From NCBI GenBank assembly GCA_903840355.1, contig CAIMFJ010000002.1, forward strand, positions 1 through 64,000: DNA of 64,000 nt, in the 5' to 3' direction. The translations under genes were made by a program, and so were the position numbers. Below the pieces are notes generated by a model. The model had not been told where the DNA came from and did not search any database. It worked only from the letters and a program-made list of their open reading frames with translations. Positions 1-64,000 of this stretch are shown here, piece after piece. Source of the DNA: an uncultured Opitutia bacterium (GTDB lineage Bacteria > Verrucomicrobiota > Verrucomicrobiia > Opitutales > UBA953). The stretch's first letter is position 1. Each line of letters starts with the position of its first letter.

Positions 1-3000
1 CGTTAAGCCCGTGCCGGAGAGGTTAGCCGTCGCGTTCGAGGTGACGTTCAAGGCAGCCGTGCTGTTGACGTCGACGGCGTTCAAGGTCGCGGTGTTGTTC
101 ACCGTGACACCCGAGGTCGAAGCCAAGGCACCGGAAGCGGTCGCGAGCGTACCCGCGTTCACCGTGGTGGCACCCGTGTAGGTGTTCGCGCCGTTCAAGG
201 TCAGCGTACCGTTACCAGCCTTCGTCAAGCTACCCGCACCGGAGATCGCATTCGCGAAGGTCACGTTGTTACCATTCGTATTGATGGTACCGGTGACGCC
301 CGAGGCGATGGTGAGGTTATTCGAGACATCTTCCGTGACCGGGTTGGAGCCGCTATCGACGCCGAAGCGCAAGGTGGAGTTACCCGTGAAGTTCAGACCC
401 GAGCTGGCAGCCAGAGCCAAGTTGTTATCCAACTCGACCGTACCGGCCGCGATATTCAAGGCACCGGTGAAGGTGTTCGCACCGCCGAGGAACAAGGTGC
501 CCGCCCCTGCCTTGGTATAGCTACCTGCACCGCTGATACCGGAAGCGAAGGTCACATCGTTACCATTCGTGTCGATTGTACCCGTGACGCCCGAGGCCGA
601 GACCAAGGAAGGCGAAATGTCGGTGTTCACACCCGTGCCGAAGCGCAAGGTGGAGTTCGCCGTGAAGGTAATCGTCGAAGGCGTACCGTAAACCAGGCCG
701 TTCAAGACCCCGTTGAAGGTCGAAGACTGAGCCATCGTCAAGATACCACCCGCGATTGTGACATTACCCGCCGTCGAAGGATCGAGGCCTTGGAGCACCA
801 ATTCGCCCGCACCCATCTTCGTGAAGGCGTAACCGCCGTAGAGGGTCGTGCCGAAGGTCACGTTGTTACCGTTAGTATCAATCGTGATACTGGGGATACC
901 GTAAGTATTCAAATTATTCGATACGTCAGTGGTGACACCCGTGCCGTAAACAATCTTACCGGCATTGCTACCGTTCGAACCGAATTGAATATGGGCACCT
1001 TGAGCCCCACCCGCCACCGCGGTGGCCGTGCTGAGGACTAAGGTGTTATCGACCACGAGGGAACCCGCGAAGTTGCTGGTACCACCCATAATGAACTTGC
1101 CCGAGCCGACTTGCGTAATCGTACCGGCACCCGTCGCACCGCCCGACAAGGTAATGTCGGTGGCCGAGTTGATGCTGAGGTTCGAAGCGTAGTCGATGAG
1201 GTTAACCGCCTGCGTGATCGTCGAGCTGATGCCCGTGCTGTACTGCAAGGTCACCGCCGTCGTGCCGGTAGGCAGGTTCAAGTTCGTACCCGTACCGAGG
1301 GCCGCGGCATTACCCACGACAATCGTACCGCCCAAGAGGTTGGTGTTACCGGAGTAAGTATTGGCACCATTCAAGACCACCGTGCCACTACCCGTGACTT
1401 GGCTGGAAGTACCGAGGCTCAAGGCACCAGCACCCGTGATGACGCTCGCGACCGTCAAGGTCGTGCCTTGTGCGGGTACTAACGTGCCACCGTTGGTGTT
1501 CAGCGTGATGCCACGATTAACTTCAATCGTCGTGTTCGCGGTGTTGGTTAAACTGCCGCCGTTGAACGAGAGTTGATCAGCGGTGAAGGAACTAGGCGTT
1601 GCACCCAAGGCGCTGACATCAGGGATGATGATCGTGCCGGAGTTGATTGCCGTCTTACCCGTGAAGGAAGAACCGGTCGTCAAGCTGACCGAGCCAGGCG
1701 TGCTGGTCGAATCCGCGAGGACTAATTGGCCGCTACCCACGAGCGGAGCCGAGACCGTGACCGCGAGGCCCTTCGAGTCGACCGTGACTGGAGCGTTCAA
1801 GGTCAAGGAGCCGAGCGTGATGCTCGTGGCGGCACCGAGGTTGAACGACAAGCCACCACCATTGAAGACGATGCCCGAAGCCGGAACCGCCGCAGCGGCG
1901 TCGATTTCGAGGACACCGGCATTGACGGTGACGCCCGAGCTGGCGGAGGTCGAGCTGGCGAGCGCGAGCGTACCCGCGTTCACAATCGTCGCACCGGTGT
2001 AGGTATTCGCACCCGAGAGGATGAGTTTACCAGCGCCGAGCTTGATGAAGTCAGCCGAACCCGAGACGATACCCGTGAGGTTGACGGACGAACCCGTGCC
2101 GAGGTCAGGAACATTCATGCTCGAGTTAGCGTCGAGGTAAACGTTCGTGGCGAAGGTGTAGGATTGGCCGAGCGCCGTGACGAGGCGACCGCCGAAGCCC
2201 GAAACCGTGTTCACGTCGAAGGCGGAATAATCCGACGCCGTCGTGGTGGCCGCACCGAGCTTCATGCCGATACCGATACCCGAACCGTTGGTAGGACCGA
2301 AGCCGCCGCCGCCATTCATGACGCGGAGGTCGATGCTGTACCAACCCGAGGTCGGAGCGGTGAAGGACGCGGTGGAGAAGTCGGTGTAAGCCGTCGAATT
2401 AATGAGCGTCGTGCCGTTGATGACTAGGCGAGCTTGGTCATCGAAGCTCTTCGAGAAGCCATACGTACCGGCGCGGAGGTAGATTTGACCGAGGAAGCCC
2501 TTGGTTTGATTGGTCCCGATCGCATCTGGGCTCGACGCACTGTTCGTGTGGAGCACCGTGAAGTTATCCGTCGCCGCCGTGGCACCGTTCGCCGGGATCG
2601 TTGTGTTAAGCGAAGTACCCGAGAGCGTGAAGCCTTGGAGCGCTTGGTAATCCAATTGGACCGTACCACCGTTGAGGTGGAGTTGGCCCGCACCGAGGCT
2701 ACCTGCCCCGCGAGCACCGATGCTGAGCGTACCGGAGTTGATGACCACGTTGCCCGTGAAGGTGTTGTTACCTAAGAGGCTCAAGGTACCGTTACCCGTG
2801 AGGCTCAAGCCACCATTACCGGAGATGTCACCCGCGATGGTGAGTTGGCTACCACCCACGTTGACGGTTTGCAGGCCGGTCACAATCACCGTACCGCGAC
2901 CCAAGCTGAGGGCTTGCGTACCGACGTAGTTGAGCGTGCCTTGGATCGCGAGGCTCGGCGAATTCGTCAGCGTGACGGGGTTAGCCGCCGTCGAGTCGAA

Positions 3001-6000
3001 GCTCGAACCCGAGACGAAGGTAATCGTACCCGTACCCGCCGAGAGCGGCGCGTTGAAGTTCACCACACCAGGTCCGAGCGTTAAGCCACCCGAGAAGGTG
3101 TTCGCCGTGCCCAAGGTCAAGGCACCCGTGCCCACCTTGGTGATGCTACCCGCGCCTTGGAGAACTTCATTAACGACCACGTTACCCGTGCCGCCGAAGC
3201 TCAACGGACCGTTAACGTTGATGTTGTCGTTCACCGTACCCGCGAAGGTCAGGACACTCGAGGAATTCGTCGGCGTGTAGAGGAAGCTACCACCCGTGAC
3301 GGCGTTGACGGTGAAGTCTTGGCCCGTGCTTTGCGTGCCACCGGTGACGTTTATCGTACCACCCGCTAAGACACGACGAGCCGAGTAATCTGCCAATTGA
3401 CCGACGCCGGCGTAACTGAAGTCCGGCAAGGACCAGGTGCCGCCCGCATTCACCGTGACAATCGCGGTGTTGTTGTAAGCCGAGTTGAAGATCTTACCCG
3501 TGGACGTGAGCGTGAAGGTACTACCATTGTTAATGGTAATATTACCCGTGTTATTTTGGCTCGCGTTGATGGTGAGGTTACCGCCCGAGAGCGTCACCGC
3601 GCCGAAGGTAGCATTGACGCCATTGAGCACCAAGTTACCCGCGTTGACGGTGATACCACCCGTGAAGGTCAAGAGGCTCGACGCATCGAAGGTCTGCGTG
3701 CCCGTACCCACCTTGGTGAGGCTCAAGGGATAAGTAGCTTGTTCGGTCAACGAACCCGAGAAGGTGCTATCTTGATTATTCGCACCAAAGTTCAAGTTAC
3801 TGGCGTACGAAAGCGTCGTGACCGTGCCCGTGCCACGCAAGCCACCGATGACTTCGGCGCTGGTAGACATCACTAAGGTCGAACCGGTGTTGATGATTAC
3901 ATTCGATTGATCAGGGATACCGTTCGTCAGCGTGGTGTTAGCCGCACCGACTTGGACGACGCCCGTACCCGACAAGGTGACGTTACCCGTGAAGGTATTC
4001 GCATTGTCGCCCGCAGCCGCGAGGATGGAGCGACCGGTACCGATGAAGGTGAGGTTACCCGTGCCCTTGATACCGCCGAAGTCCGTGCGGTCGTTCGCAT
4101 TGGCGTCGATAATCAAGTCGCCATTCAAGGTGATGTTGTTGAAGCCGAACTGACCGGTGCTGCCCACCGAAGCCAAGCTACCAATCGTGGCCGTGCTGTT
4201 CGCCGTGGAGTTCACGACGACGGCGTTGCTCAAGAACGTACCCGCGGTCGGACGATTCGTGGCGAAGTATAAGGCCGAGCTGGCCGTACCCGAGTTGCTA
4301 TCACTCAAGGTGACCGCACCCGTACCCAAGGCGCCGATGTTCTGCACGTAGACCGTACCTTGGCTGATGGTCGTACCACCGCTGAAGGTATTAGCCGTCG
4401 TACCTGCCATCGTCAACGAACCCGTACCGGTCTTGTAAATCGAACCGAAGCCCGCGAGGACGTTACCCGCCGAGCTCGTCAGCGTGAAATTATTGTTCGT
4501 GTTATTGAACGTGACGCTCGTGGGGGTAACCGCACCCGCGAACGTGATCGACGTGTGCGACAAGCTGACCGCATCGGTGAAATTCACCACGTCACCGTAG
4601 ATGAACTTATCCGTCGCGCTAGTGCCGGTGTTGTAGAAGTTCAACGCCGAGGTATTCCAGGTGTTGCTCGCCGTACCCGTCCAATTGAGCGTCCCATAAC
4701 CGAGTTGGAGCGTGATAGCGTTCGCACGGACGGTGAAGGTCGGGGCGTAACGGTAGCTCGCCGCACCCACGAGGGCGAATTCCCCAGCGACGGCATTCGT
4801 CGAAGCATACGTGAGAATCGGGAAAGGAGCGGAGCTGGTCGGACCGTTTAAGAGGTTCACGTTCACCGTACCATTAACCGTCAAGGCACCCAACGCGGTG
4901 AGCGTCGAGGCAGCCAACGGGTCGGTTTGGAACGAGGTGTTGTTCGCGAAGGTGATGCTCTTCGCCGTGGCGAGACCTTGGAGGGCCGCACCGGCGTTGA
5001 CCGTCAGGTCGGAGTTATTGATCGAACCAGCCAGGTTCAACGTACCCGCCACGACCGTGGTCGCACCGGAGTAAGTATTCGTGGCTTGTAAGTTCGTGGT
5101 ACCAATACCCGTCTTGGTGACGCCCGAAGTACCCGTGATGACGGCGTTGACGTTTTGCGTCGTGGCCGTGTTGAAAGTGATGGCACCGCCACCCGTGGTG
5201 TTCAACGTACCGCCACCGGTGAGGTCATACTTGAAGGTGAAGCCGCGATCGGTGCTGACCGTATCGAGCGTCGAGGTCGTGCTCGCCGTCACCGTCACCG
5301 GGACGTTGATGTTGATCGAAGCACCGGCCGCCAAATTGCGGATCGTACCACCGCCTAAGTTGAAGGCCATGGTCGCCGTGTTACCATTCGTCGTCACGCC
5401 CACCACTGACGTCAGGGCTAACACCCCGCCGTTGAGGTTATACGTGTTGTTCGTGCTGTTATACGACGTGGACGTGTTGTTATCGATGACCACCCAAGGC
5501 GTGGTAATGGTACCACCGGTTTGGTTCAGGATACCCACACCGTCTTCACCGACGTAAACCCCGCCGACTTGGATGCTCGTGGTCGCAGGAGCGGCGCTCG
5601 CAGCTGGGTTGACCATCGTGATCGAGCCCGACGACAAGTTGTACGTCGAGACTTCGCTCGCGGTGGAGCCGATGACTAAGTTATTGTAGAGGCTGACCGA
5701 CGAACCGGTTTGGTTGACCGTGGCGTTGATGTTCGCCGTGGCCGAGCCACCGACCGTGAGCGTTGCGGCTTTCACCGTGCTGCCGTTGTCGAGGTTCAAG
5801 ATGGCGCCTGCCACCGTCGTGCTACCAACCGTGATGCTACCACCCGCGGTCGTGAGGTCAGACAAGAGCAGCGAGCCACCATTCAAGGTGACACCCGTGC
5901 CAGGGGTGTCGATGTAGACACCCGACTTAGTCATATTAGCCGAAGTCGAACCGACCGTTTGAATGATTTGGCCCGCACCCAAGGTGTAACCGTCGGAGCG

Positions 6001-9000
6001 TTGGAAGCGGAGGTAAGCACCACCCGCCGAAGCGTCGGCGTATAACGTCACCGTACCCGTACCGAGCGTACCGGTCGTGCCGTTATTACCGATTTGGAGC
6101 GTGCTATTGGCTGATTCACCACCGCTATTCACCCAGACTTGACCGAGCGAAGAGGCACCAGCGGCGTTGTTCGTGCCCGTGAAGATGGTAGTGCCAGCCG
6201 AGGCCGACCCACCCACAATAAGAATATCTGTCGAGTTAGTGACACCAATCGAACCCGAGATGATACCCGTGAAACCATACTCAGCAATCTTGGCGTTACC
6301 ATTAGTGGTGATGTTACCCGCGATGATCGTACCACCATCCATGCGGAGGGCACCGATACCACCTTGAGCTGCCGAGGTGTAACTCGTGAGGCCGAGGGCT
6401 GCCGCAGGAGTACCACCAGCCGCTGTTGAATCACCAAAGCCCTGACCAGTGATGGTGAAATTATTGGTGTAAGTACCACCCGCGGAGAAGTAGATCTGGC
6501 CGCGGTCGGCGACGACCACATTCGCATTACCCAATTGGGTCGGCGACGTGACGGTCAGGCGCATGGTGCCGTTCGTCAGGAACGTGCCCGAGCCACCGAT
6601 TTGCAACGTGCCGGTGAAGCCCGTGTTATTACCCGTCAAGTTAGCCGTTTGCGCTCCCGCCGTGCCCGAGATGTTCGGGTTCACAATCACGGTGCCCGTG
6701 CCGACAATCGGCGCCGCCAAGGTGAGCGTCGAAGCATTCGCACTCGCTACCAAGAGCGTGCCATCGCGATTCACCGTGATGGTACTACCAGCCGCAATGA
6801 TGGTAGCTACCCCCAGCAACTCGAGCGTACCTGCGGTGACGGTGGTCGCCCCCGTGTAAGTGTTGGGATTTGAGAGAATGAACGTGCCCGTCCCCACCTT
6901 GGTGAGGGCGGTCTTACTCGAGCTACCATCGGTGATGATACCGCCGAAGGTCGAAGTACCGAGCGACGAATCAATCGTCAGCGTGGAGAGCACATTACCT
7001 GCCGCCGAGTTCGTCACGGTCACATTAGCCGCCGCAAGCGTCGCACCCTTGGCCAACCCGGAGAGGGTTTGATTGTAGCCGTTTAAATCGAGCACGCCCG
7101 TGTCGGTCGTGGTCGTCGAAACACCAAGGTTCAGGAACAGACCCGTCGGCAGACCTTGGTTCGCACCCAGCACCATCGTGCCGCTGTAGAGGGCGAAGTT
7201 ACTACCCGTGGCGTTACCGCCACCGGCGTAAATCACGCGACCCGCGCGTTGCCAGAAGGTCACACCGCTGGCGACATTGAGCTGACCTTGTAAGACCAGT
7301 TCATTGCCCACCGTGGTCGGAGCCGAAACGGCCCCACCACCCGTGGTAGCGGTGAAGACATTGACCGAGCCCGTGATGGTTGCTTGACCCGAACCCGTCG
7401 GAGCAATCGCCCCGCCACCGGAAAGGCCGACGAGGTTGGCATCACCCACCGTTTGACCGAGGTAGAAGTTATTCGCGTAGGTGTAAGAGCCAGTTAATTG
7501 AATCAAACCAGGGCTGCCACCAGGGATAATCACATTACCCGTACCGAAGGCCGCCGAGGCGCCACCGATTAAGGTACCCGCCGACACCACCGTGCCACCG
7601 GAGTAAGTGTTCGTACCCGCTAAGGTCAGCGTGCTCGCGCCTGCCTTCGTCAACTGATAAGCCCCTTGAACCACACCGTTGAGCGACATGGCCGTGCCAG
7701 TGTTGAAGGTCGTGGCGGCTTGCATCGTCACGATACTGCCCACCCCTGCCGTGGCTGTGGCCGAACTGATCGTACCACCTGCGGCGATGATATCGCGCGT
7801 GAAGCCGTAGCTGCTCGTCGCATCTAGGACGAGCGTACCACCGGTGTTCACCGTGATGGTCGCCGTGCTTTGGTTAGGCGTCGAGGTCGAGGACAGGAGG
7901 CTCGTGTTGGCACCACCGATTTCTAAGCTGCCGGAGTTGATGACGATGAAGCCATCATTCGAGCTGTAGTTCGGGTGGAAGTTCGTGTTGTAGAGGGCGA
8001 CGTAGTTATTGCCGACCATAGTCAGGGTGTTACCCGCCAAGTCCAACGTGGATTGACCCGTCGTGCTGCGGAGGTCCCAACGATTGGTACCACCGATGGA
8101 AGCATTACCGGAGAGGACCACGGCGGTGAGCGCATTGGTTTGCGTCACGTTGCCGCTGTTCACAATCGCACCCGCGTTATTCACGCCCGTACCTGCGATG
8201 GTAACCGTGCGGTAACCCAAGTTGATCGAGTTCGCCACGGTGCTGGCGCCGAAGTCGAGAGCCCCACCCGCGTTGACGTAGACGTTGCCCGCCCCTGCCG
8301 TGAGGTTGTAGTTATTTAAGATCGGCTGACCGAGCGAGAGCGTGTCTTGAATCTGCAAGATGCCTGCGTTGACCGTGGTGTCACCCGTGAAGGCGTTACC
8401 GAAGCTCAAGGCTTGAGCCGTGCCCGCTGCCGTGGCGGCTTGCGAGAGCGTCAGCGTCGAACCCGCGATGGCGGTAATCGTCGTGCCGGCAGGAATATTC
8501 GTGCCGGTGACCAATTGACCCACCTTCAGACCCGTCGTGCCCGACAAGGCCGTGACCGACGTGCTGTTCAGGGCCGTCGTCGCCGTGTAACCATACTTAC
8601 CGTTGATTACCACCGTGCCGCCGCCGTTGAGCGTGAAGCCATTGGCGCCCGTCAAGAGGCTGTTGATGGTTAAGGTACCCGCGGTGGCGTTCACCGTCGA
8701 GAAGTTGAAGTTGCCGTTCACCGTGGCCGTACCCGTGCCCGACATCCCGAAGGTCGCCGCGCCCGTGCCTACGATGTTACCGTTGATCGTCACCGAGCCC
8801 ACAGGGTTCAGGACTAAACCAGCACCGTCGGCGATGTTGATGGTTTTACCAGCCGCCAAAGCGATCGGAGCGGTTAAGGTACCGGCGTTGATGGCGATAC
8901 TTCCGGCGCTGAAGGCACCGGCACCTGCGAAGGTCGCGCTGCCACCGTTGACCGTTAAGGCACCCGCGGTGTTCAAGGAACCCGCCGACAAGCTACCGGC

Positions 9001-12000
9001 CGTCTGCGTCACGCTCGTGGCGCTGAGACCACCAGTGATGGTCGTCGCACCAGAGTTAGCGAACGCACCCGTGGAGGTGAGGCTACCCGCCGCAAACGTA
9101 CCACCCGAGATGGTGACCGCCGAAGCCGAGACCGCACCCGTCGCCGTGAAGTTACCCGCGCTCGTCAACGTGCTCGTCGCCGAGAGGCTGCCCAACGTCA
9201 TCGTACCGTAGACGGGGTTAGCACCCGAGGTATCGACTGCCAAGTTCACCGTGCCGGTGACCGTCAAGGACTTGTTCGGAGCACTGTAAAGACCCGTCGA
9301 AGCGACCGAGACATTACCCGCCGTCGCATTCGGAGCACCCGTCAAGGTACCCGCTAAGGTCAAGACACCGAGTTGCAACGAGGTCGAGCCCGTGGCACCT
9401 AAGGTCGCACCCGCCGAGATCGACGTCGAGGTATTCGCCGAGAGCGAATTCGTGATGGCGAGCGTACCCGCCGTGACGCTGACGTTGGCGAAACCTACGC
9501 CGCCCGAGAGCGTCGAAGTACCGGCGTTATCCTTAATGAGGTTACCCGTACCACCGATCTGATTCGCTAAAGCTCCATCGGTCTTTTTGAGGTAGAGGTT
9601 CGAACCCGTGGCCAAGGTAATCGGACCCGTACCGGCCGTACCACCCGTGATGATGGCGATGTCGCCACCGATGACGTCCGTACCGGCGCTGTAAGTGTTC
9701 ACGGTGTCGAACGTGAGGAGGTAGTTACCCGACTTTTGGATACCCGCGTTCGAGGTCAGACCCAAGATAGTCGCGTTCGTAGACGAAGCGTCCGCCGCGC
9801 TGAGGTTAATCAGGTAGAGCGGGTTGTTCGGCGTGTAACCGAGTACCAAGTTGTTGTTAGCGGCATTACCCGTGCTGGTCGCCGTGGACAGAGCCCAGGT
9901 ACCGTCAGAGTTCAACCAACCCGTGCTGTTCAAGTTGAACTTGCTCAAGCTGATCGCATTGGCATTCGCCGAGCTCGTACCGTCTGTCAAGATGGTCCAG
10001 CTGTATGACAAGTGAGGATTGAAGACCGAGGCGGCACCCAACGCAGCATTCGCATTGTTGTAGGAGAGTAAGTTAATATTCACCGCACCCGAGCCCGTGT
10101 AGGTCGAACTACCCGTGAAGGTTAATGACGAACGATTGAGCGACGAGGAAGGATCCGCAGCCAAAATATTAATCGTCGAACCCGCGGCGAGCGTGAGGTT
10201 CGTGACCGTCAAGGTTCCCAAGGGCGAGCCTGGGCTGACAATCGAACCCACATTAGCAATCAAGTTAGCGATGGTGCCCGTACCGCTGACGGTACCGCCC
10301 GAGTTCGCCGTGATCGTACCGCCGACCGTACCCGCGTTGATGAATTGCCCCGTACCCGAGACCGTGCTCGTCACGCTGCCCGCCGTGGCGGTCAACGTAC
10401 CCGAGGTAACGCTACCCGAGGTAATGGTACCACTGCTGGTGACCGTCGCACCCGCGACCGTCAAGTTCGCTAAGGTACCCGTGTTCGTCAACGTGCCGGC
10501 GTTCGCGGTGATGGCACCGGAAATCGTCCCCGCATTCGTGATCGTACCCGCCGTGAGCGTCGTCGCACCCGCGACCGTTGCACCCGTTTCGAGGGCAAGC
10601 GTACCGCCATTGACGGTGACCGCACTACCCGAGGCCAAGCTGCCCGTCGGAGCGATGTCGAGCGTACCACCCGTGATAGTCGTCGTACCCGTGTAAGTGT
10701 TCGCACCCGAGAGCGACCAGAAGCCCGTGCCGTTCTTCACGACCGAGACTTGACCGGTGTAACCATTGTTCACGTCGGTGATCACCGGCGCAAATAAGTT
10801 GGTGCCCGTGTTGGTACCCGTAAAGGTCAACGTGCGGTTACCACTGTAGGCGTCGATGGAGTTACCCGTGGCAATCGCCGTGGGGTTATTAATCGTCAGC
10901 GAAGTGCCCGAAGCAATCGTCGCCGAGGAATTCACGCTGATGGTGATACTCGTACCGGCGGTGATGGCGGTAATCGTCGCACCGGCAGGGATGTTCGTCC
11001 CCGTGATAGCTTGGCCGACATACATACCCGCCGTGCTGCCCGTATAAGGAATCGTGGTGTTGGCACCCGACTGCACGCTGGTCGTCGTGAAGACGATCGG
11101 GGTAATCGTGGGCGAACCCGTGAAGCTCAACGTCGCCGTGGGCACTGAACCCGAAGCGTTCAACGTGGCGCCACCTGGCCCCATCGTGAAGAGACGATTG
11201 GTCGAGGTCGCCGTCGCACCGGTGTAACTGAGCGTGGCGTTATCGATCAAGACGTCCGCCGCATTCGGATTGGCCGAACCCGCACCAATCGAGCTGGCGA
11301 TACCAACGTTAGCGAGGGCACCCACGTTGACATTCGCACCACCTGCCAAGGTCAAGAGACCCGAGAAGGTATTACCCGTGCCGATAAAGTTAACGTTAGC
11401 CGTAGGAATGACAGGAGCCGAGAAGCTCAAGGCCCCAGTCAACGCCGACGCCACCGCGTTACTCAACGTGATGCTACGATTCGCCGTCACACCCGTGACG
11501 ACCGTGCCAGCAGGGATACCCGCGCCCGTGACCGTCGAGCCGACGGTGACGTTACCCGTATACGTGTAGATGACGTTCGAGTTAATCGCGTAACCGTAAA
11601 CCGCCAAGGCCTGCGTACCCGTGGTACCGGTGTAGGCATTGCTCAAGACAATCGCCCCCGTGGAGCTGTTGACTGAGGTCACCGTGGTTCCGGCCGGGAT
11701 ACCCGTACCGAAGACCGCCGCACCCGCGACCACGCCTGGAGCATTGTTAGGCTGCGTGAAGCTGGCCGAATTATTGGTCAACGTCGCGGCATCCGCCAAC
11801 GTTAAGTTGTACTTCGCGTTACCAGCACCGAGGACCCCGACACTCAACTGCAATAAGTTGCTGCCAGACCCATCGGTGGCCGCGGCACCCGAGACGTTAA
11901 TCGTACCCGCACCCACAAGCGAAATACTGCGGGTGGTGGAAGCATTCGTCATACCACCCGTGATATTCAAGGTCGCACCAGCACTGGCCGAAAGCGCACC

Positions 12001-15000
12001 CGCACCACCACCCGAAGTGACGGAGATCAGACCTGCGATGGTGTTATTACCGCTGATCGAAGCGACGTTACCAAAGTTCTGCGCGACGGGAGTCGAGTCG
12101 CGACCGATACCCGTGATCGTAAACGCATTGGGCACCGTGATGTTGTTGAACAACTGAATCTGGGCACTCCAAGCACCCGTACCAAACAAGACCGTCGCGG
12201 CTCCCGTACCTAAGCCGGTGTTGCTGGTGACCTTCACCATGCCCGCATCGGTATTGGCACCAGCACCCACGCTGTCCGTAACGCCACCCGTGAAGGTATT
12301 GTTTCCACCTAAGACTAAGAGACCTGCACCGGTCTTGGTAATGCTATACGAACCCGTAATCGGACCCGAGAAAGTCAACGAGCTACCATTGATTTGGAAG
12401 GTGCGGTTATTCGTTAAAGCCGTCGTGGTATTCGGACCCATGTCCAACGCACCCGAACCACCGAAGGTCAAGTTATTGCCCACGGTGAACGTGCCCGCCG
12501 AGGAAACCACCACAGGAACACCCGAAACGTTATCGAGCCAACCGGTACCGGTGAGCGTCAAGTTGCCGCTACCGAGCGCCGCAGGGTTTTCGATCGAGAG
12601 ACCACCCGCGCTCGCAATGACGATACCGCCCGTGAGGGTGTTCGCATTCGTCAGGCGCGTGTAGTTCGTCGTACCGTTTAAGTTCAAGGTACCCGCACCG
12701 GAGACCACGCCACTGAGCGTGGTGTTACCGTTCGTGGAATTGACGTTGATGATATCGCCCGCGTTCGCACCGAGGGAGATATTACCTGCCCAGCTTTGGA
12801 CGCCACCGCCGAGTGCATTGAGCGTCGAGCCGTTCAACATCGTCAACGGAGCCAAGATATTGCGCGGACCGTAAGAGCCGACAATCGCACCGTTTTGTAC
12901 CGTCACGCCTAAACCACCGGCGCTATCGAAGTCTTCGAAGTCCACCGTACCCGCCGTGATGTTGTAGTAAACATTCGTCGAGATGCCGCGAACGGTGACT
13001 TGATTCGTACCCACCTTGGTGAAGGTGAACGAATTACCCGTTGTCGAGCTGATGGTACCGTAGAGGCCCGAGCCTTCCACGCGACCGATATCGAAGCGAC
13101 CGCCGTTCGAACCGAACGTGGCGTTCGAAGCCAGGGTCACATTCAAGATCCCTGCGTAAGCGTAGGTCGCCGTGGCGCTGCTATTGAAGATCGCCGCTGG
13201 AGCCGTCGGATTATTCGTCGCATCGCCCGTACCGTTCAGGATGAGGCTGATACCACGCGCCGCATTCGGCGTGTCGCCGAGGTACTGACCGTTGACGTCC
13301 AAGGTTGCCCCCGAGGCCACGGTCACGACCGTGCCGTCGCCGAGCGAAGTCGAGGAACCGAGTTTCAGCGTACCCGCCGAAACCGTGAGGCCACCCGTGA
13401 AGTTATTATTGCCGCTGAGCGTGACCACACCCGTGCCGGCCTTGACCACGGCCAAGCTGGCCGTGCCATCGTGCAAGTTGCCGGCGTAGGTGAAGGTCGG
13501 CGTGATCGCACCCGCCAACGTCAACGTCGAAGTCGTGCTGCCGTTATTGATGATTTCAGCCCCAGCATTACCGGTGATGGAATCCTTGGTGAGGTTGTAA
13601 CCGTTGAGGTCGAGGAAGCCACCGTTGACTTGGACCGAACCGGTGTTCGCACCCAAGGTGCCCGTCGCACCGGTGGAGTTACCACCGAGGATTAAGCGAC
13701 CATCGGTGATGATCGCCGCACCCGTGAAGGAGCTGTTGGTATTCGTGACCGTGGTGTAACCCACACCGGTCTTTTGGAAGTTACCCGCACCCGAAACCGC
13801 GGCCCCGAAGGTGTAGAGACCGCCGCGGTTCAAGGCTAACTGAGCCCCGCTCGCGACCGTAATCGGGCTGCTCGAGATGTCACCCGTGCTACCGCCGAAA
13901 CCAATTTGGAGCGTACCGGCATTAACGTTCGTCGGACCGGTGTAAGTATTATTACCCGCCAGCGTAATCGTGGCCGTACCAGCCTTACTGATGGCCATCT
14001 GACTGGTACCGTCTTGGATTGTTCCGAAGAAGACATAAGCAGTCGAACCAATGGTTGTACCGAGAGTTAGCGTCGACATGACCCCACCCGAGTTGGTCAC
14101 GATACCACCGAGGGAAGGAGTCGTATTGGCCAAGCCGGCGATGGTTTCACTCGTACCTGCTAAGTCAAAGGTACCACCGTTCACATACACGGGAGCATTG
14201 TCATAAATCTGGTCCCCACCCGAACCAGCGAGTTTCAAGGTGCCCGCGGCATTGATGTAAGAGGCCCCACCGATGTCGTGCACCGCCGCCGTCGAAGTCT
14301 TGGCGAAGATCACCGTGCCTCCGTTCACGTAAACAGCGGTGCCGTTATTGTCGGCCGCACCGCCCATGGTCAGCGTGCCAGAACCAATCTTCGTCACTAC
14401 CGCACTGCTGGTGATGTCGGAGGTGATGATGTCACCCGTGCCACCGACCGTGAAGGCACCACCCGAGATGGCGCCGAACATCGTGGCCGCATTGCTGGGG
14501 CCCGTGCCCGCGGTGTTGATCAACGCACCGATGCCGTTGACGCCCTGACCGGTGATGTTGCTGAAGGGCTTCGAAATCGTTTGGCCATTCAAGTCCACCG
14601 TACCACCCTGCGTCACCGCCGCACTGACGGAGTTATTACCCAACGCATTCGGGTTCGCGAGTTGCAAGATGCCTTGGTTGACCGTCGTGCTACCGGTGTA
14701 AGAGTTATTACCCGCGAGCACCACCGTGCCGGTGCTGCCCGACGTGTTACCGATGGTGACGTTGTTCGAGTTCGCTAAGACGGTGTTCACCGTCAGCACC
14801 GAGCCACCGCCGCCAAAGCGGTAACCACCCGAGCCGGGCGTGAAGTTCGCCGAAGGCGTGTTCAAGGTCGCTGGCGACGAAGCCCCAATCATCAACGAGG
14901 AGAAGCCTGTGGTGTTGAGGTCAATAGTGTCGGCACTATTCGCCGACAGGAGCAAGGCCCCCGTCGAAGCGGTGCTGATGCGACCGGACTTAATCCAAGC

Positions 15001-18000
15001 GGCGGGGCCACTGTAGGGACCCGAAGCCACTAAACCACCCGCACCGTTGATAGTAATTAAGTCGGCTTGAGCGGAGAGCGCATTGGCCCCGAAGGTTAAG
15101 TTGCCACCGTTGATCGTGGTCGTACCGGTGAAGGTATTCGTGCCCGAGAGGACGACGCTACCTTGCGACGAGAAGAAGCTCGACGCGGCACCGACGACTA
15201 AATTATTCGCACCCGTGAGGTTCGAGGAAACCGTCAATTGCGCCCCACCACCACCGAGGTAGTAAGTGTTACCGGCAGGCGTGAGCGTACCCGAGTAAGT
15301 CGAGTTCACCGAAGCACCGAGCATCAGCGTGCTGTAACCAGCGAAGTTGAGGTTTTGGCTGCTATCCCCCGTCAAGGCTAAGGAGCCCGACGACGAGACT
15401 GATAACTTACCCGAGTTCAACCAAGCTTGCGGATCGGCATACATGCCCGAGGCAATGACCGTACCAGGCTGCACTACCAAAATCGTGGAGTTCGGGGTGT
15501 TGGTCAACGTCCCCGCTTGGAACAAGGCCGCACCGTTCCACACGTATAGGGCCGTCGCATTGTTCATCACAATCGGCGCCGTGTAAGTGACTTGGCCACC
15601 GACCACTGGCATCGGCCAAGATTGCGAACCTTGGTAGAAGATACCCGAATTGTAACCGGTAATCGAAGCGGGGAACGTGATGTTATCCGTGCGCGAGAGC
15701 ATGAAGTCGCCCCCGTTCACCACGATGCTGGCGCCCGCTCCGACGGAACCGGTCGTCGAGACCGCCGCCATGTTTTCGTTCGCTTCAATGTAATAACGAC
15801 CGATAACGAAACGACCTTGGTCCGAACGCAACGTGCCCGTAAAGGCCGTGGCGTCGCCCTGAATCCAGAAGTACGAGGAACCCGTCTTCGCCAAGGTACC
15901 CGAACCCGTGATTGCTCCGGTAACCTTCACATCTTGACCCGTGTTGGTGCCGCCCGTGTTCACCACGTCCGTACCACCACCCGCCGTGAGGCCGCCATAC
16001 CAAGCCATATTCGTGCCGACATTCGAAAGCGTACCGCCATCGTTGATCACGATGGTCGCGCTATTGCGCACGGTGTTACCGTTCAAGATGAGCGAAGCCC
16101 CATTATTAATGGTAATCGTCTTGCCCGTGTTCTGACCAAAGTCGACGGGGGCCCCAATCGAGAGCGAACCCGCGTTGACGACGATGTTACCCACGTTCGC
16201 AATCGGTGCGACGAAGTTGATGGTGACCGTACCCGTGCCGAGCTTCGTCAGCGTGTAACCACCCATGTCCAAGAGGCCGTAGTTACCGTTACCTTGATCG
16301 TAGAGGGAGAAGTTGTTTGGACCACCGATGCTGGCGTTGCCCGCTAATTGGAGGTTGCGGATTAAGTTCGTCGAAGCCGTCGACGAGGAGTTGATAATCG
16401 CACCGAGACCACCGACCCCCGTGCCCGAAATCACGAACTGCTTATTCAACGCGACGTTCGTGCCGAAGACATCGAGCGTACCGCCGCTGCTGATGGTGAT
16501 GCTCGAGCCCGTACCGCCGAGCGACGAGGAATTGATCACCTGGAGCGTACCGGCCGATTCCGTGATCGCACCGTAGAAGTTCACCGCCGGGGCGTTCAAG
16601 CTGACCGTACCCGTCGAGGTGAGGAGGAACGTACCACCGCCCGAGAGGCCTTGGGCGAGGTTCAAGTTCTGCGTGCCTTGGATTTGCAACGTGGCCTTGG
16701 GATCAATCGTCAAGGAAGACGCCCCGAGCGACGACATGCCGCCGAAGCTGAGCGTTCCATTGAAGACTTCTACCGCACCGAACGAAGCCACCATGCCCGC
16801 ACCGGCTTGCGAGAGCAATTGCTGCGTGCCCGCGCCGTTCATGAAGACGTTCAACGCCCCGCTGACGGTTTGCAGACCACCGGTGTAAGACCAGACGTCA
16901 CCCGCTTGCGGGGTAAGACGCAGCGCCGCTTGAGCGGAACCGGAGTTCTGGATCATCGAACCGGAATTCGTGGCCGCCGAAACGAGACCGCGGACTTGTT
17001 GGATCGAGCCGTTCAAGTCGAACGTCGCGCCGTAACCACCGTTCGCAAACGTCAACACGTTCGCACCATTCAATTCTTGCGTGCGCGTGGCCGAAGTCGA
17101 ACCGTCCGTGCCCATCTTGAGGGTCACCGCGGCCGTGCCGTTACCCAGCGTCACATTACCCCCGACGACCGGTGCGAAGTTGAGCGCGCTGCCGTACATG
17201 GCGAGGTCCAACGTGCCGCTGTTGAGGCTGACGTTACCCGAGATGGCACCTGGTGCATTGAGGGTGACCGTACCCGCCCCAGCGATGTTCACGCCGTAAC
17301 CACCCGCGATTTGGCCAGTGTAAGTGAGCGTCGTGCCCGAAGCCGCTGCCAGGGTCGAGACGGCGGTTTCCGTGATGCCGCGGTTCGCCGCGATCGTCAC
17401 GTTGGCGTTCGCTTGCAAGGTCGCACCACCCAAGGTGATGGCCGCGGGCGTGGCCGAGCTCGGAATCGCTCCGAGTTGCGAATCAGCACTGAAGGCGAGC
17501 GTACCCGCGTTCACCGTGATAGCACCGGTATTCAAATTACCAAACGCCATGGACGACGTGAGGCTGGTGCCCGTGGCCGCCGTGGAGAGCGTGAGGGTCG
17601 AGCCGTTGATCGCGGCAATCGTCGTGCCGGCCGCGAAGTTCGCGCCGGTGATGGATTGACCGACCGCCAAGCCCGACGTACCCGTCAAGCCAGTGATAGC
17701 CGTCGAACCTTGAATCGTCGAACCAGTGATGGTGTAATTACCCAAGGTCAACGTGCCCGTGCCTACCTTAGTCAAGGAACCCGCGCCAGAGAGTACGCCG
17801 GCGTAAGTCGTCGAAGCGTTGTTACCACCCACGGTGAGGGCCACCGCGGCAGGCGTGCTGGCGGTGTTGAGCAACGAGAGCGTGTTCACGCCTTGCAAGC
17901 CACCGAAGGTCGCCGTGGTGAGCGTACCGAAGTTCACCGCACCCGTGTCGGCGGTGTTGAGGTCGAGCGTACTCGAGCCCAACGCACTGCTGTTGCCGAG

Positions 18001-21000
18001 CGTCAAGCTGCCGGCCGAGATGCGCGTGTTACCGGAGTAGGTGTTCGCCGCATTGAAGACGAAGGCCCCTGCCCCGCTGAGCGTGAGCGCACCCGTGCCC
18101 GCAATGCTGCCATTGACCGTCAAGGTCGTGGAGGCCGCCGCGTTCAACGTCGCCGCCGCATTGACTTGAATATTACGGTTCGCATTCAAGGCCGTGGTGG
18201 CCGTGATGGCGAGCGTGCCACCGTTCAAGGTGACGTTCGTCGCCGCCGCACCTGGAGCGGCACCGAGGGCGTTATCCGCCGCGATCGAGACCGTGCCGTT
18301 ATTGATATAGGTGCCACCAGTGTAGGTATTCGCACCCGTTAAGACCAAGGCACCTGAACCCGTCTTGGTTAAGGCCGTGGGAGCCGTACCGTCGGCAATC
18401 ACCGCGCCGATCGACAAGGTGCCGGTCGAGCTTTGCGTGACGATGAGTTCGTTGGAAGCGCCCACCGTGAGCGTGCCGTTACCGGTCGCACTGAGCGTGA
18501 AGTTTTGCGAGCCCGTGAGGAGTAAACCACCCGTGCCGAGCGTCAGCGTGTTGCCCGCGAGCGCCAAGGATTGGGACGCCACCGTGGGTGCCAACTTCAA
18601 GGAGTTGATCGTGGTGTTCGCTGCGAGCGTCGTGTTCGCCGTCACCGTCGCATTAGCCGTCGCGGCATCCGTGCCGTCGCCGACGAGCGTAGCGTAAGAC
18701 GAGAAGGCCGTGACGCCGGAGTTGGCATTCGCCACCGCGAAGTCCGAGCCACCGACCGTCAAGTAACCACCGACGATGCCGTTGACGTTGCTATTCGAGA
18801 GAACCAAGCCGTTGGCCGCCCTAGGCGTGCCGACGTTCGTTAAGTTCGCCGTCGCACCGGTGTTGCGTGCCAAGGTGGCATTGAGCGCCAAGCTCGTGGC
18901 CGAGCCTTGCGTGAGCACGATCGAGGAAGCTCCGTTCGTGAGCGTCAAGTTGCCCAAGGTTTGAGCGTTCACCGCCGAGGCCTTACCCGCGAGCGACAAG
19001 GTCGCGTTCGAGAGGTTAACGTTGTTACCCGAGGCGAGGATGTTCGCCGCAGGCGACGTGGCTTGCGTGAAGTCTAAGGCGAGCGTGCCGGCGTTGACGT
19101 TCGTCGCGCCGGTAAACGTGTTCGCGCCGTAGAAGGTTTGCGTGTTCGTGCCATTCTTGGTCACCGAGCCCGCGCCCGAAATCACGCCACCAAAGGTCGC
19201 GTTGCTCGAGCCATTGAGCGTCAAGGCGACGGCATTCGAGGCCGCATTCGTCAACGACAGCGTGCCCGAAGCACCTGCGATCGTCGGTAAGGTCTCAGCC
19301 GTGACCGCCGAGCCGAAGGAGACATTGCCACCCGAGAGGGCCAAGCCGCCGACGTTCAACGAGCCGTTGAAGACTAAATTACCTGCACCCGCGACGGTGA
19401 GCGTGGAGCTCGTGCCGGTGACATTGCCACCCACGGTGAGCGTGTTCGCCGCGACGGTGACGGTGTTGTTACCCGAGAGGGTCACCGGACCCGTGCCGGT
19501 GTTGAGGCTGTTCGTGCCCGCAAAGGTGAAGCTACCATTCCAGGTTTCGGCGTTGTTATTCGCCAAGGTCAGCGCCGAGCCGGTGCCGACATCCAAGGTA
19601 CCACCACTCAAGGTGAGCATCCCGAGGCCGACCGCGTTCGCATTGCCGAGCGAGAGCGTACCCGCCGAGAGCGTGACGCCCGTTTCCGCGTTGTTGCCCG
19701 TGAGCAAGAGCGTACCGGTGTCGACGTTCGACAACGTCCCGAAACCAGCGATAGTGCCACCGTAGGTGAGCACCGTGCCCGAGGCGACGTCGATGCCGCC
19801 GTTGCCTTGCAACGCGATGCCGCGATTGCTGCTCAACGTCATCGTGGTCGTGGTGCCAAAGTTACCACCGTTCAAGGTGATTGCACCGTTCGAGTTATTC
19901 GCGTTCGCGGCAACGCCGAGAGCGTATTCCGAAGCCGTGGCCACTAAACCGCCGGTGATCAAGATCGGACCCGACCAGCTATTGATGCCCGCCAAGGTCA
20001 ACGTGCCCGAGCCACTCTTCGTGAAGCCCAAGTTGCCGTTGATCGAAGCGACGTTTTGCAACGTACCCGACTGGGCATTCAGGATGACGTTTAAGTTCGT
20101 GCTGTTAGCATAAGCGGCGGTGTATTGACCAATCGCATTGCCTTGTAGGTCCAAGGTACCGCCCGCGAGGACGACACTGCGACCGACGTAGGTCACGCCC
20201 GTACCCAAATTACTCGTGGTCGCGTAAACCCCACCGCCTTGGGTGATATTACCACCCACCGTGACCGTACCACCCGTGATGTTAAAGACATCGTTACCAG
20301 GAGTTCCAGCCGCTGCCATCGCACCAAGGTAAATACCGCCGGCCCCGACGATGAAGCTACCACCGCCCACGGAAATGTTATTATCCGACAAGCCGGCATT
20401 CGTCGTCTTTGCCGCCATGTTGATTTGGTAGGCGTTGAACGTACCCGTATCGAAAGTGAGTTGCGACACGTGCGTACCCGTCCGTGCATCCGAGTTTAAG
20501 GTCACTAAACCTGCGAGGATATCGACGCTGTGACCCGCCAATAAGAGGTAACTTCCGGCATTATAACCCGTGGGATTGCCAGAAGCTCCCAAGGTAATCG
20601 CCACCCGACCATTGCCCGTGGCATCGCGCAAGGTTAAGGAACCGGAACCGCTGTTGAAGTTAAAGGTACCACCGTCGCGACCACCCGTACCGATGTTGAT
20701 GGTGTTGACGTAAATCGTGTTCGTGCCGCTACCCAAACTCAACATGTGCTGCGAAGTAGCACCCAAGACGCTGAGCGGAGATCCTGCACCACCGACCGTG
20801 AGCGTACCGGCTTCAATCTTATTGTTCGTAGCAAGAATTAACTTCGACTGCACCGAGCCGTTATCGCTGTATTGATCCAGAATCAAACTGCCAGTGGTAC
20901 CCAAGTTAGCAGTGAAGTTGGTCAATCCCGACATATCGACCTGAGTTTGGTAATACGCGTTAGTTAAGTTACCGGTGTTAATCAGGAACGTGCCGCCGTT

Positions 21001-24000
21001 GTTACCGACGTAGAGATTACCGCCACCCGCAAAGACAATCTTGCTAACCCCAATCAATCCTGTGGTGACACTGGCGTAGTTATTCCCTAGGTTAACATTA
21101 CCCAAAATATTGAGGGTATGGTTCGCACCGATGGTGATGGTGTCCGTGGGGAAGGTCGACGTGGTGCCGGTCTTCCCGTTCTGCGCCGTCAAGGAGGTGA
21201 AGGTGGCATTGGCGTTGGTGAAGTCCAACGTGGTCGAGGTCGTGCCGATCGAATTCGTCGAACCGATGAGCAACGCACCGAGAGTGTTCAAGGCACCGGT
21301 CGTCGTCTGCACCGGATCATTGAAGGCGTAAATCAGCGTACCGCTATCGATGGTGAAACCACCGGTGGTGTAGACCGCACCATTCAACGTCGTGGTACCA
21401 GCACCGTTCTTATAAATATTACCCGTGCCGAGGATTTGACCCGAGAAGGTCGAGGTACCACTCGTGAGCTGCAACTGATTGGCGCCCAAGTTCACCGTAC
21501 CACCCGTACCCGACAGGGCCACGAGGGTTACCCCCGTGGTTAAGGTCAAGTTCGCACCAGGGTTAATCGTCACCGTGCCCGTACCGGCGGCGGTGGCATT
21601 GCTCAACACCACCGTACCCGCACCGACGGTCAAACCACCACTGAAAGTATTGACGCCACTGAGCGTAACCGTACCGAGACCATCCGCCTTGCTCACAAAG
21701 CCCGTACCGGTGCCAATAATCCCGGAGATGGTGATGTTACCATCACCGCCGAGCACTAAGTTTTGATTCGTAGCCGTGACCCCACCCGCAAGGGTCAAGG
21801 TGCCGGCTTCCGAATTGATACGCGACTGACCTGATAAGGTAACCGCCGTCGAAAGCGTATTGCTGCCCGAGACGTTACGCAAAGCGCCCGCGTTATTGAT
21901 ACCACCACCGGTGATGGTAATCGCTTCAGCACTCGTGATACCGCCTTGAAGTTCTAAGGCACCCGAGCCCCCTACCGTCGTACCACCGTTGGTGAACGTC
22001 AGCGCCGTGGACGCTGCCACCGCCGTGGTGATGGAGTTATTGATGACCACCGTAGGCTGACCGGTGATGACCGTGTTAGCGGGCACCAACGTCGTCGTCG
22101 CGGCACTGATGGTGATGCTCGTACCGGGCGTGATGGCCGTGATGGTCGCACCGGTCGGAATATTAGTACCCGTGATGACTTGACCGACGTAGAGACCGGC
22201 CGTGCTACCGGTGTAAGGAATCGTGGTACCCAAGGCTGCCTGGACGGCCGTGCTGATGAAGCCCGAACCAGGGATGACGGAGACGACATAAGAACTCGAA
22301 GGAGTATTGCCACCCGTGACCGCTTGGCCAGGGAGGATGTTCGCGATACTCGCAACGGGAATCGAAGCCACACCCGTGGCGGAAGCCGTGGTCGCCGAGC
22401 TCACCGCCACCGTACCCGCGGCACCGAGGGCCGCGGCATTACCGATGTTCACCGTACCGGTATTGATGGTAACGTTACCGACGAAGTTGTTCGCCCCAGT
22501 TAATTGCAAGGTGCCGGTACCACTCTTCGTGATATTGCCCGGACCAGTGATCGTACCCGCAAAGGTGGTCGAGGTGTTATCGCTACCGACGGTGAGAACT
22601 TCGCCCGTGGTACCGATGTAATTTAAGTTCAACGTACCCGCCGCACTACCTGCCAACGAAGGCAAGCTATAGGACGTGACCGTGGCGAAGTTGGTGACGC
22701 CACCATTGAGGGTGAGCGTGCCCGTGCCCGAGGCGGCGGAGCTACCGATGGTGAAGATACCACCGTTGACCACCGTACCACCAGAGAAAGTGTTCGCACC
22801 CGAGAGCGCGACCGTACCGCCCGTGGCGGTAACCGTCGCCGAGGCACCAGGAGCCGAAGCTAACGGTGCATTCAAGACCACACCGCCGTTACCCGTGATC
22901 ACCGTACCCGAAGCAATGGCCGTGGTGATGTTGTTATTAATCGTGATGCTCGTACCTGGCGTGATCGCTGTGATGTAGGAGTTCGTTGGCACGTTCGCGC
23001 CGCCCGTGACGGGCATGCCGACGTAAAAACCGGCAACGTTACCCGTGAAAGGAATGACGCCCGTACCCGTACTGCTTGCAGAAGTGGTGGTAAACGTCGG
23101 AGCCGTGGAAACCACGCTCGCAATCGTCGAGCCAGGTGTCACCACGCCACCGGAGACCGTCACTTGCATCCCCGAGGCCAAATTGCCGATGCCCGAGGAG
23201 ATAGGCAAGAACATGGTATTGGCCGCCGTGGCAATGGTTGCCGTGGTCGCCGTGACCGTCGTACCGGCGTTGATATTCAACTGACCCGCACCGGCCACAA
23301 TACCGGCCGAGGTGAGCGTCGTGTTCGTGGAGGCCGCTAACGCACCGTTCGCCGCGGTGATGCCGCGGTTGGCACTCAGCGTGACGTTTGCGGTCGCTTG
23401 GAGCGTACCACCGTTGTTCAAGACGATGCTACCTGGGGTCGCCGAGCCTGGTGCCGCACCAAGGTTGAGATCCGCTCCAAATTGGAGCGTACCGCCGTTG
23501 ATGTAATTCGCACCGGTGTAAGTGTTCGCAGCATTGCTGAGAACTAACGTCCCTGGACCCGACTTCACCACCGCGTTGCTACCCGAGATGACACCCGAGA
23601 TCGTCAACGCCGCCGTGGCGTAATCTTGGATGAACAAGGAACCCGTGCCCTGCGTTAAGTTCGCAGAGATGGTGTCAGCCACCGTCACGGTCTTATCGAC
23701 CAAGAGACCGCCGCTGGTGATGGTGAGGAGGAACGAACCGCTGAGGGCTTGCACCGTCGTGCCCGTGAGGCGCAACGCGTTCACGCTTTCTGGAGCGGTG
23801 AGAACAGTGTTAGCCGCCGTTGAAGAATAATTCGTCGTGGCGCTCGTACTCGCAGCCAATAAAGCGGTTTCACCCGTGAGGACGCTCGAACCTGAGGTCG
23901 AGGGGACCAACCAACCCGCACCCGCATTCGCCGTGGCGTAACCACCGAGGATGCCGTTCGTGGCGGTATTCGAAATGTTGATACCGTTCGTCGCACTGAG

Positions 24001-27000
24001 CGGGGCCGGGGGCAAGGTGACGTCGATCGTGCCACCCGTCGCTGGGGTGATGGTACCGACCGTGAGCGCCAATGGATTCGAAGTGGCGTTCGCGTTCAAG
24101 ACAATCGCGCTGGCGCCGGAATTGACCGCCAAGCTGGCGAAGGTTTGGGCATTCGTCGTGCTGGCCTTACCCGTGAGGGTCAAGGTACCACCGCCGAGTT
24201 GCAGGGCCGAACTCGCGGACAAGATGTTCGAAGCAGGCGAAGTGGCCTGCGTGAAGTCCAAGGTTAAACCACCGCGGTTCAGCGCGGTCGCACCGGTGTA
24301 GGTATTGGCATTGGCCAACGTCAACGTACCCGTACCCAACTTGGTGACCGAGCCCGTGCCGCTGATGACGCCGATGTAAGAGGTGCTGGCGTTGTTCGTG
24401 CCGACGGTGAGGGCCACCGCGGTCGAGCCGGCATTCGTCAAGCTGAGCGTACCCGCCGTACCCGACAAACCAGGCAACGTGAGGGTCGTGATACCGGTGG
24501 CGACGTTGATCGCCCCGCCGGTTTGCGTGAGGGCGCCAGCACCGAGCGCCGCCGTGTTACCAATCGTCAGCGTACCGGCCGAAACCGTGGTACCACCGAA
24601 GTAAGTGTTCGCACCCGAGAGTACAACCGTACCCGCCGAAGGAGCGAGCGACAACGAGCCGAAGCCGTTGACCACACCCGCCACCGTCAAGGTTTGACCC
24701 GAGGAAGCGTCGAGGACGTTCGCCGTACCAGAGAGTAATTCTACGCCACGGTTTGCACTGAGCGTCGTGGTGGTGGTGTCTAAGAGCGTAGCACCCGTCA
24801 GGCGCAAGGCGCCCAACTTAGCGCTCGAAGGCGCCGCACCGAGGGCCGAGTCGGAATTGATCGACAACGTACCTGCCCCGACGATGACCGAGCCGGAGTC
24901 GCCCGAGTTACTGGCAAAGGTGTTAACGCCCGAGAGCACTAACGTCCCCGCACCATACTTGTGCAACATACCGGTACCGCTGATGACACCGCCGAGCGTC
25001 AACGTACCTGCCGACGTCGTGATGACGCGCGTGGCCGTGAGCGTGGTGGCCGCCGTGCCTAAATTCAACGACGAGCTGTTCGTACCCGTGTACGTGAAGT
25101 CCGCACCGAGCGCGATGCTCGTGAGACCCGCAATCGTCACCGACGCACCGCCAGGCGAAGTGTTATCGAGGACGAGCGCACCGCTTTCCGCGATGTTGAA
25201 GGCCCCCGCACCGAGCGCGCTGGCATTGTTCAACGCCAAGCCGCCTTGACGCCACGTGAAACCACCCGTGAAGGTATTCGCACCCCAGAGCGTGGTCGTA
25301 CCCGTACCGGCCTTAATGATGGGATCCGCCCCCGCGAGGACCGCGGTGATGGATTGATTGTAAGTCGTGGGTTGGAGGTAAATCGTACCACCACCCGCCA
25401 AGGTCAAGGCACCCGTGCCGGTGATATCCCGGCTGATCGTGAAGAGGTTGTTCGCGTTCGTGGTCGTCAGCGTCGAAGCCGAGTTAACCTGCGCAGGCAC
25501 GAAGAAGCCCACGTTCAGGTATTGGCCCGTTTCAGAACCGTTACCGGAATTGCTGATGGCTACCGTACCGCCGTTGAAGACGAAGTTCGCGGTCGTGGTA
25601 TTCGGCGAACCGATACCCCAAGCCGAGGTGACATTCACCGTACCACCGTTCAAGTTATAATACGAGTTCGTGGCATTGGCGGCACGAACGTCGATACCGA
25701 TGAAGTTCGTGTTCACCGTGCCGGCGTTTTGATTGAAGTTACCGGTACCGTCGATGGAGACGTAGATACCACCGATTAATTCACTTGTAGTGCTTGCGAT
25801 CGGACTTTGACCAGATTGAGTTTGCGGAGGCGAGTCGGCGTAGATGTTCAACGTACCGCCGTTCATCGTATACGTGCCGAGACCGCTCCAGTGCGCCACG
25901 CGCAACTGACCGAGGTTCACCGTACCGTTGGTTTGCAGCACGGAAGCTGGCGTTAAGGAGCTCGAGTCCACAATCGCCAGTTCTACGGCGTTGATGGTCG
26001 AGTTGCCATTGATCACCAAGAGCGAGTTATTCGTCGAAGTACCTACCGAGATATTACCACCGCTACCGCCCGTGATACCGATGAGGTTCGAGAGGTTGAT
26101 GGTAGCACCGTTCGTTTGCACGCCGAGGCCAGTGGTATTGATATATAAGTGAGCCGTGGTGCTGATGGCATTGGAGCCGTATTGCGTTCCACCCATCGTT
26201 GCCGTGTATTGCGAAATCGTCTGCGTCGGCAGGAGAAGGTAACCATCCGAACGCGCGATATTCAGGGTCGCGTTGCGCCAACCCGTGCCCGCGTTATTCG
26301 TCCCGCCGTTGCTGTATTCACCATTGAGGATGATGTTCCCCGAGAACGAACCCGTGGTGCCACCGTTACCGATGTTCAACGTGTCCGTACCCGTAGCCGA
26401 AACTAAAGCCCCTTGATTGACGACCACCGTGGGCACGTTCAATTGGCCCGTGATGGTAGCGGTGCTGCTCGTCGTAGTCGTGAAACCACCGAACGACAGG
26501 ATTGCCGTGGGTTGGACGCCGGTGATGAGACCCGAAAGCGTCACCGTGAGGCCGTAAGAGGAAATCTTAGCCGCACCGTCGACGGCAATATTACCCGAAA
26601 TCGCACCACCATCCGAACGGATTGCCCCGAAGCCACCGTAGTTCGCCAGGCCCGTGAGAGCGGTGTAACCGCCGCTGTTGTAACCCGTTTCGGCATAACC
26701 TTGGCCCGTGATGACCAAGTTCTGGGTGATCGTCCCACCCGTAGAATAAATCTGCGAACCACCTTTAAGGACGATGGTCATGTTCGAGGTACCCCAGTAA
26801 CCCGCTGGATTGGTCCCCGCTTGATAACGGTAGGAACCTCCCCCCGCATTTGCCCCTTGGCCCACTCCGATTTGAGCCCCGGTACCATTGCCTAAAACGC
26901 CACCCGTGGCGACGGTCAGGACGTCATTCGTCGCATAACCCGTTCCGGCATTGTTCACGAAAATACTGGCGATGGCACCGTTGATGACGGTGATGTTCGC

Positions 27001-30000
27001 CGTGGCTCCCGTACCCGTACCGCCCGAGAGCGGCACGTTCGCGAAGTAACCATTGGTGTAACCCCAACCACCCTTCTGAATCGCGAGGTAGCCCGCCGAA
27101 TTGTTGAACACGAGCGTACCCGTGAAGTTGCTCGTCGCTCCCGCGAGAACCCAGTTCGCACTGTCTACCCCGGAAGAACCGGCGGCAAAGTGCGGATCGA
27201 GATTCACCGTACCCGAACCGACCACCGAGTTCGCCAAGCGCACTAAACCGTCGGCACGGATTAAGTTCAACGTCGCCCCTTGGGCCACGTTGAAGGTCAT
27301 CGCCGAGCTGACGTCATTGAGGGCGTAAATATTCGAAGCCGCGAGGGACGTACTGATCTTAGACGAGTCCAAGCTCAGCGTACCGGCGTTCACGTAAACC
27401 GTGCCCGAGAAATTATTGATGCCCGTGAGCGTGGCCGTACCGGCACCCAACTTGGTGATGGACGTAGCTCCGCCGGCATTATCGAGGATGCTCGAGTTGA
27501 TTTCGAAACTCGCACCGGTGTTTTGCTGATTGATGATTAACTCGTTCGCCGCACCAGCAGTGCCGGGAGCGATTGCACCACCTACCAAGGCCGCCGTGCC
27601 GGTACCGATGTCGGAGCCGACTAAGATGCCGCCCGACGTGAGGTTGTTCACGCCCGAGAGGGTTACCTTGACCGGAGCGTCCACGAGCAACGCCGTGGCC
27701 GTCGAGCCTGCGGTTTGCGTGGAATTCACGGTGGCATTGATGAGCGCCCCCGCCGACCAAGTGTCGTTGGTGTAACCGCCCGCGACGACGCCACTGAAGG
27801 CGCCGTTGTTATTTTGAGCGAACGTGTTGCCGTTCACCGAAGCCCAAGGATAAACCACGAGCGAACCCGCCGTGGTCGTCGTGACCGACGAACCCGAGGG
27901 AATGGCAATGTTCAAACCGCCACCGACCGCACGCGTGATGGCACCCAAGTTCACCGTGGTGTTCGCCCCGGTGAGCGTGAGGGCGTCATAGCCCGTGTTA
28001 ACCGTCGTCGAAGCAAAGGATTGCGAAGAGCCCGAAGACGCGCCCGTGACCAAGAGGGTACCGTTATTCAGGACCAAGCCCGTCGTGGGCAATAAGTTCG
28101 CCGCAATGGAGCCCGAACCAAAGTTCAACTGCAACGTACCGGCATTCAACGTCGTCGTGCCCGCGTAAGTCGAGGCGTTCGTGAGGGCCAGGGTACCCAA
28201 GCCATACTTGGCCAAGCTACCGGAACCCGAGATGGCGGCACCGACCGTCAAAGTCGTGCCGGCGTTGTCATTGAACGAACCTGCACCGGTGAGCGTCACC
28301 GAGCGGCTCGAGCCGAGCGTGAAGCTCGCGGTGTTTTGCAACGAACCACCGGAGAGCACTAAGCCCGCGGTGGACGCACCTAAGTTCGCATCGGAAGAGA
28401 CCGAGCCCGAGCCCGCCGCAATCGTGAGCGGACCGGTGAAGGTATTCGCCCCACCGAGAACTAACGTGCCGATACCATTCTTGGTAAAGCCGGCACCAGA
28501 ATCAGAAATAATGCCCGAGAGCGTGGTCGTGAGCGCCGAGCCCGCGACGTCGATCGTGGGATTCGCCACCGTGATGGCGACGTTACCCGTGAGGGTGACG
28601 TTCGCCGCGGCCGTGAAGCCATCGAAACCAGCATTGCCTGCTAAGGTCACGGCATTGGCCAACGTGCGAGGCGCGACGTAAGAGGTCAGCGCACCGCCAT
28701 TGAGCGTCAAAGTACCCGTACCCGCCGACGCGTTATCACCCAAACCGACCAAACCACCCGTGACGGTTAAGCCACCGGTGAAGGTGTTCGGCGAAGCGAG
28801 CACCAAGGTGCCCTGCCCGGCCAACGTTAAACCAACCGAGCCCGAGACCACGCCTTCTTGCGTGACCGTAGCTTGCGGGCTGGCGACGGTGATGGTGCGA
28901 TTCGCACCGCCCAGCGACATCGCGCCGAGCAAGTAAAGACCGTTACCCGCGACTGGACCACCGAGCGCGACGTTGCCGCCTAACGCAATCGGATTGACCA
29001 AGGTACGCACCGTACCATCGGACATCAGCCCGCCGCCATTCAGCGTCAAGGTACCGAGACCGACAGGGCTATTGGTGATCGTCTGACCGGTCGTCGAGAC
29101 TTCGACGTAGGTCGTGTTCCCACCGAGGATTAAATTACCGGCGTTAACGGTGACGCCACCCGCAAAGGTGCTCGCACCCGAGAGGTATAACGAACCCGCA
29201 CCGGCTTTAATCAGACCCGAGGTTGGACCAAAGGCGTTGGTGATAACGCTCGAGATGATTAAATCCGTCGGAGCTAAGCCCGACGTGGTAATCGTGCGCG
29301 TCGCACCCGCTAAATCGAGCGGCACCGAGATCGTCGGAATGGTGTAAGGATTATCATTGATGGCCGTGATGGCATTCGTCGTGCCGCTGATGGCCAAGAG
29401 CCCCGTACCCGAAACCAGCGCTTGCGAAGAGTTCGCCACGTTGGCCGCTTGATTCAACGTCAACGACGTGATGGCGTTCGTGCTCGTGCCTAAATTCAAC
29501 GTACCCGAACCGTTGATGGTCACGCTGGTGTTCGCGCCAAAGATACCGTTCGCGGCGGCATAAGTAGAACCCAGTGCCGTGTAAGCGTAATTGAGCGTGC
29601 TGACGCTCACGTTACCCCCGTTGAGTACCAAGTTACCAGGAATAATCGTGCTTCCCAGAAGACCACCGGTCCCGGAGCTCACCCCGATATTCATCGTGCC
29701 GGCATTCACATAAGTCGTGCCACTGTAAGTATTGGACCAAGTCGTGTTGATCGGCGCCCCAAAGGTGAGGCTACCCGAAACCGCACCCGAAGTCGCGGTC
29801 GACAGCGTGACGGCCGTACCGTTCACCGAGGCGACCGTGGTACCTACGGCGATGCCCGTACCAAAGACCGATTGACCTGCCACTACGCCCGTGCCGCTAG
29901 TGACGGTCAGAGCCGTGGAAGAAGCCAACGCGGTACCCGTGGTGACCACGCCAAGCGGAGAATAACCGAAGAAGAAGTTGCCGACCGTGCTCGACGTCGT

Positions 30001-33000
30001 GGGCGCCGAGAGCGTCACGGTGTTCGTCGTAGGATTGATGGCGGCAATGGTCGTACCATACGCCACGCCTGGACCCGAAACAGGTTGGCCGACGAACATG
30101 TTCGCCGTGTTTTGCAGCGTGACGGACGTGCTGCTCGAAGAAATCCCCAGCTGCGACTGCAAGGTCGGAGCGGCGAACGTCAAGGTGACGCTCGAGCCCG
30201 AAGCGGTGGCGGCACTGGACAAGCCAATCACCCCCGTGGCGGCGTTGTAAGACGTCACAAGCGTGCCCGCGGGAATACCCGTACCGGACACCCCTTGACC
30301 CACGCTGATACCCGTGGCGAGCGCAGGGATGGTGACGGAGTTGCTATTCTGAATCGTGGTCGCGGCCGCCGTCGCATTCGACGTGACGGGAGCAAAGATC
30401 AGCGACTGGTTCCCCGCCGTGGTAGCGGTGGAGGTCAAAATGTTAACCGTCGTACCCAAAACCGAGATCACCGTACCCGTGAAGGCAGCAGCACCTGCGG
30501 TCGTGGTCACAGGCATGCCAGGATAAACCACCGTGCCTTGAGGCACCGTGACGGCAGCAATGGCACCCGAAGCGACGGCCGGAACCGTGACGCCGTTGAT
30601 GACTTGCTTATACGAAGGCAAGAGCGCGAACTGGGAATTCGCCGTAGTCGCACCCGTAGTAATGTTCGCATCCAACGTCAGGGTGGTGGCCGAATTAATC
30701 GCCGTGATGACCTGCCCTGCAGTCGAGCCTTCAACGCCACCATTTAGCGCTAAGCCAACGGCGATGTTAGCCGTGCTGCTTAACGTCAACACTGGTGAAG
30801 TCGACGTACTGGACTGCGCAGTGGGGATGAGCGACACACCTAAAGTGGCCGCACCTACGCCTGACTTAACTACATTGACCACTCCGCCACCATTATTGAT
30901 CAGGTTATATTGAATCGTATCCGCACCCGTATTGACATTGAGGTAAAGCGTACCCCCGACCCCGCTTGTACCGGCAGTTAAACTACCACCACGGCCGCCG
31001 CCACCGCCAACCGTATCGAGCCAACCGCCCGAGGTGAGCGTCAGGACCTGATCGAGACCAGATAAGTTAATATACCCAGGTGTTGTTACAATCTTCAGGG
31101 AATTAATCGTCTTGGTCGTGACCCCAGAAACGGTACCCGAATCAACGACATTGTCCGTAGTCAGCGGCGAACCCGTGATAGCCGTCGCCGAATAAGTGTA
31201 ACCTGGAATTGAACCCGTGCCCAACGCCATCACGCCGCCGTAACCAGCATAGGTGGGTTGATTCGGAGCGATGTAAGTCGCCCAATCCGTGCCGTTCACC
31301 GTGGCCCAGCCACCGATGATACCGTTCGTCACCGTCGGAGCGGCGGTGATGACAATGCGCGGAGCCGAAGTTGGGGCCGCGACGTAACCGCCTTGCGTGT
31401 AACCGGTGTTGACGTTCGTAGAATAAGGCGCTCCTAAAGCACCCGCCGCAGTAGACGTGAAGTTCAACGTCGCCCCGGCATTCGCCGTGAGCGAAGGAAT
31501 CGTCAAGACACCCGAACCCGCCGAGGCGGTGTTGTTGTAAAGCGATACGTCGATCGTGGCTAAACCAGCACCGAGCGTGATGGCTCCCACCGATTGTGTA
31601 TCGACCTGCACCGTGGTGGCCTTGAAGGAGAGCTTACCGCCATTGAGCGTGATGGGCACCGCACCCAAACGCGCGGCGTTCACATACAAGCCCGAGTTAT
31701 CCAACAAGAGCGTGGAGCTCGGCGTGGAGGCATTATTACCCGAGACATTGATCGCCGAAGGCGTGAGCATCGTGCCCAAATCCGTCAACGTGACCGAGCC
31801 ACCTAAGTTGGCGACGCCGGTGAAGCCTTGCGGGTTCGAGAGCGTTTGCACCGCGGTGCTAACGCGCAAGAGGTTCAAGTTACCATTGATGCTACCGCCG
31901 AAGGTCGTGGCCGAACCAGTCGCTAACGTCAACGTGGCCGTAGTGCCCGAGGTATTGGTGATGATACCACCACCGCCTGGCAGCGGATTGGCCGAGCTCA
32001 AACGCTCAAACGCTTGGTTGTTACCATTCAGGTCCAGCGTGCCTTGATTCATGATCAAGGTCTGCAACGTCGTGCCCGTACCGTTCGTGTAAGCGAGAAT
32101 CGTATTCGCTCCGCCATTCAACTGCACCGTGCCTTGATTGATGACGAGCCCGTTCGTACCGTTCGCCCCCGTGAAGTATTGCGGGCTGTTGAAGATTAAG
32201 GTACCCGCCCCGGCCTTCACGATGCCTTGCGTGGTGTTCGTGATCGACGAGTTGAAGTTCAACGTCGTGCTCGAGCCGAGCACTTGCAAGTCCATGGTGA
32301 TACCACCACTTTGCAACTGAGGCACCGAGAGACCGGTGTTGCCGCTGAGTGCCAAGAGACCCGCGGCATTCAAGAAGACGCTATCCGTCGAAGGCGTGCC
32401 TGGGGCTGCCGTGAGGCCACCGCCCGAGAGCAAGCTCAACGAGTTGATTTGAATCGAACCCCCAATCGTTTGGTTCGCACTGCTCGACGAAAGACCAACG
32501 TTGTAACCGCGCGTGAGCAAGTTCAACGAAGTGGTCGAACTCAAGAGTTCGGTCGAGGCATTCAACGGACGCAAGAGGCCCGTGGTTAAGTCTTGGGTTA
32601 AGAAGCCCGAACCCACCCCCGTCGAAGAAGTATCCGCAATCAAGTCAGGACGAATCGAAAGCGAAGTCGCCCCCAACGCCCCCGCCGATTGGCCGTAGGT
32701 GGAAGGATAAGCAATCGCGTTGGTTAAACTGACGTAAGCCGCTCCCGCCGTACCAACAGCCGCCCCCAAGTTATCCCCGAGGATTAAAGCCGTGGAGTAA
32801 CCGTTTTGATTCGACAACGAAACCGCACTGATGCCCAAGCCCGCGGTGCCCGCGGTGCTCAAGGTAATCGTGCTACCACCCCCTGCAAAGCCGAGCGTAC
32901 CCGTGGCTTCGCTAACCGGCGTGGAACTGTTACCGACGAGGCTTAAATTACCGCCGTATAAATTCAAGGTACGCAACTGACCGAAGCTAAACGAACCGCC

Positions 33001-36000
33001 CGCCACCGAAGTCGTGGCATTGGCGGAAAGCGTCACCGTCGAACCCAGAACCTGCGAAACATAAGTGCCCGAAACAATGCCCGGACCCGTGACGGCCATA
33101 CCGGCAAACACGCCGGTCGCATTCGCCACATTGAGCGTGGTAGTCGAGTAAGTATTACCGACCAACGTTTGCGGAGCTTCGACCGCGGCCGAGGCCAGCA
33201 AGAACGTTCCGCCCAAGCGATTGCTGTTCGCAATGATGGAGCTATCGAGCACTAAGCTGCCACCCGAATAAATATTCGTGGTGCTGAAGGCCGCTTGACC
33301 CGCGGCACTCAAGGACACCGTCCCGACTTGAATGTTCAAGCTCCCCAAGTTCGCACTGTTACCACCCGCGGCGATGCTGTTGCCCCCGAGGTTGAAAGTA
33401 CCGCTACCCACCTTGGTCAACGAAAGCAGACCGCCGACGAACGGATTGATCACCTTACCCGTAAAGGTGGTGTTCGTGTTATCCAAACCAGTGACTAAGG
33501 TCGAACCAGAGAAGGGATTGTAATTCGTTAAAATACCCGTGCCGGACAACGAACCAATAAAGGCCGAACCCGTCGCCGTCCCCAAAGTTGCCGTGGAGAC
33601 GCCGCGCATATCGAAGGCCGTCGGCGTGGCGTTTTCCGTCAAGACCACCGCTGAACCTTGACCTAAATCGGCCCCTGCGGCGGAAATCGCCAGCGTGCCC
33701 GCGTTGATGGTGATGGTACCCGTGAAGGAACCCGAGTGACCACCGATACCGAGGACGCCCGCCCCACTCTTGGTGAGGGAGGTAGTATTTTGCAACGTGG
33801 CGTTCAACGCCAAGGCAATCATGTTCGGCTGCGCCGCGGGAGCTGCGACATTGATGAGCAATGCCCCACCTGCACCCGATTGGTCGATGAAACCGTTGAT
33901 CGTGGGAATCCCGTTCATTGCAACGATACCGTTCGAGTAAATCCCACCCAACACCGTCAAGGCACCGACGCCCGTAGAGACTTGCGCCCCGATATTATTG
34001 TTGGAACCACCAGGTTGTTGGAGGGTGAGGTTGTTCACCGTCTCCGCGTAACTGTTCAAGTCGAAGAGTGCCGTGCCCACCACCGTCACGTTGGAAGGCG
34101 AAAGGATCGAACCAACTTGTTGGTTATAATTCAAACGCGCGGCCGCCGAGGTGTAAGCCAAGTTATCCCCCGCGTTATTCGCCCCACCCGAGATGATGAG
34201 GTCACCCGGAACGGCCGCTCCATTCGGATTACGTAAGTTCAGTATGGCCGAGTTGACGTAGGTCGTGCCAGTGTAAGTGTTCGTGTTAAAGACTTCAATC
34301 GTCTGACCACTGACCGAGCTATAAACCACGCTCACGGGACCCGTGCTGTTATCCGTGATGACGGATTGAATCCCCAAGGTTCCACCCACGTTATGGAAGA
34401 AGACTTCTTGCTGACCGACGCCCGCCGTGATGTTGCCGGCGTAACCCGTGGCGAGCGAGGCCGAGTTCAAGACGGCTAAGGACGCTGAACCGGAAACCGC
34501 CGAAGCGGTGTTTTGATTCAACAGAATACCACCAATCGTTAACACCGTACCGCTCGCCACGGCAGTCTGAATGGATTGATTAATCGTGATACTGGTGCCC
34601 GCAGTGAATGCCGTGATCACCGAGTTGGCCGGAATATTGGTACCCGTCACCGCCATGCCCACAGCAAAGTTAGTAGTACTACCCGTGTAAGGAATTACAC
34701 CGTTGCCCGTACCGCTGGCCGACGTGGTCGTGGCCGATAAACTCGTGTAAGAGATATTAGTGATGAGGGTGCCAGCCGTGATGCCCGTGCCCGACAAGCC
34801 CATACCGACGGCTAAATTCGTCGGAACCGTACCCACAAACGGAATCACACTCGAGGAACCCGTTTGGGAAGCGGCCGTAGTTAAACTAGCAGTAGCGTAT
34901 CCCGTCACCGCCTGCGAAAGGGTAACTTGCAAGCTGGCGGGATTCACGTTCGTGATGAACGCACCCGCGGGGATACCCGAACCCGTGATAGCTTGGCCGA
35001 TAGCCAAATTCGTCAAGGCACTCGCACTGACCGTGATGACGTTACCTGACGTGTTGGTATCCGTACGCGTGATGCCCGACCCACCGACACTCGAACCACC
35101 GATTAATTTATAAGTCCCAGTGGTATTGGACAAAACACCCCCCGATTGCACCGTCAAGACGTCGCTCGCATTCGCAAAGGCAATCTGTACGGCACCCGCA
35201 ATATCAATCGAGTTCGTGGTAGTCGAACCGGCTAACTTGTAAGTGTAATTGGTGTAGAAACGCGTGTTCGCTCCAGGTGCAAAGACCTCGCTTGCGCCCG
35301 AATTATTCAGCGTGAAACCCGAAGCACTGTCGTAGGTGGCGAAACCATAAGTCGACCCGGCCGTCGTGGTCGGATCCATGCTCTGCGCAATCGCCCAACC
35401 GCCGACGATGCCATTCGTGAGCGTCGGAGGAGTCGCCACGTAAATACGTGCGTCCGCACCTAAGCCCGCGCTGTTAAGAGCTTCAAACGCCGCCGTCGCC
35501 CCAGGAACGCGATTCAAGGAGGCCACGGTCATCGCACCCGAGGAACCAGCGTTGAGGTATACCGCTAATTGGCTCGAACCGATACCAAAATTCACGGCGC
35601 CAAGGTTAATCGCACCCAGGGTACTTGCCCGCGGTAAGTATTCAAAGGCACCACCCGTGAGGGTGATCGGAGCCGTCGCCGAAAGGCGGTTACTGAGGGC
35701 GGTTAAGCCGGTGTCATTCCAGTATAACGTGCCACCGCTGACGTTGACGGCGGAAGTGTTTTGGAACGTACCGTAATCTTGTAAGTAAGTCAGACCACCC
35801 GTGAGCGTCGCTGACCCCGTGAAAGTACTCGGTGAAACAAAGGTGATAGTGGATCCCGCATCGCGCTGTAACGATAAGTTACCGGTGAAGAATTCGTTGA
35901 TGGTCGCACTGCCCGAATTTGCAGCGAACCGCAGGGTCGCTGAGGTGGAGGAACTGTTCGTAATCGTGCCGCCTTGGAAAGGCAACGAACCTGTACTCGT

Positions 36001-39000
36001 ACTACCAGTGGTACCCGTCGTGGTTTGCGAATAAAGATTCGAGACGGCTTGCGAATAGCCATTCAGGTCCAAGGTCGCCCCATAACCGACCCCCAAGATT
36101 TGGCCGCTTTGCGACACGGCTTGGTTACCCGGGCTGGGAGGCACGGTGAGAGTATTCCACAGCGTGTTCTGACCAGCGTTCAACTGCAACTTGCCCGCTT
36201 GAACGTAAGTGTTGCCCGTCACCACATCGGCACCGCTTAAGACTACGGTACCCGTGCCCGACTTATTAAAGTTGCCTTGGGTGTAAAGCGTCGGGGCAAT
36301 CGTCAACGTCGTCGACCCCGCGGCATACGTCATCAATTCATTCACGTAAAAATTGCCCGTACCAAAAATCGCCGAGGCATAACCGGCGGCACCGCCCGAA
36401 CTAAAGTTACCGCCGACGATGTAACCGTTACCGCTAATGGTATGGCTGGCACCATTATCAACCGCTAAAATCCCCGTACCCGTGACGTATAAGGCACTGC
36501 CCGTGTTGACGGTGATACCCGCCCCATTTTGCAGGGTTAAGGTATTGAAGGCCGACGCACCCGACAAGGCCGTCGCACTACTCGCCAAAATCGCATTGGA
36601 GGCGAGCTGCACATAAGTACCACCGCCGTTATTATTGAACAGCGTGTTACCCGTGACAGTGAGGTTGTTTACAAACTCCGTACCTTCACCGGGCAAAGTG
36701 CCCAAGGCGTAATAGCCACCCGTATTATTCTTAGCCGCCGCAAAACCGATACCCGAACCCGTCACCGAGGGATCGATGATGATAAAGGGCATCACAATTC
36801 TATTCGTAGTCCCGTTACTTAATGCATTACCCAATTGCCCAACTAAACCGTAAGTTAAGGACGCACCACCCGTCGAGCCGATGAACGCCGTCTGACCTGG
36901 AGTCGCAAAGGTGGCGTCGGTATTGAAGCCAAGGTTATTACCCCGGATTAACAGCATCGAAGGCACATTCCGCGAAATCACATTAGTATTCGCCCCGACG
37001 ACTTGTACCGTGACCGCGGCCCCATTGTTCGCATTCAGCGTGATGGTGCTGAAACCAAAGTTCGTCCCGTTGCCCAACGCAAAGTTCGGCGTACCGTTAC
37101 CGACAATCGCCTCCGTCACCGGCGTGATGGCATTGCCAATCACGGTGAAGTTACCGTTTTCCCAGAAACCACGGCCGCCCAAGCGGTTGCTCAAGGCCAC
37201 GGCGGTGTTGTCCAAGGTCAACGAGGCGCTCGGCGCCACGTAGTTCGCCGAACCGACGCCACTGTTGAACATGGCGTAATTCGAAAGCGTCACCGCCCCA
37301 GCACTCACCGTCAGAACCTGCGTACCGATGTTGAGTTCCGTGCTCGTGACACCGCCGTTGCCGGCGAAGGTTAAATTATTCGCCCCGACCTTGGTGATAC
37401 CACCCGCGGCCGTGATGTAACCCGTGAGCGTGATGTCGCCCGTGGCCCCGGGAATGAAACTAGCCGAACCAATCCCGGCCGTGCCCGCGATGTACAGCGG
37501 ACCGGCGTAGCTGGCCGCCGAGCTCGACGAGTTGATCAAGGCGCCGAGCGAGTTCGTCGCGGCAAAGCCCGAGATGCCCGTGCCGTTCAAGCTCAAGGTC
37601 TTACCCACCGTCATGGCCTGACCGTTGAGGTCCAAGGTCGCACCCGACGCCACCGCGACGTTATTGATGAGGTCGCTACCGAGCGCACCCGTGCTGCCTA
37701 AACGCAACGTACCCGCACTCACGTTCAACTGACCTGTAAAGGTATTATTGCCCGAGAGCGTGAGCACATCCGTACCCACCTTCGACCAACTTTGAGCCAA
37801 CGTCGAACCATCCGCCATGACCCCGCTAATCGTGATGTCACCATAACCGCCGATGGCTGGAGCCGCCGCTTGGCCACCGAAGCCAAGATTAATATTACCC
37901 GAGATACTGGCGGCCGTGGGGCTCGAATTCCACAATGAGGCAGCAATTTGCTGCGTGCTTACACTCGATGCGGGCGTGCCGTTTAAGAAAATATTGCCGG
38001 CGATATTCGACTGACCGTTAACGTCTAAGAAGCCCGAAGGCGAAGCCGTCAAATTACCCGAAGGTACCGCGGTGAGCGGAGCACTGAGGGTCACCGTAGT
38101 CGCGGTGAGGCCCGTGATGACCGCACCGGTAGGAATATTCGGGCCGCTGACAGGCGAACCGAGGACTAAGCCCGCCGTGGTCGAGACATTGAGCGTGTTT
38201 TGCCCAATCGTGCCACCGGTGATGAGCACCGTATTAGGTGCTGCGGAGCCGACGTAAGTATTACCCGAGGGCAAAGCCGAGCCGGCAATCAGGACCACTG
38301 GGCCTTGACCGATGCTCAAGTTGCCGGTGAACGATGACGAGGCACCGAGGTAGAGCGTGCCCGTACCCGTCTTGATCAAACCATTACCGTTATCGGTGAC
38401 GCCACCGATGAGGCTCAAGGCCCCCGAGTTCGGTGCGATCAACGCCGCGGCGCCGACCGTGGTCGTGCCCGTGATGCCAATGATGCCCGAACCTAACTGG
38501 TTATTGGTGATTAAAGTCGACCCATCGCCCACGGTTAAGGCCGCAAAAGTCGCATTGAGGTCCGAACCTTGGGCATCAATCGTACCCGTGGCGAAGCTGG
38601 GCACCACGACGGCATTATTGATTTGGCCGGCACCGAGGTAGCTATTCGCAGCCGACGGAGCTGCCGTTGTCCAATAGAGGTTAGAAGGTGCGATATACTG
38701 CACCGAGGGCATAAAGCCCTGACCACCCACGCCGTTCGCAGCAGTGTCGGGTCCGGCATACTGCACCATAAAACCACCGCCCCCGGTTTGATTGTTATTG
38801 GTATAAGTAATCGAGTGATAACCCGCCGCTAAATTAATCGCCCCCGCATCGGTCGCGGCAATCGAGATGCCTTTACCCGTAGTAAATCCTTGGGTCGTGT
38901 TCTCCGCCCCAATTTGCACCCCATCAATCGTCAGACGGCCTTGGTCATCATTCGCGATTAGGAAAGTATACAAGCCGCCCGTGGTGACCTTCAGGGCACC

Positions 39001-42000
39001 CGAGTAAACCATGATACTATTCGCTAAGGCACTTCCAGCATTAGTGACCACGGTGGGCCCCATCTTATCTTGCAAGTTGCCCAAGAAAACACCCCCGACT
39101 ACCGCATTGGGAGCCTGCGCTGAGTTCGTAGCGGAGTTAACGGCCGTATTACTGCCATTATACTCCCGACGGAAGGTAGCCGTGACCCCACCCTGGGTGA
39201 AGCCGGCGGGCAGGCTGCTACCGTAAACCGGTTGGACGAGGCCGCTGGAGGCCAAGGGTGCCACTAAGACCGGCAAGGTCGCACCGTTGCTGATCGTAAT
39301 GGTATTTCCATTACCAAACGGCTGGGCGATGGTATTCGCAAGCGCACCGACCCCGTAGAAGCCCGAGGTCACGCCACCCGCATTGGGGTAAGGCGTGATC
39401 GTCACCCCAGAACTGAAAGTATTCGTACCCCCGATGAACACGCGGCCATAACCGGTGTTAACGGGGCGCGTGGTGTCGCTAAAGCCACCGCCGAGGAGGG
39501 CGATGTTGCCTTGCGTACCCGTGAAGATGCTCAGGGCCGAAGTGCCACCCGTGAGCAAGCTGCCCGTGCCCGTGAAGATGACGGTTTGATTCGTGCCGCC
39601 GGTGAGCGTGGTGATATCAAACGCCGTGGTGGGCGACATGTTCAGCGACCCCATCAAGAAGGAGTTCGCCACACGAGCACCATTGTTGCTACCGATATCG
39701 AGCGAAGTACTCGCCAGGGCGCTATTGAAATTGAGGTCGTTACCGAACGCAAAGATCGCATTATCACCAATGCCCGTGCCGGTGGTACGGAGCGAGAGCT
39801 GACCGCCGTTCACGGTGATGGCACCCGTACCAAAAGGCGTGGTGCTGGCTTGGGTGATACCAATTAAAGTCCCACCGTTAAGCGTGGTGCCACCGCTGTA
39901 GGTATTGCCCTGACCAAAGGCATAACCGCCACCCAGAGGTGAGGTGTAACCAAAGTTCGTACCCAGAACTAAGGTACCAAACCCCGTCTTGGTGAGCGAG
40001 TAGGCACCCGAAACCACACCGTTGACATTCAAGGTCGCCGGTAACGCAGGCACCGCCAACGTGGCATTAGCACCTAACACCATGGGGCCGTTTAAGGTCA
40101 ACGTACCCTGATCCTGCATCGAGAGCGAACCGGCAACGTTGACTTGGTTCGCAATCGTTTGCGTAGTAGTCAGAGTACCTGTCGTGAGGAACGTACCGTC
40201 GGCCGCGTTCAACTGCTGTGCTAAGCCCAAGGCGCCTTGGTAATAACTACCATAAAAAGCCACCGAGCCTGCCGTGATGGTCGAAGTTAAGTTCTGCGAC
40301 AGGGTCACGGTATTACCACTCACCGTCGTGACATAAGTATTAGCCGGAATACCCACCGCGACCGCTAACTGACCCGTAATCAGCCCCGAGTTACTAAAAA
40401 CGGTCACGGTGTTTTGACCTGCCAAACCACCTGCGACCGTCGATGCATAAACCATGGGCTGATCATTGCGAATCAGGTTCGTGGTACCGACATTCGTCGT
40501 GTTCGCCGAAGTCCCAATATAGAGACCACCTTGATTTAAATTAAAGGGACCGGTGAAGGTATTGCGGGCCGAGAGTTGTAAAATCCCCGTGCCCGTCTTC
40601 GTAATGGAAGTAGCGTCGGTGAGAATAGCACTGATATTCAACGAGACGTCCGTGTATTGCGAAATCGGCGTACCGTTGAAGGTAAACGCGTCGGCGCGAA
40701 TCGTGGCCGCAGCGCCACCGAGGTCGACCTGACCACTGATGGTAGGATTCGTGGCGAAGATGCTACCCGTCGACGTGATGACGGGGTTAGCACTCGTGGG
40801 CAACGTCAAGATACCGACGCCCGTGGCGACCGTGGGGGTGCGCGCACTGCCACCATCATTAAAGACAATGCCCGCTAAGGTGTTATTACCGACTAAGGTT
40901 AACTGCGAACCATTGACGAGGGTGACGACGTTGCTCGCCGCAATCTGACCCGCGTTGGTATTTTCAGTGACAACGGCATCGTTAATCGTCAAGCCCCCGG
41001 CGGGGATGACAACCACGCCCGAAGCGCCGTTTAAATTCAAACCCTGTGCCGTGGTATCATAGTTGTAACCACTCACTACCGTGCCACCAGTGTAGGTATT
41101 AGCTGCCGTTAAATTGATGTAACCATTACTATTGTAAACCAAGGCCACCAAGCGAGTCGGAGCATTGACGGAGTTGTCGACGATGACGGAATTCATCGTC
41201 AACGTGGCCGCCGTGGTATGGAGGAATAAGTTTTGCGTACCGGTAGCCCCAGGAGCACCAGCCGTGATCCGACCCGAACCTGCCGAAGCCCCGACGGTTA
41301 GGGTGGTCCCCGCATTGAGACCACCACTGACTAAGTCCAAGGTATCCGTGGCACCCGCAAAGGAGAGGGTGTAACTGGCGTTCGTCCGCAGCGCATTGAT
41401 AGTTTGTCCACCCGCCGCAACCGTCGCCGCCGCCGCCAAATTAATATTTTGGGTCGCCGTGGCTCCCGTAAGCACCGTGGCATCGTAACCCGCCGCCCCT
41501 AAATTCGTGGCGGAAAGCGCCACTACCCCACGTCCCGGGACATAGGTGGCAAAATCCGTTCCGCCGACCGCCGCCCAAGCACCGATTAAATTATTGGTGA
41601 GCGTCGGGGCACTGGTGATGAAGATGTTCGTGCCGTTATTCGCCGTGGTACCCAACGTGCCAGCCGGACCAAAGTTGGTAGCCGCATCCGTCGAAGAACG
41701 CGTGAGGCTCGCCAATGTAAGCTGCGTGGTGTTCGCCACCGTGGTCAAACCCGTGACCGTCGGAGCCGTGAGATAAATATTGCTGAGACCACCCGCTAAG
41801 ACGACGGGGCCGACGGTTTCCGTCGACGCCGTTGCGCTGCGTCCGTACATCGTCAACCAACTCGCATTCAGCGTGATCGTCGCGTTGTCGGGCAGGCGAT
41901 TGTTATTATTCGCAATGCCGCTTTGGTTATTCAATTGCAACTCAGCGCCCGTCACCGCGATGGCCGAGGTGTTCACCAACGCCGCGTTATCGCGTAAGAT

Positions 42001-45000
42001 TAAGACGTTTTGATTAACCACGGTGTTACCCGTGTAAGTCTGCGCATTGCTTAAGTTGAGGTTGCTACCACCCGACTTTTCGAACGAGAGGTTGCCCGTG
42101 ATCGAACCGCCGAAATATAGATAGGTGCCGCTCGCTTGATTGACAATGAAGTTAGCGGGCGTGGCCGAGGTGTTGGTGATGATACCACCGGTGTAAATCA
42201 GGCCGACGTTATAAGGGCCGGTTAAATTCCCCAAGAACTGCGAATTGCCGTTCAAATCAAGCGTAGCACCCGGAGAAACGGCGATGCCTTTCGTGTTAGG
42301 GTAAATCGTATTGATACCCGCGTTCAACTGGAGCGTACCCGCATCGACATCAATAAAGTTAGTGCCAGTTAAACCCCATTGCGGCGCACTGAAAATCAAG
42401 GTGCCGCCTAAGTCCTTCGCAAAATTACCCGGACTGCTCAAACTACCGAGCACGTTCAAGGTGGTGTTATCATTAACCGCAATCGATAAGGTCTGCGGGG
42501 ATGCCGTAAACTTCAGCACCAAGTTCGCCCCGAGGGTTTGCGTCACGGGGTTCGCCACGGTACCGCCAGCGGCAATGAAACCACCTCCGGCAACATAAAG
42601 AGTGGTCAGACCCGCCCCATCAATCGTGGTGGGCGTAGTCGAGTTAATCAGGGCCCCCGTCGAACTACGGGTCAGGATATTCGTCAGGTTCGTCGTGATG
42701 CCGCCCGTGCCGAGACGGAGCAATTCATAGGAAGTCGCCGCCAGCGAGTTAACGTCCGAATATTGATACTGGAAATAAATGCTGCTCTGCGAGCTGGTCG
42801 CCGCGGCCGAGAGTTGGACCTGCGTCGGCGAGAGCACCGCCGCAATGGTGGTCCCCGCCGGGATGCCAGGACCGTTCACGGGCATGCCCGCTGCTAAACC
42901 GTAAGTGGAAGCGAGGGTAACCACCGCGCTACCCGCCGTGCTCGTGGAAACAATCGGGGCGTTGTTATACGCTTGGTAAGCTTGCAAGCCCGCCGTGTTC
43001 GTCCCGGTGATGAAACCAGTGGTATTATACGTCGCGGCATTAACGCCGTTGGCGTCAATGATGTAAGCGTTACCCGACGGCGCGATAATACCTGGAATAC
43101 CGCCGTTGCTCGTAACGTTGGTGTAAGCTGACCCCGTCGGACTACTATTGAGGTAAAGGGTCGGAGCCGTGCCAAATACCACGCGGTTTTGCGGGCTACC
43201 AAAAGCCGCACCCGTACCATTTGCGCGGAAGATCAATTGGGTCCCGTTGCTCACCGTACTCAGTGAAGCAAACGTGAGCAACGAACCCGCGTTCGTGGTG
43301 TCGACGATGAAGTTGTCGTAGGCTTCGTTAACAATTCCGAGGACCCCAGTCGTGGTTTCCGTCGAGAACATCGTGCTGTTCGCGGCGTATTCAAACGTAC
43401 CACCGTTCAAAATAAAGGTATTCGTACCGCCTAGGCGGTTCGCCAAGAAGGTCGTCGAGTTGTCAAGCAAGAGGCGGCCCGAACCAATGGTCTTGATGTT
43501 CTGCGTTGAATTCGTGGCCAGTGCACCGGCGGCACCCGAGAGCGCAACCGTACCATCGTAGATAATTGGTGCAGCGGAAGCGGCATTCGCCAAGGTGGTC
43601 GAAATGTTCACCGTGCCCGAGCCGAGTTTATTCCAGCTGTATACCGAAGTAATCGGTGCCCCGGAAATATTGATTACTCCCGACCCCGTGGTGACGTAAT
43701 CCAAAATGTGACCGACTTGATTGATGCCACCCGAGAGGTTCAACGTCGCTCCATTGGCCACGCCAATCGTGGCATCTTGATTTTGCGAGAGGCCACCCGT
43801 GATAGCATTAACCCCCGAAAGACTGGTTAAGGCAACGTTACCAAAACGAAATGCATTGACGATCTGTAAATCAATATTGATCGCATTGGGCAAGGTGACC
43901 CCGCCCGAGAGCGCAATCGTAGCATTGTAATTATTATTCACCGACAAGACGGTGTTTGCGGCCACGGCCGAGGAGTTGGCAATCACCAACGTACCTTGAT
44001 TGACGCACACGCCCCCGACTTGGGATAGAGCTGCCACGGTTGTTGCTGCGGACAACGAACCCGTGCCGGTAAATTGACCTGCCGTACCCAAGACCAACGT
44101 GCCTTCACCGGTCTTCACCAGCATCGAGGAGGTAGGATTACCGATACCAAAGACGGCCGTCGGCGTGAACGTGTTACCACCCGTGACTTCAATCGTGTTG
44201 TAAACGCCAGAGAGGTTGATGGTACGAGCCGAGGAGAACGTGCCCGCAATCGCCAACGAAGCCGGGAGAATCGTCGACGTGGACGCCGTGGCGACGGTCG
44301 CCCCGTTCAAGGTGACGGTATTCGCGGCATTACCCAAGCCAGCATCCGACGTGACCGCGAGCGTCCCGCCCGTGACGGTGATGTTACCTGTGAAGGTGTT
44401 TGCACCCGTGAGCACCAAGCGGCCCGAGCCAGCCTTGGTTAAATTAGCCGTGCCACCAACAATACCGTCCACCGTCAAGATACCCGTGCCGAGCGCTTCG
44501 GTGGGGCTACCGTTAACGGTAATAATACGATTGCTGGTCAGCGTAACGGCACCCGTACCGAGGTCCAAATTCTGCGTGCCAAGGAAGGTGAAATCACCCG
44601 CCCACGTTTGCACGGGGTTCGTGGTGAGCGTGCCAGGATTCGTCGGCGTGGGAACGAAGTCCAACGTGGTCGTGTAACCGGTGACCGGCGAGCCAGCACC
44701 GATCGACAAGGCGCCACCGAGCGCTCCGAGGTTCCCGATGACGAGACCCGAATTAGCGGCGAGGGTAAAACCGCCGGTGTTTGAATTATTGCCGCTGAGC
44801 GTGTAAACGGCGCCGTTACCTGCGAGCGCGACCGTACCCAAACCATTAAACGTACCTGCCAACGTGGCGTTCACGCCCGTGGAGTTGGTGATCGAAAGCG
44901 TCGTCGCTAAGGGCGTCGCATCGGCAGTGCTCAACGTGACCGTGCCTGCCGAGGTGTTGCTGAATTGCGAGACCGTGGCCGTCGTGACGCCAGCACCGAA

Positions 45001-48000
45001 ATTCAACGTACCACCGGTTTGCGTGACGGGACCCGTACCGAGCGCCGTGGCATTACCCGCCTGCAACGTACCGGCGGTCAAATTCGTACCACCGGTGTAA
45101 GTGTTGGCACTGTTCAACTGCAACGTGCCGTTCGAAGAACCCGTGACCGTCAACGCCCCGCTACCCGTTACCGCACCAGGAACCGTCATCGTACTACCAG
45201 AAGTAGGCGCTAACGTACCACCCGCTGGCAAGAGCGTGATGCCGCGGTTAACATTGAGCGAGGTGTTGCTCGTGCTGTTCAGCGTACCACCGGAGAGCGT
45301 GAGGTTATTTGCGGTGAACGAAGCAGGAGCCGTGCCGAGGGCCGAGTCGGCCCCAATCGTCAACGTACCGCCATAAATCGAAGTGTTACCGGTGTAAGTA
45401 TTAACGCCGGTTAAAATCAACTGACCAGAACCAGCCTTCACCAACGAAAGCGCCGAAGGCACCGCGGTGTCCGTGATGGGAGCCGCAATCGTCAACACGC
45501 CCGCACCGGTGCCGTATTGATGGATGATGAGTTGGCCGTTCGCACCCGAGGTGAGTGCACCGCCAGCAACCGACGAAGTCAGCGTGAACGCGTTCGTGCC
45601 CGTGAAGAGCAAGCCGCCGGCATTCAACGTCAGGACTTGGCCCGCGAGGTCGAGCGTCTGACCCGAGGTCGCTGGAGCCAGCTTGAGCGTGTTGATGGAA
45701 ACACCCGTCGTCGACGTGATCGTCGGCGCGGTGGTGACCAAGACATTCGCCGTGGCGGCGTCAGTGCCGTCACCGACTAAAGTAGCATAACCCGTGTAAG
45801 CGTTGACGCCCGAGGCGGCATTCGCGACGGCGAAATCGGCACCGTTATAAACCGCCCAACCACCGAGGATACCGTTGGTGTTGGAGTTCGTGACGATTAA
45901 ACCGTTCGTGGCACTGGCCGTAGCAGATTGAACGATATTGAGCGTCGCATTGCTGATCCGCGTGAGCGCACCCGCCGTGAGGGCCAAGCCCGTGGCAGAA
46001 TTTTGCGTGAAGGCAATCGTGTTGCCGCCTTGCGAAAGCGTCAGACCCGCGAGCGTTTGCGCGTCCGTGGCCGCCGACTTACCATTCAACGTCAACGTAC
46101 CGCCACCCAGCGTGAGCGAGCCCGTGCTGGCTAAAACATTCGTCGCGTTGGTGGTGAAATCCACCGTCAAGCCGCCTGCATTCACCGTCGTACCACCCGT
46201 GTAGGTGTTGAGGCCTTGGAGCGTCAACGTGCCCATGCCTACTTTGGTGAGCGAGCCCGCACCACCGATAACCCCCGCAAACGTCGTATTAGCATTATTC
46301 GCACCGACCGTCACCGCCACTGCCGTCGAGCCAGCGTTCGTCGTGTTCAAAGTCGTGCTCGCGATACCCGCCAAGCCACCCAACGTCAACGTCGTGACAC
46401 CCGTCGCTTCAGCAACTACCGTCGACGAAGCCGTGCTCAAATTCAACGTGCCCGTACCGGCAGCCGTGGCCGAACCCAAGGTGGTAGTGCCTCCTTGAAC
46501 CACGAGTCCACCCGTGAAGGTATTGTTACCCGAAAGGACGAGAGCGCTAGTCGCACTCCCTTGGCGGGTTAAACTATAATTACCTACAATTTGGCCCGAA
46601 ATCGTACCACCCGGCGAATTGGCGGAACCGACCGTCGCATTGGCCAAGAGGATGACGTTACCCGAAACCGTACCGGTATCAATGCGAAGTTGACCGTACG
46701 CTTCACCCGTCGTTCCACCTAAGAGCTGGAAGGTGTTAGTGTAAGTGCCCGCCGTGATATATTGCGTAGCCTGAGACTCAATGCGCACCAAGGCACCGGC
46801 ATTGGGGGCCGAGATAACAACTTTACCACCGCCACCGTTGGCATTGATATCAAGAAGGCCCGTAAAACTAGCAAGCGAACCACTGAGGGTCGTCGCCGAA
46901 CTACCATTACCCCGAGGCGTTAAATAGAAATTACCTGCACCAGCGAGGGCATTGGTGATCGTTAAATCTGCGGTATAAGTCGGACGGAAGAGTACATTGG
47001 CTCCCGAGGCAATCGTGACGGTACCGGAACCTAAATAAAGGGTATTTGCACTCGAAGCCGCCCCTGTATCGACAGTGCCTGCATTGACCGTCAACGCATT
47101 GAAACCGTTATTGCCGTTTAACGTCATCAACCCTGGACCAGCTTTGGTGAGGCCGTAGGAACCGGAAACCCAACCAAACGTTAAACTACCCGCATTCGTC
47201 GTGATAGTGGTCGGGGCGGTTAAAGTCGCTTGGCCCGAGAAGGCGAGCGGCTGCGTGCCTTGGAAAGCAAAGTTCCCCGCAATCGTCAGCGGATTAGCGG
47301 CGGTGACCCCAGCGGTGGTGGTATTATCAAGGGTACCGCCGAGAATGGTCCAATTAACCGCGGCCACACCGAGCGAAGTTGCATTCCAGAGATTGAGCGT
47401 ACCAGCCGTGAGCACCGAACCAAACGTGAGCGTGGTCGCACTCGCCACCGCCGTCGTCGTATTTTGATTCAGCGTGATGCTGGTACCGGCTTGAATCGAA
47501 GCAATGTAGGAACCGGCAGGAACGTTCGTGCCGGAAACGGGCATACCAACGAAGAGACCCGTCGTCGCCGTGTAAGGAATGACCGCCGAACCCACCGTGT
47601 TAGCACCCGTGGTCGCACCGGTCGAAGCCGTGAAGGTGTTAGCGTTATAAAGATTAAGGGCACCCGTGGTGTTAACGTTTAAATTACCCGTGCCAGCGAG
47701 CACACCGCTCACCAAACCATAACTGCCGCTCGCCAAAATGCTGACCGGTACCGCCGAACCTGAAACGGCACCACCCGCGAGGGTGATCGTATTCGTAGGC
47801 GTGACCGCACCTAAACTGAGAGTACCGAAGGGATTGACCGTGACGCCCGCAGTGCCGAGCGCGGCGACGTTACCACCCGTGATATCGAGGGTGCCTTGGT
47901 TGATGACCGTACCGCCGGAATAGGTATTAGCACCTAAGAGCTGCAAGGTGCCGAACCCGTTCTTAGTCAACGAGAAAGCCCCGCTGACAATACCGCCTAA

Positions 48001-51000
48001 GGAGAGGGTATTAGCTTGAACCGTGAGGGCACGGTTAGCTGTCAGACCGATGGCCCCCGTGGTCTGGGTCAAGTTGTACGTGCCTATATAGGTAGTATTG
48101 GCCGCCAGGGAGAGGGCGTTCGTGACCGTCAAGGCCGAGGTGGCATCTAAAGTACCACCGTTCAAAGTCAGGGTACCGGTACCAGCGGCCGCGTTATTAC
48201 CTAAGCGCAAGACACCGCTCGTGAGGGTCAGACCACCGGAGAAGGTATTGGCCCCCGAGAGGGTGAGTTGGTTATTATAACCCCCGGTGTTTACCGTGAG
48301 AGACGTGCCCGAGATAATCCCCGAAACCGTACCGTAGTCGGTCGCGGAGATTTGGGCCGCCGTTAAATTCGTCGTACCACCCGTGGCCGCCAACGTACCA
48401 CCGGTGAGCACGAGGGCACCCGCGGTCGTATAAGTAGCCACATCGAGCGTGCCGCCGCCATTGATCGTGATCGAACCCGTACCGAGACCGCTATTCGTCC
48501 CTAAGGTGACCGTACCGCCGTTGATAATCGTGCCACCCGTGTAACTCGTGAAACCAGCAGCCGTGACGTTACCAAAACCATTCTTAATTAACGTCGAGGT
48601 ACCCGTGATGTTCGTCGAGAGGGTGACGTTCGAAGTTAAATTGTTAATCGTGACGATGGCGTTCGAAATCGCACCCGCGCCGCCCGTCGTGTCCGTCGTC
48701 ATACCCCCCGTGATGATCACATTGTTCGTGATCGTCTTCCCCGCGATATCAAAGGTACCGCTGTTGCTGGAGTTACCATTGATGGTCAAGGTACCCGTAC
48801 CGAGGGCACTATTATTAGAGATACGGAGAATCCCCGAGTTAACCGTCACGCCACCGGTGAAGGTATTCGCCCCGCCCAAGACCGCGAGGCCAGGGCCGAA
48901 AGTCGTGAGGCCGTAATTGCCCCCGATGACGCCATTCAATTGTAAGGCGGTGTAAGCCGTGACCGTCGCACCGACCGTCGCCGTCAAATTATTGCTGATG
49001 GTGTAACTGGTGCTCGGCGTGATGGCCGTGATCACCGAGCCCGCGGGGATACCCGTACCCGAAATCGTTTGACCCACCACGAGACCCGTCGTGTTGGCCG
49101 TGTTGATGACGTTCTGACCCGAAGCCCCACCGGTGGTGGTATTAGAGACCGCCGTGCCGTTGCCGGAGTAAACTGAGGTATTGCCTTGGAGCGTGATGGC
49201 GCCGGTGTTCTGAGCCAGCGAGTTCGTACCTAAGAAACCAATCGCACCACTTAAGTTCAGGACGTTGGTAATCGTGATCGGAGCCGAGGCATCTAAGATA
49301 CCACCGGTCGCGGTGAGGGCACCTGTACCGAGGGCTGAACTATTACCGAGCGAGAACGTACCCGCCGAGAGCGTGGCACCGCCGCTGAACGTATTCGCCG
49401 CGGTGAGCGTTAAGACTTGTGCCGCATTATTGAAATTGAGCCAGTTGGTTTGCGACAACGCACCCGTACCCGAGAGCACGCCCGAAATCGTCCCGAAGCT
49501 ATTCGCCGTCAATTGTGAGGTGAGGTTCGTCGAACCACCCGTGTTGAGCAAGGTACCTCCAAGCAACGTGAGGTTGTTGCTAACCGCTTGATTAGCGACA
49601 TCGAGCGTACCACCGGTAACGACCGTGATCGTACCCGAACCAAAGGCCGAAGCATTACCCGCCGTCAACGTACCACCGCGCACCGTGGTGCCGCCGGAGT
49701 AAGTGTTGCCGCCGCTGAGCACCAAGGTGCCGGGACCGTTCTTCGTTAAACCGAGACCCGAGACCACGCCGGAGAGCGTGAGGGTGTTGAAGCCAACCGA
49801 GATCGAACGATTCGCACCGGACATCGCCACGCCGCCCGCAAGGGTGGCGTTATACGAGCCCGTGAAGCCAAGGTCACCCGCGAGGGCCAAGGCATTGCTA
49901 ATCGAAAGGGCCGCCGCCGAAACGTCAATCGTGCCGCCCTTGACCGTCAAATTACCCACGCCAAGTGCGGCGTTGTTACCGAGCACTAAACGACCGTCGA
50001 CGAGCGTAACGCCCGTATCAAACGTGTTCGCACCCGAGAGCACCAACGTGCCCGTGCCCGACTTCGTCAACGAGAAGCCCGTGCCAGCGACCACACCGCT
50101 AATCGTCAGCGGGGTCACGCCCAACACGGAGGCGGGAGCAGTCGCGGTTAAATTTTGGCTGATGGTGAAATTCGTGTTCGGCGTAATCGCCGTGATTACT
50201 GCACCCGTGGGAATGCCAGCACCATACACAGGCATGCCGACAAACAAGCTCGAGGTGTTCGTCGTGGTGATGATGGCTTGACCCGAAGCACCGCCCGTGG
50301 TCGTGGCCACGGAGCCGACGGTACCCATCGTGCGCAGTTCGGTATTGGCCAACAAGTTCACGGCTGCGTTCGTGCCGGTGTTGAGCAGATACGTTCCTCC
50401 AAAAGTCGTGTAACCGTTGAAGTTAATCGCCCCGGCCGACGTGAGCGTTTGCGCGCTACCCGAAGCGTCGAACAAACCACCGTTCAAATTCAACGCCCCC
50501 GAACCTAAAGCCGCCGCGTTACCCAAGTACAAACGACCACCGTTCACGGTCGTGGCACCGGTGGTGGTATTCGCACCGGAGAGCGTCAACGAACCCGACG
50601 ACAACACCGTGCCGCCAGTGTAGGTGTTGATGCCCGAAAGGATCAACGCCCCTGGACCGGTCTTGGTAATCGCATACGCACCCGAAATCGCGCCACCCAC
50701 CGTCAAGCTACCGGTGAACTGCGTGCTCATGCCGACTTGCAACGCACGGTTGCCGAGCAACGTCACCGCACCCGTTCCCAAGTTCAAACTGTTCGAACCG
50801 ATGAACGTAAAATCACTCGACCAAGTTTGCGGATTGACGTTCGTCAACGACGTCGCCGTAGAAGCATCCAAACCCACGGGCGAACCGTAGCCACCGATGG
50901 TGAGCGAAGCGGTGCCGAGTGCCGTGGCTGAACCGAGCGAAAGAATTCCTTGTTGCAGCACAATCGTACCCGAAATCGTGTTCGCGCCCGACAACGTCAG

Positions 51001-51684: not shown

Positions 51685-52150
51685 CGAAAAAATAGTTTAG
51701 AAATTTTTAGTGAAAATTTTGGGTGTCAGTGGGGTGACAAAATTTGCGACCGCGCGTAATGAAAAAACACCTACAGCTGGCAGCAGTTGCTGACAGCGAC
51801 AGACGCTTAAAATTGCGGGGTGACAATTGATGTTTTTTATTCAGACATCCCCTTGACGATTTTCAACTGATTTTGAGGGGATTTACTCACAATTTTATGG
51901 GGTGAAAATACTTAGGAAATACCCCTAAAAACCCTTGTTTCTTAGTGCGACTTTCTGTCCCCTTTTTTCGACCCCCCTTTCGAGCCTCCGGCGCGGCCCA
52001 ATTTCCACCCCCGATCCGGAGGGTATTTCGGGGTCCGTTTCACCCCCCAAAATCACCCCGATCCACCCCATTTATACGACCGATTTAATCAAAAAAACTA
52101 ATTTTACGATTGTTTTGCAATCTTATATTTGCCCAAATTTAAGCAAAATT
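51685..52150. other. AT-rich leader and upstream region of the giant gene
   Basis: No gene is seen here. The 75 bases next to the giant gene start are very AT-rich and carry no Shine-Dalgarno match. A possible minus-strand promoter is TTGAAA at 51861-51866, a 17-base spacer and TGAATA at 51838-51843; the minus 10 match is poor. Short inverted repeats occur at 51781-51792 (CAGCA-GT-TGCTG) and as CCTCCGG / CCGGAGG at 51985-51991 and 52016-52022. None can be tied to a regulator. Confidence 0.3.
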
Positions 52151-52156
52151 GAGTGG

Positions 52157-52180
52157 GTAGGGACGCCGGAGTACCCCTTT
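52157..52180 (+). repeat. Possible decayed single REP
   Basis: A GTAG foot followed by GGACGCC matches the start of a REP, but the second stem arm is lost. It lies about 40 bases left of the first intact REPIN and has no partner hairpin. It may be a remnant or chance. Confidence 0.3.
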
Positions 52181-52200
52181 TTCTGCCTCCCATGCCTCGG

Positions 52201-52321
52201 GTAGGGACGACATTACCATGTCGTCCGCTCGCGCCGTCCAACGCTACCTGCCCCCTTTCCGGATCAGCCGCACCCACAACGTACCCTCTGCCAACGGATG
52301 GGATGGTAATCCCATCCCTAC
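52201..52321 (+). repeat. REPIN unit 1
   Basis: Left half: GTAG foot, stem arms GGACGACAT and ATGTCGTCC, loop TACC. Right half is inverted and ends in CTAC: arms GGATGGGAT and ATCCCATCC, loop GGTA (TACC on the other strand). About 70 bases separate the two halves. Both hairpins have perfect 9-bp stems. The GTAG foot directly beside the stem is the feature known to be recognised by REP-associated transposases in other bacteria. Confidence 0.85.
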
Positions 52322-52369
52322 CCATCCCCTTGCCCATCCCCTAACCCCATCCGACCTCCCATGCCTCGG

Positions 52370-52490
52370 GTAGGGACGCCATCACCATGTCGTCCGCTCG
52401 CGCCGTCCCACGCTACCTGCCCCCTTTCCGGATCAGCCGCACCCACAACGTACCCTCTGCCAACGGATGGGATGGTAATCCCATCCCTAC
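52370..52490 (+). repeat. REPIN unit 2
   Basis: Same layout as unit 1. The left stem has one mismatch (GGACGCCAT against ATGTCGTCC) and a CACC loop. The right half (52465-52490) is perfect, with loop GGTA and a CTAC foot. A CCTCCCATGCCTCGG flank precedes units 1, 2, 4 and 5, so the duplicated segment is longer than the REPIN itself. Confidence 0.85.
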
Positions 52491-52577
52491 CCACGCCTTC
52501 CGACCTAAATTCCCCTAAGAAATTCCTGAAGGACTTATGCCTTCGTAGGACTTAACACCCCCCACCATCGTCGTGAG

Positions 52578-53030
52578 ATGCACTGGCCTCAACGTCACTG
52601 GCTACAACATGACCGGCCCAGCTGGGTAGATGCTCACGACCCTATTTTTATTACGTTTTGTGGCCTACCCCGGGGGTTAAATCAATTCGCCAAACCCACT
52701 GTTTGGACACGTCTAGTTGCAACTGCTGAGCACCTATATCTCCATCACAGGTGTGAACCGCTCTTGCTTTTAGCGATGCCAGACCACGTTCATCTTTTAG
52801 TGAGAATTCATACCCGATTCGGCATTCGAGCTTACATCCAACAATTCAAACACAGCAGTGGTTACGGTCTAAAACTTCGCTGGCAGTCTAATGCTTTTGA
52901 TCACCGAATTCGGGGTCAACAAGGGGTGATGGTGCAATGGCACTACATTTTGCAAAACCCGGTCCGTGCCCAATTGGTCGCTCATCCCGACGATTGGCCC
53001 TACCGCAAAACCTGGAGCCCTAATGGGTAG
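52578..53030 (+). CDS. REP-associated tyrosine transposase (RAYT, IS200/IS605-like)
   Basis: A 150-residue protein of the Y1 HUH transposase family. Residues 66-75 read AMPDHVHLLV and hold the metal-binding H-x-H (His70, His72). Tyr123 in WHYILQNPVRAQLV is the expected nucleophile for single-strand DNA cleavage. Family knowledge says such enzymes act on REP hairpins with a GTAG foot. Two such units lie on its left and three on its right, in the same orientation, which fits a domesticated transposase with its own REPIN array. The last codon is TAG at 53028-53030, which is also part of the GTAG foot of REPIN 3. Length is normal for the family and no frameshift is seen. A short hairpin (GAAGG / CCTTC, 52527-52543) lies upstream of the start. 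Confidence 0.9.
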   Translation: MHWPQRHWLQHDRPSWVDAHDPIFITFCGLPRGLNQFAKPTVWTRLVATAEHLYLHHRCEPLLLLAMPDHVHLLVRIHTRFGIRAYIQQFKHSSGYGLKLRWQSNAFDHRIRGQQGVMVQWHYILQNPVRAQLVAHPDDWPYRKTWSPNG

Positions 53031-53148
53031 GGACGACATTACCATGTCGTCCGCTCGCGCCGTCCGACGCCGCCTACCCCCTTTCCAGATCGGCCGCACC
53101 CCCAACGTGACCCTTTGCCAACGGATGGGATGGTAATCCCATCCCTAC
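53027..53148 (+). repeat. REPIN unit 3, overlapping the RAYT stop codon
   Basis: Left half: GTAG at 53027-53030, stem GGACGACAT / ATGTCGTCC, loop TACC. Right half: stem GGATGGGAT / ATCCCATCC at 53123-53144, CTAC foot at 53145-53148. It lacks the CCTCCCATGCCTCGG flank of the other units because the RAYT coding sequence runs directly into the foot. Confidence 0.88.
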
Positions 53149-53183
53149 CCACGCCTAACCCTATCTGACCTCCCATGCCTCGG

Positions 53184-53304
53184 GTAGGGACGACATTACC
53201 ATGTCGTCCGCTCGCGCCGTCCGACGCCGCCTGCCCCCTTTCCAGATCGGCCGCACCCCCAACCCACCCTTTGCCAACGGATGGGATGGTAATCCCATCC
53301 CTAC
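53184..53304 (+). repeat. REPIN unit 4
   Basis: Both halves are perfect: GTAG foot 53184-53187 with loop TACC, and right stem 53279-53300 with CTAC foot 53301-53304. It starts 157 bases after unit 3, showing tandem arrangement. Confidence 0.88.
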
Positions 53305-53339
53305 CCACGCCTAACCCCATCCGACCTCCCATGCCTCGG

Positions 53340-53460
53340 GTAGGGACGACATTACCATGTCGTCCGCTCGCGCCGTCCGACGCCGCCTGCCCCCTTTTAA
53401 CCTTGGCCGCACCCCCAACGTACCCCTCTGCCAACGGATGGGATCGTAATCCCACCCCCA
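53340..53460 (+). repeat. REPIN unit 5, decayed right end
   Basis: The left half is perfect (GTAG 53340-53343). The right half has loop CGTA, one stem mismatch (ATCCCACCC) and no CTAC foot; it runs into a C-rich and A-rich stretch before the ppdK terminator. This unit is probably no longer mobile. Confidence 0.8.
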
Positions 53461-53475
53461 CAAAAAAACCCCCCC

Positions 53476-53513
53476 ACAAAAAAAGGACGTCATGTGCATG
53501 ACGTCCTTTCAGG
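53476..53513 (-). terminator. Intrinsic terminator of ppdK
   Basis: On the minus strand, 21 bases past the ppdK stop, there is a 12-bp stem (arms at 53482-53493 and 53498-53509, core GGACGTCAT / ATGACGTCC, loop of four) followed by a run of T. This is a textbook Rho-independent terminator. Its core differs from the left REP stem by one compensated base pair. Confidence 0.88.
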
Positions 53514-53533
53514 AAACTTATTTTCGGAAACGC

Positions 53534-56296
53534 TTACTGCTTCTTCGCGCGCTTTTCTTCGACGGCGGCTTGGGCCGCTGCCAAACGAGCCACGGGCACG
53601 CGGTAAGGCGAGCAGGACACGTAAGAAAGGCCCACGCGGTGACAGAACTTCACCGACTCAGGCTCACCACCGTGCTCACCGCAAATGCCCAACTTGATGT
53701 CAGGACGGGTCTGACGACCCTTCGCAATCGCGATTTGCACGAGTTGGCCGACGCCGGTTTGATCGAGCGTCGCAAATGGGTTCTTCTTGAAGATTTCGTT
53801 CTCGGTGTAAGCACCCAGGAAGTTACCCATGTCATCGCGCGACACGCCCAAGGCGGTCTGCGTGAGGTCATTGGTACCGAAGCTGAAGAACTCCGCCGTG
53901 TGGGCGATTTCATCGGCCGTCAAAGCACCGCGAGGGACTTCGATCATCGTGCCGACGCTGTAAGCAATCTTCACCTTCTTTTCCTTTTGCACTTCCGCGG
54001 CAACGCGGTGGATGACTTCGACTTGCAAGTCCAACTCACGCTTAAAGCCCACGAGCGGCACCATGATTTCAGGCTTCACCTTGATACCCTTCTTCATCAC
54101 GGCCGCCGCGGCTTCAAAGATCGCGCGCGCTTGGGTCTCCGTGATTTCTGGATACGCAATACCTAAGCGGCAACCGCGGTGACCGAGCATGGGGTTGAAC
54201 TCGTGCAAGGCCGCCACGCGAGCGACGACTTTATCTTTCGAGATGCCCAACTTCTTCGCCAACTCGGCTTGCGCCTTGTCGTCATGCGGCACGAATTCGT
54301 GCAAGGGAGGATCGAGCAGACGAATCGTGGCTGGCAAACCGTTGAGGGTTTGGAAAATGCCCGTGAAGTCGGCACGCTGATAAGGCAAGATCTTCGCCAA
54401 GGCTTTCTTCCGGCCTTCCAAAGTCTCGGCCAAAATCATCTCGCGCACGGCGTCGATGCGATCGCCTTCGAAGAACATGTGCTCGGTGCGGGTGAGGCCA
54501 ATGCCTTGAGCACCGAACGCCAACGCTTGCGCGGTCTGCTCGGGATTGTCCGCATTGGTGCGCACTTGTAAGCGCGTCACTTGCGAGCACCACTTCATCA
54601 ACTGCACGTAATTCTGATACTTCTCGGTCTTCTGCGCAGCCTTGTCGTTGTTCAACAAGCCAGCGATGATTTCCGAAGGAGCGGTCTTGATTTGACCCGC
54701 GTACACCGTACCCGCGGTGCCATCGATGGAGAGGTAGTCGCCTTCCTTGAAGGTGTGACCAGCAATGGTCGTGGTCTTTTTGTCGTAATCGATTTGCACG
54801 GCGGAAGCCCCGCACACGCAAACTTTACCCATCTGACGAGCCACGAGGGCGGCGTGCGAAGAAACGCCACCGCGAGCAGTGAGAATGCCTTCGGCGGCAA
54901 TCATCCCGCGTAAATCTTCAGGCGAGGTTTCGACGCGCACGAGCAAGACTTTCTCGCCCTTCTCGGCAGCGCTGACAGCCCGCTCGGCGTTGAAGTAAAT
55001 GCGACCAGTGGCCGCACCAGGACCTGCAGGCAAGCCGGTGGCGATGGTCTTGGCCTTCTTCACTTCGCTCAAGTCGAAGATCGGCGCTAAGAGTTGCTCC
55101 AACTGATCAGCCGGGTTGCGCAAGATGGCGGTTTCCCAATCGATGAGTTTTTCCTTCACCATGTCGGCCGCAAACTTCAAAGCCGCGGCGGCGGTGCGCT
55201 TACCGTTGCGCGTTTGCAACATGAAGAGCTTACCTTCTTGAATCGTGAACTCGATGTCTTGGACATCCTTGAAATGCTTTTCGAGTTTCTTGCGGACGTC
55301 GAGGAGTTGGGCGTAGCTGTGGGGCATCACGTCCTTCAACTTCAACACGGGCTCAGGCGTGCGCACGCCGGCGACCACGTCTTCACCTTGAGCGTTCACC
55401 AAGAACTCACCGTAAAATTCGTCGGTACCATTCGCAGGGTTGCGCGTGAAGGCCACGCCCGAACCCGACTTGTCACCGGTGTTACCGAACACCATCGCTT
55501 GCACGTTCACCGCGGTACCCCACTCAGCGGGGATGCCATACTTGCGGCGATACACAATCGCACGGTCATTCATCCACGAGCTGAACACGGCACCGGCGGC
55601 GCCGCGGAGTTGATCCCAAGGATCGTTCGGGAACACCTTGCCCGTGCGGCTCTTGACGAGCTGCTTGAAGCGCTTGACGAGTTCTTGTTGGTCGGCCGCG
55701 GTCAAAGCGGAGTCTTCCACGTCGCCGTGGTACTTCTCATGCTTGTACTCTTCAATGACCGACTCGAAAGGCTCATGGTCTTCGCCTTCGCGCTTTTGCA
55801 CGCCCAAGACGACGTCGCCGTACATCTGGATAAAGCGGCGGTAGCAATCCCAAGCGAAGCGAGGGTTCGCGGTCACTTTTTCCAAGGCCAGCACGCTTTG
55901 GTCATTCAGACCTAAATTCAAAATCGTATCCATCATGCCCGGCATCGAATCGCGTGCACCGGAGCGCACGGCGACGAGCAAGGGCATGCCCGTGGTGGCC
56001 CCAAACTTCGTGCCCATGATCTTTTCCATGTTCGCCACACCGGCTTCCATTTGAGCCTGCAAAGCGGCGGGATAGGTGCGCTTGTTCGCGTAGTAATACG
56101 TGCAAACTTCCGTCGTGATGGTGAAGCCTGGAGGCACGGGCAAACCGATGCGGGTCATTTCCGCAAGGTTCGCACCTTTGCCGCCGAGGAGGGCCTTCAT
56201 CGTGCCGTCGCCATCAGCTTTACCGGCGCCCCAAGTGTAAACAATCTTGGTGGACTTAGCCGATTTGGATTTTGTGGAGGATTTGGTCTTAGCCAT
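53534..56296 (-). CDS. ppdK: Pyruvate, phosphate dikinase
   Basis: A 920-residue enzyme that interconverts pyruvate, ATP and phosphate with phosphoenolpyruvate, AMP and diphosphate in the cytoplasm. The N-terminal nucleotide-binding domain has [10 protein letters not shown] (residues 38-47) and [16 protein letters not shown]. The phosphohistidine domain has [16 protein letters not shown] with His481 as the phosphate carrier. The C-terminal PEP/pyruvate barrel has [13 protein letters not shown] and GICGEHGG with Cys872. I start at MAKTKSS (56296); the frame stays open for 44 more codons upstream, but that extension is Pro/Leu-rich and unlike the family. The Lys/Ser-rich first 17 residues are an extra tail. 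The gene stands alone and ends in a strong terminator. No Shine-Dalgarno is seen. A TTGACA at 56389-56394 could be a minus 35 box, but no good minus 10 follows. Confidence 0.96.
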
Positions 56297-56483
56297 ATGT
56301 AAAAGGGGGAGCGGGCTGCACGAGGGATGCCAAGGTTGCCTTAGACCTTCCGTGCAGGAGGGCAAAAGAAGGGGAATGAAAGGGGGTCTGTCAATGTCGG
56401 AGGGACAACTCCAGCCCGTGGTACGCAAAAGTCACCCAGGCCCGATGACACCCTCAAAAAGTTCCGCCCCGACGCCCTTAAGC

Positions 56484-56621
56484 TCAGTGCGAAGCTTGGT
56501 TGAAAATCATCCACGCCACCACCGCCGCAAAAGCACCCAAGATGAGCAAAATCATTAAATCACCGCTGATCTTGCGAGACTTTTGATTAGAGGGGTTAAC
56601 GTCTGCAGGGGTCGGGTTCAT
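56484..56621 (-). CDS. Small single-span membrane protein, 45 residues
   Basis: The frame begins MNPTPADVNPSNQKSRKISG, continues as a hydrophobic segment (LMILLILGAFAAVVAWMIF, about residues 22-40) and ends NQASH. A soluble polar N-terminus with basic residues just before one membrane span suggests an N-in, single-pass inner membrane protein. It lies 87 bases downstream of a 129-residue gene on the same strand that also ends in one membrane span, so the two may be cotranscribed. No family is recognised. No clear ribosome binding site is seen, so the call rests on the well-formed span and the position. Confidence 0.55.
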   Translation of the reverse strand: MNPTPADVNPSNQKSRKISGDLMILLILGAFAAVVAWMIFNQASH

Positions 56622-56708
56622 CGTGAAGACGAGAACTCTGACTCCATCCCGAAGGACAGAGTTAGCAACTTAAAACCCACCGTGACTCACCCGGCAGACG
56701 ACCTAAGC

Positions 56709-57098
56709 TTAGTGCCACGTGATGATGCCTAATATCAACAATAACAACGCCGCAAAACCGAGCAGAATAATGAAAAAGGTCCAACCCGTGGTACCTTTCT
56801 TTTCCTTGTATTTACGGGGTCCGTACGCCTTTTTGCCCTGCGAGGTCACCCGCGTAACGCGCACGTCGGGATAACTCTGACCGGGGACTTCTTTCACGGT
56901 CCCATCAATCAAACCCAAGCGAATGAGTTCGGCGTAAGCCAACGCTTTGCGCTCCGCCGATAAACGATCAAACGCATTGCACTCCCGACCGACGATAAGA
57001 CGTTCGAGTCCCAAAGTCGCATCGGACGACAGTTGTCGACGAGATTCTGGTGTTTCAGAGTTGCTCACGAGCGGCCTTACGTTACCTTGTTCAGACAC
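56709..57098 (-). CDS. Hypothetical protein with C-terminal membrane anchor, 129 residues
   Basis: The first 100 residues are polar and look globular. They include a helical stretch (RLSAERKALAYAELIRLGLI) and a basic patch, GKKAYGPRKYKEKKG. Residues about 106-127 form one hydrophobic span (WTFFIILLGFAALLLLILGI) near the C-terminus, so the protein is probably tail-anchored with its domain in the cytoplasm. I do not recognise the family. It is divergent from thiD, with 89 bases between the starts, and lies just upstream of the 45-residue membrane protein. Confidence 0.75.
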   Translation of the reverse strand: MSEQGNVRPLVSNSETPESRRQLSSDATLGLERLIVGRECNAFDRLSAERKALAYAELIRLGLIDGTVKEVPGQSYPDVRVTRVTSQGKKAYGPRKYKEKKGTTGWTFFIILLGFAALLLLILGIITWH

Positions 57099-57187
57099 CT
57101 AAAAAACCCTGTTGCAAGCCAAATTAGCGGGGTTTTTAAAGTTAATTTACAAGCGTTAATTAATTCAATAATTCTACAAGACATCCC
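57099..57187. promoter_or_regulatory. Divergent intergenic region with inverted repeat
   Basis: An AT-rich 89-base gap between the 129-residue gene and thiD. Arms AAAAACCC (57102-57109) and GGGTTTTT (57130-57137) form an inverted repeat around a 20-base loop. It could be a regulator site or a terminator-like hairpin. A weak plus-strand promoter for thiD may be TTTACA at 57146-57151 followed by TAATTC at 57169-57174. There is no room for a TPP riboswitch and none is seen. Confidence 0.3.
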
Positions 57188-57982
57188 ATGGAAGGCCCCC
57201 CGCTCAGTCCCCTGCCCTGCGCCCTGACTATCGCAGGATCAGATAGCGGCGCGGGAGCAGGCTTGCAGGCCGACTTGCTGACTTTTGCCGCCTTAGGGGT
57301 TTATGGCACCACGGCGGTGACATGCTTGACGGCCCAAAACCCGCGCGGCGTGAGTGCCCTCCACGCCGCCCCAGCCACTTTCGTCCGCGAACAGTGCCAA
57401 CAAGTCCAAGCCTACTTCCACCCGCAAGCTCTCAAAACGGGCATGCTCCTCGAAACCGCGATTGTGGAAGAGGTCGCCGATTTTATCCGCGAAAGCCGCA
57501 TCCCCGCCGTGATCGATCCGGTGATGGTCGCCACGAGTGGGGCCACCTTGCTCACGCCCGCCGCCATCGAAGCGATGCAGAAAAAACTGCTACCCCTCGC
57601 GAGCTTGGTCACGCCGAACCTCGACGAAGCCTCGATTTTATTAGGTAAAAAAGTCCAGGGTGGCGCCGACGCCGAGCCCGATGCCCGCACCTTGGCCAAA
57701 ACTTACGGCGTGCCGTTCCTCCTCAAAGGCGGCCATGCTTCCGGCAATTTACTCCTCGACGTCCTCGCTTGGCCCCACGGGCGCACCATGACCCTCTCCG
57801 CCCCCCGCGCCCCCGGCGTCGATACCCACGGGAGCGGTTGCACCCTCTCCGCCGCCATCACAGCCTACTTGGCCAAGGGCTTGAACCTCGAAGAAGCCGT
57901 CCAAGCGGGCCATGCTTACCTGCAACAAGCGATTCATAAACCGATGCTGGTGAAGGGTTTAAAAACTATTAGACACCTCTAA
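57188..57982 (+). CDS. thiD: Hydroxymethylpyrimidine / phosphomethylpyrimidine kinase
   Basis: A 264-residue ribokinase-fold enzyme that phosphorylates HMP and then HMP-phosphate in thiamine diphosphate synthesis. Visible motifs are AGSDSGAGAGLQAD (residues 16-29) at the substrate pocket, KTGML (83-87), DPVMVATSG (110-118), VTPNLDEAS (141-149), LLKGGH (178-183) and DTHGSGCTLSAAI (212-224). The last is the anion hole, with Cys218 in the usual place. Length fits the single-domain family, and there is no fused ThiE or TenA part. No other thiamine gene is nearby. It converges on the sulfatase gene with 44 bases between; a short ATTAG / CTAAT hairpin overlaps its stop. Confidence 0.95.
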   Translation: MEGPPLSPLPCALTIAGSDSGAGAGLQADLLTFAALGVYGTTAVTCLTAQNPRGVSALHAAPATFVREQCQQVQAYFHPQALKTGMLLETAIVEEVADFIRESRIPAVIDPVMVATSGATLLTPAAIEAMQKKLLPLASLVTPNLDEASILLGKKVQGGADAEPDARTLAKTYGVPFLLKGGHASGNLLLDVLAWPHGRTMTLSAPRAPGVDTHGSGCTLSAAITAYLAKGLNLEEAVQAGHAYLQQAIHKPMLVKGLKTIRHL

Positions 57983-58026
57983 TCCGCCCGGGAATAGAGG
58001 GTTTAACGGAGACGAAATCCTGGAGC

Positions 58027-59628
58027 TTACTTCTGCTTGGCGAGCCGGAAATATTCCTGGGCTTGGCGCTCCCATTCTGCGGTCATGGCCTGCAAGCGTT
58101 GGGGGTCTTGAGCCGACAAGTCATGCTGTTCCGCGCGGTCGGTTTTTAACTGATACAAAGCCCAAGGATCGCCTTTGGCTTTGACGACTTTGTAATCCCC
58201 CACGCGCAACGCGGCGTTGCCTTCATGCAACCACCAGAACGTCCGCGAGGGCAACGTAGGCGACGCCGGCTCGCGCCACCACGAGACTAAACTTTGCCCC
58301 GGCGTTGCAGGTTGTTGCGACAGCGTCGAGAGCGCAGGGGCTTTCGCTAATTCTAAAAGTGTCGGCACGATATCCACGATATGTGCCGGCTGATGACACC
58401 ACGCCCCTTGCTTCAATAAACCCGCGGGCCAATAAGCAATCAGTGGCGTCGCAATGCCCCCTTCGTGCACCCACGTTTTGTGCCGACGCAAGGGCGTGTT
58501 GCACATCGTCGACCAACCGGGACCGAGGCATAAAAAACTTTCCGCCGAACCCGCGGCCGCGTCGGCGTGATGCCCATCGCCGCGCACCATCATCTCGGCA
58601 CTCGCACCGTTATCCGACAAGAAAATCACCAGCGTGTTTTCTTCCGCTTCCATGTTTTGAATCTGCTCCAAGATGCGTCCGATTTCATGATCCATGCGAT
58701 CGACCATCGCCGCATGCACCGCCATTTTAGCCGCCTGAAAACTTTGTTGGGAAGGCGTTAAAGAGGCCCATAAAACGGGGCGATTCACTTCATTGGGTCC
58801 CAACTGAGCTAACAGTTTGGGGAAGGCATACGGCGGCCCCAAATCGCGTTCGGTGGCCGACAATGCTTGGACGCCGAAGCCGATTTTTTGCTGCCGCGCA
58901 AAGCGCTCGGCTCGCAATTGATCCCAACCCGCTTGATAAGTATTTTGGTAACGCGCGATGTCTTCCGGCAACGCTTGCAACGGGAAGTGCGGCGAGGTGA
59001 ACGCGACGAACGAGAAGAACGGTTCCGACGTGTGTTCCTTCTCGTGCGCTTGCAAACAAGCGATGGCGTGATCCGCAATCGCCACCGTCGCGTAATACCC
59101 CGCCGTGGGTTCGACGGCGGGCAACTTCACATCATCCTTGGTGTGTTGCTTGGGATAAAAATACCGATCGTGGTCGTTCAAACTATACGAATGGTTGAAA
59201 CCGTTTTGCAGCGGTAGCCCATCGAGGTGCCACTTGCCCGAATGGTAAGTGCGGTAGCCGACCGCTTGCAGCCGCTCCGGTAATAATTTGGCCCACGACG
59301 GACGGACCCCTTGCACGCCCGTGCCGGGCAAACCGGGCACCTGATCGCGGCGCACGGCTTGAGCGTAATACCCCGTCAACAACGCCGCCCGCGACGGCCA
59401 ACAGCGCGCTGTGTTGTAAAATTCGCTGAACCGCACCCCGTTCGCCGCCAGCCGGTCGAGGTTGGGCGTGTGGATTTCGCTCCCGTAACAGCCCAAGTCG
59501 GCATACCCCATGTCATCGGCCAAAATAATGACCAAATTCGGGCGGGGATCGGCCCACCCGGTCACGCAGGCCCAAAAAAGCGCCCATTTAACGAAAAAAC
59601 GCGGCCGAACGGGGTTCATAGGGGGCAT
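58027..59628 (-). CDS. Secreted sulfatase (S1 arylsulfatase family)
   Basis: A 533-residue sulfatase with an N-terminal signal peptide (hydrophobic segment FVKWALFWACVTGWA, cleavage near residue 26). It would act in the periplasm or outside. The metal site starts at LADDMGYADLG (Asp38, Asp39). The sulfatase signature is CWPSRAALLTG, with Cys76 as the residue converted to formylglycine. HSGKWHL and FLSDNGAS supply further active-site residues. Either MPPM (59628) or the Met at residue 4 (59619) could be the start; the signal peptide is intact in both. Substrate cannot be read from the sequence; related enzymes desulfate polysaccharides. No maturase and no glycoside hydrolase lies in the window. 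It is divergent from ilvB, with about 150 bases between. Confidence 0.93.
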   Translation of the reverse strand: MPPMNPVRPRFFVKWALFWACVTGWADPRPNLVIILADDMGYADLGCYGSEIHTPNLDRLAANGVRFSEFYNTARCWPSRAALLTGYYAQAVRRDQVPGLPGTGVQGVRPSWAKLLPERLQAVGYRTYHSGKWHLDGLPLQNGFNHSYSLNDHDRYFYPKQHTKDDVKLPAVEPTAGYYATVAIADHAIACLQAHEKEHTSEPFFSFVAFTSPHFPLQALPEDIARYQNTYQAGWDQLRAERFARQQKIGFGVQALSATERDLGPPYAFPKLLAQLGPNEVNRPVLWASLTPSQQSFQAAKMAVHAAMVDRMDHEIGRILEQIQNMEAEENTLVIFLSDNGASAEMMVRGDGHHADAAAGSAESFLCLGPGWSTMCNTPLRRHKTWVHEGGIATPLIAYWPAGLLKQGAWCHQPAHIVDIVPTLLELAKAPALSTLSQQPATPGQSLVSWWREPASPTLPSRTFWWLHEGNAALRVGDYKVVKAKGDPWALYQLKTDRAEQHDLSAQDPQRLQAMTAEWERQAQEYFRLAKQK

Positions 59629-59779
59629 CTTCTAGGCAACTTCCCCTTAAGGCACAAGCCGACTTGCAGGCCATGCCCCATTTTCGCACCGCACCGTCGA
59701 CTTTATTCACACTTGCCCACGGTGCCGTCCTTCCTTTCCTAACCCTTTCCCTTTGGGGCTCCCGCCCACCCTCTTGCCC

Positions 59780-61588
59780 ATGTCCAAAAAGCCTGCCGCT
59801 AAATCCTCTAAGACCAACACTGCCTCCACCACTTCCGCCCAAACGGGTGGCAAGATGCGCGGCTGCGATGTCATGGTACGTTGCTTAGAAAACTTAGGCG
59901 TCGACACGATTTTCGCTTACCCCGGTGGCGCTTCGATGGAGTTGCACCAAGGGCTGACGCGTTCGAAAAAAATCCGCACCATCTTGCCCCGCCACGAACA
60001 AGGCGGTGCCTTCATGGCCCACGGTTACGCGCGCTCGACGGGTAAAGTCGGCGTGTGCATGGCGACCTCAGGTCCCGGTGCCACGAACTTAGTCACGGCC
60101 ATCGCCGATGCACACATGGATAGCATCCCGCTCATCTGCATCACGGGCCAAGTTTACCAACAATTCATCGGTCGCGCGGCTTTCCAAGAAACCGACTTCT
60201 ACGGCATGACGTTGCCGATCGTGAAGCACTCGTTCTTGGTACTCGATTACAACGAGCTGCCGAGCGTGATGTACAAGGCTTTCAAAATTGCCACGACGGG
60301 TCGCCCTGGTCCCGTGGTGATCGATATCCCCAAAGACGTGCAACAACACGAGTGGGTACCGGTCTTCCCGAAGTCGCTGGACGACGTGGAAATCCCTGGT
60401 CTGCAAGTGCCCCCGAAAGCGGCCGACAGCGAATTTGAAACGGTCCTGAAGTTAATCGAGAAAGCCCGTCAGCCCGTGCTCTACATCGGCGGCGGCATCC
60501 TCTCGGGCCATGCCCATGCGGAATTGCGTGCTTTTGCCGAAGCCACCGGCATCCCCGTCGCTTCGACGCTCATGGGTCTCGGAGCCTTCCCAGCCAATCA
60601 CCCCCAATCGCTTTACTGGTACGGTATGCACGGCACGGTGGCTGGCAACTGGGCGGTTTGTAAGAGCGACTTGCTCATTGCCCTCGGAGCTCGCTTCGAC
60701 GACCGCATCACTGGGGCTATCGAAAAATTTGCGCCCGACGCCACGATTGTCCACGTCGACATCGACCGCTCCGAACACCAAAAGAATAAATTCGCAGACT
60801 ACCCGATCCACTCCGACGTCAAACATGCGCTGGCTCGTTTGCTCGCGTTGACGAAAAAGAATTTCAAGAAACCCGACCTGACGGAGTGGTACAAAACCAT
60901 CAACGGCTGGAAGAAGCAGCATCCTTTCCCCTTCAGTTACGACCACTCGAAGACCCCGCACATCTTGCCTCAAGAAGCGGTGCAAACGCTCTTCGAAGAA
61001 ACCAAGGGCAATGCGATTATCTCCACGGGCGTGGGCCAACACCAGATGTGGGCTCCGCAGTATTACCAATTTAATCAACCGCGCACCTTCGTGAGCTCGC
61101 TCGGTGCGGGCACGATGGGCTTCGGCCTCCCCGCTGCCATCGGCGCCAAAGTCGCTTGCCCTAACAAGCAAGTCATCGACATCGACGGCGACGGTTCGTT
61201 CTTAATGAACATCCAAGAGTTGGCGTGCATGAAGATCGAAAAGATTAACGCCAAGGTCTTGCTCTTGAACAACCAACACTTGGGCATGGTGGTGCAGTGG
61301 GAAGACCGCTTCTACGCGGGCGTCCGCGGCCACACCATCCTCGGTGATGCCTCTAATATCGGTAGCCCCGACAACCTCGGCGGCCTCTACCCCGACTTCG
61401 TTAAAATCGCCAACGGCTTCGGCATCAAAGCCCGTCAAGTCACCAAGCGCAGCGAACTCCGCGAAGCGATTCGCGAAATGCTCGCCCACGACGGTCCTTA
61501 CCTGCTCGACGTGGTCGTGCCCTACACGGAGCACGTCTTGCCGTTCATCCCGCAGAAGAAGTCGGCGATGGAAATCCTCACGGACTAA
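59780..61588 (+). CDS. ilvB: Acetolactate synthase, large (catalytic) subunit
   Basis: A 602-residue thiamine diphosphate and FAD enzyme that joins two pyruvates to acetolactate, or pyruvate and 2-oxobutyrate, in valine, leucine and isoleucine synthesis. [15 protein letters not shown] holds the catalytic Glu73. The ThDP-binding motif starts at GDGSF (residues 470-474) and ends at NN (497-498). The middle FAD-type domain ([17 protein letters not shown]) is intact, which marks the biosynthetic rather than the FAD-free catabolic enzyme. I start at [10 protein letters not shown] (59780); a start nine codons upstream would add a Pro/Leu-rich stretch. The first 25 residues are a Lys/Thr/Ser-rich tail. 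No small regulatory subunit gene (ilvN) follows; the next gene, trxB, is on the other strand. Confidence 0.95.
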
Positions 61589-61639
61589 CCGTCCGCAAGC
61601 ATTCCCGTCGACGACCAACGCAGGCTAACCGTTCACGCC

Positions 61640-62566
61640 TTAAGCGTGTTCGGCTAACCAGCGCTCGGCTTCAATCGCGGCGCGGCAACCCATGCCCGCC
61701 GCCGTGATGGCTTGGCGGTAAACGTGATCAGCGCAATCCCCGGCGACGAATACGCCCGGCACGCGCGTGCTCACGGTGTTGTCACCCGCCACAAAATAAC
61801 CGTTCTCGTCCACTTCCAACGCCGGCGTGAAAGCCTGCGAATTAGGAATGTGTCCGATGGCAATAAACACGCATTTACAGGGCAAATCTTGCACCGCACC
61901 GGCGGCGTTTTTCACGCGCAGGGAGTGCACTTTGCCATCGGCCCCGCCGACGATTTCCTGCGGGGTGCAATTCAAGGCGAGTTCGATTTTAGGGTGCGAC
62001 TTCACGCGTTGCACCATGATTTCCGACGCGCGGAATTTATCGCGACGGTGCACTAAATAAACCTTCGAAGCAAAACGCGTCAGAAAGAGCGCCTCTTCGC
62101 AAGCCGAGTCGCCGCCACCCACCACGGCCACGGGCACATCGCGGTAAAAAGCGCCATCGCACGTCGCACAGGTCGTGACGCCATTGCCGCCGTAGTATTG
62201 TTTTTCGCCCGGGATACCCATGAAGCGAGGCGAAGCCCCGGTGGCGATGATGACCGCCTGGGCTTCGTAGGTCGCTTCGCCACCGACCAGTTTCTTGACC
62301 GGACCCGAGAAATCCACCCGCTCGATACGATCGAAGGCAAAACGAGTCCCAAAACGCTCGGCCTGTGCTTTCATATTAGAAATCAGTTCGCTGCCATCCA
62401 CCCCGTGGACAAAGCCCGGGAAGTTCTCGACCTCCGAGGTCGTGGTTAATTGACCGCCCGGCTGGGCACCTTCGAGGACGAGGGGGGTCAGCCCCGCCCG
62501 GGCTGCATAAATCGCGGCGGTGAGGCCTGCACAGCCCGTACCAAGGATTAAAACGTGTTCTGCCAT
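61640..62566 (-). CDS. trxB: Thioredoxin reductase
   Basis: A 308-residue NADPH-dependent flavoenzyme that reduces thioredoxin in the cytoplasm. It has the FAD motif [17 protein letters not shown] (residues 9-25), GGQL, the redox pair CATC (133-136) followed by DGAFYRD, the NADPH motif [10 protein letters not shown] (150-159), HRRDKFRAS (173-181) and the late FAD motif VFVAGDCAD. The start MAEHVLIL at 62566 fits the family; the frame allows five more residues upstream. The first motif has Cys12 where Pro is usual. It is convergent with ilvB (51 bases) and divergent from secA (126 bases). Confidence 0.96.
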
Positions 62567-62692
62567 GGGTGTAACTACCATCTTGAGGTCTCTAGGCCCA
62601 TCGCAAGGCCGAAAATCCCATCGTGAACAACCTCAGACAAGGCTTGCCCCAGGGGGGCGGGTCGGGGTTTGCTCCTGCCTGCGACCGGACCT

Positions 62693-64000
62693 ATGTTTCT
62701 CAGCATCCTCAAGCTCTTTGCAGGCAGCCACAATCGGAGTTTCCTCCGGAAGTGCGCGCCCCTCGTCAAGCGCATCAACGCCCTCGAAGTCGAGTACCAA
62801 GGTCTCTCCGATGAGGCCTTACGTTCTAAGACGACCGAGTTCAAAAATCGCCTGGCCCAAGGCGAAACGTTAGATGACCTCTTGCCCGAAGCGTTTGCCG
62901 TCGTCAAAAACGCCGCCCGCCGCTTGTGCGGTACGAAGGCCATCGTCTGCGAACATGAACTGACCTGGCAAATGGTGCACTTCGATGTGCAACTCATCGG
63001 CGGGATGGCCCTCCACCAAAAGATGATCGCCGAAATGGCGACGGGTGAAGGTAAAACGCTGGTCGCCACCCTCCCCCTCTACCTCAACGCGCTGACGGGG
63101 CGTAATTGCCAATTGGTGACGGTGAATGATTACCTCGCCCGACGCGACTCGGAGTGGATGGGGCACTTGTTCCGCTGGTTAGGCCTCACGGTGGGTTGTA
63201 TCCAAAATCAGATGCCCCCCGAAGAGCGGCAACAAGCCTACGCGTGCGATATCACCTACGGCACGGCTTCGGAATTTGGTTTCGATTACCTGCGCGATAA
63301 CGGCATGGCACTCTCGCAAGGCGAACAAGTCCAACGCGAGCACTACTACTGCATCGTCGACGAAATCGACTCCATCCTCATCGACGAAGCCCGCACGCCG
63401 CTGATTATTTCCGGCCCCGTCGCCGAAGAACGCGAACCCGCTTTCCCCCGCCTCAAAGACGCGGTGAAAATGCTCTTCGAACATCAGATGCGCTTGATCA
63501 CGCGCTTGATCAACGAAGCCTCACAAGAATTAAGCCAAGTTCCCGATAACAAAGACCCCGAGCCCGACACGCTCGATAAACTCTGGCTCGCCGCCAACGG
63601 CATGCCGCGCAACCGCGTATTCCTGCGTCTGATGGAAAATGGCCGCTGGCGCAAACTGCTCGAGAAATACGAAGGGATTCTCGCGAGCGAAATGGAAAAG
63701 GATCGCCGCTACCACCTCAAGGAGCGCCTCTACTTCACCGTCAGCGAACGCAACCACGAGTCCGACTTAACGCAACTCGGTCGCGACACCTTGCGACCCG
63801 GCAACCCCGATGCGTTCGTCTTGCCCGACCTGCCCACGCGCTACGTCGAACTAGACAAAGACGAATCCCTCACGCCCGAACAACGCAGCGCCCTGCGCTC
63901 CGAAGCGGAAGCGGCTTACATTCAAGTCTCTGAAGAAATTCACGCCATCGGCCAACTCCTCAAGGCCTACGGCCTCTACGAACGCGACAAGCATTACGTC
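62693..64000 (+). CDS. secA: Preprotein translocase ATPase SecA, N-terminal part, runs off window
   Basis: The first 436 residues of SecA, the motor that drives unfolded preproteins through SecYEG. The Walker A motif is ATGEGKT (116-122). The Walker B / DEAD box is DEID (223-226), followed by [31 protein letters not shown] (189-203) is also typical. After ISGP the preprotein cross-linking domain is longer than in E. coli by roughly 80 residues and rich in charged helices, as I recall for Opitutae. The window ends just after ERDKHYV, where the family continues into the second half of the motor. No strong ribosome binding site is seen. This is the motor expected to export the signal-peptide proteins in this window. 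Confidence 0.97.

Follow-up and report, generated by a model that had tools for sequence, protein, structure and literature searches.

REPIN-RAYT systems are known mainly in Proteobacteria, as an initial annotation of the locus described here pointed out, yet Opitutus terrae, a member of the Verrucomicrobia, was already reported to be highly enriched in GTAG repeats, which fall into the families GTAG-17, -19 and -20 (Di Nocera 2013, PMC3733652). Co-evolution of RAYTs and their REPs is also already published (PMC2817692). The initial annotation offered the pattern of stem and loop as a clue to what the transposase reads, a question previously tested in vitro for a Stenotrophomonas RAYT, where the foot and the first loop base are critical for cutting and changes in the stem are mostly tolerated whereas mismatches are not (PMC8266576). 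Bertels and Rainey guessed that a two-hairpin 'clover', and not one long hairpin, is the active fold usable by a RAYT (2011, PMC3116915). According to Di Nocera et al. (2013), the preference that REPs show for unequal dimers 'has no obvious explanation'; they also remarked that such dimers may escape clearance (PMC3733652). Here we describe an array from an uncultured Opitutia bacterium that is a REPIN-RAYT system of the known bacterial kind, in a phylum already on record for such repeats.

The stretch of DNA that we analysed (the window) is 64,000 nucleotides long. At 52201-53461 it contains an array of five REPIN units, that is, ten inverted hairpins, with two units upstream and three downstream of a RAYT gene, an arrangement that agrees with the initial annotation. 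The left REP of unit 1 (52201-52226, strand +) reads GTAG-GGACGACAT-TACC-ATGTCGTCC and the right REP (52296-52321, strand -) reads GTAG-GGATGGGAT-TACC-ATCCCATCC; both are exact arms that fold as single-stranded DNA. Between them lies a spacer of about 70 bp (52227-52295, no strand) that is common to the five units. The left (strand +) and right (strand -) REPs of the other units are at 52370-52395 and 52465-52490 (unit 2), 53027-53052 and 53123-53148 (unit 3), 53184-53209 and 53279-53304 (unit 4), and 53340-53365 and 53436-53461 (unit 5). All five units had been described as carrying the two hairpins, and this holds exactly (GTAG, 9-bp stem, TACC) for eight of the ten arms. The other two are slightly decayed: the left REP of unit 2 contains GGACGCCAT with a CACC loop and 8/9 pairs, and the right REP of unit 5 has a GTGG foot, a stem GGGTGGGAT with one G.T wobble and a TACG loop. 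Folded as single-stranded DNA, the window hairpins gave -9.5 and -9.0 kcal/mol (z -5.7 and -4.1). The units recur with periods of 156-169 bp. Their spacers are conserved, with one set of variants upstream of the RAYT gene and another downstream, which points to probable local tandem duplication on each side.

Several other features lie close to the array. A lone GTAGGGACGCCGGAGTACC at 52157-52175, just ahead of unit 1, looks like a decayed REP. A near-perfect palindrome, AAAGGACGTCATGTGCATGACGTCCTTT, is found at 53482-53509, just past the end of a PPDK-like gene (53534-56428, strand -), and is probably the intrinsic terminator of that gene; it has GGACG in common with the REP stems, but no GTAG. 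On the other side, positions 1-51696 (strand -) are taken up by a single unbroken open frame of no fewer than 17,232 aa, which runs off the contig start, contains adhesin/autotransporter-like repeats of the TGATTVNAGTL type and starts about 500 bp from the array.

The gene at 52578-53030 (strand +) encodes a TnpA_REP-like Y1 transposase of 150 aa, which PHROGs annotates only as 'transposase'. It scored 28.6 bits against Pfam Y1_Tnp, above the cut-off, and 56 bits against NCBIfam NF047646 (REP_Tyr_transpos), below the curated cut-off of 80 bits, which is a naming threshold and not a biological feature. Because the protein has the fold and the residues of a RAYT, as detailed below, we read this shortfall as distance from the lineages in the model and not as exclusion. 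The best sequence match was 4ER8, the TnpA_REP bound to a REP hairpin (E 6e-4). An AlphaFold model (pLDDT 88) also matched 4ER8 best, with Z 14.8 over 139 residues and IS608 TnpA next (best chain, Z 10.9), and Foldseek again returned 4ER8 as the best match. By sequence, Foldseek and Z score the Y1 HUH fold is nearer to TnpA_REP than to IS200. The HUH motif is H70-V71-H72 and the catalytic tyrosine is Y123; in 18 aligned RAYTs, H70 and Y123 are invariant and H72 is present in 17. In E. coli, GTAG is contacted by W94, Q95, E100 (or D), H101 and R104 (PMC6006769). The corresponding foot-contact motif, W102 Q103 ... D108 H109 ... R112 (WQ....DH..R), is invariant in the 18 aligned proteins.

The gene and the hairpin are physically joined in that the foot of the left REP of unit 3 (53027-53030) supplies, as its TAG, the RAYT stop codon. 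Across RAYT loci the stop was inside or touching the downstream REP, in its foot, loop or stem, in 27 of 48 distinct loci, this one counted, and was within 3 bp of it in four more. The overlap spans about a dozen hairpin types (RAYT loci L032-L116) and ties gene and hairpin together. This count extends remarks by Nunvar et al. (PMC2817692) and Di Nocera et al. (PMC3733652).

We searched the genome (2.27 Mb, 99% complete) with hairpin patterns and scanned the stretches around the matches more finely. The pattern GGRNNNNATYACSATNNNNTCC, in which only the stem ends and the loop region are fixed, had 62 matches compared with 0 for the reversed control, so the hairpins are not a product of chance; another version of the pattern had 59. 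A TGCG-loop pattern found 54 further hairpins plus one chance match (control, 0). The finer scan gave a total of 138 hairpins at 28 places on seven contigs, 128 of them beyond the window array. They are palindromic hairpins with an unpaired 5' foot, which is GTAG in 130. The initial annotation had made its reading depend on a genome search for further copies with foot and loop, and such copies are plentiful; its constant foot is borne out. Two of its other generalizations did not hold. Two loop classes, TACC and TGCG (64 copies), are about equally common in this genome, so the loop is not generally constrained, and where two stem types had been seen there are at least ten. The TACC class has the stems GGACGACAT, GGATGGGAT, GGAGGGGAT, GGACGTGAT and GGATGGCAT, and the TGCG class, of which L048:2451-2700 holds examples, has GGAGGCTG, GGAGGCTA, GGACGGTG, GGACGACG, GGACGATG and GGACGAGG. 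A C.T mismatch closes the TGCG loop and the stems are otherwise perfect. The hairpins form BIME-like mosaics of up to ten, with recurring spacings of 37, 42, 44, 51 and 90 bp. Within mosaics the identity of the stem is set by orientation, and the two loop classes occur in hybrid pairs of the same geometry.

Copies are dispersed and mostly intergenic, 125 of 138 being outside frames of at least 120 aa and several of the frames that hold the other 13 being spurious, though clustering is strong: 104 hairpins are in four stretches that together make up 49 kb. These clusters (C3:3-38 kb, C8:277-288 kb, C1:161 kb and C6:4 kb) are mostly near contig ends and fill many successive intergenic gaps, with few hairpins elsewhere. 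They are possibly one region split by the assembly. Sampled GC skew showed no flip at the clusters (+0.10 to +0.12 on contig C3, -0.10 at the end of C8), dnaA is at C5:378 kb, and no link of the clusters to origin or terminus was found. Integron attC sites were also considered for the hairpins and were rejected, given the GTAG foot, the short perfect hairpins and the adjoining RAYT.

We asked how the stems vary using 32 distinct 26-mers, 30 from this genome and two from relatives. Paired cells made up 95.5% of the set. Double-sided changes occurred in 58 cells compared with 17.5 in shuffles, in line with the covarying stems first reported. The covariation score was 0.516, compared with 0.129 when shuffled (0/500 shuffles as high) and at most 0.242 when the 3' partner was slid. 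The two foot-proximal stem pairs are always G-C, stem positions 4, 6, 7 and 8 vary, with up to four pair types, and some stems contain a G-U pair. Because of this covariation and the invariant foot-proximal pairs, we conclude that the stem is kept as structure, yet its first bases are not free. The freer stem sequence of the initial annotation is thus correct as regards conservation of structure and incorrect for those first bases.

RAYTs were present in 24 of 57 searched genomes, this genome counted, and GTAG hairpins adjoined 33 of the 34 RAYT loci first examined. The RAYT loci have in common the GTAG foot, an overall hairpin length of about 20-22 nt and, with few exceptions, a GG start. Loops in other RAYT lineages are TGC, TGCC, GGC, GAC, CGC, CAC, CCCT and CTACGT. 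On the RAYT tree the loop required 19 changes (minimum 17, shuffles at least 27) and the stem 22 (minimum 22, shuffles at least 29). The hairpins are therefore linked to the RAYT and diverge with it: loop and stem follow the RAYT lineage and, since both differ among lineages in a way that tracks the tree, the constraint on the loop holds within a lineage only. This genus and its neighbours contain about 18 RAYT lineages, each with its own hairpins.

The TGCG class was absent from all 56 relatives searched. The nearest loop to it is CTACGT, beside the RAYTs of L062, L065 and L097. One RAYT was found in this genome, and a search here for a second that would account for the TGCG class as its cognate found none. 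That the window RAYT is the one that moves these hairpins is probable; because the TGCG class is without an obvious cognate RAYT, movement of all hairpins by one RAYT is unproven.

Stems of paired arms differed throughout. Among close inverted (head-to-head) pairs within 150 bp in the whole genome, equal stems were seen in 0 of 43. When stems were shuffled over positions, 4.5 equal pairs were expected and 0.7% of shuffles had none (P 0.007). Array duplication makes the pairs of a single genome non-independent, so lineages, grouped by hand, were compared as well. Stems were unequal in 13 of the 14 RAYT lineages that have close pairs and equal in all four lineages in which the RAYT lies between two single REPs about 500 bp from each other (Fisher P 0.0016; P 0.006 if two sister lineages are counted as one). 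Calculated DNA energies of the window units favoured two hairpins (-18.4 kcal/mol) over an inter-arm duplex (-15.0 kcal/mol). Copying one arm onto the other brought the duplex to about -34 (-33 to -37) kcal/mol, and it was then favoured over two hairpins. In 8 of 16 relative loci that were folded, the inter-arm duplex was still favoured, but equal arms would have made it about 6 to 18 kcal/mol stronger. Unequal arms weaken the long hairpin and do not always abolish it. The window unit, an inverted pair with a conserved spacer, is thus REPIN-like in layout and differs in that two hairpins are favoured over the one long hairpin that is part of the original name.

The divergence of the stems fits the keeping of two readable hairpins and is not proof of it. 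We suggest tentatively that in this lineage selection holds the stems of the two arms apart, keeping foot, length and usually loop, so that the transposase has two hairpins it can read, and that one RAYT acts on both loop classes, which are combined in hybrid pairs of constant geometry. It is also possible, though doubtful, that avoidance of the long hairpin plays no part and that the RAYT distinguishes left ends from right ends, as with the asymmetric ends of IS200/IS605 elements. The rule that orientation fixes stem identity within mosaics would be expected from this, and the ends of IS608 are asymmetric (PMC3116915); however, arm stems are identical in lineages where a single REP lies on either side of the RAYT (CGC, CAC, GAC and TCCY loops), and the two arms usually share their loop, a part read by the Stenotrophomonas enzyme. 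Across the RAYT lineages of this genus and its neighbours, stems nearly always differ within close pairs but are often the same in pairs 500 bp apart, so that the puzzle of unequal dimers and the clover idea can be tested jointly, outside Proteobacteria.

Evidence bearing on movement came from a mosaic at C5:253 kb, between an aminotransferase-type gene and a Der/EngA-type GTPase gene (named from sequence). These genes are separated by 340 bp here and by 48-63 bp in each of the 12 congeners readable at both genes, and a short conserved stretch ahead of the second gene is still recognizable here. The simplest reading is one gain in this lineage. We saw no excision and no target-site rule.

The anatomy, the covariation, the identity of the RAYT, its co-divergence with the hairpins, the empty site in relatives and the energy preference are direct results, and with a probability of roughly 0.88 we read the whole as a REPtron/REPIN system in which a single-strand transposase (RAYT, TnpA_REP) copies non-autonomous hairpin pairs. 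From these results we infer that this RAYT cuts and moves the units, and why their arms are unequal. Where DNA becomes single-stranded, for example at a replication fork, each REP would fold into a hairpin of 22 nt whose 5' foot is GTAG. This foot would be bound by the RAYT with its WQ...DH..R motif; the enzyme would engage the hairpin itself by way of hairpin length and loop, and would cut with Tyr123 using the HUH site. A unit bounded by two inverted hairpins could then leave and re-insert in intergenic DNA, and local copying with tandem duplication, at the 156-169-bp periods, may build the arrays and BIME-like mosaics. With a different stem, each arm would form its own RAYT-readable hairpin and not snap together with the other into a single long one.

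We consider it improbable that the hairpins function chiefly at the RNA level or in supercoiling, for instance as stabilizers of mRNA 3' ends or as attenuators, and are kept by host selection with the RAYT as a passenger. Such a role would suit the small number of copies in frames of at least 120 aa (13/138) and the G-U pair in some stems, but not the tracking of RAYT lineage by hairpin type, the packing of 104 copies into 49 kb, or a mosaic beside a conserved gene that is absent from 12 congeners. It is very improbable that the arrays arose from a single ancestral inverted repeat by plain tandem duplication, transposition playing no part, for while units 3-5 repeat at 156-157 bp with spacer variants unlike those of units 1-2, copies are found at 28 separate places on seven contigs and relatives have an empty site. 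Within the REPIN-RAYT reading, local growth of arrays by duplication is likely.

Compared with described systems, the array is closest by phylum to the GTAG REPs of Opitutus terrae, with which it shares the GTAG foot, several families per genome and inverted dimers. By description of the families, the partners of GTAG-17 and -19 dimers are 1-2 bp apart, whereas arm starts here are about 95 bp apart, and the foot of GTAG-20 is mostly GTGG. The perfect palindrome of 8-9 bp, the GTAG touching the stem and the short loop recall the Group 3 REPtron Sm of Stenotrophomonas maltophilia, which by contrast has a 3-nt loop, one loop class and cutting at CT (PMC8266576). As in Pseudomonas fluorescens, two inverted REPs and a spacer form the mobile unit and there are tandem clusters; those REPINs are depicted with complementary arms that form a single long hairpin, whereas here the arms are unequal and two hairpins are favoured (Bertels and Rainey 2011, PMC3116915). 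E. coli BIMEs (REP y, z1, z2) are likewise mosaics in which several hairpin types alternate in orientation, and TnpA_REP 4ER8 has the same transposase fold, but E. coli stems have a required mismatch bulge and the stems here are perfect, C.T closing only the TGCG loop. The Y1 HUH catalytic fold and hairpin recognition are also those of IS608 and ISDra2 TnpA (IS200/IS605), although the fold score is lower (Z 10.9 vs 14.8) and those are autonomous insertion sequences. To these known systems the present one adds the extent of stem variation in a genome with one RAYT, hybrid pairs that combine two loop classes, and the rule of unequal arms.
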